The notes beneath the pieces were generated by a model that saw nothing but the letters and a program-made list of their open reading frames with translations, did no database searches and was not told the DNA's origin. A DNA stretch of 64,000 nucleotides from Stramonita haemastoma (taxonomy: Eukaryota; Mollusca; Gastropoda; Neogastropoda; Muricidae): contig CM060324.1 in assembly GCA_030674155.1 (NCBI GenBank), positions 60,111,780 to 60,175,779 of the forward strand, written 5' to 3'. This document shows positions 1 through 64,000 of the stretch, one piece after another. A program made the position numbers and the translations under genes. Numbering within the stretch: the first letter of the stretch is position 1; the number at the start of each line of letters is the position of its first letter.

Positions 1-160
1 TATTTCTGTACACAAAACATTCAGGGAAATGGAGTCAGTATCCCTGTATACTCCAGGGATAAAATGTCCTTTAGACAAACACACCAGCAGATATTCAAAC
101 CCCTGCCTTCAGTTACCGTCAGACCACAAGCTTGACGTTCTTACCGCTCAGCCAAACCTC
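1..160 (-). mobile_element. tRNA-headed SINE fragment
   Basis: On the minus strand, starting near 155, there is a good RNA polymerase III A box (TGGCTGAGCGG) followed by a B-box-like GGTTTGAATATC. Downstream comes a stretch resembling the family A core (CCTGGAG...ACTGACTCCA). The element runs off the window, so its 3' end is unknown. It is a decayed SINE, not a tRNA gene: the B box is mutated and no cloverleaf is evident. Confidence 0.55.
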
Positions 161-194
161 CAGAGTCGTTGAGAAAGGTCAGTGTTCTCTATCA

Positions 195-1050
195 GTGGTG
201 ACAAACTGAGTGCAGTGCAGGGTGCTGTACTTACATGTTGTACTTGTCACAACAAACTAAGTGCAGTGCAGGGTGCTGTACTGACATGTTGTACTTGTCA
301 CAACAAACTAAGTGCAGTGCAGGGTGCTGTACTTACATGTTGTACTTGTCACAACAAACTAAGTGCAGTGCAGGGTGCTGTACTGACATGTTGTACTTGT
401 CACAACAAACTAAGTGCAGTGCAGGGTGCTGTACTGACATGTTGTACTTGTCACAACAAACTAAGTGCAGTGCAGGGTGCTGTACTGACATGTTGTACTT
501 GTCACAACAAACTAAGTGCAGTGCAGGGTGCTGTACTGACATGTTGTACTTGTCACAACAAACTAAGTGCAGTGCAGGGTGCTGTACTGACATGTTGTAC
601 TTGTCACAACAAACTAAGTGCAGTGCAGGGTGCTGTACTTACATGTTGTACTTGTCACAACAAACTAAGTGCAGTGCAGGGTGCTGTACTGACATGTTGT
701 ACTTGTCACAACAAACTAAGTGCAGTGCAGGGCGCTGTACTTACATGTTGTACTTGTCACAACAAACTAAGTGCAGTGCAGGGTGCTGTACTTACATGTT
801 GTACTTGTCACAACAAACTAAGTGCAGTGCAGGGTGCTGTACTTACATGTTGTACTTTCACAACAAACTAAGTGCAGTGCAGGGTGCTGTACTGACATGT
901 TGTACTTGTCACAACAAACTAAATGCAGTGCAGGGTGCTGTACTTACATGTTGTACTTGTCACAACAAACTAAGTGCAGTGCAGGGTGCTGTACTTACAT
1001 GTGTACTTTCACAACAAACTAAGTGCAGTGCAGGTGTGCTGTACTTACAT
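195..1050 (-). repeat. 51-bp minisatellite containing a 5' splice site
   Basis: About 17 head-to-tail copies of a 51-bp unit. The rightmost copy overlaps the end of the CUB2 first exon (exon end at 1049). Read on the minus strand, each unit carries ACAACAT followed by GTAAGTA (9 copies, counting the real exon junction) or GTCAGTA (8 copies), which is the exon-intron junction of that exon. Two units have small deletions (near 856 and 998). 51 is divisible by 3, so long spurious reading frames arise on both strands; none is a gene. Confidence 0.95.
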
Positions 1051-1145
1051 GTTGTAGTTACCAGGGTAGTTGGGAGAGGTCAGTGTCTTGTTGCGGCCCT
1101 CTTCCACACTGAGGAAACCATTATGGGGACATGCCATTCCGCTCT
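1049..1145 (-). CDS. CUB gene exon 6: start of second CUB domain
   Basis: Last exon of the gene visible here. It follows a TTTCAG acceptor (AG at 1147-1146) and ends at a GTAAGTA donor (1048-1042). Entering in phase 1 it completes a Glu codon joined from exon 5, then reads SGMACPHNGFLSVEEGRNKT and LTSPNYPGNYN, and leaves in phase 2. This is the N-terminal strand of a CUB domain: first cysteine in ACP, glycine-rich turn, and the hallmark SPNYPxxY. Size, entry phase and exit phase match exon 3, the first CUB1 exon, so the two domains share intron positions and probably arose by duplication. An N-K-T glycosylation site is conserved in both. The rest of CUB2 lies left of the window. Confidence 0.88.
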
Positions 1146-1289
1146 CTGAAAGTGGAGCATGAGTGACATCTGTGTTTAGTTGAACAACTGGAAGGGAGGT
1201 TAGTACCAGAATTTTATCGATCAAAAAGTTTATACACGACTGGCTGTTTGCATGCACACGAAGAAACAAACATGAACCAATATATACAT

Positions 1290-1545
<256 letters not shown>

Positions 1546-1699
1546 TAATACGTGCATGTGTTTGTATGCTGACAAAATAAAACTGATGGGAAGAAGGGAG
1601 TTGGTTTCAGTTTCTACAAGACGCCGATGTATGAGGAGCATATTTTTTGTCCTATTATCCTCATTTCTGCATCTTGTGGTTCCCTTCAGTATTGATTCT

Positions 1700-1990
1700 C
1701 TCAACTTTGTGCTGGCGTTTTGGATGGAATAGCATCTTCATTTCCGATCAAGTTGTCCTGGTGCCAAGGCTGTCGCTGAATGCAGGCCAATAGCAATTCC
1801 TTCTTCAGTTGGTCTTCGAATTGTTTTCCCGAAGTGACACAGTCTTGTCGCATAAAGCCAAGGATGGACTGGAAGTAGCATTGCTGGAAGCCCTGCAACA
1901 GCCTGATGTGCTTGCAGTGCAGGAACCACGTTTCTGAACCCGGCAACAGCGCAGGGACCAACACAGGTAAGTCTGTAGTCATGGGGTTTG
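1700..1990 (-). mobile_element. LINE 3'-ORF fragment (RT C-terminal region)
   Basis: The minus-strand reading contains GSETWFLHCKHIRLLQGFQ and CYFQSILGF..QDCVTS, the pattern LLYGxETWxLxxxHIRxLxxFxxxCLRxILGIxWQDxVT found after the reverse transcriptase of RTE-like LINEs. It is short, has no catalytic RT motif left and sits inside a CUB-gene intron. Relic; family assignment tentative. Confidence 0.6.
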
Positions 1991-2424
1991 TGGACAAGCA
2001 GAAGGAAGGCCTGTGCTATACTTTTGTGCGTATATGTCTGAAGACCCTACTGGCCCAGGCAAGTCTGTTGTCAACGTCTCCACTGACATTTGCGTTGTTG
2101 GAGATGATGAAAGGTCAACTGCTCCATTGCGCTCAGACCAGTGCTATCCATGCTGAATTGTTAATGGCTGTGCACTTTTGGTGGGAGGGTGCTGGCATCA
2201 CTTGTGTCTTTTCCAGCTCATGGTTATTCCAAAGCCTCTGATTACAGCTTGATCCCATCAGTAACCGATGCTCTGCAGTGCTTCCAAGAATTCGTGTCTC
2301 CATGTGCAGTGACATACATTTGTGCCACATTTTTTTTCTTTCTTCAGCTACAGCTCCGAGGTTCACCGATGGTGAGATTTTGTGTATGCAACTATTTTTA
2401 CCTGCCATTAAGGTAGCTACATTC
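1991..2424. other. Intronic sequence with a short SINE F remnant
   Basis: No gene recognised. About 2331-2395 on the minus strand matches the 3' end of family F (GGTGAACCTCGGAGCTGTAGC). The rest is unassigned intron sequence. Confidence 0.4.
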
Positions 2425-2705
2425 TGACTTCGGGGATGGTGTCTTAACACGATGCTTGTGTGCATGGATTTAAACAAAATTGTCATCCATTCCTACCGGC
2501 ATAAAATGGCCTACTCTTCCAAAAGGCGGAATGGGTTCGTAATGTGTGTGCTAGATGTTCTGCGTGTATTGGCACAAGAATCTCAGCTGAAAGTCTCACC
2601 TGAAGGACTTTTTCGGGGATTGGCGTCAGTGTTGATGTTAACTCCAGGGCAACATGCCCTAAAATGGGTGCCACGCTCTAACTGCTAGGCTATACCTTCC
2701 CCTGT
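2425..2705 (-). mobile_element. SINE, family A/D core and tRNA-like head
   Basis: Reads as a family A core on the minus strand: a degenerate head (CTAGCAGTTAGAG), GTTAACATCA, then the TTCAGGTGAGACTTTCAGCTGAGA core version and the CCGGTAGGAATGG motif. The far end (2425-2470) carries the TCGTGTTAAGACACCATC segment typical of composite family D (compare 20836-21160 and 44720-45195). Confidence 0.7.
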
Positions 2706-3030
2706 TTACTACACATTAAACAACTATGACAACACGAGAAACTGAATGTCCCTAGTCAGATTCTGCAGGCTTCTGCTGCCACTCTCCTCAGGTCACACAA
2801 GTGCTCACAGACTGGGACAAAAGGAAGTGGCGCTGCTTTGGTGGCAACACACTCTTTGTGGGGAGAGCAAGCCTAACTTCGTGCTAAAACGTGTCACATT
2901 TCTAAGTGATATACGATACCATGCAATGTAATACATGAATGCAGCACAATGCACAACCCTACCCTACATAACGCTACGTCACGCTATGCGATGCATTGTA
3001 CTACACCACACTATCACCCTGCCAGTATTT
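2706..3030. other. Intronic sequence, no feature seen
   Basis: Unique-looking intron sequence. 2935-3010 is rich in short degenerate ATGC/CTAC repeats. I see no exon signal or recognised element. Confidence 0.3.
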
Positions 3031-3672
3031 CTGTCTTCACTGCTCACCTTTCTTTCTTCACCGTCTTCACTGCTCACCGTTCTGTCTTCACTGCTCACGC
3101 ATTTCTTAGTTTTCTTCCACTGCTTCACCAGTTCTGTCTTCACTGCTCACCATTTTCTATGTCCCTCTTTCACTGCTCACCATTTGTCTTCATTGCCCAC
3201 CATTCTGTTTTCATTGCTCACCATTCTTCACTTTTCTTCACTGCTCACCATTCTTTTTTCATTGCTCACCATTCCTCACTTTTTTGACTGCTCACCGTTC
3301 TGCCTTCGCTGCTCACCATTCTGTCTTCACTGCTCACCATTCTTCAGTTTTCTTCACTGCTCACCGTTCTGTCTTCGCTGCTCGCCCTTCTGTCTTCACT
3401 GCTCACCATTCTTCGGTTTTCTTCACTGCTCACCGTTCTGTCTTCACTGCTCACATTCTTTCTTCGCTGCTGACCATTCTGTCTTCACTGCTCACCATTC
3501 TGCCTTCAATTCTGTCTTCACTGCTCACCATTCTTCCCTCACCGTCTTCACTGCTCACCATTCTGTCTTCACTGCTCACCATTCTGTCTTCACTGCTCAC
3601 CATTCTGTCTTCACTGCTCACCATTCTGTCTTCACGGCTCACCATTCTGTCTTCACGGCTCACCATTCTTTT
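3031..3672. repeat. 21-bp minisatellite (TTCACTGCTCACCATTCTGTC)n variants
   Basis: Tandem array based on CTTCACTGCTCACCATTCTG, nominal 21-bp unit, with many 15-45 bp length variants on the left and a homogeneous run at 3540-3670. It lies in CUB-gene intron 5. Because 21 is a multiple of 3, all frames give spurious repetitive peptides. Confidence 0.93.
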
Positions 3673-3715
3673 TCCTTTGTCTGCACATACAGCCTTCCTT
3701 TCCGCTCTACAACAT

Positions 3716-3890
3716 TAAAAAAAAAATCTGCCTGCATAATCAGGCAAGCCAGATGACGTCAACAATGACGAAGAGAAAGAGAAGAAGAGACACCCCCCCC
3801 AAAAAAAAAAAACCCACCACCAAACAAATACAAAAAAAAACACACCACCAAACAAATACAAAAAACCCACCCCAAACCCAAACAAGAGAC
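3716..3890. repeat. A/C-rich simple sequence
   Basis: Poly-A (3716-3727), then runs of C and A with a duplicated ACACCACCAAACAAATAC segment (about 3814-3860). Low-complexity intron sequence close to the exon 5 donor. Confidence 0.8.
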
Positions 3891-3967
3891 AGTTAGGGTG
3901 AGCTCATCAGGACAGTGCGATCCAAATTGACTATAAACAAGACCGTGCCCCTCCTTCCCTCTCTTAC

Positions 3968-4129
3968 CGCTCCCTGCAGGCACCGCAGTCACCAGCAGCT
4001 GGAACCCTTTCTTGGTGACGCTGTAATCGCTGGTGAACTGGAGGAACATCTGACCACCACTGCTGGAGTACTGAGGATGGTAGGTCGTGCCGCACAATCT
4101 GGCCAGTTGGTTGTTATTTTGGGGGTGTC
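3968..4129 (-). CDS. CUB gene exon 5: end of first CUB domain
   Basis: Bounded by a GGTTTCAG acceptor (AG at 4131-4130) and a GTAAGAG donor (from 3967). It enters in phase 1, completing a Gly codon, and leaves in phase 1. The reading covers protein residues of about 95-149: HPQNNNQLARLCGTT, SSSGGQMFLQFTSDYSVTKK and GFQLLVTA. These are the CUB fourth cysteine (LCG), the SSGxxMxLxFxSD strand and the GFxxxVTA ending. The Asp in TSD occupies the third calcium-ligand position of calcium-binding CUB domains. With exons 3 and 4 it closes a complete CUB of about 118 residues. A short linker (VPAGSE) leads into CUB2. Confidence 0.93.
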
Positions 4130-4264
4130 CTGAAACCACACACCAGCAAGGGCTGCAGAGAGAACTAGAGGTCAGTCTTCTGGCAATGACAGAAAGTGCA
4201 GGGTAGGGGGCCTACCGCGTACAGCTTGAAGCAAAGGGAATGCTGCGAGATACTGTCATCTGCT

Positions 4265-4348
4265 ACTCTTTTCGGTGTTTTTTTTTTAATAGATATCTAT
4301 AATCATTAAAGCGTATGCACGAGTGCGCGCGCGCGCGCGCGCGCGCGC

Positions 4349-4433
<85 letters not shown>

Positions 4434-4448
4434 ACACACACACACACA

Positions 4449-4493
<45 letters not shown>

Positions 4494-4495
4494 TA
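4265..4495. repeat. Compound microsatellite (GC)n-(CA)n-(TCA)n
   Basis: (GC)n at 4325-4348, (CA)n at 4349-4450 with one CATA interruption, and (TCA)n at 4450-4493. Located in intron 4 of the CUB gene. The alternating purine-pyrimidine part exceeds 120 bp. Confidence 0.95.
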
Positions 4496-5164
4496 GCAAT
4501 AGATCTAATCCAATCATGTTGTTTATAGCCCCGTCGACCACACAGGCCATATCGGGGCTGTCACCTCGTCACATTTAAAACTCAGATTAAAACCATGCAA
4601 CTAGATCAAAACGGGGTATAAAACCAACTCAACTGTCCTTGCTTGTATCGACGCCAGGGTCAGCCCAGTATGGGCACCGCGTCGTGGGAACAACCACATC
4701 GATCACACATAAAATGAGATAAAACCAAAACCAGATTCCTTAAAACAACCTTGTCCTTAGAGACCGACTATAGCACTTTCACTCATATCAGACCGAAAAA
4801 GCCAGATTCTCTAAAAAAGTTAAAAATGGTTTCTGGTGAAACATCCCGAAATCATCATCATCATCAGTGCTGCTGCAGCAGCAGCACTATCACACTTTTG
4901 AACACACATAATTATACATTAAAAAAAAACACCCAAGAACTTAGCTCTGTTGGAAAAAGCCCGCATCACTGTTTAATCACAACGTATATAGCATCTAGCC
5001 TCTTCAGTGAGCATACAACAAAAAAACTGAAACTTACCAAATTGGCACCATTCTTCTCTGTCATACCAAAACTGCTTCGTTATTCCACTTATAGCAAGTT
5101 AATGCAGACAACTGTGACGAGTTGATTAAAACCTAACACTACTGACCGTACACTGCATCGTTAT
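4496..5164. other. Intronic sequence, no feature seen
   Basis: Moderately AT-rich intron DNA with repeated ...AAAACCA... stretches and a small (CAT)n/(GCA)n patch (4850-4888). No recognised element or exon. Confidence 0.3.
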
Positions 5165-5458
5165 AGGGTAGGTGTCGCCCTTAACCTATGTGGTCGTAGG
5201 GGAGCGAGGCATCAGAGACCTCTGTTTCTTCAGGGGCAAGCATATTGAGGGTGGCTCCCATCTCCTCTCCCTCACTGCTTTACCTTCCCTGTCCCTAAAG
5301 AGGGCAGGTACCCTTTGACAGCTGGGTGAACTTGCGGACTGTACTGAAGCAAAGGAGCGTAAACGATCACCCATCCACTTGGTAACCATGCTCGATGCTG
5401 CTTAACCTTGGCTGGGGGAAAGCGAGTGCTCTGACCACTGAGCTATCCCGTCCCCAAG
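5165..5458 (-). mobile_element. SINE family B (tRNA/5S hybrid head), full copy
   Basis: On the minus strand the element begins GGGGACGGGATAGCTCAG, a perfect A box. A 5S rRNA-like stretch follows (TTAAGCAGCATCGAGCATGG, then AGTGGATGGGTGATCG). The body contains CCCAGCTGTC, a GGGTACCTGCCCTCTTTAG equivalent and AGGTAAAGCAGTGAGGG. The 3' end reads GGTTAAGGGCGACACC. It lies in intron 4 of the CUB gene. Confidence 0.85.
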
Positions 5459-5674
5459 CATCGTTATAGCTTTACCACACGGTTTTTGTTGCCTGCTGTT
5501 CATCTGTGTTTGTCTGAGATGAGCGATTTATATTGCACCGCTGTCGTTTCCTGAGCTTACAACCAACCCTCACTCCACCTCCCCCCACCACACCCCCACC
5601 CCACCTCATGGCCAAAACCTAAATAAAAATGTTTCATGTTGTTATTGTAGAAGTAGGACAATCGCAATACTAGT

Positions 5675-5960
5675 CATGATGATAATAGCGAGAGCATTAT
5701 CATTATCATCATCATCATCATCATCATCACATCAGCAGCAGCAGCAGCAGCAGCAGCAGGAGCAGGAGCAGCAGTATCGTTATCATCATCATCATCATTA
5801 TTATCATCATCACCATTATCATCAGTGTCATCATTATCATCATCACCACCACCTTCACGATGCCCCCCCAAAAAACAACAACAACAACAACAACAACAAA
5901 AAAACAACAAACAAAAACCCCACACCAAAAAATAACCCCCAAACCATGAAATGGAAAGAC
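5675..5960. repeat. Trinucleotide block (TCA)n, (CAG)n, (CAA)n
   Basis: (ATC)n at 5698-5727, (CAG)n at 5731-5775, further imperfect (ATC)n to about 5850, then (CAA)n at 5874-5910. It ends less than 60 bp from exon 4's donor. Open frames here are polyHis/polyGln/polyAsn artefacts. Confidence 0.93.
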
Positions 5961-5987
5961 TGAGAAAGCAAAGCAGTGAGGCCTGAC

Positions 5988-6112
5988 CTCCATCATAAAG
6001 ACGAAGGGCGTCAAACTGGCAGGAGCCGGCATTCTCCAGGTCAAAGTCCACCACGTACAGGCGAACCACCTGACCCGCCTGGGCAGTCACTCGCCAGGTG
6101 CAGTTCTGGAGG
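5988..6112 (-). CDS. CUB gene exon 4: middle of first CUB domain
   Basis: Acceptor GACATCAG (AG at 6114-6113), donor GTCAGG (from 5987). It enters in phase 2, completing Asn from exon 3's AA, and leaves in phase 1. The reading is LQNCTWRVTAQAGQVV, then VVDFDLENAGSCQFDALRLYDG: CUB cysteines 2 (NCTW) and 3 (SCQFD), the hydrophobic FDLE strand and the LYDG turn. Glu of DLE and Asp of QFD are the first two calcium-ligand positions, so the site looks intact. Sequence just upstream of the acceptor is an unbroken (TG)n tract (6121-6152, CA on the plus strand), which replaces a normal pyrimidine tract. Confidence 0.94.
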
Positions 6113-6118
6113 CTGATG

Positions 6119-6154
<36 letters not shown>

Positions 6155-6204
6155 CCGTAATCAATCAATCATAGACAATTGATATTTATTTATTTGTTAT
6201 TTAT

Positions 6205-6492
6205 TTATTCTTTTATATCGAGGATAATGGAATAAGCACTCATATGCTTTTTACATCCAGTACCCGTGTGTATGCAGTCTTGTAAATCTTGTCATCTGTT
6301 CCCACCGGCACACAATGGCCTTCTCTTATGAAAAGCACAATAGGATTTAACGTGTGCGCAAGATGTTTGCGTGCGTTCGCACACGGGGACTTGGTTTACA
6401 GTCTCATCCGGACTTGTGGGGAGAGCGGAGTCAGCACTGATATTAACTCCAGGAGAAAATTCCCCCTATGAACGGGAATCGAACCCGGTATA
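6205..6492 (-). mobile_element. SINE family A, head-truncated
   Basis: The tail lies at the left (TATCGAGGATAATGGAATAAG on the plus strand), then the conserved CCCACCGGCACACAATGG, the ATCCGGACTTGTGGGGAGAG core and a B box seen as GGGAATCGAACCC. The A box is missing. An AT-rich TTTATT patch follows the tail. Confidence 0.85.
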
Positions 6493-6559
6493 CTGTACTA
6501 GTAGAGTTTGTGCATCACCTGCCACTTAACGGAAAAAGCTGCCATAGCAGAGGATGACC

Positions 6560-6600
6560 TTCTTCTTGTTGTTGTGTTGTTGTTGTTGTTGTTGTTGAGG
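6560..6600. repeat. (TTG)n microsatellite
   Basis: Short (GTT)n run at 6564-6597, intronic. Confidence 0.85.
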
Positions 6601-6699
6601 TAAATTCTGGCCTGATGAAAAGAATGACAACTTGAAATAAGCGTAATACCAGTAAGATTCCGAACAACGACTACCAAGCAAACAAACACCATATCAGAT

Positions 6700-7445
6700 C
6701 CTGTGCTTCATCCAAGTGACCAATTCATCACGTGAAGTAATCATCCTGTGCATCTCACCCAACGTACTAGTTGGTCACCGCTGAAGTAATCATCCTGTGC
6801 ATCTCATCCAAAGTGACCAATTCATCACCGCTGAAGTAATCATCCTGTGCATCTCATCCAACGTGACTAGTTGGTCACCGCTGAAGTAATCATCTTGCGC
6901 TTATTATCCAATGTTACCTGTCTGTCAATAAATAACAATGTATCCTGTACATGTTATCAAAGATAATCAGTTTTTCAACGAACACGGAATAACCCTTTAT
7001 CTTTTATCAAACAATACCAATTTGTCTTGTACTTATCATCAAACGTTATCAGTTTGTCAACAAACTAGGGTTTAACGTGTATCTATCCTGTACCTACTTT
7101 TAAACTCTAAGTTTGTCAATAAATGAGGGTTTACCATCATGCACTTATTATCAATCGTTACCAGTTTGTCAACGAATAAGTAATCATCTTGTAATCAATT
7201 TATCAAACGTTGTCAGTTTGCCGACAAATAAGGGTTTATCCTGTACTGATAAGTATGAAACGTTATCAGTTTGTCATGTTTAATATCCTGTCCTTATAAT
7301 CAATCGTTATCGGTTTGTCAACGACTATAGTAATGATCTTGTGTTTATTATAAAATACGTTATCATGTTTGTTAACGAATAAGGGTTTATCTTGTCCGTA
7401 TTATAATCAATGATTACAAGTTTGTCAACGAATACAGAAGTTGAT
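6700..7445. repeat. Diverged tandem array of about 50-60 bp units next to exon 3 donor
   Basis: A degenerate tandem repeat with roughly a dozen units. The left part is more uniform (GCTGAAGTAATCATCCTGTG, repeated at about 6783, 6832 and 6881). The right part follows TATCA..CGTTATCAGTTTGTCAACGAATAAG. The array fills most of intron 3 and ends about 15 bp from the exon 3 donor at 7462. Unit length drifts, so copy number is approximate. Confidence 0.8.
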
Positions 7446-7462
7446 AATCATGGTGTACTTAC

Positions 7463-7553
7463 TTCGGGTAGGGGAGAGGGTAATTGGGCGAGGTCAGAGT
7501 CTTGTTCATGCCCTGCTCCGCCGTTAAATTCCCTTCCACGGGGCAAGCAGTGC
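7463..7553 (-). CDS. CUB gene exon 3: start of first CUB domain
   Basis: Acceptor GTTGCAG (AG at 7555-7554), donor AAGTAAGT (GT at 7462-7461). It enters in phase 1, completing Gly with exon 2, and leaves in phase 2. The reading TACPVEGNLTAEQGMNKT, LTSPNYPLPYP gives residues of about 23-52: first CUB cysteine (residue 26), N-L-T and N-K-T glycosylation sites, and the SPNYP hallmark. Joined with exon 4 the strand reads YPNLQNCTW, an excellent CUB match, which confirms both splice sites. It is the paralogue of exon 6 in length, phase and sequence. Confidence 0.94.
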
Positions 7554-7621
7554 CTGCAACTGTACCACATCACCTTCTCTCTAAACACACATCTGGCACA
7601 CACAGGATCCAAGTGTGCAGC

Positions 7622-7623
<2 letters not shown>

Positions 7624-7693
<70 letters not shown>

Positions 7694-7885
7694 GCGCGCG
7701 CCGCTCACGCACGCACGCACGTACACATACACACAATCACACACACATATACACACACACACGCACGCGCGCGCGTACACACACGCAAGTACGCACGCAC
7801 ACGTACACATATACACAGACATATACAGAGGCACAGACACACAAACACACACGCGCCCCCCCCCCCCCCCCCCCCCACACACACA
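7624..7885. repeat. (CA)n-(CG)n-(CGCA)n block and poly-C
   Basis: (CA)n at 7624-7679, (CG)n at 7680-7701, a mixed CA/CGCA/CATA zone to 7852, then a C-run of about 24 (7853-7876). In CUB-gene intron 2, about 70 bp upstream of exon 3. Confidence 0.93.
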
Positions 7886-8087
7886 GAGGATTCAAGATTT
7901 AATTCCTTTCCCCCTTTTGTGGTATGGAGGATTACAAACGAATTCAACAGTAGAATAAACCTTAACAGCAATACTGTATTACCAAAAATAATATCAATAC
8001 TAACAGGAAACCACACACACACACACGCACGCACGCACGCACACACGCTTCAACATCCGCAAATACAGAGAACGTAGTGTTATCCCA

Positions 8088-8330
8088 ATTAGCATAATTT
8101 TAAGTCTTTCTGGAAGAAAGGCAGAATAAGGGTCCAAGAAGGCTGAAAGTAGACAAGGAGGTGACAGGAAGAAAATGCTCAACAAGGCAGAAACAAAGAG
8201 AGGGACAGAAAAGAGGGCATTCCTAGCACAGAATTTCCTGAAGGTGGGGGGGGGGGGGGGATGCTACCTATACTGACAGGCCCGCAGCATCCCCACGAGG
8301 TAAAGACGTTTCAGTACCACTTTTAAGGGG
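8088..8330 (+). mobile_element. Repeat family G, 5'-truncated copy
   Basis: Shares TAAGTCTTTCTGGAA, CAAGAAGGCTGAAA, AAGGAGGTGACAGGAAGAAAA, GGACAGAAAAGAGGG and ACTGACAGGCCCGCAGCATC with the copies at 12425 and 55990. Contains a G-run (8247-8260). No coding capacity or polymerase III box seen. Class unknown. Confidence 0.7.
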
Positions 8331-8680
8331 TACCCCTCCCCATCAACATGAATCAAACTGCAATGCATCCACTTCATAAGAAAGGTGATGCTTCTGATAC
8401 AGACAATTATAGGGGTATGTCCCTTTTAAGTATTCTTAGTAAAGTAGGCATATCATTAATAACAGATTGATCTCGCGGGTAGGTGCAGAATGGTTCTATT
8501 TGTGAAGCCCAGGCTAGATTCAGCAGAGGCCGTTCAACAGCAGACCACATACTTAATGTACTTATAAAAAAAACCTATTTGCTTAAACAAAGAAACATTA
8601 TATAGAGTTGATTGATTTTGAGAAAGCGCACTACGGTACTGTGAATGACAGTGTTTTGTCTTCTGTACTGCTTTGTAGCA

Positions 8681-9212
8681 GGATGGTTAAGACGTTCGTC
8701 TGTCAACAAGTAAACCGTGAGGTTCTGTGTTCGTTCCCAGCCTCGCCCTTTCTTCCCATTTGACGAATAAATCGAACTGGATGGCCAAGTTTTTTCGGAT
8801 GAGACTATAAACCGAGGCCTCATGAGCGAACGTACACAGAATAAGCACTCACTAAAAAACCGTTCCGCCTTTTAGAAGAGCAGGCCATTATGTGCCGGTA
8901 GGAGCGGATAACAACTAAATAAAAAACAGCATTCACACAGGTGTTGTGTTTCGACATGATCCCGGAGGAAAAATCGGGGAGTTGGAGTCCCCAAAGCGGT
9001 TTGGGGCTGTATATGGCAACGTTCTGGCGGCTTCTGCGACGGCACTGGACCCATTCGTATCAGCGATTGTCTTCCCAATGGACCATTCCACCTACGTGAA
9101 GAGGTCTGCCACATGGGTAATAGCTCGCCCTCCATACTCACTCACGCAGGCTTTGTGCTCTAGAGCCTACAGCGCAACTCCATAGTCTTCCGAGACTGAC
9201 GGAAGCCTACTC
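8681..9212 (+). mobile_element. Composite SINE family D, long copy
   Basis: tRNA-like head (TAGCAGGATGGTTAAGACG, then GTTCGTTCCC at 8681-8745). A family A type core follows (CGGATGAGACTATAAACCGA, 8797-8816, and TATGTGCCGGTAGGAGCGGA). After that comes a separate 3' half: CAGGTGTTGTGTTTCGACAT, GGAAAAATCGGGGAGTTGGA and GTCTTCCGAGACTGACGGAA. The same order, inverted, is at 44720-45195. Inserted in the LINE relic. Confidence 0.75.
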
Positions 9213-9648
9213 ACTGCTTCGTGTATGCACTAAGTGTAGAATTTTCAGGATGTTTCCGCATTCAATGTTATCAATTAACGAACTGGCAAATACATTAATA
9301 TCAAACGTATACATGTGATTTTTGAATCCAGTGAGACTGAGCGGTATCTTATGCTATTTGCTGATGATCTCACCTTGTAAGTATCGACCACAGTAAACCT
9401 ACAGCATTAACTAATAGCCTGCGGAAAGAAACAGAAGGAAAAAGATGGACTAATGTTTACAGTTGACACCGACAAAAAATCATTCGTTTTTATGAAAGGC
9501 TGCTTCCTTGGTACCAGAGAAAAGTGGTTTTTAAATGGAAATCTATTGCAAGTAGTTAACTCATATAAGTATTAGATACTACTTTCTCTACTAGAAATAG
9601 TTCCACAGCTGCCAGGAAGAAGTAAAAGGTAAAGTATGTGTGAACAGT

Positions 9649-9998
9649 GGGGGACGGGATAGCCTAGTGGTCAGAACATTGCGCTCGCAATTTGACGACC
9701 CGGGTTCGATTCCCGTTCGAGGAGATTTTTCTCCTGGAGTTAACATCAGTGCTGACTCCACTCTCCCTCAAAGTCCTTCGGATGAGACTATAAACTGAGG
9801 CCCTGTGTGTAAACGCACGCAGAACATCTTGCACACACGTTAATCCTGTTCCGCTGTTCGTATGAGTAGCATCGTGTGCCGGTGGGAACAGATAAGATTT
9901 ACAAAACTGCATACACACGAGGACTGGATGTAATAAAGCATATGAATGCTTATTCCATTATCCTCGATATAAAAAGAATGAATAAAAAAAAAAAAAAG
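9649..9998 (+). mobile_element. SINE family A, full-length reference copy
   Basis: Head GGGACGGGATAGCCTAGTGG (A box) and GGGTTCGATTCCC (perfect B box, about 9702-9714). Core: TCCTGGAGTTAACATCAGTG, CTTCGGATGAGACTATAAAC and CGCACGCAGAACATCTTG. Distal part: GTGTGCCGGTGGGAACAGAT and GGACTGGATG. Tail: TTCCATTATCCTCGATATAA, AAGAATGAATAAA and poly-A. The layout matches SINEs with a conserved central domain known from molluscs and other invertebrates (MetaSINE or Nin-DC type); which superfamily is not settled here. Confidence 0.92.
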
Positions 9999-10544
9999 TA
10001 CCATATGCAGTTTGACAAAAACTGGAAGAAAATCTCCTGTTTTCTTTAATTTAAACTTTTTGACACTGAAGTTATCCCACTGGTTCAGTGTGCCTCTGAA
10101 GTATGGAGACTCAAGTCGAGCAAGTTCAGCGTCATGCTTGAAAAGGGTTCCTGCTTGTGCAAAATAAAACTGTCAATGATGTTGTATATGGTGTAGGCCT
10201 ACTAGGTTTGTTTCCTACTGAGGATTACAGCTAATGTGACACAGGTTAAGTACTGGCTACGACTGTTAAAACAGTCTCAAGCACTAGCCACGATTGTTGA
10301 AACAACCCGAGGGAGGAATTCTTAAATAATAATTTTTAAAAAAGCATGCAGAATATCATTGGCAAAGCATAAAAAGCCATGCGGCATGACTAAATTACAT
10401 TAAGAATATTCTTGTTGACAATGGTTTTTAACAAGTTTGGCTACTTAGATGTGGCTACAAAAGCGTTTTTATGAAAGAGCTGAAAGAGAGGTGACATCAT
10501 AATTTCTGTGACAATTGGCGTAACCACCCGGGTTCTAAGCCACC

Positions 10545-10960
10545 GTTTTCATTATGATTAGGGTCAAGTTTCCACGGACACTACAGCCAAGTGGTTAGAA
10601 CTTGTTGATTTCAATCCCTTGGGTCATAAAATCCTAAGTACGAATCTCGGCGGCGGCGTCTAGTGAATGAGGGGTGGGATTTTTACTATCTCCCAGGTCA
10701 ACTTCAAGCGCAGACCTGCAGTGCCTTAATTCTCTTCATGTGAAAACATAGGCTGAAGATCAAACATGCACGTTAAAGAGCCTGCATATGCAATTCACGT
10801 CAGCGCTTGGTGGGTTAGGAAAACACCACCACACCCGGCATGCTTCCCCGAAGCAGGAAATCGGCTCCCTTCATGCGGGCAAAAAGGGTCACAGACACAA
10901 AATCACAACAGTGGTGAACCTCGCAGCTCTAGCCAAGGATCGAGACAAAAATGGAAAAGA
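10545..10960 (+). mobile_element. SINE family F, full-length copy
   Basis: Head CTACAGCCAAGTGGTTAGAA (A-box-like) with TACGAATCTCGG in the B-box position. Body: CTATCTCCCAGGTCAACTTC, GCGCAGACCTGCAGTGCC, AACATGCACGTTAAAGAGCC and GGTGGGTTAGGAAAACACC. 3' part: CTCCCTTCATGCGGGCAAAA. It is followed by a G-run of about 24 (10961-10983). Inserted in the LINE relic. A second partial copy is at 21523. Confidence 0.8.
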
Positions 10961-11533
10961 GGGGGGGGGGGGGGGGGGGGGGGTGTAAAGTTATACCCAA
11001 ATTTGCTACAGAAAACTATGTTAAAATTTTGTATGTCGAAGGATACATACATATTTTGCCACAATTCAGGATGGGTGTGTCCCAATTAAATGTAAAGAAA
11101 CATCGCTTTTTACCCACATACGATAATACTGCATGCCCTGCGTGTATAAGCTTAAAAGGTGAAACACGCTTTGTGTTTAGATGTCCCTTACATGAGGATA
11201 TTGGACAGCAATACAAATTCAGTGTAAATGTTGACGTTAACCTACATAATGTGCTTGTCAGTGAGCTACTTTGCAATGCTTCAATAGGAAATCTTGCATA
11301 GTGTCATTTATGCTTTCGGACTCGGGACAGAATTTCATTGATGATATGGACAAATAAAAGATTGTTTTCACTTATGTCTTCTACAATTGTCTCGATGAAC
11401 TTTTTTATGTAGCACCAGTATTTTGGGTTGTTTTTGTTTTCTTTTACCATGTAATATATTATGTCAGAACAATGAAGGGATGTCTGTGTTTCTCCCCATG
11501 AAAGGGGCTGTTGGCCTGTATTCATTAGTTTCA

Positions 11534-11539
<6 letters not shown>

Positions 11540-11591
<52 letters not shown>

Positions 11592-11995
11592 ATTTTTCTC
11601 CTGGAGTTAACATCAGTGCTGACTCCACTCTCCCAAAAAGTCCTTCGGATGAGACTTTAAACCGAGGCCCCGTGTGTGAACGCAAGCAGAACATCTTGCG
11701 CACACGTTATATCCTGTTCCGCTTTTCGTAAGAGTAGGCCATCGTGTGCCGGTGGGAACAGATGACATTTACAAAACTGCATACACACGGGGACTGGATG
11801 TAAAAAAGCATACGAGTGCTTATTCCATTATCCTCGATATAAAAGAATAAATCAAATCAAATCAAATCAAATCAAATCAAATCAATCAATCTCTCTCTCT
11901 CCTCTCCTCTCTCTCTCTCTCTCTCTTCTCTCTCTCCCCTCTCTCTCCCCCTTGCCCTCCCTCCCTCTCTCGTCCGTCCCCCTTCTCTCTATCTG
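11540..11995 (+). mobile_element. (CT)n followed by head-truncated SINE A and (AAATC)n/(CT)n tail
   Basis: (CT)n at 11540-11589 joins directly to GATTTTTCTCCTGGAG of the family A core (11590), so the polymerase III head is missing. The core, the GTGTGCCGGTGGGAACAG segment and the TATCCTCGATATAAAAG tail are intact. The tail runs into about seven copies of AAATC (11849-11882), then an imperfect CT-rich tract to 11995. Confidence 0.88.
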
Positions 11996-12424
11996 GTCTA
12001 GTCATTTCCGGTTGATGTTGTTATTGTTAAGTCCTTGTTCAGTAACAAATAAATTTGGGATAAAGCTGTCTTCACCTCGAAGAATTTTAAATGTGGGAAC
12101 TCTGTATCACTTTTGAGATGGAAGCTCATACTATTTAGCCAGCACCTGTGTAAAATCATCCACAATGTCTTTTGCTCTGCCTTTCACATACCACTTATAC
12201 AGATCGTTCAGTTTCAGTTGTTCATTTTCGCTCATTACTATGCCAGACAAACCCCTCTCTCTTTTTTTTTCTTTTCTCCCTCCCTGCCTTTGAATTTCTG
12301 ACTTCTCTCTTTTTTCCCCTGTATGTCTGGTTTTTTTTGTTTCTTGTTTCTTCGTTAAACAGACTGACAGACAGACAGACTGAGAGAGAGATGACTAGTT
12401 GGTTTCATTTCACATGAAATGTGG
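11996..12424. other. Intronic sequence, no feature seen
   Basis: AT-rich and pyrimidine-rich DNA with short T-runs and a small (GACA)n patch (12362-12382). Nothing recognised. Confidence 0.3.
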
Positions 12425-12790
12425 TTTTGAAAAATAAGATATCCTCTCCTTCGTCGTCAAACGTCAGACGCACAGCAACTATTGCTATCTGTCCTTCCAG
12501 CGAAAATGCTTTGCGCTGCCGTGAAGTGCCTGACAAGTCAGGCCCAGCGCATCTGACTTTGGCATGGGGTACAACTGTTATTTTTTTTAACATTCTTTTG
12601 GGGGAAAAAGGTAGGGGAATGGACCAAGAAGGCTAAAAATTGACAAGAAGGTGGTGACAGGAAGAAAAGGAACAAGACAGAAACAAAGAGAGGGATAGAA
12701 AAGAGGGAATTCTTAGCACAAACTTTTTAGAAAGTGGGGATGATATCTATCTGTACTGAGAAGTTCCTGGCACCTGGGCAGTCGACAAAA
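12425..12790 (+). mobile_element. Repeat family G copy
   Basis: Near-complete copy: CAGCAACTATTGCTATCTGT, TGCTTTGCGCTGCCGTGAAG, CTGACAAGTCAGGCCCAGCG, GGGATAGAAAAGAGGG and the 3' end ...ACTGAGAAGTTCCTGG. It ends only about 30 bp from the signal-peptide exon donor. No head resembling tRNA, 7SL or 5S, and no terminal inverted repeats that I can see. Confidence 0.75.
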
Positions 12791-12820
12791 GATAAACATT
12801 ACCAGGTAATCAGAACTTAC

Positions 12821-12897
12821 CTGTCCCCAAACCAGCAAGGAAAAAGGTGGAAACCAGAAAGGCAGCTGCCATACTTTTCAGCGCCATCACTGTCAAT
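12821..12897 (-). CDS. CUB gene exon 2: start codon and signal peptide
   Basis: Acceptor TTTTGCAG behind a long T tract (AG at 12899-12898), donor CAGGTAAGT (GT at 12820-12819). The ATG is at 12887-12885 in a fair Kozak context (G at -3, G at +4), and there is no ATG in exon 1. The exon encodes MALKSM, a hydrophobic core AAAFLVSTFFLAGLG and TG, 22 codons plus one base, leaving in phase 1, which is exactly the phase exon 3 needs. It is a typical secretion signal, with cleavage expected just before the first CUB cysteine. The product should therefore be extracellular. The next intron is about 5.3 kb. Confidence 0.9.
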
Positions 12898-12930
12898 CTG
12901 CAAAAAAAAAAAAAACCCATCATTTTTAAC

Positions 12931-13138
12931 CTGGAGTTATACACCAGGCTATACACTCAACACTGACCCTATAACTGTTCTACCTGTCTGTAGATTATTT
13001 TCAATCTGGAGTTACACACCACACTAAATACACAACATTGATCCCATTACTGTTTTACCTGTCCATAAATTATCTTTAATCTGGAGCTACACATCACACT
13101 GTACACAAACATTGATCAATTAGCTAGGCTACCTGTCT
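12931..13138. repeat. 75-bp tandem array, about 2.8 copies, in intron 1
   Basis: CTGGAGTTATACACCAGGCT at 12931, CTGGAGTTACACACCACACT at 13006 and CTGGAGCTACACATCACACT at 13081 are spaced exactly 75 bp. Each is followed by a diverged ...CAACATTGAT...TACCTGTC block. The array starts about 30 bp upstream of the exon 2 acceptor. Confidence 0.88.
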
Positions 13139-13287
13139 TTTCCTCTTCTAACTAGATATCTCACCTGGCTTCAAGCAGACAACAAGATGATGTATTCTGT
13201 GATTGAATTCGTTAGATAAACGCTAAGGGCCCTAGTAACGCTGATGATTATGATACAGACTGTCTACCTGTCCGATAAACGCCTTAC

Positions 13288-13327
13288 CCAGGACCAAGGT
13301 TTTGCACTTCCCGGATCTGTTTTGACT
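13288..13327 (-). other. CUB gene exon 1 (non-coding 5' UTR), inferred
   Basis: Minus-strand sequence ending CTTGGTCCTGG followed by the donor GTAAGGCG (GT at 13287-13286). It contains no ATG. The right limit is set only by distance (about 25-30 bp) from the CATAAAAG box, so the start is approximate. Intron 1 is about 390 bp. Confidence 0.55.
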
Positions 13328-13352
13328 GTAGCGTGCAGAGCGGTGCAGACGG

Positions 13353-13376
13353 CTTTTATGCAGTGAATGAGCCAAT
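13353..13376 (-). promoter_or_regulatory. Candidate core promoter: CATAAAAG box and inverted CCAAT
   Basis: CATAAAAG on the minus strand at 13360-13353 is a common functional TATA variant. About 15 bp further upstream is ATTGG, an inverted CCAAT box (plus strand GCCAATC, 13371-13377). Position and spacing fit transcription of the short 5' UTR exon. Not experimentally supported. Confidence 0.5.
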
Positions 13377-13379
13377 CGT

Positions 13380-13855
13380 CAATACATGGCCACACCCCAC
13401 TGTCGTGATCCCAGTTGAGATTTGATTCTAAATAAAGATTAGGGAGGGGGGGGGGGGGGTTGATGACGTCATAGACTTGTACCCACTATGGCTGAAATAA
13501 TGGACTGTCTCTTCTCTATGTTAATGTCTCCAGAAAGCTGCACTCTCCTATCTCTGTGATGGTCTTCTGTACGAGTTCATCTTGTTCCCTCTATTTTGCT
13601 GCAGATACTTTGTGCTCACACCATGCAATTGACCAGTGGTGGTGGCTCCTCTATTCCAGGTCCACCTATCTGCAGTGACACCTCTCTCTTCTTGCCCAAA
13701 GCCTCATTCAATTCCCTTCTAAATCAGCGTCAAGGAACACGTGTTTTGTTTGTTGTTTTATTTTTACCTAAGATCTGTCCCCCTTGATACACCTCCTATG
13801 TCTGACATACCTTCAACAGCCATCTTCATCCCCATCACCCTACTAAGGTTCATTA
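13380..13855. other. Region upstream of CUB gene, no gene recognised
   Basis: 5' flank with a G-run (13443-13459). No conserved ORF or element recognised. It may hold regulatory sequence. Confidence 0.3.
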
Positions 13856-13929
<74 letters not shown>

Positions 13930-14009
13930 GTCTGTCTCTGTCTGTCTCTGTCTGTCTCTCTTTCTCTGTCTGTCTGTCTCTGAGTGTGTGTGTATGTGTG
14001 TTGTGTGTG

Positions 14010-14045
<36 letters not shown>

Positions 14046-14070
14046 TGGTGGTGTGTGTGTGTTGTGTGCC
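13856..14070. repeat. (CT)n-(CTGT)n-(GT)n-(GTGC)n compound array
   Basis: (CT)n at 13860-13925, CTGT-rich to 13980, GT to about 14010, (GTGC)n at 14011-14046, then GT with interruptions. Confidence 0.93.
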
Positions 14071-14584
14071 CTTCAATTCATTTATATGATTTGTGCACCT
14101 GTTGTGATTTGATTGCCACACGATATAGCCACACATAAATCCCAATTTTTGTCACTATTATCATCAATGTTTATCATTACTATGAGATGTGTTGTTGCTG
14201 TTGTTGTGCGTCCCCGGCCTAACACTCTGGGGGCTACCCATAATGTGCACTTTGATTCACTCATCCCACCTGGGAATCACTGTGAGATTGAAATTGCACA
14301 CTGAGTGAAAAGTTTGCGTGTATGACAGATTTCAAGTACCTCGCTATATAAGCAGCCATACTCCGACTTCAGAGGATTTATTCTCCTTTAAAGGAGAGTA
14401 TGGGTTGTTAAGTTAAGAGATTGTCATGGCTGAAAGCAATCTCAACACAAAATTTTACAACACAACATTGACATCAATAACTGACACAGCTTTTGGCCTG
14501 GGCCAATGTTGATATTTTTATTATTATTATTATTGTTATGATCATTTTTGATATTATCATTATTTTATTATTTTTTATCTCCGA
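14071..14584. other. Unassigned intergenic DNA with an (ATT)n patch
   Basis: No recognised element. A short imperfect (TTA)n patch lies at 14516-14575. 14395-14510 has no clear match in the window. Confidence 0.3.
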
Positions 14585-14847
14585 GGTAAGGTTGAGGATA
14601 GAAGGAAAAGAGGCAGACCACCAACATCCTACATTGCCAACATCACTGAGATCAGTGGTCTGGGAGGGCTGCAGGAGATTTTAGAATTCAGTGGAGTCAG
14701 AGAGAGATGGTGAACTCATGTGGCACTCCGTGGAGCTTCAACCCATGACAATGGCGGTGGAGACAGCTGGCAACTACTAGCTCGGCTGATGATAATAATA
14801 TAATAATAATATCATCATCATCATCATTATTATTATTATTATTATTA

Positions 14848-14903
<56 letters not shown>

Positions 14904-14910
14904 AAAGAAC
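14585..14910 (+). mobile_element. RTE-type LINE 3' end with (ATA)n/(TCA)n tail
   Basis: Plus strand reads GRRKRGRPPTSYIANITEIS, GLGGLQEILEFSGVRERW and ...GASTHDNGGG..., the C-terminus typical of RTE-clade LINEs (KRGRPxxxYxxNITExxGL). It is followed by (ATA)n, (TCA)n and (TTA)n microsatellite sequence at 14785-14899, consistent with an RTE tail. 5'-truncated to about 130 codons. Confidence 0.75.
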
Positions 14911-16005
14911 ATTCTGGATTTGAAAAGCGGCTGCCATAATGATGGGGAAAAAACCTGGTTGCATATTTATATTCTTGGAGCTGTAGCCAAGAAACTATAA
15001 AAAAAAAAACCAACAAAAAAGCAGGTTTTTGGGAGATGTCTACTTTGGACATTTTACCTGTTTTATGCGCTTACTTTATTGTTGCTGTTGCTGTTGTTGC
15101 TTTTGTGGTTACTGACGTCAACATAAGTCATAGTCCAGGCATCTTGAAGAGGTCAGCTGTGTGTGTGTGTGTGTGTCCTATCATGATTCTTCTAGGAAAT
15201 GAGTTTTACTGATCTTGCTTGTGTTGTTCATGCTTCCTGTTGTTTTGTTCCGTTTTGTTTTGTTTCGTTCTTCTGTTCTTGTGTTTAATCTCAGTTCACT
15301 GTAAGTGATATTATAGATGGGATTTGTTTTGTTTTGTTTGTAGACCTACACGTGGATATGTTTAGTTGTAGTGAAAATGAAGTGCTACAAAGGAATGGGG
15401 AGGGTCTTAGTGAATCAAGAGCAACAAAGGGAGGACAACTAGTATCAGGCAAGGCAGCAAAGTCTTAACTCCTGCTTCAGCTTGGGGGAAGATGAAAACT
15501 GTACCGTGTACTTGCTTTGGGGATAGCGGACATAGAGCAACACCAGGCAGTCACGAGAAAGTTAGAAATGATCATCAGATGATGAGGATTGCTTGTGTTC
15601 CTACAGTGTTGACCCCACGCATGCATGTTGCGGTAAAAGAAGCTAGCAGAAAACAAAGGACGGAGGAGTACAATGTTTGTAGAAAGAATAATAATAATTA
15701 AAAAAAAGAATAATACCAAAGTTGTGCAAAATGACATAATGTCAGAGGCCAGTCTTTTACAAAAAGTGTTGGTTATTTTTTTTCTGTGGATGCCCAAGTA
15801 TGGGCGGTGTGAATGCGAGAATGATATGGGAAAACAGAAGGAAACGGGGCAAAACATAAACCAGGAGTGTAGCCAAAGTCCAGGATCACTGCACACACAT
15901 GAGCAGTCAAAACTGGGTGATACATCCTGTTGGGCCAGGATGAGGTTTCTTGGACGCCGTAGTGGCAAAGCAGAAAGGGAGCGGTAAGCTCTTTCAGCTA
16001 TAGGA
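14911..16005. other. Unassigned intergenic DNA
   Basis: Apart from a short (GT)n (15158-15176) and T/G-rich TTTTGTT runs (15240-15345) I see nothing recognisable. The open frames at 15477-15987 have no conserved motif. Confidence 0.35.
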
Positions 16006-16009
16006 TTTA

Positions 16010-16310
16010 GGGCACCACTGGAGATTAGGAAACCAGCACTGTACCTTCAAATCTAGTAGACCGTTACTTAGGGCACCACTGGAGATTAGGAAACCAGCAC
16101 TGTACCTTCAAATCTAGTAGACTGTTAGGGCACCACTGGAGATTAGGAAACCAGCACTGTACCTTCAAATCTAGTAGACTGTTAGGGCACCACTGGAGAT
16201 TAGGAAACCAGCACTGTACCTTCAAATCTAATAGATTGTTAGGGCACCACTGGAGATTAGGAAACCAGCTCTTTAGCTTCTAGTCCGGTAGACCATTATG
16301 GCACCCCTGA
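16010..16310. repeat. 57-bp tandem array, five copies plus a decayed sixth
   Basis: GGGCACCACTGGAGATTAGG recurs at 16010, 16071, 16128, 16185 and 16242, and a mutated copy at about 16299. Spacings are 61, 57, 57, 57 and about 57. The first four units are nearly identical. The unit also holds CAGCACTGTACCTTCAAATC. Confidence 0.93.
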
Positions 16311-16495
16311 AGATTTAATATCCTTTTCCCTCGGTATTGACTTCGTCTTTCGTTCTCTCTTTTAAAAAAATAATTTTGGTTAGCTTAGTTCCTCACTAGA
16401 GCTCTGAGCTGCACCAATAGTGAGGTTTTGTCCACGTTAAGTTGGCTGCATTCCGACTTTAAGTAGAACACTTTAAACCACCTCATTTTCTCGCA

Positions 16496-16555
<60 letters not shown>

Positions 16556-16954
16556 TGTGTGTCTGTGTGTCTGTGTGTCTGTGTGTTGTGTGTTGTGTTG
16601 TTGTTGTTTTGTATCATGTTGCATTGCATTGTATAGTGTACACTACGCAGTATACTGTGTTATATTCTGTTTTAAGTCAAGGGCGGTTTCTCTTCGTGAA
16701 ATTCGGTCTGCTGTCTCCAGAAAGAACGCTTTGCAATAAGAGCAGCGACTTTCACTTTTGTTTGATTTTCCTGTAATTATGTGTGCACCCTTCAATATCG
16801 GAGTGCCTTTTCACAGAACTGTTCCCACATACAACTCTTTTATTGTCGTGGGCTCTTTTGGAGCGCCACAAGCGATTTGTTTGCTTTTTCTTAAAACAAG
16901 ATTTTATGTGGTATGAGTTTCATATATCATTGTTACTATTATTATGATTGTCAT
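16311..16954. repeat. (GT)n microsatellite with unassigned flanks
   Basis: (GT)n with CTGTGTGT variants at 16500-16588. The flanks (16311-16498 and 16590-16954) show nothing recognisable. Confidence 0.8.
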
Positions 16955-16960
16955 TATTGT

Positions 16961-17011
<51 letters not shown>

Positions 17012-17025
17012 TGGTAGTAGTAGTA

Positions 17026-17081
<56 letters not shown>

Positions 17082-17093
17082 CTAGTAATATCA
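16955..17093. repeat. (TAG)n microsatellite
   Basis: Imperfect (TAG)n of about 130 bp (16960-17085). It ends where SINE B begins. Confidence 0.95.
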
Positions 17094-17094
17094 T

Positions 17095-17390
17095 TATAGG
17101 GTATAGCTCAGTGGTCAGAGCACTCACTTTCCCCAAGCTAAGGTTAGGCAGCATTGAGTATGGTTACCAAGTGGATGGGTGACTGTTTGGGCTCCTTGGC
17201 TTTAGTACAGCCTCCCCAGTGTTCTGATCTCCCCCCTCCCCCAGTTTACCCAGCTGTAAATAGGGTAGGTCAAGGAAGGAGGGAGAAGAGATATGGGCTG
17301 CCCTCAATATGCTGGTTCCTGGAGGAGCTGAGGTCTCTGACACCTCACTCCCCATCGACCGCATAGGTTATGGGAATACATTTACCTTTT
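17095..17390 (+). mobile_element. SINE family B, full copy
   Basis: Head GGTATAGCTCAGTGGTCAGA (A box). The 5S-like segment reads CAAGCTAAGGTTAGGCAGC, then GGTTACCAAGTGGATGGGTG. The body includes a 20-odd bp insertion around 17222-17240. The end is TAGGTTATGGGAATACATTT. Confidence 0.88.
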
Positions 17391-17439
17391 ATTATTATCT
17401 TCATTATTATTGTTATCAAATATGTATTGCTCACGAGCT

Positions 17440-18260
17440 CTTGGTTTATCTTTCCTTTCTTATATGTTTTTCTGACAGTAGAGTTTAAACTTAATTTTGT
17501 CATAAAAGTTACTCTGAAATGATTTTAGGAATTTGTAGCCTTTACTTCTACATCATTCTGCATAAAACCATGTTTCCTTTGAGCTTAGGTATCCTCCCTT
17601 GCGAAAAAATATTATGTTAGTTTTCCCACAACTCACATTCAAGAATAATCTGTCTGGTTCTTGTTACAAAACATTTTCAACTAGTTCTGAAAACCAGCAA
17701 CAGAGTAAGAGGTGTATTAAGGCATTAGTAAAAAGCAGCCAAATCATTTCAGCAGTTCAAAGAATCATTTGTACACCATATTTGCCTTTTTTGAACAAAC
17801 CCATTGGGGGGACGGGATAGTTCAGTGGTCAGAGCACTGCTTTCCCCAAGTCAAAGTTAAGCAGCATCAAGCCTGGGTACCAGTTGGATGGGTGATCGTT
17901 TTCGCGCCTTGGCTTCAGTACAGTTCCCTCAGTTCACCCAGCTGTAAATGGGTACCTGCCCTCTTTAGGGTCAGGGAAGGTAAAGCAGCGAGAGAGAGGA
18001 GATGGGCGCCACCCTCAATATGCTGGCCCCTACAGAAGCTTTGATGCCTTGCGCCCCCACGACCAGAAAGGTTATGGGACACCTTTATCTTTTACCTTTT
18101 TATGATCATTCATCAAATCATAAAACAATTGGAAACTAAGTATACAGCCTTGTTTAACTTCTCTCAACTTTAAACAAATTGTACTTTGATTTTTGTCTGG
18201 TTCGTAATGTCAAAGATTGAGACGGATTGAGGACAGAGAACGCCCGTCAATACAAACACA
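17440..18260 (-). mobile_element. LINE relic split by a SINE B
   Basis: Minus strand 17600-17480 reads LNVSCGKTNIIFFRKGGYLS and KETWFYAE..CRSKGYKFL, matching the post-catalytic RT region (LxVNxxKTKxxVFRxGGxLSxxExW...YKYLG). Right of the inserted SINE (17808-18105), minus strand 18175-18125 keeps a frameshifted FKVE..KQGCILS, the RT motif before FADD. Both pieces are in the right order for one minus-strand element. Confidence 0.6.
17808..18105 (+). mobile_element. SINE family B, full copy inside a LINE relic
   Basis: GGGACGGGATAGTTCAGTGG head, GTTAAGCAGCATCAAGCCTG with CAGTTGGATGGGTGATCG (5S-like), then CCCAGCTGTAAATGGGTACC, AGGTAAAGCAGCGAGAG and GGTTATGGGACACCTTTA. It interrupts LINE coding sequence and is therefore younger. 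Confidence 0.9.
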
Positions 18261-18674
18261 CCACCTAATTTTCACACTTTCAAACTAACAAAATTTCAGT
18301 CAGTATTCATATAAAAACAATTTCAATCATCCACAACATCTTTGAACACATGCATCAGGAACCTTCAGTTAGTTTGTCATACTGCATTGATTCTCGCTCT
18401 ACTCACAAACATACAAAACCATTTCAATGGCCCCAAACAGAGCCTTGACTCAAAGCCACAAAAACTTGTTTGCAAGAGGAAGAAAAAAGCAATTACTTGA
18501 GTGGGCCATAGGCTGACATCATGGCATTTGCCCCCATTACTGTGTCCATGACCAGGCTACAACAACACAGCTGTGTCATGTTCACAAAGAAATCATCAGG
18601 ACAAAAGTTGGCTCCTAGATTGAATACACCATGGCAAAAGAACACAAAGTGGGAGAAGACCACGATATCTTAGT
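18261..18674. other. Unassigned DNA
   Basis: No ORF or repeat family recognised. It may be further decayed LINE sequence. Confidence 0.3.
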
Positions 18675-19028
18675 TCTCTTCTTCTTCCTCTTCTCCTTCT
18701 TCCTCACCCAACGCTCAGTCAGCAACTATTGGTGTCTGTCATATAAACCAAAATGCCTTGCGCTGCCGTTAAGCCTTTAAATAGTCAGGACCAGTGACAT
18801 CGACTTTGGCCTGGGAGACATCTGTTACCTTTGTTGTCTTTCTGGATAAAAGGCAGAAGAATGGACCAAGAAGGCAGAAAACAGACAAGAAGGAGGTGAC
18901 AGGAGGTAATGGAACTGGGCAGAAATAAAGCTAGAGATAGCTAAGAGAGAATTCCTATCACAGAAATTCTCTCTTTTCTATCTTTCACTTTGTTTCTACC
19001 CTGTTCCTCCTCACTATGTCACCTCCCC
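18675..19028 (+). mobile_element. Repeat family G with an inverted partial copy (snap-back)
   Basis: Family G runs from CAGCAACTATTGGTGTCTGT (18720) to AAGAGAGAATTCCTATCACAG (about 18960). From 18962 to 19028 the sequence is the reverse complement of about 18890-18952: AATTCTCTCTT, TTTGTTTCTACC and CTATGTCACCTCC mirror GGTGACAGGAGG, GGCAGAAATAAAG and AAGAGAGAATT. Transcribed, it would form a hairpin with arms of about 65 bp and a loop of about 10. Confidence 0.75.
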
Positions 19029-19255
19029 TTCACTGCTTTACCTTTCCTGCCTCTAAAGAGGGCAGGTATCCATTTACAGCTGGGTGAACTGAGGGACTGT
19101 ACTGAAGGCAAGGCACCCAAACGGTCACCCATCCAATTGGTAACTTGGTAACTACACTCAATGCTGCTTAACCTTGGCTGGGGGGGGGGGGGGGGGGGGG
19201 GGGGAAGGGGGGGGGAGAGCGAGTGTTCTGATCACTGAACCATCTTATCCTGTGC
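19029..19255 (-). mobile_element. SINE family B, 3'-truncated, with G-run insertion
   Basis: Minus strand copy abutting the inverted G repeat. It has CAGCTGTAAATGGATACCTG, CCAATTGGATGGGTGACCG (5S-like) and a decayed A box. A G-rich run (19182-19217) expands the normal GGGGGAAAGCG site. AACTTGGT is locally duplicated. Confidence 0.8.
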
Positions 19256-20460
19256 AGTTTACATGAGGGAAATTTGGAAAGGACAACAAAAGTAATTAAC
19301 TTTTTGCATCCATTGATTTAAACTTTACACAATTAATTAAACTGCATCACCCTGGCTACAACATATTCAAGTTATGATACAGTTTTTACCTCCAAACACA
19401 GCAGACAGGAGCACAGCCTCTGAAGGTCAGGCCAGGCCACTACTCCCCAGTAGTGCACTAGGTGTAGAAAGGGGACAATGCTGTACATCCCATGGACTCC
19501 TTCCATTGCTGTCCTGGAATTTTCCAAAAATCCTGGACATGGAAATGTCGGGTAATGTAAAAAAAAAAAAAAAAAAAAAGCCTAGCATTCACTATGAACC
19601 CCACCTGGTCAAGTAACTGAACTCCATGATTCTACATGTAGCCTATGCAGATCTCTGCAAGCAGCCTGGCCACAAACACTCCACATAGCCCTACTCTGTG
19701 ACCAAAACTGGCAACAGTATGTAACGTCACACAAAAGATATTTCGTAGGCAAAAAGGGGGGTAACTAGAATGTTACACCTTACTATTGATAGATTCTCGG
19801 GAAACAGACAGATAGGCCTCCTCAAAACAGATCAACTTCACAAACTAGAAGACATGTTTATTTGAAGATAGTTAAGTTCTTATCCGTCTTATCCCTGGGT
19901 CAGCATTAACCAATACATCCACCATGTCATAAAATAAACAAACCTAGATCTACATCTTTTTTGCCATAACGACAACTTTACTATATTTGTTTCACCATAG
20001 ATCTAACTAAACTTGCTTGTTCTAGTACGACCATAGATAACCAAATCTCCTGCTGTGACATCATACCCAAACAGTGTGATAAATTCCACGAACAGCCCTG
20101 TAAATTTTTCTTCCGACATCTTAAAATACAAATAGATTTAGATAGGCGAAGAATGTCTTAAAGACTTTTGTACCAGTGAATTCAGAGTAAATACATTATC
20201 TATGGTAGTATAACATTCCTTATAGCATGCAGGTTTTCATACATTGACACATGTATATGTATGAATTATACTTGGTCATCAATCACTTTTCATATATTTC
20301 TGCCCAGCCTGTAAGCCTTTTTATTTTGTTTGTGGGTGCAAAACTTTCCAATTACACTTGTAAAGGTAGTTTCTCTATAGTTATCCGGGTTGTTCACATC
20401 ACCTTGTTTATTACCGGTATTATAATAGACTTAAACCAAGCCTTACGAACTGAAGTTGAG
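19256..20460. other. Unassigned intergenic DNA
   Basis: About 1.2 kb without a recognisable gene or repeat. It includes a poly-A (19559-19579). 19370-19616 has an open frame with no motif. Possibly unique sequence. Confidence 0.35.
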
Positions 20461-20500
20461 TTCTACCCCCCCCCCCCAAAAAAAAAAAAAAGAAAAAAAA
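20461..20500. repeat. Poly-C/poly-A run
   Basis: C-run (20466-20477) followed by an A-rich run to about 20500. Confidence 0.9.
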
Positions 20501-20654
20501 GCCCAGTGATTACCGGGTTCAGGCATTCATTTTACCTGCACCAGGATTTTTGTCCCCTGTTTTCAAACGTGTAACGCTGCTGATCAGGTTGGAACACGTG
20601 AGTTTTAAGCAGAGGTGATTCATTCAAAGTTTTTAGTACCAGCATTTTTCCCTT

Positions 20655-21160
20655 TTATATCGAGGATAATGGAATAAGCACTTATGTACTTTTTTAACCA
20701 CCAGTCCCCGTGTGTATTCAGTTTGTAAATCTTGTCATCTGTGCCACCGGCACACAATGGCCTACTCTTACGAAAAGCGCAACAGGACTTAAAGTGTGCG
20801 CAAGATGTTCTGCGTGCGTTTTTACCCACCCAGGAAGGTTGCCGCATTTCCACTTGAACAATGGTGTCTGAAAACGACACCTGTGTGCATGCGATTAAAA
20901 AAAAAAAGTCATCCGTTCCTACCTACCGGTACAAAACAACGTGCTCTTCCGAAAGAGAGAGCGGTTTTTAACGTGTGTGCAAGAGTTCTGTGCGCTTTGC
21001 TCATTGAGCTTAAGTTTGTAGCCTCATCCAAAAAACTTGGGGGAGTGGAGTCAGTCAGTAGCCTATTAATTTAACTCCAGGGTAATATCCGCTAAAACAG
21101 GTAGGTACCTCCCAAGTGGCTCATCCCCGGACCGTTAAATCACGAGTGCAATGCTGTAAC
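20655..21160 (-). mobile_element. SINE A 3' half joined to composite SINE D
   Basis: 20655-20835 is the tail half of family A on the minus strand (TATCGAGGATAATGGAATAAG and ACCGGCACACAATGGCCTAC on plus), ending abruptly after TTCTGCGTGCGTTT. From 20836 comes D sequence (ATGGTGTCTGAAAACGACAC, CTGTGTGCATGCGATT), then its own A-type core and a decayed head to about 21160. Two elements are joined in the same orientation. Confidence 0.75.
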
Positions 21161-21424
21161 CTCCTCCCCCCCCCCTCCACCTTCCTCTCATCCATACTAA
21201 AAATCCTCCTTTTTTTTTTTTTTTTTTTTTAAATCTGCGAACGACTTCTTTTCCGCTGAGCACTCAGCATGACTCATTCAGTATCAATACTATCCGGTAT
21301 TTCGCAAGCCTCATGTATGACTGTGTTTCTGTTTTTTACGTGCTTGCACAAATTCAACGATATACAACAACTGTGTAGCCTACATCTATGCTCTTCACAA
21401 ACACGCCCCCCCTCCCCCACGCAC
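21161..21424. other. Low-complexity and unassigned DNA
   Basis: C-rich (21160-21180) and T-run (21211-21230) tracts, then unassigned sequence. Confidence 0.4.
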
Positions 21425-21468
21425 GCACCACACCACACACACACACACACAACCACACACACACCACA

Positions 21469-21512
<44 letters not shown>
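21425..21512. repeat. (CA)n microsatellite with CACCA interruptions
   Basis: Interrupted (CA)n ending where SINE F starts. Confidence 0.95.
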
Positions 21513-21515
<3 letters not shown>

Positions 21516-21522
21516 TAAGGAG

Positions 21523-21745
21523 GGACGCCGTGGCCAGGTGGTTACTTAAGACCGTTAGACGTCAAGCCCATGAGTCCATGAAGCCGTGGCTTCGAATCTC
21601 GGCTGTGTCTGGTGAATGAAAGGGGGGGGGGGATCTTTACCATCTCCCAGGTCAACTTCAAGTGCAGACCTGCAAGTGCCTTAAAAAAAGTGCTAGCCAT
21701 TTCCCCCCGATCCTTGGCTAGAACCCCGAAGTTAACCTACCGAAG
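21523..21745 (+). mobile_element. SINE family F, internally deleted copy
   Basis: Head GGACGCCGTGGCCAGGTGGTT and GGCTTCGAATCTCGG. The body has CCATCTCCCAGGTCAACTTC and GTGCAGACCTGCAAGTGCC, then jumps to CGATCCTTGGCTAGAACC, which corresponds to the far 3' end of the 10545 copy in inverted sense. A G-run is present (21621-21630). Confidence 0.7.
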
Positions 21746-22117
21746 GGGAATTTTTTGATATCGGACCGTTTTTTGCTCACCACGAAGGTAGCCGTATGCT
21801 GTGTATGTGTGTGCACCTAAACGCTGATACGGATTGTGTGATCTTCAACGTGCATATCTGATCTCCTGCGTGTGTAATATAATACGACAGGAATTATTCG
21901 ATCGTGAAAACACTCCTTCTGCTTGGCTTACACAATAACCCAGATATTTACCTCAGCTACCCCTCCCCCCCCTCCCCCTTATCCACCCCACCCCCTTCTC
22001 TCTCTCTCTCGAAAGGCTGAATGTAAATAGAGCAAATTTCCATGAGTGGCCTACTTATCTGCCTCAGCTCCCCCTCCCCCCTCTACCCACCTAGCCCCCC
22101 CCCCCCCTCTCTCTCTC
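21746..22117. other. Unassigned DNA with C/T-rich tracts
   Basis: No gene seen. Two near-duplicate segments, CTCAGCTACCCCTCCCCCC (21953) and CTCAGCTCCCCCTCCCCCC (22064), each lead into (CT)n. Confidence 0.4.
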
Positions 22118-22300
22118 TCTCCGTGTGCGAACGCACGCAGAACATCTTGCGCACACGTTAAATCCTGTTCCGCTTTTCGTAAGAGTAGGCCATCGTGTGC
22201 CGGTGGGAACAGATGACAATATTTACAAAACTGCATGCACACGGGACCGGATGAAAAAAAGCACATGATTGCTTATTCTGTTATCCTCGATATAAAAGAA

Positions 22301-22331
<31 letters not shown>

Positions 22332-22332
22332 A
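22118..22332 (+). mobile_element. SINE A, 5'-truncated at (CT)n
   Basis: (CT)n joins directly to CCGTGTGCGAACGCACGCAG. The distal part and tail are intact (TATCCTCGATATAAAAG), followed by (AATA)n, about 9 copies. Confidence 0.9.
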
Positions 22333-22455
22333 TTCTCTCTCTGAAGGCGGAATGTCAAGAGAGTGATTCTATTACTGTTTATATTCAAACAGACCCCCCC
22401 CCCCTCTCTCTCTCCCTCTCTCAGATACTGACATTGTGTGTGTGTGTGTGTGTGT

Positions 22456-22508
<53 letters not shown>

Positions 22509-22538
22509 ATGCGTCTTTATTTCTGTTTTTCAAATTAT
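22333..22538. repeat. Short C/CT tracts and (GT)n
   Basis: C-run and CT (22393-22420), then (GT)n at 22434-22507. Confidence 0.9.
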
Positions 22539-22747
22539 TCTTTTATTTCGAAGATAATGGAATAATCACTCGTGTTCTTTCTTTCTTTTTTTTTTTCTTT
22601 TTTTTTTTTTACATCCAGTACCCATGTATAGGCCTATGCAGTTTTGTAAATTGTGTCATCCGTTACCACCGGCACACAATGGCCTGCTCTTCCGAAAAGG
22701 AAAAGCGGAATGTTTGCACACGGGACCTCGATTTAAAGTCTCATCCG
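22539..22747 (-). mobile_element. SINE A, truncated within core by (GT)n
   Basis: Tail (TTTCGAAGATAATGGAATAA), T-rich run, ACCGGCACACAATGGCCTGC, then GACCTCGATTTAAAGTCTCA, cut at TCATCC where (GT)n starts. Core remainder and head absent. Confidence 0.88.
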
Positions 22748-23090
<343 letters not shown>

Positions 23091-23314
23091 AATGGGTGCC
23101 GTGTGGTGCTGACAAGGTCTACACTCAGTGCAGTGGCAGTTAAATGCAGGGTGGCCGGAGGGGCTGGACTAGGCAGCTGAGACAAGGCGCCTTCGGGGGG
23201 GGGGGGGGGCAGCTGACTGAGGGGGGGGGCGACTACCCCGCGATATCACTAACGGATCTTGGCTATGAATGACCTACCTCCTCTAACCATGGTTAAGACT
23301 CCCAAAAAGAAAAA

Positions 23315-23560
23315 AAGAAATAAAATTCTGTCATCCTTTCCCACTGGCACACAATGGCCTACTCTCCCGAAAAGCGGACGTGTACGCAAGATGTTCTGCA
23401 TGCGTTCGCACTCGGGACCTCGGTTTATAGTCTCATCCGAAGGACTTTTGAGGAGAGTGGAGTCAGCACTGATGTTAACTCCAGAGGAAAACTCCACTTG
23501 GACGAAATTCGAACCCGGGTCAACAGATCACGAGTGCACCACTCTGACCACCATCTCTCT

Positions 23561-23612
<52 letters not shown>

Positions 23613-23655
23613 ACGCACGCACGCACGCACGCACACATGCATGCACGCACATGGG
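23315..23655 (-). mobile_element. SINE A without tail, plus (CA)n/(CGCA)n
   Basis: Core and head on the minus strand: TCCGAAGGACTTTTGAGGAG, GTTAACTCCAG and a B box seen as TTCGAACCCGGG. The AATAAA tail is absent. On the right it abuts (CA)n (23564-23611) and (GCAC)n (23612-23650). Confidence 0.85.
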
Positions 23656-23700
23656 AGGGGAGGGGGGAACCCAACTTGCTTTTCGGGAGTCTTAACCTTT

Positions 23701-24025
23701 TTTTTTTTTTTTTTTTTTTGTTTTGTTTTTAGCCGCCGCTGTGGCCTAGTGGTTAGGGCGTTGGACTCGTAATCTAAAGGTTGCGGGTTCGATCCCAGCT
23801 ATTCCGCTATGGCGTTGTGCCCTTGGAAAAGGCACTTTACGGCTATTTTCTCACCCCACCCAGGTGTAAAAGGGTACCAACCTTGTGTTGGGGGTTAACC
23901 CTGCGATAGACTGGCGTCCTATCCAGGGGAGAGTCTATGACTCTCAGTCGCTTAACGCCACAGAAACCGGGATAAGCACCGGCCTGATGAGCCTTATGGC
24001 TCGGGACAGACTTTAACTAACTTAA
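23701..24025 (+). mobile_element. SINE family C, full copy
   Basis: After a T-run (23699-23719), head GCTGTGGCCTAGTGGTTAGG (perfect A box) and GCGGGTTCGATCCC (perfect B box). Body: CCTTGGAAAAGGCACTTTAC, CACCCAGGTGTAAAAGGGTA and GACTGGCGTCCTATCCAGG. 3' end GCTCGGGACAGACTTTAACT followed by (AACTT)n. A close copy lies at 41660-41944. Confidence 0.9.
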
Positions 24026-24034
24026 CTTAACCAT

Positions 24035-24492
24035 TTTTTTGCTGCCCCATCTTCTGCAACGTCCCCGTCCTGCTGTTCTCACGCCGCTCATTTCAACCCC
24101 CCCCCCCCCCCCACCACAGCCATACCCAGATTTTTTGTCTCATCCTCAGGGTCAGGAGTCCTCAGGGAGCCCATCAATATCAGGCCGCCGTGGGGCCACC
24201 AGCCAGAGGGGCCCTGCACTTCTGCTGGGTCACTTTGGTGGTGTTCAGTGGTGCCTGTTCTGATCTAACATACGCAGGACACCACCTACTAAGCCCCCTA
24301 CTAACGACAGTGTTAGCTCAGTCGCGGAGCCAGACTGAGTGAGTCACCCACCTGATGTGGCGACCTCCACAACGTCCCTCCAACGACCGTCTCCCCGCGA
24401 ACCTCCAGCCCCAAAGGCTTTGACACAAACTATCCCCTGGCACAGAAGCGTATGGGGAAACCGAATCTGAGGTCACCATGAGACCAGAGCAA
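24035..24492. other. GC-richer segment adjoining SINE E, origin unclear
   Basis: Contains a C-run (24098-24113) and CCGCCGTGGGGCCACC...GTGTTCAGTGGTGCC. It runs without a visible break into family E. It may be an extra 3' portion of E or another element: the second E copy stops at the corresponding point. Confidence 0.35.
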
Positions 24493-24929
24493 CAGGAGCC
24501 ACCAAATCAGAGGCAATTTTTATTATTCCATGATGATCAATGGTGATAGGGATGATGTAATGATGCTGCTGTGGAAGTGCATCCGCCTTGAGACTACTTG
24601 ACAGGGTTGTACTCTACGCTTACCATCATAATATATCCCGGCGTCAACTGGGCCCGAGAGATACAGACACCTGCAGTGTTGGTCGGGTAATTTGAGCAAC
24701 ACTCAATTTCAAACTTCAAAGCTTCAAAAACAAAAAAACCTCTCAAATTCGCATCCGTAAAGTGGATGAAACTCGACTGTGTGGTCCCAGTTTCCCCACT
24801 GAGCTCACAGCACACTCAATCTGGGTAGGAGCCGGCCGAAGTCCGTAAACTCCCCATGACTCTTACGGGAATCGAACCCTCGACCTTCCAGTCCAAAATC
24901 TAAGGCGCTAATCACTGCACCATGGCGGC
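24493..24929 (-). mobile_element. SINE family E, copy with a 38-bp insertion
   Basis: Minus strand head: GCCGCCATGGTGCAGTGATT (A box) and TCGAGGGTTCGATTCCCG (B box). The body has GACCACACAGTCGAGTTTC, GTGTCTGTATCTCTCGG and TGACGCCGGGATATATTATG. Compared with the copy at 59946 it has about 38 extra A/T-rich bases near 24694-24732. An open frame at 24594-24815 is fortuitous. Confidence 0.88.
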
Positions 24930-24934
24930 TGGTA

Positions 24935-25019
24935 CTGATAACAAAATTTACAAAACGGCATACACACGGGGACTGAATCTAAGTGCTCATTCCATTACCC
25001 TCGAAATAAAAGAATAAAA

Positions 25020-25020
<1 letters not shown>
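24935..25020 (+). mobile_element. SINE A tail fragment
   Basis: ACAAAATTTACAAAACGGCA, GGGGACTGAAT and TTCCATTACCCTCGAAATAA with an AATAAA tail, directly between SINE E and a (GA)n array. Confidence 0.8.
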
Positions 25021-25023
<3 letters not shown>

Positions 25024-25101
<78 letters not shown>

Positions 25102-25183
25102 TGTGTGTGTATGTGTGTGTGCCCACGCGCGTTAGTGTATTTTTTCTTCAATTTAATGTTTCTTCACTCATAGTGGTGTTAGT

Positions 25184-25262
<79 letters not shown>
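25024..25262. repeat. (GA)n and (GT)n arrays around a short dispersed motif
   Basis: (GA)n 25024-25099, GT-rich to 25115, then the motif CTTCAATTTAATGTTTCTTCACTC...TAGTGGTGTTAG (25147-25182), which recurs at 34731, 35085 and 57015, then (GT)n 25183-25260. Confidence 0.85.
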
Positions 25263-25264
<2 letters not shown>

Positions 25265-25374
25265 ATGTATGTAAGCGCGCGCGCATGTGTGTGTACAGCA
25301 TTTATAAATGTACTTATTCTTCTATTTATTTATGTATGTACTGATTTTTTGAAAACGTTTATTTACGGACGTAT

Positions 25375-25640
25375 TCATTCTTTTGATTTTTATGATAACG
25401 ATTAAGCACTTATGTGAAGAACACGTTTTAACATGCGCACACGATTTTATTCGCGTTCGCACAAAAGATTTAAGTTTCTAGTGCTTGTGTCATCCAACCG
25501 ACTTGTTTTGTTTGTTTTGGTGGTTTGTTGTTTTTTTTGTTTTGGTTTTTTTGGGGGTGGGGGTGGGGGTAGGCACTGATGGTAACTCTAGAGGAAAAAA
25601 ATCCCTTAAACGGGCGTCACTATGTGGGTTCAACCTTGGC
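25375..25640 (-). mobile_element. SINE A, strongly decayed
   Basis: Scattered matches in the right order: TTCTTTTGATTTTTATGATAAC (tail), ACGTTTTAACATGCGCAC, AAAGATTTAAGTTTCTAGTG, GATGGTAACTCTAGAGG and AACGGGCG...GGGTTCAACC. Interrupted by a G/T-rich insertion (25505-25573). Confidence 0.55.
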
Positions 25641-25896
25641 TGATGTATGCAGATCACGAACATTCTGTTCTGTGTGTGTGTGATCTACGTCACAGTCGAT
25701 TTTGTTTACAAAAATCTCCAAGCCCATGAGGTGTGGAAGGAGAATTAAATCTGTGATCTTGTTGGGGGGGGGGGGGGGGATTGTTGCAGTGGAAATTTAA
25801 TGAAGAGAATGGTTTGGGGTCACCATTTTTTTTTTCTTTGTTTGCGTAGTACTTTTTCCCAAGAAATCTGTTTAAATTTCACTTTCATTTTCAGTA

Positions 25897-25967
<71 letters not shown>

Positions 25968-26065
25968 GTTTTTATTTTTGTTTATTGTCCTTCACTACTT
26001 GGTGATATAGACACACCCGCATTCAAACCTTCGCCCCCCCCACCCCCCCCCCCCCCTCTCTCCCT

Positions 26066-26106
<41 letters not shown>

Positions 26107-26210
26107 TATATATATATATATAAACTATAGTAGAGGTCTTACTGGAGAAGAATATATAACCTCAGCAACTGATGTTATGAACTGCTGAGAGTCATATAAA
26201 ACTTCTTGAA

Positions 26211-26258
<48 letters not shown>

Positions 26259-26574
26259 GTGTAGGGGAGAGGGAGGTTGACTTCTCCAAGGAACCACGCA
26301 CCTACCTGAACTCCCTTCCCTCTGTATGGTGGAGGAGTTGTTCATCAAGAGCACCGTGTGGAAAGTGTAAGGTCACTGGTTCGATTCCTGACTGATATGC
26401 AGGTGCTGGTGTTTTGGACGACACTGTTGGTAAACTGATCGAGGATCAACGTGTAGCATACGTCTAGTGCATGTAAAGGAACTCCCAGATGTTCCTTTAA
26501 TAGAAAAAAATCTTTAGACAAAAGCAGAGTTGTTTTTTATGGGGGGAACAAATGCACATATCTAGAAAAATAAG
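25641..26574. repeat. Unassigned DNA with (GT)n, C-run, (CT)n and (TA)n tracts
   Basis: (G)n 25765-25779, (GT)n 25899-25963, C-run 26034-26056, (CT)n 26057-26104, (TA)n 26105-26123 and (GT)n 26213-26262. No gene or SINE recognised in the rest. 26325-26420 has a tRNA-like B-box (GGTTCGATTCC) and may be a decayed SINE. Confidence 0.6.
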
Positions 26575-26870
26575 GTAACGGTAAAGGTGTCCCATAACCT
26601 AGGTGGTCGTAGGGGAGCGAGGCGTCGGAGACCTCGGCTTCTCTAGGGGCCAGCATATTGAGGGCAGCGCCCATCTCCTCTCCTTCGCTGCTTTACTTTT
26701 TCTGACCTTAAAGAGGGCAGGTACCCATTAACAGTGGGGTGAACTGGGGGACTGTATTGAAGTCGAGGCGCCCAAACGGTGACCCATCCACTTGGTAACC
26801 ACGCTCGATGCTGCTTAACCTGAGCAAGAGTAAAGCGAATGCTCTGACCACTGAGCCATCCCGTCCCCAG
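26575..26870 (-). mobile_element. SINE family B, full copy
   Basis: On plus: AAGGTGTCCCATAACCTAGG, GGGAGCGAGGCGTCGGAGAC, GAGGGCAGGTACCCATTA, CGGTGACCCATCCACTTGG (5S-like) and CCACTGAGCCATCCCGTCCCC (A box). Confidence 0.9.
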
Positions 26871-27059
26871 AGAGAAGTATATATAAACAGGAAATCTTAA
26901 AGAAGACACTGCTCTTCTGGTGAGGCGCACTTCTCTCTAGGTGGGACAGTCGCGCCACCCAAAACTTCACGCAGTTAACTTTTTGAGAGAATATACTGAA
27001 AAGCGACTCGCTATTTTTTTTCTTAAGTTTGATATAAAGTTCATTCGTTTATTCTTTAT

Positions 27060-27383
27060 TCTTTTCTTTTATATTAACGATGATGGAATAAGCACTCATG
27101 TGCTTTTTTACATTCAGTCCCCGTGTGTATAAGTTTTGTCAATTTTGTTATCTGTTCCCACCGGCACACGATGGCCTACTTCTCCAAAAAGCGGAAAAGG
27201 ATTTAACGTGTGCGCAAGATGTTTTGCGTGCGTTCGCACACGGCTTATAGTCTCATCCAAAGGACTTTTGGGAGAGTGAGGTCAGCACTGATTTTAACTC
27301 CAGGGGGAAATACCCCTTTCAACGGGATTCGAACCTGGGTTGTCAGACTGCGAGCGCAATGTTCTAACCACTAGGCTATCCCG
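27060..27383 (-). mobile_element. SINE family A, full copy
   Basis: Tail TTCTTTTATATTAACGATGA, CACCGGCACACGATGGCC, core CATCCAAAGGACTTTTGGG, B box as GGGATTCGAACC and A box as CCACTAGGCTATCCCG. Confidence 0.9.
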
Positions 27384-27394
27384 TGGTTAAAAGT

Positions 27395-27560
27395 TGTATG
27401 CGCCTTCTGTCTCGGAGACAGCTGCTTCGCCTTCTTTGGCCACATCAGTCTTGTTTGGAGCAACTTCTAAACTGGCTCTGCAGACCAAACCATGCATGGC
27501 AGTCTCTGCCACAGTTGGTGCAGGTAAACTTGAACCCCGGGCTGATGGCCTGGCTTTGCT
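27395..27560 (-). mobile_element. LINE C-terminal zinc-finger fragment
   Basis: Minus strand reads SPGFKFTCTNCGRDCHAWFG then LQSQFRSC, matching the FxCxxCGRxCxSRIGLxSHxRxC finger found at the end of some LINE ORF2 proteins. Only about 40 codons remain. The altered GLQSQ suggests decay. Confidence 0.55.
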
Positions 27561-27621
27561 CTCTTTAGCGGCTTCCTCTGGCTTTCAGTCTATAACATTG
27601 GAGTCTTTCGGCTTCACGAGA

Positions 27622-27880
27622 ACGGGATAGCTCAGTGGTCATAGCACTCGCTTTCCACAAGGATGGGTGACTGTTTGTGTGCCTTGACTTCAATACAGTC
27701 CTTCAGTTCACTCAGCTGTCAATGGGTATCTTCCTTCTTTAGGGTCAGGGAAGGTAAAGCAGCAAGAGAGAGGAGATAGGCGCTGCCCTCAACATGCTGG
27801 CCCCTAGAAAAGCTGAAGTCTCTGATGCCTCGCTCCCCTACCACCACACAGGTTATGGGACACCTTTACCTTTTACCACA
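27622..27880 (+). mobile_element. SINE family B with deletion across the 5S-like box
   Basis: Head ACGGGATAGCTCAGTGGTCA, then a jump from CTTTCCACAAG to GATGGGTGACTG: about 35 bp of the 5S-like segment is missing. The rest is standard (CACTCAGCTGTCAATGGGTA, GGTTATGGGACACC). Confidence 0.88.
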
Positions 27881-27919
27881 CCTTTCTGGGGGGCTCCACC
27901 CCTACAGGTTACATCACGT

Positions 27920-27955
<36 letters not shown>

Positions 27956-28310
27956 CTGTGATTTTCTGTAAGTGCTTTCCAGCTGACGGTTTATATCAGG
28001 AGCTTTCATGTCACCTTTGACACATCCTTGACGTGTTGTGATGGACGCCAGCAGAAGGTGTCCTGCAGCCAGTTTGGGAATGTGACCCTCCTTCCTCTCC
28101 AGAGGCTTGAATCACCAATAGCAACACCAAACCCTCACACCAGACTGCTACCCAAGATGCTAAACCCGTATTGACCAGTCAGATTGCCACAGCAGGAAAG
28201 AGGGAGAGAGGTTGCACACCCTTGCTGGCTTCAGGTAAGCAGTCCACAGTGTATGGTGTATGGCTTAACGAGTCCTCTGACCCACAGCAAGAGAAGCACG
28301 GGTACTCCAC
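27881..28310. other. Unassigned DNA with a long C-run
   Basis: C-run of about 28 (27926-27953). The remainder has no recognised element. Short open frames lack motifs. Confidence 0.35.
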
Positions 28311-28462
28311 AGCGGGACAGCTGACTGCAGGAGGTTTCTGTGACATGGCCTTGGCCATTATTAACAGCGGGACAGCTGACTGCAGGAGGTTTCTGTGACA
28401 TGACCTTGGCCATTATTAACAGCGGGACAGCTGACTGCAGGAGGTTTCTGTGACATGCCTTG
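28311..28462. repeat. 55-bp tandem repeat, about 2.7 copies
   Basis: AGCGGGACAGCTGACTGCAG at 28311, 28366 and 28421 (55-bp spacing), with GAGGTTTCTGTGACATG in each unit. The first two intervals differ at one base. Confidence 0.93.
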
Positions 28463-28554
28463 GCACATGTGAGGAGACACAGCAGTGGTCAGCAGGCCTG
28501 CTGCAAAGGCCTGGGGCTAGGGGTGTATACACACAGGCAAGAGTTGGTTTTGAG

Positions 28555-29105
28555 CAGCCCAATATGATATTGTTATTTTGATAGGATATGATAGGACTTC
28601 ATATGATATGATGTCACTATTGATGTCATGTCACATCATGCTATGTTACATCACAACATATCATATCATATTGCATAGCATTTCATATTTCATATAAAAT
28701 TATATCATATCATATATCGTTATTCTCATTTCATATCATATCATGCCATAGTTATCATACCATATCATATCATACCATACCACACAATACCATATCATGT
28801 CATATCATAGCATATCATATCATATCATGTCGTGTCATGTCATGTCATGTCATATCATAAGTATGTCATATATCATATCATATACCATATCATATATCAT
28901 ATCATATACCACACCACATCACATATCAGATCATATCATGTCATATTATCATATCATACCATGTCATGTCATATCATATCATATTATGGTATATCATATC
29001 ATGACATAATTATCAGAATATCATATATCATATCACATCATGTCATATCATATCATGACATATCATATCATATCATGATATATTTCATATCATATATCAT
29101 ATAAT
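28555..29105. repeat. (CATAT)n-type pentanucleotide satellite
   Basis: About 550 bp of imperfect CATAT/CATGT/CATAC pentamers, most regular at 28720-29100. Confidence 0.95.
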
Positions 29106-29126
29106 ATCACCTTAAAATACATTCCA

Positions 29127-29440
29127 CTATATAGTCATCCTGTTCTCATATGGAACAGTCAGCTCTATCATGATCAGCTGCTTGGTTGAGTGGGAGTTGA
29201 CTACTATGTCAGGTCTCATACCACTCTTGCTGATGATCTCAGGGTGATTGTTCCATTCTGGGAGGTCTGCAGCGCACACCCAGTCGTCTGCTCCATCCAA
29301 CAGACAATCGATTGCAGGGAAGGAAAAAACCAGAGCCCTGAAGGCCATGACAGAAGCAGCCGAGAGATGTTCAAGCTGGATCTGGTCAAGGAGGAACAAA
29401 AGCGCACTGCATAAGACCTTGATGACCCCATAACACCATA
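29127..29440 (-). pseudogene. Fragment of a multi-copy PD-(D/E)xK-like protein
   Basis: The minus-strand frame of about 100 codons contains FPAIDCLLDGADDWVCAADL, then SGMRPDIVVNSHSTKQLIMI and ELTVPYENRM. The RPDIV ... ELTVP arrangement resembles the PD and E-x-x core of the PD-(D/E)xK nuclease fold. I recall similar proteins as repetitive, transposon-associated sequences in invertebrates; the function is inferred from motif spacing only. No start codon in context; truncated on the left by the CATAT satellite. Flanked on the right by a C-run and poly-A (29450-29486). Confidence 0.5.
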
Positions 29441-29474
29441 GGTGGCTATTCCCCCCCCCCCCCCCCCCCAAAAA

Positions 29475-29973
29475 AAAAAAAAAAAGAAGAAAAAGTGTGC
29501 ATATCCAGAGATCATGGATTCAAATCCGAGTCAGAACTCATCACATACATGAAGGGGCAGCAGAGAGACATCCAGACTCATGAACTGGATGTGGGCCGGC
29601 CTCCCTAGAGTGTAAGGAAGATTAAAGGCCCGAAACACTTGTTTGAAGGGGACTTCTCCTCTGAGGACTCTCTGCTGCCATGCTCTACGCGAGTTTCTTA
29701 CCACTATTCTATTCTACTCTTTTTAAGAGATTATAATACACTCTATCATATCATATTGTATCATGTCATATTCTGTTATATCCTACTGTGTTATACCATA
29801 GCATACCATACCATAGCATACCAAGCATACCATGCCATGCCATGCCATGCTATACTATACTATACTATACTATACTATACTATACTATACTATACTATAC
29901 TATACTATACTATACTATACTATACTATACTGTACATATTCATTATCATATATATATGTATGATATATATATA

Positions 29974-30004
<31 letters not shown>

Positions 30005-30033
30005 ATTATTATATATGTATGCGTGTGTTTGTG

Positions 30034-30106
<73 letters not shown>

Positions 30107-30195
30107 GTGTAATGTTGTATGTATGTATGTATGTATGTATGTATGTATGTATGTATGTATGTATGTATGTATGTATGTATGTATGTATGTATGTG
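29475..30195. repeat. Unassigned DNA, then (TATAC)n, (TA)n, (GT)n and (GTAT)n
   Basis: 29487-29735 unassigned. 29736-29850 is degenerate ATACC/ATGCC pentamers. (TATAC)n 29851-29931, (TA)n 29946-29986, (GATATA)n 29985-30003, (GT)n 30031-30108, (GTAT)n 30115-30194. Confidence 0.9.
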
Positions 30196-30385
30196 TGCTG
30201 CTTATTTTATTCTCTGTCCCTGTCTCTGTCTCTCTCTTTTCTCTCTCTCTCTCTTCCCTTCCTCATTCAATTAAACAGCATCAATCATTAACAACCTTCA
30301 AAAATCACCTTCTAATCCACTTGATGTATCAAAAATAACAAACCACACTTCCCCCTTCTCAAACCCTCTTCTCCCTCTCCCTCTC

Positions 30386-30405
30386 TCCATGTGTGTGTGT
30401 GTGTG

Positions 30406-30470
<65 letters not shown>

Positions 30471-30516
30471 TTTCATATCTTATTATTGTATGATTGTAAC
30501 TGATTCTAAGAATGAT

Positions 30517-30573
<57 letters not shown>

Positions 30574-30600
30574 TAATATATATATATATATATATATATA
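30386..30600. repeat. (GT)n ... (CA)n inverted pair and (TA)n
   Basis: (GT)n 30388-30466 and (CA)n 30521-30571 are separated by about 54 bp and are mutually complementary. (TA)n at 30576-30601 follows. CT-rich DNA precedes (30220-30390). Confidence 0.93.
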
Positions 30601-30971
30601 TTCTCACTGAATGTCTCACCTATTGTCTAAACATGTTTATCATCCATATTGAGAAATGTTTTATTCACATTTTGTACTCTATATCTTAATAACCACGTGT
30701 GTCCAATGTAATTTTTTGTGTAAACTTTTAATTAATAATATTTTAAGACAGCCGAATAACTATGTCAATCATAATTACGATAGGATTATGAACGTGATTT
30801 TATTACTATAATCATAAGATTGATTAAGGTATTAGGGTATATGTCCCAAAATATATGCCTTATAGTGGATAGATTACTGTCATGTTTCGTTATATGATTT
30901 TATTTAGAATTCAAGGCATATAATTACTTCCCTTAGAATCAAGTTTATTGATGACATGCGCGAGAACCTGT

Positions 30972-31018
<47 letters not shown>

Positions 31019-31504
31019 GTGTGTGTGTGAATCATTATCCAATTTATAAAAAATGATATGCTTTTTATTTATTTATTTTTTTATAACTGGGAAGTCCTAT
31101 GTAATTTATTATTCGTAGTACTTCTCTCCCCTCCTCCCCAATGAGGATAGCAGTTAATATTTTTTCCCTTTAATCAAAATGGTATGATTTCTATGACTTA
31201 TTTTATCGATAGATGGTGGTGGATTGATGGTTTTAGTTGTTTACCTCGTTATGTTCGCTGGTTTACTCTTGATCTATTAGCACTTAAAAATATCAAAATC
31301 ATAATTTGATCGTTATTTCTCATCTCCATTTTTATTTTTAACGAGTGCATTTTAAAAACTACCTTATTATAGTCTTGTTGTCCTTAGTTTTTGGTCTGTT
31401 GTTTGATACTGGGTATAGTTTCTTGTTCTTGGTATTTGGATCATTATTGTTGTTGTTGCTGCTTAGTTAAATGAGTTGGGTTTTTTACCTAGATTTAATC
31501 CCTG
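30601..31504. other. AT-rich intergenic DNA
   Basis: About 900 bp of AT-rich DNA with (GT)n at 30976-31030. No ORF, SINE or LINE recognised. Confidence 0.4.
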
Positions 31505-31555
31505 TTAAGGGCGGGGACTGGATGTAAAAAGGCACGCGAAATAAAAGAATTTGCC
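31505..31555 (+). mobile_element. SINE A tail remnant
   Basis: GGCGGGGACTGGATGTAAAA, then GCACGCGAAATAAAAGAAT, the last 50 bp of family A with an internal deletion. Confidence 0.65.
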
Positions 31556-32154
31556 TTGCCATGCCATGCCTTTCCCCTTTAAAGATCCCCCTCCCCCTTC
31601 CGTTTCAGTTCTTTTTGTCGCCGCTAGTTGATCACCCACCAGGTTCCATTGCACTGTGTTTGGTGACTGCCTTAGTTATTGGAGCTGTTGCTTTTCTCTT
31701 TTTTCTCTCCTTGACTGGGATTTTACTGTGTTCAAAATGCAATTTAAAAAAATGTAGGAATCTCACGCTGAGAAGTAAATCGTGACCTAAAGTTGCTTCA
31801 ATATACAATGTATGCGGCTCTTTACACGAGTGACGCAGCCTGTCCGTAGCCGAGGCCTAGCTGGATTATGTGGGTCTCTGACAGCTGGCTTTCAAAATGA
31901 AGCCTTTGAATTTCTAATCCGCCCTTAAAGTCAAAGCCTTCCTGAGTTTTTCACACACAGCTGACAGGCTCGGAAAAAACTCCTTTTCCATACGCTTTCA
32001 CCCGCCGACCATCCACTCCTTTCATGCAAGGCTAAAAAGAAAGATTGTTGAATTGTACTGACGGCCACAGTATTGGGTTGTGCGCCAATCTGCGTATGAT
32101 CTGCGGGGAGTTCAGTCACAGTCTCTGGTTCCGTGCTACAGGCTTCAGATTCAC
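31556..32154. other. Unassigned DNA
   Basis: No conserved motif. The open frame at 31561-31785 includes a hydrophobic stretch but no homology that I recognise. Confidence 0.3.
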
Positions 32155-32520
32155 TTTCCCCTTGGGAATGTCCAGGGTCCTGTCAGTATGAGTAGCAACC
32201 CTACCTTCTGGAAATTCTGTGCTAGGAATTCCCTCTTTTCTATCCCTCTCTTTGTTTCCGCCTTGTTTCTTTTCTTCCTGTCACCTCCTTTTTGTCTTTT
32301 TTCTGACTTCTTTGTCCATTCTCCTGCCCCCCTTTTTTCTTTTTCTTTTTTCTCCCCAAAGACTAAAAAGATAACAGTTCTCTGCCCACGTCGAAGTCGG
32401 CTGCGCGCTGCCTGACTTGTCAGGTGCTGAACGGCAGTGCAACGCATTTCCGCGCATATGACAGACAAGGATAGTTGCTGTCTGAGCTTTCGAAGAAAGA
32501 TAAGAAGAAGAAAAGGAATC
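32155..32520 (-). mobile_element. Repeat family G, near-complete copy
   Basis: On plus: CCTTGGGAATGTCCAGGGTC, CCTGTCAGTATGAGTAGCAA, CTAGGAATTCCCTCTTTTCT, CTGTCACCTCCTTTTTGTC, TGACTTGTCAGGTGCTGAAC and CAAGGATAGTTGCTGTCTG. Matches other G copies end to end in reverse. Confidence 0.78.
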
Positions 32521-33054
32521 TCTATGGTCAGCATTTTAAGGGAAATGTTTGTTGAGACTTTTGTGTGTGTGGAATTCGTATTTCTTCAACACTGCCTTTG
32601 TATTATACATGTGTATTATTTGAGTATGTATAAATAGTTCATTATTTCGGAAAACACGATAAACACATGTGGGTTACGGCATAGCTAAAAACCATAAACA
32701 AGTAAACAGTGTCATACAAAACAGAACAAATCGGTATCACAGTCCTTAACAACAAAGGCACTCATATGTTTCCAACAAGGCACTCATTATGTTGTGACAG
32801 CTCTCCATATAATGTGTACCAACAAGTACACAAGCAAGGGCACATACGCGCGCGCGCGTGCGCGTGCATACACACAGACACAGACACACACAGACACACA
32901 CAGACACACACAACACACACGACACACACAGACAACAACACAACAGGCAACACACAACACTACACTAAACCACACCACCATAATAAAGCTAACCATAGAC
33001 TGTTGCCAGGCCCAATATGCATAAATCAAGCTGCAAAAGAAACATTGTGAAATA
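32521..33054. other. Unassigned DNA with (CG)n/(CA)n patch
   Basis: Unassigned to 32840; CGCG/CACA-rich 32848-32960. No gene recognised. Confidence 0.4.
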
Positions 33055-33475
33055 AACTCCTCCCTTTCTAAAATCAGTTCCTTCAAAACAAATGTTTAAG
33101 AACTTTTGAAGAAACATCTGATGGACAAACTGTAAGTCCATGTTTATGTTCGATACTACCTCACATTTGGCTGTTTGTTGTTATTCATGCCCATGTTATT
33201 TTGTATTTTTATCATTTGTATGCATGACGTGAGCTTATGTTGTGCTGTCTTGGGTTTGTTTGTTTTTTATCTTGAAGATTTGTTGGAAGAAAATCCTCAT
33301 TTATTTTAGTTTTTCAACAAAGATTGATATTTGTCTTTGAATGTGTTAGAAGTCAATTTTCATTATTTTTTTTTTAGTGAGGGCAGGATGAAAAAAAGTT
33401 GTGTAAACTTAATCTTTTACCCTCAATAAAAATCATTTTGACTTGACTTGACTTGACTTGACTTGACACATACGT
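33055..33475 (+). mobile_element. LINE H 3' end with (TTGAC)n tail
   Basis: Matches the reverse of 35240-35600: CAGTTCCTTCAAAACAAATG, GAAACATCTGATGGACAAAC, GAGGGCAGGATGAAAAAAAG and CCTCAATAAAAATCATTTTG. Ends in five TTGAC units (33438-33467). Only the ORF terminus and 3' UTR remain: a 5'-truncated insertion. Confidence 0.88.
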
Positions 33476-33549
33476 CGTAAGGTGTTGTAACATGATACGT
33501 TTGTATCTTTTGCTTTGTGATCATTTCTGTTTGGGTTGTTTCTTGTTTT

Positions 33550-33850
<301 letters not shown>

Positions 33851-34377
33851 TGCAGAAGACAAAAATCAGTCGTACTAAATGGTCTTGAGAACACAAAGAA
33901 CAGTTTCTGAGGAAGATAGATAAGGAACCTTTGAGTTCTGATAACAGCTAACATCAACCACAGGTAGAGACTAACCGGACTTCTATGAAGACAAAGAGAA
34001 GAATGGCGGCGGAGCGAATACTTATTCAGTATGTCTTCACCTTCACCCTCACCTGTCCCATAGTTCCGCGGACCGTTGGGGCACTACTGATACTTTTGCA
34101 ACCAGTTTCCTCCATCCCCCACGGTCCTCTCCCCCCCCCCCCCCCCCCCCCCCCCCCGTAGCAGACCGCTCCACCCAAGGCCTGATGTTGTCTTCCCATC
34201 GTTTCCTCTGACTGCCTCTTGTCTCCCTCCTTTACTGTTCCCTGTAGGACTGTCTCGGCCAGTTTACATGTTCGTGTGCGCATACAACATGTGCGCCAGA
34301 GAGAAAGGCTAGTTGGGTGAAAGACAATGACCAGCTATTATTTTGCAAAACTCTTTTTTTTATGTATTTATATATTT
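33851..34377. other. Unassigned DNA with C-run
   Basis: C-run of about 27 (34131-34157). No recognised gene or SINE. Confidence 0.35.
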
Positions 34378-34538
34378 CATTCTTTTATTTCGAGGATAAT
34401 GGAATAAACACTTATGTGCCTTTTTACATCCAGTCCCCGTGTGTATCCAGTTTTGTAAATTTTGTCATCCGTTCCCACCGGCACACAATCGGCTTCCCTT
34501 CCGAAAAGTGGGTCGGGTTTTAACGTGTGCGAAAGATG

Positions 34539-34613
<75 letters not shown>

Positions 34614-34626
34614 TGGTGTGTGTGGG

Positions 34627-34658
<32 letters not shown>

Positions 34659-34665
34659 TGTGTGT

Positions 34666-34735
<70 letters not shown>
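34378..34735 (-). mobile_element. SINE A 3' half truncated at (GT)n, with (GTGC)n and (TAG)n
   Basis: 34378-34540: tail and CACCGGCACACAATCGGC half of SINE A on the minus strand, cut at GAAAGATGTTTTTG. Then (GT)n 34543-34624, (GTGC)n 34625-34660 and (TAG)n 34666-34730. Confidence 0.9.
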
Positions 34736-38340
<3,605 letters not shown>

Positions 38341-38750
38341 TTTATTTGAAGCTTGAATAACAAAATTTAGATTGATGATGTAGGCTCACACCAAGACTGA
38401 TGTGGGATAAGGAGTCACAGTATACCTATATAATATGTACGCTGTGTATTAAAGATGCTCTTATGCCGTGTTGAATATCAACAATTATTATCATAAACTG
38501 ATGGCCTTCACATCCACTAAAAGGTGATTGGTTTTATCTAACAGAAAAAAAAAAGCGTAGCACAATGGTGTAACTATAAACCGATCACTGAAGCACAATC
38601 ATCAGTCAAAACAACAATCAAGAGAACTAAACAAGCAGAAAAATCAATGGGTAAAACAACAATTAATTAGAATAATAATAATAATAATAATAATAATGAT
38701 AATAATAATAATAATAATAATGTGTGTGTGTGTGTTTGTGTGTGTGTGTA
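38341..38750. other. AT-rich DNA with (AAT)n and (GT)n
   Basis: No gene seen. (AAT)n at 38668-38720 and interrupted (GT)n at 38721-38750. Confidence 0.6.
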
Positions 38751-41454
38751 TGAACAAGAACAACAACAAGAACAAGAACATCCTTTACTGCCATAGAAAC
38801 CCAGAAGGCTTGTAGACACAAGTAAACAAGTTTCTAAAGGAAAAAGTCACTGAACATGCATACAATCAAAAATGTACTTTGCTAATGGTCCTTGAAGCTG
38901 ATCAAACTGTAATTAATTGCTTGGAATTAAGTTATTGATACACACTGAATGGAATGGTCCAGAGAAACAGTCAGATTGTTGCACTGCTTTCTGTAGATCT
39001 CTTCGTAAATCATAAAACAACAGGCATTCATCCCCCAAAAAGAAACTCATCCTATATGATACTCTCTATGTGGCAATCTTTCAGAATCCATGTGTAATAA
39101 TTTAAATCAGAATCTTACGCATGCACCATATGTATTTACATACAGTGGGTACCTGCTAAAATATCCATATACCATTTTAATTGGTGTCTTGGCAGGCACA
39201 GCTAAGAAGCTTTTACAAGCGATTAAATGTACCTTGTCTAGATGTTCTTGTCTGTGCAACTCCCAAACTTCAGCTGAATATAACAGTATTGGTGAGATTT
39301 TGGTATCGACAATTTTAAAAATGTGTTTACTATCATTTCCTTGCACTTCTGGAAAACTTTAAGCTATATAACTGCTTTTTGCCTTTAGTAGCCAAATGTG
39401 ATGTGTCTCTCTTTGCCCTAATCACAGATGTAAAATTAAATCCTAAATAACAATAATTGTTAACTGTATCTAATCCTTTATTATCAAAAAAAAACATTTT
39501 TCAAGGTTTTCTAAGTACCCCCTTTCATAAATACCATAATTTTAGTTTTGTTTACGTTTACACTTAATTTCATATTTCCACAACAAGTTTCTAAGACCTT
39601 TAATTGATTTTGTAAGCCAGTGGGTGTAGTTGACATTAATGCCACGTCATCGGCAATTTTAATAACTGAAAAATATCTGGAAACATTTGAGCACTATGCT
39701 TACCTTTTTCAGTCATAATGTTTGCTGAGTAATAAACATAGAAAACAATGTGGGGCTTAGAACACAACTCTGTCTTACTCCATTAGGGTTTGGAACATAT
39801 CAGTTAATTCAGAATTCACTCTATACGTGCTGATGACTTGTACATAGCCGTAAGATGATGTGAAAAAGTTACTCTTCACACCTTGGCACTTGATATAACG
39901 TAATAACTTGTCATGTCAACTGAGTCAAAGGCCTTTCTCAAATCTGCAAAGACAATTTACAGTTTCTTTCCTTTTTAGTCATATAGTTCTGAATTAGTGG
40001 CATGCAATGTAAAAAAAACCATATGATCAATTGTGGAATACATATGACGAAAAACTGCCAAATATTATGAACTGAAGTTATTGTTTTCTAACCAGTCATA
40101 CAATCGAACAGTCATTATTGAAGTATTACATTTAGATACTCTGCTTAAAAGAGACACTTACCTATATTTATCAACATCCGCAGAATCTTCTTTCTTATAC
40201 AAAGGAATGAGTATGGCTTTGGACCATTCTTGTGGGTATATGCCTTGGTAAAAAAAATTACATTAAGTAGCTTTACTAGAAGCACATTTACTTTTGCACC
40301 GACTTTTTGTTTTAGCATTTCTGCAGAAATTTCATCAATGCCACTTGCTGTGCTGTTTTTCAGTCTTCCAATAGCATACATAACTTCTTCTTCTGTTATT
40401 TTTTTTAATGTAACTTATGGTCTATTTCCTCAGATAAATCAATTACAATATCACATTCATCAATACATTCATCATTATTACCTTGGAAGACTTCTAAAGT
40501 GGTTAAACTAGTTATCTGAGGTAATGTTGTTTGTAAATTCTTTTCTTATTTCCAAGACCCAACCTTCTTAATTCCCTCCAAAAACTAGAGGAACTGTTAG
40601 TCTCGTTTGCTAGCCTTTCAGTTTGTTGCCTGTTATACGTGAATTTTTTGGCTTTCAGCAACTTTCTAGCTTCAACGTATATAATTCTGTCTTCTTCCTT
40701 CCTGGAAAATCAAAAATGATGAAGTTTTCTTCTAGTTTCTGTTTTCATGTTATTACACTCAAAATTAAACCATGCTGATTTTCTCTCTCTTTTTCTTTTT
40801 TTAAAATTAAAACAAATTTTCTTAACCATACACCTCCTGGTATCTTTAAGACAATGTAGTCAAGTCAAAACACTTTAATCATCCCTGAAGGGATTTCAAG
40901 GGCACTGTCTACATTTCTTTCTAAGTCTTTTACACCTATCAATATTTTGTTTTGGATATTTTTGCTCACCCATGATTTGACAAACTCATCTCTGTAGGCT
41001 TCACTCAAAATGTACTTTCCATATACTTTATTTTCATTTTGTTTTCCCCTTCCTGTTTTTTTTCTTCTTGTCTCTATATTCATACTTACTGGTAAATGTC
41101 TGACTCTACAATGCTCTCTACTTGTAAAGCTGAATTAGGAACAGATGACACAAGTTCTACAGATACAATAAAATAATCCACCATACTTTCACCAGAATAT
41201 CCAATAAATGTACAACTATTATCAAAACCTGGATCACTAGGGCCATTGAATATTGTAGTCATGCATGTTACACAGTTCAATAAGTTGTTCCCCAAAGTTG
41301 TTAATGTTATCATCTTGAGATTTCCTTGGATAATAATTATAGTCGGGAGTCAACATCTGTTCAAAATAACTGCTAGCTGCATAAAGGTATAGTTTTCCAT
41401 TGCAGTTCTTGCATTAAAATCTCCACAGCAGAATGAAAAAATCGCTATGTTCAC

Positions 41455-42047
<593 letters not shown>

Positions 42048-42307
42048 CTTAGTGTCCATCGAGTAATTCAATTCCATGCACACCATGATGTGACTTCCAG
42101 AACAAAGAGTCATAACGTGGGCTGTATGAACAAATCATTATGTTCTTATCTGTGAAAAAGATGTGTCTGTCTATTTGTAAAACTTCTGTATTTTCTTGTT
42201 CTACCTGGATGCGTGTACTAGAATCAGCAAAAGACTTCCATACCATTACAATTGCTTCACCAGAGTATCTTCCTTGATGGGATAATTTCTTTGGTTTAGA
42301 AGTAAAA

Positions 42308-42600
42308 AGGTAAAGGTGTCCCATAAACTGTGTGGTCGTAGGGGAGCGAGGCGTCAGAGACCTCAGCATCTCTAGGGGCCAGCATGTTGAGGGCGGTACC
42401 CATTTCGTCTCCCTCACTGCTTTACCTTCCCCGACCCTAAAGAGGGCAGATACCCATTTACAGGTGGGGGAACTGGGGGAACACTTTTGAAACCAAGGGC
42501 GTAAACGGTCACCCATCCACTTGGTAACCACGCTCGCTCCAGGCTGCTTAACATTGGCTAGGGGAAAGCCAGTGCTCTGACCACTGACCTATCCCGTCCC
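42308..42600 (-). mobile_element. SINE family B, full copy inside LINE endonuclease
   Basis: On plus: AAGGTGTCCCATAAACTGTG through GTCACCCATCCACTTGGTAA (5S-like) to CTATCCCGTCCC (A box side). The LINE reading resumes on both sides with AGAAGTAAA duplicated at 42299 and 42604, a likely target-site duplication. Confidence 0.92.
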
Positions 42601-42719
42601 TTTAGAAGTAAATACCACAAAGTCATCAAGTAAAGCTGATTCAAATTCACAAGCCATGCAAGTTTCCGTTAGACATAGACTGTCATAAAATACTAGAACA
42701 TTAATAAATTCAGAGTTTG

Positions 42720-42723
<4 letters not shown>

Positions 42724-42791
<68 letters not shown>

Positions 42792-42811
42792 GGCAGACAG
42801 ACAGACAGACA

Positions 42812-42844
<33 letters not shown>

Positions 42845-42848
42845 ACAG
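42724..42848. repeat. (GA)n, (GACA)n, (GGCA)n array
   Basis: (GA)n 42724-42792, then (CAGA)n and (CAGG)n to 42845, at the 5' boundary of the LINE relic. Confidence 0.95.
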
Positions 42849-43061
42849 AGCCATATAAAACTTCTTGAACGGTAGTATAGTTACATGAATAGTGTAGTCC
42901 TCTCCTTAATGCTCTATACATGTCACGCAAAATTGGGCTATCAAACAATATATGATGGATTGAAATGGGTTTATAATATGTTGTGTATGAGTAGGTTCAT
43001 AAGGCGCCCTTGCGTGCGTTGGTGTACGCGTGTGTGTATGTGTGTGTGTGTTTTATTTTTA
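42849..43061. other. Unassigned short stretch
   Basis: ATAAAACTTCTTGAACGGTA (42855) resembles ATAAAACTTCTTGAACAGTG at 26197, so this is probably another dispersed repeat. GT-rich at 43028-43050. Confidence 0.4.
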
Positions 43062-43163
43062 TTCTTTTATTTTGATGATAATGGAATAAGCACTCCTGTG
43101 ATTTTTTTTAGATCTAGTCCCCGTTGAGGGTCGGGATAGCTCAGTAGTCATAGCCTTTCGCTT
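43062..43163. mobile_element. SINE A tail (minus) fused to SINE B head (plus)
   Basis: 43062-43126 is the family A tail reversed (TTCTTTTATTTTGATGATAA, GTCCCCGT). 43128-43163 is a family B head (GGGTCGGGATAGCTCAGTAG, CTTTCGCTTTG). Both are truncated at the junction. Confidence 0.7.
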
Positions 43164-43184
43164 TGATAGAAGATGATGGTGTTA

Positions 43185-44435
43185 CAGTTTTAATCCTTGG
43201 TGTTTGCTGAAAGACTGAAGCCACAAGTAGAGGCTATCATTGCTGAGGAACAAACAGGTTTCAGAGCAGGACGTAGCACAACTGAACAGATATTCATCCT
43301 CAGAATACTCCCTGAGCGGTACCTTCCACACCAACAAGACCTCTACCACGTTTTTATTGATTTTAAGAAGGCATTCGACAGGGTATGGCATGCAGCCTGG
43401 TGGGCAACCATGAATTTGTACAGCATCAATGCAAACCTGATCAGGGTCATCAAAGAGCTGTACAACAAGGCCACCAATGCAGTGTACTACAACAGCAACA
43501 TTGGAGAGTTGTTTCGAACGACAGTTGGAGTAAAGCAGGGCTGTCTACTCTCACCCACTCTTTTCAACATCTTCCTTGAGAGAATCATGGCTGATGCACT
43601 GAAACATGGATCAGTCAGCATTGGTGGCAGAACGATTACAAACCTCCGCTTCGCAGATGATATTGACGGACTAGAAGGTTCAGAACAGGATCTTGCCAGC
43701 TTAACAGAACATCTGAACAATGCCTCTAAAACATACGGCATGGAAATCAGTGCAGAGAACACGAAACTGATGACCAATAACGCAAAGGGCATCAGTACTG
43801 ATATCAGGGTCAACAATCAGAAGCTGGAAACGGTTCAAAGCTTCAAGTACTTGGGAACTGTTGTATCAGACAAGAGGTCCATAGCCAGAGGTAGTATGCA
43901 GGATTGCACAGACAATAAGAGCACTGTCAAAACTGAACACAATCTGGAAAGATAAAAATATTTCACTCACCTCCAAGATAAGACTAATGCGCTCCCTTGT
44001 CATATCCATATTCCTGTATGCCTGTGAATCGTGGACCCTGACTGCTGATTTGAAGAGAAGAGTACAGGCGGTAGAGATGGGATGCTTCCGGAGACTCCTT
44101 GGCATCTCCTACAGAGACCACATAAGCAACAAAGAAGTTCATAACAGAGTCTAGCAAACCATTGGTCCCTACGGAAACCTTCTATCAATCGTAAAGAAGC
44201 GTAAAATAAATGGTACAGGCATGTAACAAGATCAAAAGGACTTGCAAAGACAATACTGCAAGGCACTGTCCAAGGAGGAAGAAAAAGAGGCAGACCAAAG
44301 AAGAGATGGGAGGACAACATCAGCGAATGGACAGGCCTTGAACTCAATTAAACTTTGAGAAAGGCAGAACAACAGAGAGAGGAATGGAGGGAACTGGTTA
44401 TCAAGTCTTCAGGGGTGCCTCCACGGTCGCCAGAC
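43185..44435 (+). mobile_element. RTE-type LINE, 5'-truncated, nearly intact RT
   Basis: Long frame 43197-43955: EEQTGFRAGRSTTEQIF, DFKKAFDRVWHAAWWATM, TTVGVKQGCLLSPTLFNIFL, LRFADDIDGL (catalytic YADD-type box), YGMEISAENTKLM and FKYLGTVVSD. A frameshift near 43885 moves the rest to another frame: VVCRIAQTIRALSKLNTIWK, RLMRSLVISIFLYACESWTL, CFRRLLGISYRDHISNKEVH, a stop near 44152, then KKRKI.WYRHVTRSKGLAKT and GRKRGRPKKRWEDNI. It ends AKSS-like VIKSSGVPPRSPD and runs into (GATA)n. The endonuclease part is missing. Few lesions, so a young insertion. Confidence 0.94.
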
Positions 44436-44545
<110 letters not shown>

Positions 44546-44719
44546 TTTAGTGGTTGTCCCTGGATAAACAATTTTATTCATAATTTGTATTCTAAGTTCT
44601 CCTGGGTGGGACGATTGCAATTGAATTTTTCATGAATGTTTTATGTCGGATTGTTATCACTTTGAGTGTAATAGCTATGATGATCGTGAATATATTTGTT
44701 GATGTTCATTAATGTGGCT

Positions 44720-45195
44720 GTAGTTGATAGTAGTAGGCACCCATCAGTCTCGAAAGACTATGGGGTTGCGCTCTAGTCTTTAGAGCGCAAAGCCTGGGTA
44801 TGGAGTAAGTATGGAGGGCAAGCTGTTCCCCATGCAGCAGACCCCCCACCCTCCCCTCTCCATGCCACTTGAATGATCCATTGGAAAGGCAATGACCCAT
44901 ACGAATGGTTCCAGTACCGTCGCAGGAGCCACCAGAACGTTGCTATGTACAGCCCCGAGCCGCCCTGGGACTCCAACTTTCCGATTTTTCCTCAGGGATG
45001 GTGTCTAAACACGACACCTGTGTGCATGCTGGTTTTTATTTTATTTTATTTTTTATAATTTTGTCATCCGCTCCTACGGCACACGATGGCCTGCTCTTCC
45101 GACAGGCGGAACGGGTTTTTAACGTGTGCCAAGATATTCTGCGTGCGTTCGCACACGGGCCTCGGTTTATAGTCTCACCCGAATGACTTTATGAG
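44720..45195 (-). mobile_element. Composite SINE D, inverted relative to the copy at 8681
   Basis: On plus: ATCAGTCTCGAAAGACTATG, GGACTCCAACTTTCCGATTT, GGTGTCTAAACACGACACC, then CGGCACACGATGGCCTGC, GGTTTATAGTCTCACCCG. The tRNA-like head is lost at 45195, where the inverted repeat begins. Confidence 0.78.
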
Positions 45196-45213
45196 TTGAT
45201 GATGGATACAATT

Positions 45214-45341
45214 ATGTGAAGAAGAAGGAGAAAAAGAACAGTAAAAATGGACAGGCAGGAGAAAAGAGTGACACAGAGCGAAAGTAGGAAAACATGGAAA
45301 AGAAAGTAAGGAAATTGAGAGATAGAGGGGGAGAGAGAGAG

Positions 45342-45428
<87 letters not shown>

Positions 45429-45511
45429 AATGGATATAATTATTTGGTGTTCAGTGTTGTCTGTCTTGGTATTCACTGCATGGTTATGAATCTCTCTCTC
45501 TCTCCTCTCTC

Positions 45512-45575
<64 letters not shown>

Positions 45576-45739
45576 TCTCTCTCACTCTCCACCCCCGCTA
45601 TCTCTCTCTCTCTTTCTTACTCCCCTCCCTCTCAATTTCCTTACTTTCTTTTCCATGTTTTCCTACTTTCGCTCTGTGTCACTCTTTTCTCTTGCCTGTC
45701 CATTTTTACTGTTCTTTTCTCTTTCTTCTTCTCTTACAT
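45214..45739. repeat. Large inverted repeat: unique arms plus (GA)n/(CT)n
   Basis: Left arm 45214-45325 is the reverse complement of 45629-45739 with only a few mismatches (for example ACATGGAAAAGAAAGTAAGG against CCTTACTTTCTTTTCCATGT). Inside are (GA)n 45325-45426 and (CT)n 45491-45595, also complementary. The central loop is about 60 bp (45427-45490). Frames on both strands encode the same peptide because of the symmetry; no gene. Confidence 0.95.
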
Positions 45740-46135
45740 TCTCTGTGCACCCTATTCCTTTGCTTTTATTTTCTTCCTTTCTTTTTTTTTTTTTTTTAGC
45801 TGTCGTTGTTTTAAATGTAGATCTGGAAGAAATGTTGTGCCGTGTTATGTGATCTGGTGGATAAAAGGTGTTCCTTTTATTTTCAATTTTTGATACGAGT
45901 TCAGAGGTTGAAAATTTATTTCTTGAATGGGATAGTTGTCCTCCTCCCCCCCCCCCCCTCTCTCTCCTCCCCGGAGATTAGATTTCTTTTGCAATCTGTG
46001 CTGGAATATTAATTTTGCTCAAATCAAGGTTTGTGTGTGGTGCGTGCTGCGTGCGTGTGTGTGTTGTGTATGCGTGCATGCATGCGTGCGTGCGTGCGTG
46101 CGTGCGTGCGTGGTGTGGTGTGGGGTGTGAGTGGA
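45740..46135. other. Unassigned DNA with C-run and (GTGC)n
   Basis: T-rich, C-run 45947-45959, GT/(GTGC)n 46030-46125. No gene seen. (GTGC)n ends next to the LINE H tail. Confidence 0.4.
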
Positions 46136-48172
46136 AATCAAGTCTAAATGATTTTATACTGAGAGTAAAAAGATCAAGCTTAGTGAACTTTTTCCATCCT
46201 TCCCGTACAATATCAAGGAAACTGACTCATAAAAGCAGACAAAAGACAATATCAATCTGTGTTGAAAAGAATTACATTACCACTCATAATCAAAAACACC
46301 TGACATTATTCGATAAAACAAAACCAAGACAGTACAACATGTTTTCAATTCATGCAGACAAGAAGTGAAACAAAAACATAACCACCAAAAATAAGAAGGT
46401 TAAGAATAACAAGTTACAAAACAAGCCAGATGTAAAATAACTTCAAGCATAAAGAAAAGTGGTCTTACAATTTATCCATTACATGCGTCCTCAATTTTTT
46501 TTTAAAAATCTTTGTTTTGAAGGAGCTATTTATAGAGGTATATAATTCTGCAATGTTCTTCCCCACGAAGCAAAGCTTGACTTAGAGATTATTACAGGTA
46601 AAGGTAAAGGTGTCCCATAACCTATGTGGTCAGAGGGGTGTGAGGCGTCAGAGACCTCACTTCTCTTAGGGCCAATGTATTGAGGGCAGCGCCCCTCTCC
46701 TCTCTTTTGCTGCTTTACCTTCCATGACCCTTAAGAGGGCAGGTACCCATTTACAGCTGGCATATTACAGGACTTGTGCATAAACGGTCTATGATTATAC
46801 CTCTGCTTTTATTGACAGCAAAATTTGTCACAATTCACTTTTTGGGGGCTTTTCCATGTATCTCATTGTACATAAACAAACAGTTGTTGAAATATAGACT
46901 GTCTTTGAGTGGAAAAATATTTCATTCTTTGTTGTTGGCCCCAGTCAGTGTATTAGGATCCAATCTTATCACTTTGGCAGCTCTCTTGCGCAGGCAGCTT
47001 ATATGCTTTAGATTTATTTCACTAGATGGTTTTCCTAATGCAGATGTGTGTTCTGACGAAAATAAATCATTGTAAATTACTGCACCTAGCTTCTCGGTTT
47101 TATGTTCTTGAATATTCATTGACGCGAATAGAGGACGCAATATCTGTGTTTTCTGCCAAATGATCATAAATACACACCTTGTTTTATTTGAATTCAGAGA
47201 CATGTGATGAAAAGTCTGCCCATTCAATAAGTTTATCAATATTTGCCTGCATATCTTTTACTACTTTACTGCAATCACTCTTGTTGCATTGAATAGATGT
47301 ATCATTAGCAAACATTTCACATGAGCAATGAACATACAGAGGATGGTCATTAATATGAATTGAGAAAAAAAGGTGGTCTCGGTATTGACCCTTGTGGTAT
47401 TCCACACTTCACATGTAATACGTGAATTCCTTAGGCCTTATTTCATCAGGTTGTCAAGGATTAATACTAAATTTCAAAGCATGGTTGGAAATTCTAAAGC
47501 ATTTTTTGTTTGTTTTAAAGAGGAGAGAATGGCATGACTAATGATATCAAAAGCTTTAGCAAAGTCCAGAAAAAGGACTCTAGTCACTTCGTTATTACTG
47601 ATATTCAAAAGACATTGCTCAATCAGCTCCACTTAAGTAGAGTAGCAAGAATGGTTTTCATGAAATCCTGACTGGTTTTCATTAATTATTGCACATGTTT
47701 TGAAATGAGAATGCCAGGGAAATTGAATACGACTTGTATTCGAATGGTTTAGATGGGACCGATAGTGTGGATATGGATCTGACTGAGTCTGTAATTTATG
47801 TAGAGATGTAACTTTTGCCTGTTTGAACTTTAAGGGAAATACCTTGTCAAAACACAAGGTAAATGTTCTGTACGCTTCAGTATCAGTTATAGCATATGTG
47901 CTGATTTTCAACATCATACTATGATCTTGTCAAGGTCTCTCGACCCTGACTGTTTTTATTCCAGTACGCTGTTTAGAACACTTCTGTTACTGTTATTTGG
48001 GGGTATGATCAATTCAGAAGAAATAGTTTTTGATGGACAGTTAAGTTTTAGTTCTTTCAGCACGTTTTTTTTTTTGTTCAATAAATAAATGCAGATTAAG
48101 CAATATCTGTAAAATGAAAGTTAAGGACTTCTGCTGATATTCCTCTTATGTTTTTTGGGTGTTATGTCTTGA
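46136..48172 (-). mobile_element. LINE H, second long copy, strongly decayed
   Basis: Aligns with 35233-37200: TCAAGTCTAAATGATTTTAT tail, LDPNTLTGANNKE, MSLNSNKTRCVFM, FANDTSIQC (FADD mutated to FAND), SIHINDHPLYVHCSCEM, ENQSGFHENH, SAYAITDTEAY-like and FPLKFKQAKVTSLHKL. Many frameshifts. Interrupted by a SINE B fragment at 46592-46762. It ends at the 5' side near the linker; no endonuclease. Confidence 0.88.
46592..46762 (-). mobile_element. SINE B 3' half inside LINE H
   Basis: On plus: AAGGTAAAGGTGTCCCATAA to GGTACCCATTTACAGCTGG. The head and 5S-like box are absent. Confidence 0.88.
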
Positions 48173-48174
48173 AC

Positions 48175-48305
48175 TGGAAAGAATTGGAATGGGAAATGGA
48201 AAGACAGAGGCATAACTAAATATCTCAGAATTAGAATGGTCAAAATACTAATTTGGCTGTTGGTGTTGCTGTGTGGGTCAGAAGCCTGGACACTACGGAA
48301 ACAAC
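48175..48305 (+). mobile_element. RTE LINE fragment
   Basis: Plus reads WKDRGITKYLRIRMVKILIW then LLCGSEAWTLRK, the RMVKxLVWxxLLYGSEAWTLRK block downstream of RTE reverse transcriptase. About 40 codons only; it runs into (CAG)n. Confidence 0.7.
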
Positions 48306-48352
48306 AATAACAGCAGCAGCAGCAGCAGCCAGCAGCAGCAGCAGCAAACAGC

Positions 48353-48387
<35 letters not shown>

Positions 48388-48410
48388 ACACACGCACACA
48401 CACTCACACA
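48306..48410. repeat. (CAG)n/(CAA)n block
   Basis: (CAG)n 48312-48344 and (CAA)n 48350-48387, then CACA-rich. Confidence 0.93.
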
Positions 48411-48999
48411 GGTCCAAATTTCCAGGTAATTTTTTTGCAGGCCTGCCATTGCCTTCATTCTCTTCTCGTGTCTATGCACTGAGAAAGCCAAAGCATGCAA
48501 AGGAAATATAGAACTTTATCCGTAAATTGTGGACATGGATTAGACCTAAAAGCCCCAAACAAAACCCAACAACAAAAACCCCAAACAAGCGCAAAAAGCC
48601 GATACTAAGGCCCATGTTGGACAAACATCTACCAAGTCTGCTTCTTGTCAGTGGTGGCGTGGCGCTATGGAATATTCCCCCAGTCAACCACGTCTTCCGA
48701 GTCCTTTTTTTTTTGGGGGGGGGGGGGGTTCTCTCCTTTCTTTTTCTTCTGGATTAAGTAAACCGGAGAACCAGGACTTGAATATTTGACCTTAAAACAT
48801 GATTCTTCTCCCCTTAGCAGGTCGCAGGAAGGTGATTCATAGCAGTCCTAATGTATGTCATTGAGTGGAAATTGCGTTCTTTGCTCTGTTCGGTCTGTAT
48901 ACCTATACCACTAGGTTATGTTACAGCAAATACAGGGTGGAGACGAGATTCATAGGGGTGGGGATGAGCAGAGAGAGAGAGGGAGAGAGGGTAAGGCAA
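48411..48999. other. Unassigned DNA
   Basis: G-run (48714-48728) and GA-rich end (48968-48992). No gene recognised. Confidence 0.35.
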
Positions 49000-49390
49000 G
49001 GCAATTTCTTTTATTTCCAGGATAATAAATAAGCGCTCGTGTGCTTTTTTTACACCCAGTCCCTGCCTTATCAGGTATAAGATCAAGATTAAAAAAAAAC
49101 ACCTCTAACTAAACAACAATAATAATTATCTAAATACCAAGAGCAAGAAACCATGCCAAGTAGCAAACAACAGACAAGAAATAAGACAGAAATACAATGA
49201 GAGATTTATCTATTTATTCATTTATTTATTGATTTATTCTTTCATATCGAGGATAATGGAATAAGAAATCATATGCATAAAAACATAATTCCAGAGAGAG
49301 AACTCGAACTCGAACTCGAACTCGAAATGTTTATTGAGAGTAAATGGATAAGCACAAAGCTTCTTTACACCATGCTCTCACAAAAAAAAA
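49000..49390 (-). mobile_element. Cluster of retroposon tail fragments (A, A, H)
   Basis: SINE A tail 49006-49065 (TTATTTCCAGGATAATAAAT, CCCAGTCCCTGC), a second A tail 49237-49270 (TATCGAGGATAATGGAATAA), (CTCGAA)n at 49301-49326, and LINE H 3' UTR 49327-49390 (TGTTTATTGAGAGTAAATGG). Confidence 0.7.
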
Positions 49391-49418
49391 AGAAAAATCG
49401 GGAAAAGGAAAGGAAAGG

Positions 49419-49504
<86 letters not shown>

Positions 49505-49507
49505 GGG
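49391..49507. repeat. (CA)n and (GA)n
   Basis: (CA)n 49421-49457, (GA)n 49460-49493, G-run to 49507. Confidence 0.95.
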
Positions 49508-49799
49508 TTGTTTACGAAGAATGGAAGGCGAGTTACAAGGTAATGGTGGTGATGGTAGTGTGGCGGGTGTGGGGTCCTGTGAATTGCGAAATTCGGGGAA
49601 AGGTGTTCTGTCTGGTTGCTTTTACAAAAGGAGCTAGTGAGAAAAGTATGGTAAAGTGTGTGGAGGGCGAAACACTCAATGAACAATAAAAACTGTGCAG
49701 AGAGCACTTGGTGTCCTTTCAATTTCCACAGACAGGCCAAACAAAGAATGGTGTTTGCTTCGCTAGTGCTGTTTAGCACCGTCGTAGGGTTAAGACACG
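49508..49799. other. Unassigned DNA
   Basis: No recognised element in about 290 bp. Confidence 0.3.
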
Positions 49800-49832
49800 T
49801 TCGTGTTGTTGTTGCTACTGTTAATGTTGTTT

Positions 49833-49870
<38 letters not shown>

Positions 49871-50148
49871 CTGATTGTTGCTGTTAGTGTTGTTTTTGTT
49901 GTTTTTGCTGCTGCTGTTACTGTTTTTGTTTTTGTTGCCGCTGTTGTTGTTGTTGCTGTAGTTTCTGCTGTTCTAATTATTGCTGTTGTTGCTGTTGTTG
50001 TTGCTATTGTTAATGTTTTTGCTGCTGTTGTTGTTGCTGCTGTAAATGTTTTTGTTGTTGCTGCTGTTATTGTTGTTCCTGTTGTTAATGTTGTTGTTGT
50101 TGTCGCTGTTGTTCTGACTGTTCTTATTGCTGTTGTTAATATTGTTGT

Positions 50149-50180
<32 letters not shown>

Positions 50181-50272
50181 TTGTTTTTTGTTGTTGCGGT
50201 TGTTACTGTTGTTGTTGCTGTTTTTATTGTTGCTGTTAATGCTGTTTTGCTGCTGCTGCTGCTGCTAGAGCG
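49800..50272. repeat. (TTG)n/(CTG)n imperfect trinucleotide array
   Basis: About 470 bp of GTT/GCT triplets with a few ATT, ACT and TTT variants. Frames give Ala/Val or Ser/Asn runs and are not genes. Confidence 0.95.
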
Positions 50273-50335
50273 AGCTTTGTGAGCTTTATAGCTGTCTCTC
50301 TGCACATGCACGTTGTACATGTTACGTAATGCGAG

Positions 50336-50481
50336 TGAATAATAATGTATAATAATAAAATGGAGGCTTATATAGTGCGAATTCCCAAAAACATGGGCTC
50401 ACGGCGCTGTATACAATCAAATCAATTTAAATAGATTACATATGAACATGAAAAAGTTGACTATCACACACACACACACAC

Positions 50482-50537
<56 letters not shown>

Positions 50538-50712
50538 CCATAAGGAAAAATGCATGCTCATACAATACACAGCATATTACATGGCCAGACAATAAAAGTA
50601 AAATAAAAGCAATATCATCAAAATATGTGCAGTGCAGTACGATGCATACACACACCCACACACGCACGCGCGCGCGCGACACACACACACACACACACAC
50701 ACACAACACACA

Positions 50713-50772
<60 letters not shown>

Positions 50773-52910
50773 AAAATGGCACATTCACGGATTTACCCTA
50801 CATGTACTCGCATTAACAAAAAAACAAGATGAAGTAAAATAGAAATGAAGAACCTTATCATATCCCAAAACAGCAAAAGACCAGCACTAGAGTCAGAGAT
50901 GAGTCAATAAAATAGGCAATCAATTTTGATCAGTGGTCAGGGACAAGAATCGGATTAAAAGGTTGTTTTGAGCAACCTTTAAAGGAGGAATAGAGTCAGT
51001 GTGTCTTATTTCAGAGGGAAGTGCGTTCCAGAGAGTGGGACCTCTCCGTGCTGGTGGTGTGTGTGTTGTTGTGTTTGTTTGTTTTTGTTTGTTTTTACTT
51101 CGGGAACTCTCAAGATTCTAGTGTCAGAGGATGAGCGGAGTGGTCTGTTTGGGTGGTACACAGAAAGAGTATCAGAGAAGTATGCTGGAACTTTGTTCAA
51201 GAAGAAATCATGACAATGCATCATAACTTTGTACTGGATACGAGCTTGGATTGGAAGCCAGTGCAGATTTCGCAAAACAGTGTGATGTGATTACGCTTCT
51301 TTGTTTTGAGTACCAATCGGGCAGCTGAGTTTTGTACCTTTTGTAGTTTCTCTATTAAAAGCTTGGGACAGCCTGCAAGCAGGGAGTTTGCATAGTCAAG
51401 CCTAGATAGAACAAGGGCACAGACGAGTTTCTTGGCTGTATCTACATCGATATACATTCTGATGTACTGATCTGACGAAGCGCAGTATAAGTTGAGCGGC
51501 AAGTCTGTGAAACATGTTTCTCAATTGACATGGTATTGTCATGATGAATACTAGATTGCACGCTGATGGTGAGAAAGAAATATCTGATTTTCCAACAGGG
51601 ATTCAACTGATAAAGAAGAATGAGTGGAGTAAATCAGCAGGGCTTCTGTTTTATCGTCATTTAATTTCAATTTGTGTCTAGTCATCCAGGATTTCACGTG
51701 GGATATACAATTTTGCATGATTTCAATAGTATTGTTGACATTATCAGGATGGCATTTAGAGTAAAGTTGGAGTCATCTGCAAAAGACTGATTTTAGATAG
51801 AGTGACTGCTAATGAGGTGTTCAGTGGCTTGGTGTACATGATGAAAAGAATGGGTCCCAAGACTGATCCTTGTGGTACGCCAAACGAGAGGTTTGCTGGT
51901 GAAGACTTGAACTCATCTACGATAACGGTTTGCATTCGATCAGTTAGTTCTGAAACCACTTCAGTGCTGTCCCGCAGACACCAAAGTGTTGTTGGAGAGC
52001 TTGGTACAGAATGGTGTGATCAATTTTATTATATGCAGCTGATAGATCCAAAAGAGTGAGGACAGAGATATTTCCATAATCTAGAGCAAGTAAGATATCA
52101 TTTGCAACTTTCAAAAGTGCTGTTTCGGTGCTGTGCGAGGGTCTGCATGCTGACTGGTTTGGAGGTAGAAGAAAATGTGAGACAAGATGTTCAAAGAGCT
52201 GATCCAGTACAAGTTTTTCAAGGATTTTTGACAGGAAGGGCATGTTGGAAACAGGTCTGTAGTTCTTGAGGATGTTTGGGTCAAGAGATGACTTTTTGAG
52301 CAGAGGTTTTCCAACGGCATATTTGAAACTAGAAGGGACAACATCTGTGGATAGACTCTGATTCATTGTCTGTGTAATAACAGGTAAAATATCACTTAAG
52401 CATTCAATTAGAAAGGGTGTTGGAATGGGGTCAAGTGCGCGTAGTGGGTTTGGATTTAAGGATAATCTTACGGACTTCATCTGCGTAACTAAGCGAAAGG
52501 AAGACAATGGAGTAATATCTGATACTGGAAAAGGGCTGAGGGTCTTGAGCTGAGAGGGTTGTTGAGAGATGGTCAAGCTCACGTCTAATGTCAGCAACTT
52601 TTGCCACAAAAAAGTCAGGAAAATCTGTGGTAGCATACTGACTGGGTGGGTGGTGGGGAGGGGAGTGTTTTGGTTTTTCCACACAATTGGCCACAAATAT
52701 CAAACAGTTGTCTGCTAGAATCACAAGCAGAGATCTTTGAGCTGAAATACAAGGGCTTAGCTTGATGGACAAGAGAAGTGACTCTATGCTTTGTGGTATT
52801 GTAGATCTGTTTAAAGATTTCTCATTTTGTCTGCAACCACTTTTTCTGGGCGAGACGTCTAGCTTTCTTTGCTTTACGCAACTCCTCTCTCACGCCTGCA
52901 TACCATGGTT
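50336..52910 (-). mobile_element. L2/CR1-like LINE relic
   Basis: Minus-strand order: linker and RT from about 52900: NPLRALDPIPTPFLIECLSD, ILKNYRPVSNMPFLSKILEK, LPPNQSACRPSHSTETALLK, LTLLDLSAAYNKIDHTILYQ, SFGVPQGSVLGPILFIMYTK, a frameshifted FADD near 51780, KSWMTRHKLKLNDDKTEALL, ALVLSRLDYANSLLAGCPKL, LQKVQNSAARLV and LHWLPIQARIQYKVM. The 3' UTR carries GCACTATATAAGCCTCC and an (ATT)-type tail at 50336-50362. (CA)n arrays sit in the 3' UTR. Multiple frameshifts. Confidence 0.9.
50466..50771. repeat. Two (CA)n arrays and (CG)n in the LINE 3' region
   Basis: (CA)n 50466-50533, (CGCG) 50662-50678 and (CA)n 50680-50770 with CAACA interruptions. Confidence 0.95.
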
Positions 52911-53371
52911 CTAACCGACCAGCACAGATCTTTCAGCGGGCGACGGAGCATGCTTGTCAAGGAGATTACGCAGTGTGAGTTGTTTCCCTTGCCGGCAAGG
53001 GTTTGTTTATCCATAACCAAAGGACTGGAGTCATATGCTCATTTAATCTGCATCAGTGAACCACCACACCCCCACCAAAGTCGCGCACAGTTATCGATCT
53101 CATAGGTATTGAACACAAATAACTGAGCTAAAACCAGTGTCCCAGCTGTGTAATTGCAGCAATCAATACCCAGTATGCACATCTTAGTCAAAAAAGATTA
53201 GGCTAAGCCTAAAAAGATTAGCCTAAGCCTCCTCCCCCCCCCCCTGGCCATAAACCACAATCTATGGTTTCTAATGAACATTTTTTCTTCTAAGACTTGG
53301 TAAGTAACCCCTGCGCTTAAAACGTTCAAAGTCACTGAGTTAGACTCTTGTGAGGTCTGGGTTTTTTTTTT
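52911..53371. other. Unassigned DNA, possibly LINE 5' sequence
   Basis: No motif recognised. Short direct repeat TAGGCTAAGCCTAAAAAGAT / TAGCCTAAGCCT (53202-53230). Confidence 0.3.
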
Positions 53372-53545
53372 TTTTTAAATCATATTTTATTTTAGTTCTT
53401 TTCAGCATAGATTGATATTTTTCTTTTGAATGCTTTTATTTTTTAATTTATTTTTTTGAATTTTTTTTGTGTGAAGGCAGTATGAAAAAAAAGTTGGGTT
53501 AACTTAATCTTTCACTCTCCATCAAGATCTTTTTGACTTGACCTC
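53372..53545 (+). mobile_element. LINE H 3' UTR fragment
   Basis: TTTTCAGCATAGATTGATAT, GAAGGCAGTATGAAAAAAAA, GTTAACTTAATCTTTCACTC and TCTTTTTGACTTGACC, with one and a half tail units. Confidence 0.8.
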
Positions 53546-54292
53546 ACTATTGAATTTTGGATTAAAAAACAACAACACCCTTTTTACTGAAATTTATAAC
53601 AAGCATGTTCTTGAAACATGCCCTCCAGTTATCTAGGCTCACAAAGGAACTGGAAGAAGCACTGAAAGAACCCCAACAAAATGTGATGTAAACATTGTAA
53701 ACTGATTTTTGTCCAGAAATGTTACGTTCAATGAGTCGCATTGCACCATAGGTCAATTTTTAGTTACTGACATGTTGTTAAACTGCAATAAAAAGGCTAT
53801 GCAATAATAATTTAGAAAAAGATTGAAAATCGGAAAATTCTAAGAAAAGTTATTGCAAATTGAAATGAGAGACTGCAGGAAATGAGAAAATGAAAATTGA
53901 CCAGTATAGCACAGTAATAGGTGGTCAGAATGAGGGCTTGGGTATTTTTTAAACGTGTTTAGAAGCAAAATAATACAAAATATACGATTAAATTTTGATA
54001 TTTCATTACAAGGTAGAATAATGGCTATAGTTTTATAATCCATCAAAATCTCAAACTTGTCAACTTGACCCACCTGCCTAAAATTGCTCCCAGCGGAAAA
54101 GTGGGTCAGGTATTAAGCAACTCATTTTGTGGTGGAGCGTCACAAATGAAGTGTCTGCATAATGCACCAGATGTGTTATGAACCATTTTTGTGTCTGCCC
54201 TTTTGTTGTTGTCTAAATTTTCTGGCTCGTTATTTGATATACCTATGCATGTTTCTTTGATGGATAGCCTACTGCATTTTAGGTCTAAAACT
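53546..54292. other. AT-rich unassigned DNA
   Basis: About 750 bp of AT-rich sequence without recognisable ORF or repeat. Confidence 0.35.
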
Positions 54293-54627
54293 GGGGACGG
54301 GATAGCCTAGTGGTCAGAACATTGCGCTCACAATTTGACGACCGGGGTTCGATTCTCGGTCGAGGTGCTGACTCCGCTCTCCTCCAAAGTCCTTCGGATG
54401 AGACTTTAAACCGAGGCCCCGTGTGCGAACGCACGCAGAACATCTTGTGCACACGTTAAATCCTGTTCCGCTTTTTGTAAGAGTAGGCCACTGTGTGCCG
54501 GTGGGAACAGAGGACATTTACAAAACTGCATACACACGGGAACTGGATGTAAAACAGCAAGAGCGCTTATCCATTATCCTCGATATAAAAGAATAAATAA
54601 AATAACTAATAAATAAATAAATAAACA
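54293..54627 (+). mobile_element. SINE family A with a small core deletion
   Basis: Head GGGGACGGGATAGCCTAGTG and GGGTTCGATTCTCGG. The GATTTTTCTCCTGGAGTTAA core start (about 27 bp) is deleted: GTCGAGG joins TGCTGACTCCGC. The distal part is intact; tail (AATA)n. Confidence 0.92.
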
Positions 54628-54674
54628 TTCACTTTTATTGACATGTTATTAAACTGTTTAACTGTTATTTTCTC

Positions 54675-54930
54675 CCCTAGACAATGTTAAGCAGCATCGA
54701 ATGTGGTTACCAATTGGATGGGTGACCATTTGCGAGCCTTGTTTTCAGTACAGTCCTCCAGTTCACCCAGCTGTAAATGGGTACCTGCCCTCTTTAGGGT
54801 CAGGGAAGGTAAAGCAGTGAGGGAGAGAGGAGATGGGTGCCGCCCTAAATCTGCTGACCCCTGGAGAAGCTGAGGTCTCTGACGCCTTGCTCCCCTACGA
54901 CGACATAGGTTATGGGACACCTTTGGTTTT
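54675..54930 (+). mobile_element. SINE family B lacking the A box
   Basis: Starts at CCCCTAGACAATGTTAAGC, so the tRNA-like A box is missing, but the 5S-like box (ATGTGGTTACCAATTGGATG, GGTGACC) and the whole body to TATGGGACACCTTTGG are present. Confidence 0.88.
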
Positions 54931-55626
<696 letters not shown>

Positions 55627-55699
55627 TGAGGGCAGGATGAAAAAGGTTGTAAGCTTTCTCTTTTACCCTCAGTAAACATCATTTTGACTTGACTTGACC

Positions 55700-55780
<81 letters not shown>
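55627..55780 (+). mobile_element. LINE H tail followed by (CA)n
   Basis: GTGAGGGCAGGATGAAAAAGG, CTTTTACCCTCAGTAAACAT and (TTGAC)2 at 55684-55698, then (CA)n 55703-55778. Confidence 0.85.
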
Positions 55781-55989
55781 CTTTTCACTAAAAATGGCTG
55801 TTAGTAACTACATTGATAGCAATCTCCAAAGTTAGATATGTTCAGTCTCAGTTAGATAGAATTTCCTGGAATCCGAACAAGATGCTTCGAAAAGTTCAAT
55901 CCCCGATAAACATATAACCCACTTGATTTGGACAAGATTTTGTCAGACATTGAAATCCAAAGGTGAGTGAGTCAAAAGTAAGGGGTTCT
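55781..55989. other. Unassigned short stretch
   Basis: Nothing recognised. Confidence 0.3.
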
Positions 55990-56330
55990 TCTTCATTGAA
56001 CACTCAGACAGCAACTGCGACTGTCTGTCATATGATCGAAAACATAGTACGCTGCCGTTAAGCACCTGACAAATAAGGCCCAGCACATCCGACTTCAGCA
56101 TGGGAGAAGATTGTTATCTTGTAAGTCTTTCTGGAAAACAAAAACAAAGCAGGAGACTGTATCAAGAAAGCAGAAAATAAACAAGAAGGAGGTGACGGGC
56201 AACTTAGGAATAAAGCAGAAACAAAAAACAACAAAAGACAGGGACAGAAAAGAAACGAAGATTTTCCAGAAGGTGGGGATGCTATCTATACTGACAGGCC
56301 CCGGCATCCCCATGGGGGAAAAGTGAAGGC
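55990..56330 (+). mobile_element. Repeat family G, full copy
   Basis: ACTCAGACAGCAACTGCGAC, CGCTGCCGTTAAGCACC, CAAATAAGGCCCAGCAC, AGTCTTTCTGGAAAACAAA, CAAGAAGGAGGTGACGGGC, GACAGGGACAGAAAAGAAA and ACTGACAGGCCCCGGCATCC, then CCATGGG. The most complete copy, about 340 bp. Confidence 0.8.
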
Positions 56331-57010
56331 CAAAATGTAGACACACATCTGACACGCCTTGTACTTGAATCTGTCCGGGTGCCGCAGATTGTGTAACGAC
56401 ACCTGCTGTTGGCACAGTTCCTTCAAGGTCTGAGGGCTCGAGTGTCACTGGCCAAGAAATGGGATTTGTGTTTTGGAGACAGCATGAGAGGATGTGCACC
56501 GGGGATAGAATTCTTGTTTGTTGACCCGTCACTTGAAAAATCGTGATCTGAACTTGACAGAAAACACACATCCTGTTAGTGAGCACGTTTTCTAGTGTGA
56601 GAGTTTGGAACACAAGATTAAGGGGAAGGGGGAGAGGGAGGAGAAAGGGGGGGGGGTAGATAGAGGTGAGATCCTCTCCAAGGGCCGACACTGACGGGGA
56701 TGCTTCCAGCTGTGTGTGTGTGTGTGGGGGGGGGGGGGGTATACAGGAGGGGCAAGAGAGGACAACAGCATCCCCCAGCTGTGACAGCCAAGTGTGTCTA
56801 CCTCACTTATTCAGCATGGCTCTAAAGAAGTCATTCGGTCTTTCTTTCTTCTTTCTATCTGCATTCTTTCTTTTTTTCCACATGTAGGGTTTGTGGGTTG
56901 GTTTTTTTTGGTTGTATATTTGTTCTGGTTTCGTTTTCCTTTTTTTTTGTTTGTTGGGGGGGGGGGGGGGGGGGGATTTTATCTGTTTTATATTTGTTAC
57001 TGTGAACGCC
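56331..57010. other. Unassigned DNA with G-runs
   Basis: G-runs 56647-56657, 56727-56739 and 56956-56976. No gene or recognised repeat. Confidence 0.35.
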
Positions 57011-57190
57011 TTTCTTGATTTCAACGTCTCTTCACATCAAGTGATATTAGACGAAAACGGAAACTACGAAGAGTTTAGACTACTGTGTGACCTGAAGAGA
57101 ATGTGGGTCAAAGTCAATGTCAAATCTTTATTTTCAGATGGTGCATGGAATAAGCAATACATGGGTTATATTACCAAAACATCAATCTAA
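57011..57190. other. Dispersed motif and unassigned sequence
   Basis: TTTCAACGTCTCTTCACATC, AAGTGATATTAGACGAAAAC resembles the motif at 34731, 35088 and 25147 and is its longest version. Confidence 0.45.
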
Positions 57191-57287
57191 GAAGAAAAAC
57201 ATCACCAATAACTACACCAGTGCTAACACAAGCACAACAGACACTTTAAGAAACATACTTTAAAAGAAACAAAATGGCTTAACTGAG

Positions 57288-57570
57288 GGGGCGGGATAGC
57301 TCAGTGGTCAGAGAACTCTCGCCAAGTCAAAGTTAAGCAGCATCGAGCGTGGGTACCAGTTGGATGGGTGACTTCGCTTCAACACAGTCCCTCAGTTCAC
57401 CCAGCTACATATGGATACCTGCTCTCTTTAGGGTCAGGGACGGTAAAGCAGCAAGGGAAAGGAGATGGGTGCCACCCTCAATATCCTGGCCCCCAGAGAA
57501 GCTGAGGTCTTTGATGCCTCGCTCCCATACGACCACATAGGTTATGGGACACCTTTACCTTTACCTTTTA
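57288..57570 (+). mobile_element. SINE family B, full copy
   Basis: GGGCGGGATAGCTCAGTGGT, GTTAAGCAGCATCGAGCGTG, GTACCAGTTGGATGGGTGAC, CCCAGCTACATATGGATACC and GGTTATGGGACACCTTTACC. A small deletion follows the 5S-like box. Confidence 0.92.
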
Positions 57571-57617
57571 GAAGAGTGATAAGGAAAAAAAACAACCAAT
57601 TGATTATTTTAAAAAAG

Positions 57618-57941
57618 AACTTTTATAACGAGAATAATGGAATAAGCACTCATGTGCTTTTTTTTTTTTTTTTTTTTTACATCCAGTCCCCGTGTGTATG
57701 CGGTTTTGTGAATTTTGTCATCTGTTTCCACCGGCACACGGAACAGGTTTTAACGTGTGCGCAAGGTGTTCTGCGTGCGTTTGCACACAGAACCTCGGTT
57801 TATAGTCTCATCCGAAGGACTTTGGGGTGAAGTGGAGTCTGCACTGATGTTAACTCCAGGGGAAAAATTGCCTTGAACGGGAATCGTACCCGGGTCGTCA
57901 GAGTGCGATCGCAATGTTCTAACCACCAGGCTATCCCGTCC
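57618..57941 (-). mobile_element. SINE family A, full copy
   Basis: Tail TATAACGAGAATAATGGAAT, T-run, CACCGGCACACGGAACAGG (about 20 bp deleted here), core TCCGAAGGACTTTGGGGTG, B box as GGGAATCGTACCCG and A box as ACCAGGCTATCCCGTCC. Confidence 0.9.
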
Positions 57942-58257
57942 ACCTACCAATAACGAATGTACCCCGCCCCCCTAATAAGACCCCCCCAGATAATTGCAAT
58001 CAACAAAGAAACCAAACCAGTGGTATCAGGTTACATGATCTCATCACTCATTCTTTCACAGTCATACAGTTATAATGCTGGACTGTGTTGCTTTAGTTTG
58101 ATTTCAACCCTTATGGATTCCAGATCGTAAAATATCAAAGTTGTGCAGTGTTTAATTGCTCAAAAAAAGAGGCGACATGATATGTAAGTGACCCAGTGGA
58201 TTAAGGTTTCTGTGGATCTATGCAAAACATCTGATTCCTTGGAATACTCTATTACAT
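57942..58257. other. Unassigned DNA
   Basis: No feature recognised in about 315 bp. Confidence 0.3.
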
Positions 58258-58558
58258 AAAAGGTAGAGGTAAAGGTGTCCCATAATCTATGTGATCGTAG
58301 CGGAGCGAGGCATCAGAGACCTCAGCTTCTCTAAGGGCCAACATATTGAGGGAGGGTACCCATCTCCTCTCCCTCGCTGCTTTACCTTCCCTGACCCTAA
58401 ATTGGGCAGGTACCCATTTACAGCCGGGTGAAATGGGGAACTACAGATGAAGTGAAGGCGCGCAAACAGTCACCCATCCAACTGGTAACCACGCTCGATG
58501 CTGCTTAACTTGACTTGGGGAAAGCGAGTGCTCTGACCACTGAACTATTCCGTCCCCA
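58258..58558 (-). mobile_element. SINE family B, full copy
   Basis: On plus: GGTAAAGGTGTCCCATAATC, GGGCAGGTACCCATTTACAG, AGTCACCCATCCAACTGGTA (5S-like), TGCTTAACTTGACTTGGGG and CTGAACTATTCCGTCCCC. Confidence 0.92.
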
Positions 58559-58639
58559 TATAATTATGCAGCAGTAAAATTTGGAGAAAGGTGGCATTCA
58601 GCAAGGCAAAACAAATGAAACTGATTCCCATTGTTGTAG

Positions 58640-58775
58640 AGTATAGCTGCCAAATTATCCTTTTTGTACGTTACATTGTTGATGTTCAAGTAGCCTACAC
58701 AGAGGCCTTGTTTTGTTGGCCACTTGTCTGGAGTTAGAGACGTGATATGTGTAGGCTATAGATTATTGCTAGAAC
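58640..58775 (-). mobile_element. LINE H endonuclease N-terminus fragment
   Basis: Minus reads LTPDKWPTKQGLCVGYLNIN then NVTYKKDNLAAIL.NNGN, aligned with TLDTWPSQEGLRVGYLNINS of the copy at 38332. About 45 codons. Confidence 0.75.
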
Positions 58776-59464
58776 AATATCTTATCTTCAATTTTTTAAC
58801 TTTTAAAGCAATCTGTCACAATGGAAGGCTAATTAGCAAGCTTACAAACACGAGAAACTGAACACAAATATAAATCTGAGTAAAAGTCACGTTAGAATGA
58901 TAATGCCAGTAAAGTAAAGATTCAAAAGTAAAACCTGTATTACTCCTGTTATGAGTCTGAGATGAATGAACAGCAAGACCTGGTATTACTGTCTACTCAA
59001 TCTGAAAAACAATCTGTTAAAAAAAAACTCACACTAAAAGTATAACGAAACTTTGAAAAATTACCACACACCTCATTTTTAAATCAACATATCTCACTTA
59101 TACACTCCAAGTATTCATATAAAACTCTAAAGCAAAGAAAAAGAATTGTGAAGAAGAAGAAGAAGAAGAAGAAGTGAAGAAAGGAGATTTAAAAAAAGAG
59201 TGAAATATGATTATATCTGATTTATTTTCGTTTTAACAATTCACTATGGTTTCAACCTCGTTTCTTCAATACATCATAAACAGACAACGATACAGCATGG
59301 AATAGGCATCAAGTTACAGCTTATCTTAAACCCCACCCCATGGTAAATTTACACTGGTGCTTATGGGGACAAAATGAGTAATACAATAATACATAGATAG
59401 TCACGTTTTGGGGTTAGGTCTTCATGTTTGTCCTAGCTGCTAGGGTCTGATATTCTTCTCTTTT
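58776..59464. other. AT-rich unassigned DNA
   Basis: No recognised gene. Small (GAA)n at 59152-59174. Confidence 0.35.
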
Positions 59465-59580
59465 TTTGTCAAAGGCTCAGACAGCAACTATTGTTGCCTG
59501 TCATATGGGCGTGAATGCTTTGCGCTGTCGTTAAGGCCTGACAAGTCGGGCCCAGCGCATCCCACTTCGGCTTGGGACTG
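59465..59580 (+). mobile_element. Repeat family G, 5' third only
   Basis: GGCTCAGACAGCAACTATTG, TGCTTTGCGCTGTCGTTAAG and CTGACAAGTCGGGCCCAGCG; it ends at TGGGACTGGTATGAAG before (CA)n. Confidence 0.75.
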
Positions 59581-59589
59581 GTATGAAGG

Positions 59590-59825
<236 letters not shown>

Positions 59826-59859
59826 AGCACACTCACACGCGCGCGCACGCGCACGCGCG

Positions 59860-59910
59860 AGCACGCACACACACACACACACATACACACACACAATATA
59901 TATATATATA

Positions 59911-59944
<34 letters not shown>
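59860..59944. repeat. Palindromic (CA)n-(TA)n-(TG)n
   Basis: (CA)n 59866-59894, (AT)n 59895-59912 and (TG)n 59913-59944 form an almost perfect self-complementary tract of about 75 bp. Confidence 0.9.
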
Positions 59945-59945
<1 letters not shown>

Positions 59946-59947
<2 letters not shown>

Positions 59948-60343
59948 CCACCGAATCAGAGGCAATTTTTATTATTGCATGATGATCAATGATGATGAGG
60001 ATGATGTAATGATGCTGCTGTGGAGGTGCATCCGCTTTGAGACTACTTGACAGGGTTGTTCTCTACGCTTACTGTCATAATATATCCCGGCGTCAACCAG
60101 GCCCGAGAGATACAGACACCTGCAGTGTTGGTCAGGTAATTTGAGCAACACTCTCAAATTCGCATCCGTAAAGTGGATGAAGCTCGACTGTGTGGTCCCA
60201 GTCTCCCCACTGAGCCCACAGCACACTCACTCTGGGTAGGAGCCGGCCGGAGCCCGAAAAAATCCCTATGACTTATGGGATTCGAACCCGCGACCTTCCA
60301 GTCCGGAATCCAAGGCGCTAACCACTGCGCCATGGCGGCTGGT
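59946..60343 (-). mobile_element. SINE family E, full copy without insertion
   Basis: Head on minus: GCCGCCATGGCGCAGTGGTT (perfect A box) and GCGGGTTCGAATCCC (perfect B box). Body as in 24493-24929. It ends CCTCTGATTCGGTGGCC beside (GT)n. Confidence 0.93.
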
Positions 60344-60346
60344 CAC

Positions 60347-61360
60347 TTAAGGCAATATTTGTCTTGTCAATGCTTTGTGTATATATGGTGACAAATTCCT
60401 TACTGTAGTTTCATTGGAGGATGACAACAGAATATGTAACCTAAATGCACATGGATTGCAGTGATACTTTTCTGCAATATATTCTTCCCGAAGGTCGTCA
60501 TATGCCGGACATAAGAAAATAAAATGAATTTCATCCTCCCTTTCAGATTTACACAATGGGCATATCAACTGACATGTATCTGTTTTTCTGAATCTTGCTG
60601 AATGTATCAATATGGGTGAAAATCTAAATCTAAATTTAGTTAAAGCATTTCTTACAAATGTATTCATATTAATTTTCAAGTCTGCTTCCATTAAGTGGTT
60701 GTGCTTAAGCAAAGCATATGACTGAAATCTTTTCCCTCGTTTGAATGTGGTTATTCCATTCTTGCCATCTGCAATCTATAATTCTCTGTCTGAAAACTTT
60801 AATAAAGACATAAATAGATTCTACACCTTGGTTATCCCATACAAATGAAAACCCATATCTGTCTAGCATTGTCCTTACTTGTGTGGCCCACGTTAGTTTT
60901 CCCCTCTGATCCAAAGAAAGTAACATTTTTTTATGCTCTACCAGGTATTCTATCTTCTTCCATATGTGTCAGTCTTAGCCAAAACCTAATACATCCTACA
61001 TAAGAGTTCAGGTATATGGGATATCTATTTAACTCACCATACAATAGCTCATTCGGTGTCCTTATATCTACCCCTACAAACTTTTTCAAACCATAAGTGG
61101 GTACTTTTTCTAAATCATATGCTGCTTTATGAAATGCCCATTTCTCAGCTCCATATTGCAACATTGGCTGTATCTGGCCATCGAACAGCTTTAGAAATAG
61201 CCCTGCAGATATGTGAAACAATTGTGGGTTTTGTGGTAAAAGCACCAAAATTTGCACAAATAAGGTTAAGGACATGCTAAATAAATTCAGATATAGTGCC
61301 AAGCTGGATTTTTCCCCAGAAGCCCATAAATTAAAAAAATCCAAGATGGCCGCCATCCGA
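60347..61360 (-). mobile_element. LINE C-terminal half (post-RT and CPLC tail)
   Basis: Minus strand: PMLQYGAEKWAFHKAAYDLE, YGLKKFVGVDIRTPNELLYG, ELNRYPIYLNSYVGCIRFWL, then after frameshifts DRYGFSFVWDNQGVESIYVF and TFVRNALTKFRFRFSPILIH, CQLICPLCKSEREDEIHFIF, LCPAYDDLREEYI. The CPLC...HF...CP knuckle and YGELxRYPL block define the same LINE type as 38751 and 8355. Ends beside SINE E. Inactive. Confidence 0.88.
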
Positions 61361-61632
61361 AATGAAATATCTATAAATTGTCATAACTTTGTGAATAGTT
61401 GACCCAAGAACATAAATGAGGAGTCTTTTTATATGTTTTGAGACGTGCAGATGTTAATGGAACCATTGTTTAGTTGATAAAATGCATGTAAAGCAGAATA
61501 GTGGCCAAATTTATGTTACAAAACTCATGTTGTTTGTGGACCCCGAGGGCAGCCCCAGATCCCCACCTGTAACTTTATTGCTCACTCCACTTAGCTTTGG
61601 TGGAGCTCATGGGATATATAGGGGACACAAAG
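61361..61632. other. Sequence between LINE and downstream relic
   Basis: AT-rich; no motif recognised. It may belong to the element at 61633. Confidence 0.35.
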
Positions 61633-62951
61633 ATGAATGCAAAGGACATGGCTCCTGTCTTCAAGTTGGTAGATCTTGTGGAGCTTTACACGGACTGACT
61701 GGTAGAGTTGGGAGTCGAGATAACTGGACGTATTCATTCCACCAACCTCAAAAATCGGATACTTGCAAACATGCTAGGGCTTCAAGTACATAAACAAGGA
61801 TGGGATGTGTTGCTGAGCTTCAGTGATGATGTGGGGCAGGCATTGCAAGATGCATGCTTGGACGATTGTGATGATGAAGCCATTTGTTTAGCAAAGGCGG
61901 CCAAAATAATCCTACGAGATATGATCCGAATTTGTTCACAATTTGATGGTACTTCATTCCCACAGGGTTGCCAAGAAGAATCTGTGCCCAAGTCACTTGT
62001 TGCACTGGTTAGCATGATCTTGGATGGACCAAATATTATGAAAAGAGAGAGTGATGAATCCAGACAAGCAGCATTGAGTATTGCTCAATTACTTCAATAC
62101 AATAGCTCTGTGAGAAGACAGAGAGGGTCCACTGGTATACACCATAGCAAAATCAGGGAGACTCCTTTACCTATATATCTGGGTATGATGATACATGGAC
62201 ATAAACATAAGCGAAAATGTGTAGACACCTTGTTCCACTTGGGCTCATCAATTTCTTATGACATAGTTCTTGACATATCCATGGACATGGCCATTGCAGC
62301 AGCCCAGCAGTATGAATCAAAGGGGTTGTCTGCCTCCTTATCCTGTGAAAAAATATGTTCCCTACAGCTGCTATTGATAATCTAGATCACGACCTGAGCT
62401 CATGGTGCCTTTCTTGACATAAACATTTCGCTCTTCCAAAACAGGGAAACAGAATCTGATGGAATCATGTGTCACAAGTCAGAATGCAACCAGATCTACA
62501 TCTTCCTAGCAAACAGATACCACCACTTCCTGAATCATATGCAACGCTGACCCTGGTGACAGCAAAGAAAGATCCTATGATCCCTTCCATTCAGGGTACA
62601 CTGACCAGTGACTGTGAACTTGTTAACACTGCCATGGAAGATGAGAAAAAGTGGCAAAACAATACACGTAGACTCATCAGTGAAGGGGTCCAGAGTGTTG
62701 ATGACCCAATCTGTTGGGTGGCATTCCATTCTAATAAGCAGCAATCACGTGACTTTGAGGTCACTATGGGATCTCTTCTGCCACTGTTCCCGAATGACTC
62801 AAAGTCTGTGGCAATAATTTGCCATGCGATGGATGCATGCTTTGGCCCAAGCAAATATTGCTACACCTGGAACAGCTGATTCATTCCTGACAGCAGCCCA
62901 CATCACACGGACAAGACATGCACACCAAATTACAGCTACTGCATTATTGTA
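61633..62951 (+). pseudogene. Broken copy of an uncharacterised repetitive protein family
   Basis: First frame from ATG at 61633: MNAKDMAPVFKLVDLVELY, an in-frame TGA at 61696, then ELGVEITGRIHSTNLKNRIL, LSFSDDVGQALQDACLDDCD, DGTSFPQGCQEESVPKSLVA, HHSKIRETPLPIYLGMMIHG and DTLFHLGSSISYDIVLDISM. A frameshift near 62350 moves to NMFPTAAIDNLDHDLSS. A later frame (62469-62875) has IPPLPESYATLTLV, PICWVAFHSNKQQS and MGSLLPLFPNDSKSV. After HAMDA another shift gives ALAQANIATPGTADSFLTAA, HITRTRHAHQITATALL and a stop at 62949. I recall this as a multi-copy family of unknown function in molluscs, cnidarians and other invertebrates. A segment between HAMD and ALAQAN appears deleted. No nuclease or recombinase signature recognised. 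Confidence 0.7.
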
Positions 62952-63262
62952 ACCCCCCTCACAAAACGTATTTTTGTGTTTGGCGTTACTAAGCGTTAGG
63001 TGCAGTAACTCCCTTGTAGAGTTGAGTGATCGCCCCTTAAAAAGAGTGCCTATCGGGATACTTCTGTTTTTTAAATCTCACTTCCTGCCTGGGCCTAGTG
63101 AAGGAAAGGAGCGTGACTGGACTCTCTGAGTCTGGATGTTCCTGATTAAGGTTTGATATTATTAATTTTGTTTTTGGTCATACGATCTGTTTAAGCCAAT
63201 TTTAGCTTAATTCAGATTAGTTGTGGAAGGTTCAGGAAAACTATATGTTTGATTTAATTTCA
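62952..63262. other. 3' flank of the relic, no feature recognised
   Basis: AT-rich, no ORF. Includes GTAACCCCCCTCACAAAACG just after the stop. Confidence 0.35.
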
Positions 63263-63865
63263 CAGGCTTTCAACCTGTGAATTAACAGTGAACATAAGTG
63301 ATCGCTTCGAACAAAGGAAGCGCTTCGAACAAAGGAAGCGTGGGGTAATTTTTGGCGCGTCATGGTCCTTGTTGTAAGATTAATTTTTGGTAGGATATTG
63401 TTCAGTTATTAAAATGCTGGAAATATTCTAGTATGACTTTACACTACAAATGTATGGGTGTGAAGGACTACTTAATTGTTGTAATCACTACGAATTCTGA
63501 CGTATTTGTGATATATTATTTAGGAAATTCAAACAGTTGAAATATTAGTGGGGGCATTAATTTAAATTGAGAGGCTTTTAGCCTGTGAATTAACAGTGAG
63601 ACCTATTGGTTGTTTTGAACAAAGCATGTAAATGTTGACACAGTCATGGTTTTTGTTGTATGTTTAATTTGTGGTAGAATATTGTTCAGCTATTATTAAA
63701 ATGCTGGAAATATTCTAGTGTGGCTTTACACTACAAATATATGGGTGTGAAAGCCTATTTGATTTTTAAAAGAATTTTATTATTAGAATTGTGATTTATT
63801 TGTGATAAATCACTTAGTAATTTTAAAACAGGTGTAATGGCATTGGAATGTCATTGTGGACATTT
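63263..63865. repeat. Diverged direct duplication, about 308-bp unit
   Basis: Unit 1 (63263) and unit 2 (63571) share AGGCTTT..CCTGTGAATT, AACAGTGA, AGGATATTGTTCAG / AGAATATTGTTCAG, TTAAAATGCTGGAAATATTC, TAGTATGACTTTACACTACA / TAGTGTGGCTTTACACTACA and ATGGGTGTGAA. Unit 1 also has an 18-bp internal tandem (CGCTTCGAACAAAGGAAG twice, 63303-63340). No coding content. Confidence 0.88.
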
Positions 63866-63894
63866 ATTTAAAATAAATTAGTTCTTCTTATTAA

Positions 63895-64000
63895 TGTTGG
63901 CACAGTTTCATAGGATGGACCATCATCTGTCCTAAAGTAAATGAGATATGTTGGGATGCTTGCACAGTTTCATAGGATGGACCATCATCTGTCCTAGAGT
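63895..64000. repeat. 62-bp tandem repeat at the window edge
   Basis: CACAGTTTCATAGGATGGAC at 63901 and again at 63963, with ACCATCATCTGTCCTA in both. The second unit is cut by the window end, so this may be the start of a longer array. Confidence 0.85.

Follow-up and report, generated by a model that had tools for sequence, protein, structure and literature searches.

The 51-bp minisatellite at positions 201–1056 of the 64-kb window (the whole stretch of DNA analysed here) starts at an exon–intron boundary of a CUB-domain gene and carries a 5′ splice site motif in each of 17 copies on the minus strand. We consider it probably a mirage-type boundary minisatellite that is largely neutral and would lack an essential function: the first donor (donor 1) would be the one in use, and the downstream donors would be minor and nonproductive.

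Within the window, four minus-strand exons, here called E1 (7553–7463), A (6112–5988), B (4129–3968), and C (1145–1049), have compatible phases and together read open for 157 residues, which cover one full CUB domain (Pfam E-value 1e-26 with the corrected reading) and then the start of a second. Exon E1, placed by tblastn, encodes the start of CUB1 (TACPVEGNLTAEQGMNKTLTSPNYPLPYP) and ends at the donor GTAAGTACA at 7462; exons A (middle of CUB1; donor GTCAGGCCT at 5987) and B (second part of CUB1; donor GTAAGAGAG at 3967) were placed by their reading and by Pfam. Exon C, a paralogue of E1, reads open with the three upstream exons and encodes the start of CUB2 (SGMACPHNGFLSVEEGRNKTLTSPNYPGNYN) in 97 nt, entered in phase 1 and left in phase 2, with a 3′ splice site ending in CACTTTCAG and a 5′ splice site that divides CAT from GTAAGTACA. 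Early-draft protein queries (the first Pfam query, the PDB search, and the search for relatives) opened with CDIS, four residues that we judge to fall on the exon A boundary or ahead of it, and the Pfam and PDB queries lacked the junction residue E; with the early-draft reading, PDB relatives by sequence were CUB proteins, cubilin being the best, and the protein search for relatives gave one match (39% over 63% of the query). The exon to which exon C would be spliced lies outside the window.

Donor 1 (GTAAGT; 1043–1048, minus strand) looks authentic as the donor of the CUB2 exon, because the paralogous CUB1 exon E1 ends at the same place, in the same phase, and with the same GTAAGTACA. The two exons match at 61% over 33 aa (tblastn, E-value 2.7e-8) and at 84% over 38 bases; both end in phase 2 after SPNYPxxY, and the intron position is common to them.

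TRF reports the array with a period of 51, 16.8 copies, 97% matches, and 0% indels. The first-pass annotation had claimed about 17 tandem donors (nine GTAAGT and eight GTCAGT), all on the transcribed strand, in a unit taking in the end of the CUB2 exon plus its donor, and in this it was right. The motif CATGT[AC]AGTA occurs 17 times in the array, each time on the minus strand—that of the CUB exons—and GT[AC]AGT is found in 17 of 17 copies, nine as GTAAGT and eight as GTCAGT. The first unit begins 8 bp within exon C (TACAACAT), with the G of donor 1 at 1048, and the repeat unit, made up of 8 exonic and about 43 intronic bases, spans the exon–intron boundary. Such clustering is not chance, because 9 of the 14 minus-strand GTAAGT hexamers in the 64-kb window (the plus strand has 15) fall within the visible 1048 bp of the intron behind the CUB2 exon, and because CATGTAAGT has nine minus-strand occurrences in the window versus none on the plus strand. 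Opposite the array runs a 315-aa open frame (202–1149, plus strand), a by-product of the 51-bp period with no gene evidence.

As in mirages, the array shows a homogenised interior with divergent edge copies. Only four columns vary among the 14 interior units (3–16), and private changes sit mostly in units 1, 2, and 17. The sole interior site with a common variant is donor position +3 (6 A, 8 C), an observation that is suggestive at best; the three further columns vary once each. Just past the array, at 160–185 (minus strand), lies a decayed copy of 26 bp from exon C (ACACTGACC...CTCTGG; 22 of 26 identical, E-value 0.004 against the window). Two of 1250 background stretches reach the score of this match, the higher at 46, which is the score of the CUB1 exon match, and the next unrelated BLAST match has an E-value of 0.053. 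This copy suggests a larger duplication of the exon end that may have come before or with the array. Beyond it, the minus-strand sequence at 1–160 has, by eye, the look of the start of a tRNA-derived dispersed repeat; no tRNA gene was predicted by ARAGORN in 1–10,000, and none of the nine Rfam matches listed for the first 9–10 kb reached the gathering score.

The array might in principle be an artefact of assembly, or have nothing to do with splicing and sit next to the exon by chance, and the richness of the window in tandem repeats (141 overlapping TRF rows) lends this some colour. The copies, however, differ from one another in mixed ways (A or C at +3, two units of 50 bp, and variants at the edges), which does not resemble plain miscopying; moreover, the first unit includes the last 8 bp of the exon, and at the same boundary the sister CUB1 intron has an array of its own. 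We therefore regard an artefact or accident as quite improbable. Among other features of the window, a compound minisatellite with a TTCACTGCTCACC-like core (3029–3671) lies inside intron B and not at a donor, and three open frames (36343–38341, minus strand; 43194–43955, plus strand; 51944–52699, minus strand) resemble by eye fragments of retroelement reverse transcriptases.

Fourteen of the 16 donor-to-donor intervals measure 51 bp and two (1 to 2 and 4 to 5) measure 50 bp; counted from donor 1, donors 2–4 are offset by 2 mod 3 and donors 5–17 by 1 mod 3. The spacing by a multiple of three that had been claimed thus fails, since, owing to the two 50-bp intervals, none of the 16 downstream donors shares the frame of donor 1. 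Translated in the phase of the exon, an extension runs into a stop directly: because exon C ends in phase 2, reading past it (...GNYN) meets ATG TAA at once, and this TAA, the first in-frame stop, belongs to the GTAAGT of donor 1 itself.

It had been proposed that a frame-keeping extension of the exon could create allelic protein-length variants, an idea for which the 14 intervals of 51 bp would speak. Yet the TAA is the second codon of any extension counted from the ATG, and none of the 16 offsets is divisible by three; we reject the proposal on these two grounds, which refute it for this allele. Only an allele without the TAA of donor 1 could revive it, and we give it next to no credence. 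If copy number changed by whole 51-bp units, neither donor 1 nor its TAA would be lost. Judging from the sequence of this allele, use of a downstream donor would give only a truncated CUB2 or decayed RNA. The stop would stand 46 nt upstream of the junction if donor 2 were used, 97 nt if donor 3 were, and farther for those beyond. RNA with a stop so placed is expected to decay, the donor 2 product perhaps excepted.

Predicted pairing with U1 does not set donor 1 apart. With what we take to be the letters of the U1 5′ end, donor 1 and the other eight GTAAGT copies all form duplexes of −6.9 kcal/mol and the eight GTCAGT copies duplexes of −2.8; the corresponding values are −6.0 for the donor of exon A, −8.2 for that of exon B, and −14.0 for a perfect consensus. 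Because the nine-base context of donor 1 (−3 to +6) is identical to that of the eight other GTAAGT copies, a preference for donor 1 is unexplained by sequence alone. Nor need a C at +3 kill a donor, because exon A itself uses GTCAGG (5982–5987, minus strand; its probable donor if the exon model is right), and C at this position may be tolerated in donors of this gene.

The strong downstream sites, matching donor 1 in nine-base context, would also suit an array that acts as a regulator. Downstream donors would then produce a poison extension of the exon, more or less often according to how many strong GTAAGT copies there are, and array length together with the A/C state at +3 would set the level of productive mRNA. 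Every extension has its stop at least 46 nt upstream of the junction, a distance that fits decay (donor 2 may be an exception), and the sole common interior variant sits at donor +3. That last point, however, concerns one variant at 1 of 51 places (about 1 in 50) chosen post hoc, which makes it weak evidence. The human ABCA7 intron-18 VNTR cuts both ways: in the relevant passages of PMC5954066, longer arrays go with skipping of exon 19, the next exon, and with lower expression, but retention of a single unit is unchanged by array length and nonsense-mediated decay does not explain the lower expression. All in all, we find a regulatory array of this kind unlikely; by analogy with ABCA7, array length might still tune splicing.

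RNA structure as a means of hiding the downstream donors was considered and rejected as not robust, since the outcome varies with the folding window. In windows of 150 bases, none of the other 16 donors is as accessible as donor 1 (0.033 versus a median of 0.0006 for the rest); in the control, whose shuffle displaced 36 of the 51 positions after the two 50-base units had been filled up to 51, 5 of 200 shuffles reach the ratio of donor 1. It again ranks first in windows of 240 bases; in windows of 80 bases, 8 of the 16 downstream donors surpass it, and by a six-base accessibility measure one downstream donor does. The folding of three segments was no more stable than that of shuffles (z = 0.61, 0.13, and 1.26), and strong inverted repeats were absent.

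An array stands at the start of the CUB1 intron too. On the minus strand at 6698–7461, loose TRF settings, a profile, and a register test delineate a degenerate repeat of about 50–53 bp in which the GT at the donor-equivalent place is mostly lost. Loose TRF gives a period of 53 in 8.4 copies (61%) over 7434–6997 and a period of 50 in 4.7 copies (81%) over 6927–6698. A profile built from eight CUB1 units finds eight stretches over 7461–6735, of which the first opens at intron base 2; its match to 7461–7374 has an E-value of 5.2e-11 in a search of the window, a stretch that also covers a unit used in the model. The bases after the CUB1 donor (7456–7427) fit the unit in register, to a degree equalled by 1 of 5000 single-base shuffles and 0 of 3910 background GT places, in a test framed after the pattern had been seen; the piece 7475–7427 alone gave no profile match up to an E-value of 1000. 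In an alignment read by eye, one of eight aligned CUB1 units keeps the donor-equivalent GT.

Common descent of the CUB1 and CUB2 units found no support in three alignments. A local alignment score of 24.5 was reached by 74 of 300 and 49 of 300 shuffles; when the consensus units were aligned circularly, shuffles matched the score in 73 of 400 and 80 of 400 cases, and an unrelated array of the window (at 28309) scored as high or higher (10.0, 47 of 400; in reverse 12.0, 20 of 400); the score of a donor-anchored alignment was reached by 452 of 5000 shuffles and at 273 of 3797 background GT places. The CUB1-unit profile had no match in the CUB2 array up to an E-value of 1000. In a limited literature search, no account of two such arrays in corresponding introns of a single gene came up, which is not proof of absence. 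It is conceivable, though we would not expect it, that the boundary after SPNYP in the CUB exons of this gene is a recurrent birthplace of donor-anchored minisatellites. If so, the CUB1 array would be old, its GTs mostly lost, and the CUB2 array young, with the weakened form GTCAGT at half of its donors, and the pair would form a before-and-after series for the disarming of pseudo-donors—perhaps also for U1-rich intron starts acting on splicing or premature polyadenylation.

The largely neutral boundary minisatellite that we favor would have arisen when the final 8 bases of the CUB2 exon were duplicated in tandem along with the ~43 intronic bases that follow, after which unequal exchange or slippage would have raised the copy number to 17. 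Donor 1, attached to the full exon, would be the authentic site and the other 16 intronic pseudo-donors; use of a pseudo-donor would extend the exon into the TAA three bases on and lead to truncation or nonsense-mediated decay. The single GT kept among eight CUB1 units is what would be expected if such donor copies decay without harm. Also in line with this reading are the common +3 variant, whose C form makes the weaker duplex with U1, the undisturbed splicing reported for amphioxus mirages, and the minor, out-of-frame product of single-unit retention in ABCA7. Should RNA show that donor 1 alone is used, this would be an ordinary, harmless intronic minisatellite. Even so, one probable authentic 5′ splice site is followed here by 16 near-copies in one transcript, eight of them identical from −3 to +6, a case that permits a direct test of how the spliceosome chooses the first among many equal donors. 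With arrays at two matching introns, one could further ask whether repeats arise preferentially at splice sites and how fast extra donors decay.

An array on a splice boundary is of a known kind, represented by the amphioxus mirages, the ABCA7 intron-18 VNTR, and IFI6. The original paper on the amphioxus Adh3 mirage is reportedly that of Canestro et al. (2002), and that on the IFI6 minisatellite is said to be by Turri et al. (1995). The CUB2 array resembles mirages in that its unit spans the boundary, 17 of 17 copies carry splice signals, and its interior is homogenised; it differs in belonging to another gene and in lying at the 5′ boundary with 17 copies, and it is known here from one sequence. 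As portrayed in sections of PMC3087553, amphioxus 'mirage' minisatellites (Adh3; globins BflGb6 and BflGb9) are tandem repeats across exon–intron boundaries, with units of 10–72 bp in Adh3 and edge copies left out of homogenisation; they are reported there to be unstable in length and to leave regular splicing undisturbed.

Passages of PMC5954066 describe the human ABCA7 VNTR as a hypervariable array of a 25-bp C-rich unit (23.7 copies in the reference) that begins with the GT of the exon-18 donor and holds further donors in its copies; retention of a single unit, through use of the next copy, gives a minor, out-of-frame product with a premature stop. Likewise, the CUB2 array is anchored at a donor that we judge authentic from the paralogous exon, and its next copies would be out of frame with a premature stop; unlike the ABCA7 repeat, its unit has 51 bp and includes 8 exonic bases. 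Copies of the human IFI6 (6-16) minisatellite serve as alternative splice donors, the downstream ones being reported in use and giving different coding isoforms (parts of PMC4526556 and PMC3618361). In the CUB2 array, by contrast, the sequence predicts no such alternative coding transcripts (immediate TAA, 0 of 16 in frame); downstream copies would bring a stop at once. Because the kind is already known, the interest of the CUB2 array is moderate; the new detail is that the CUB1 intron also opens with a degenerate array of about 50–53 bp in the register of its donor, and the paired arrays are the part worth following.
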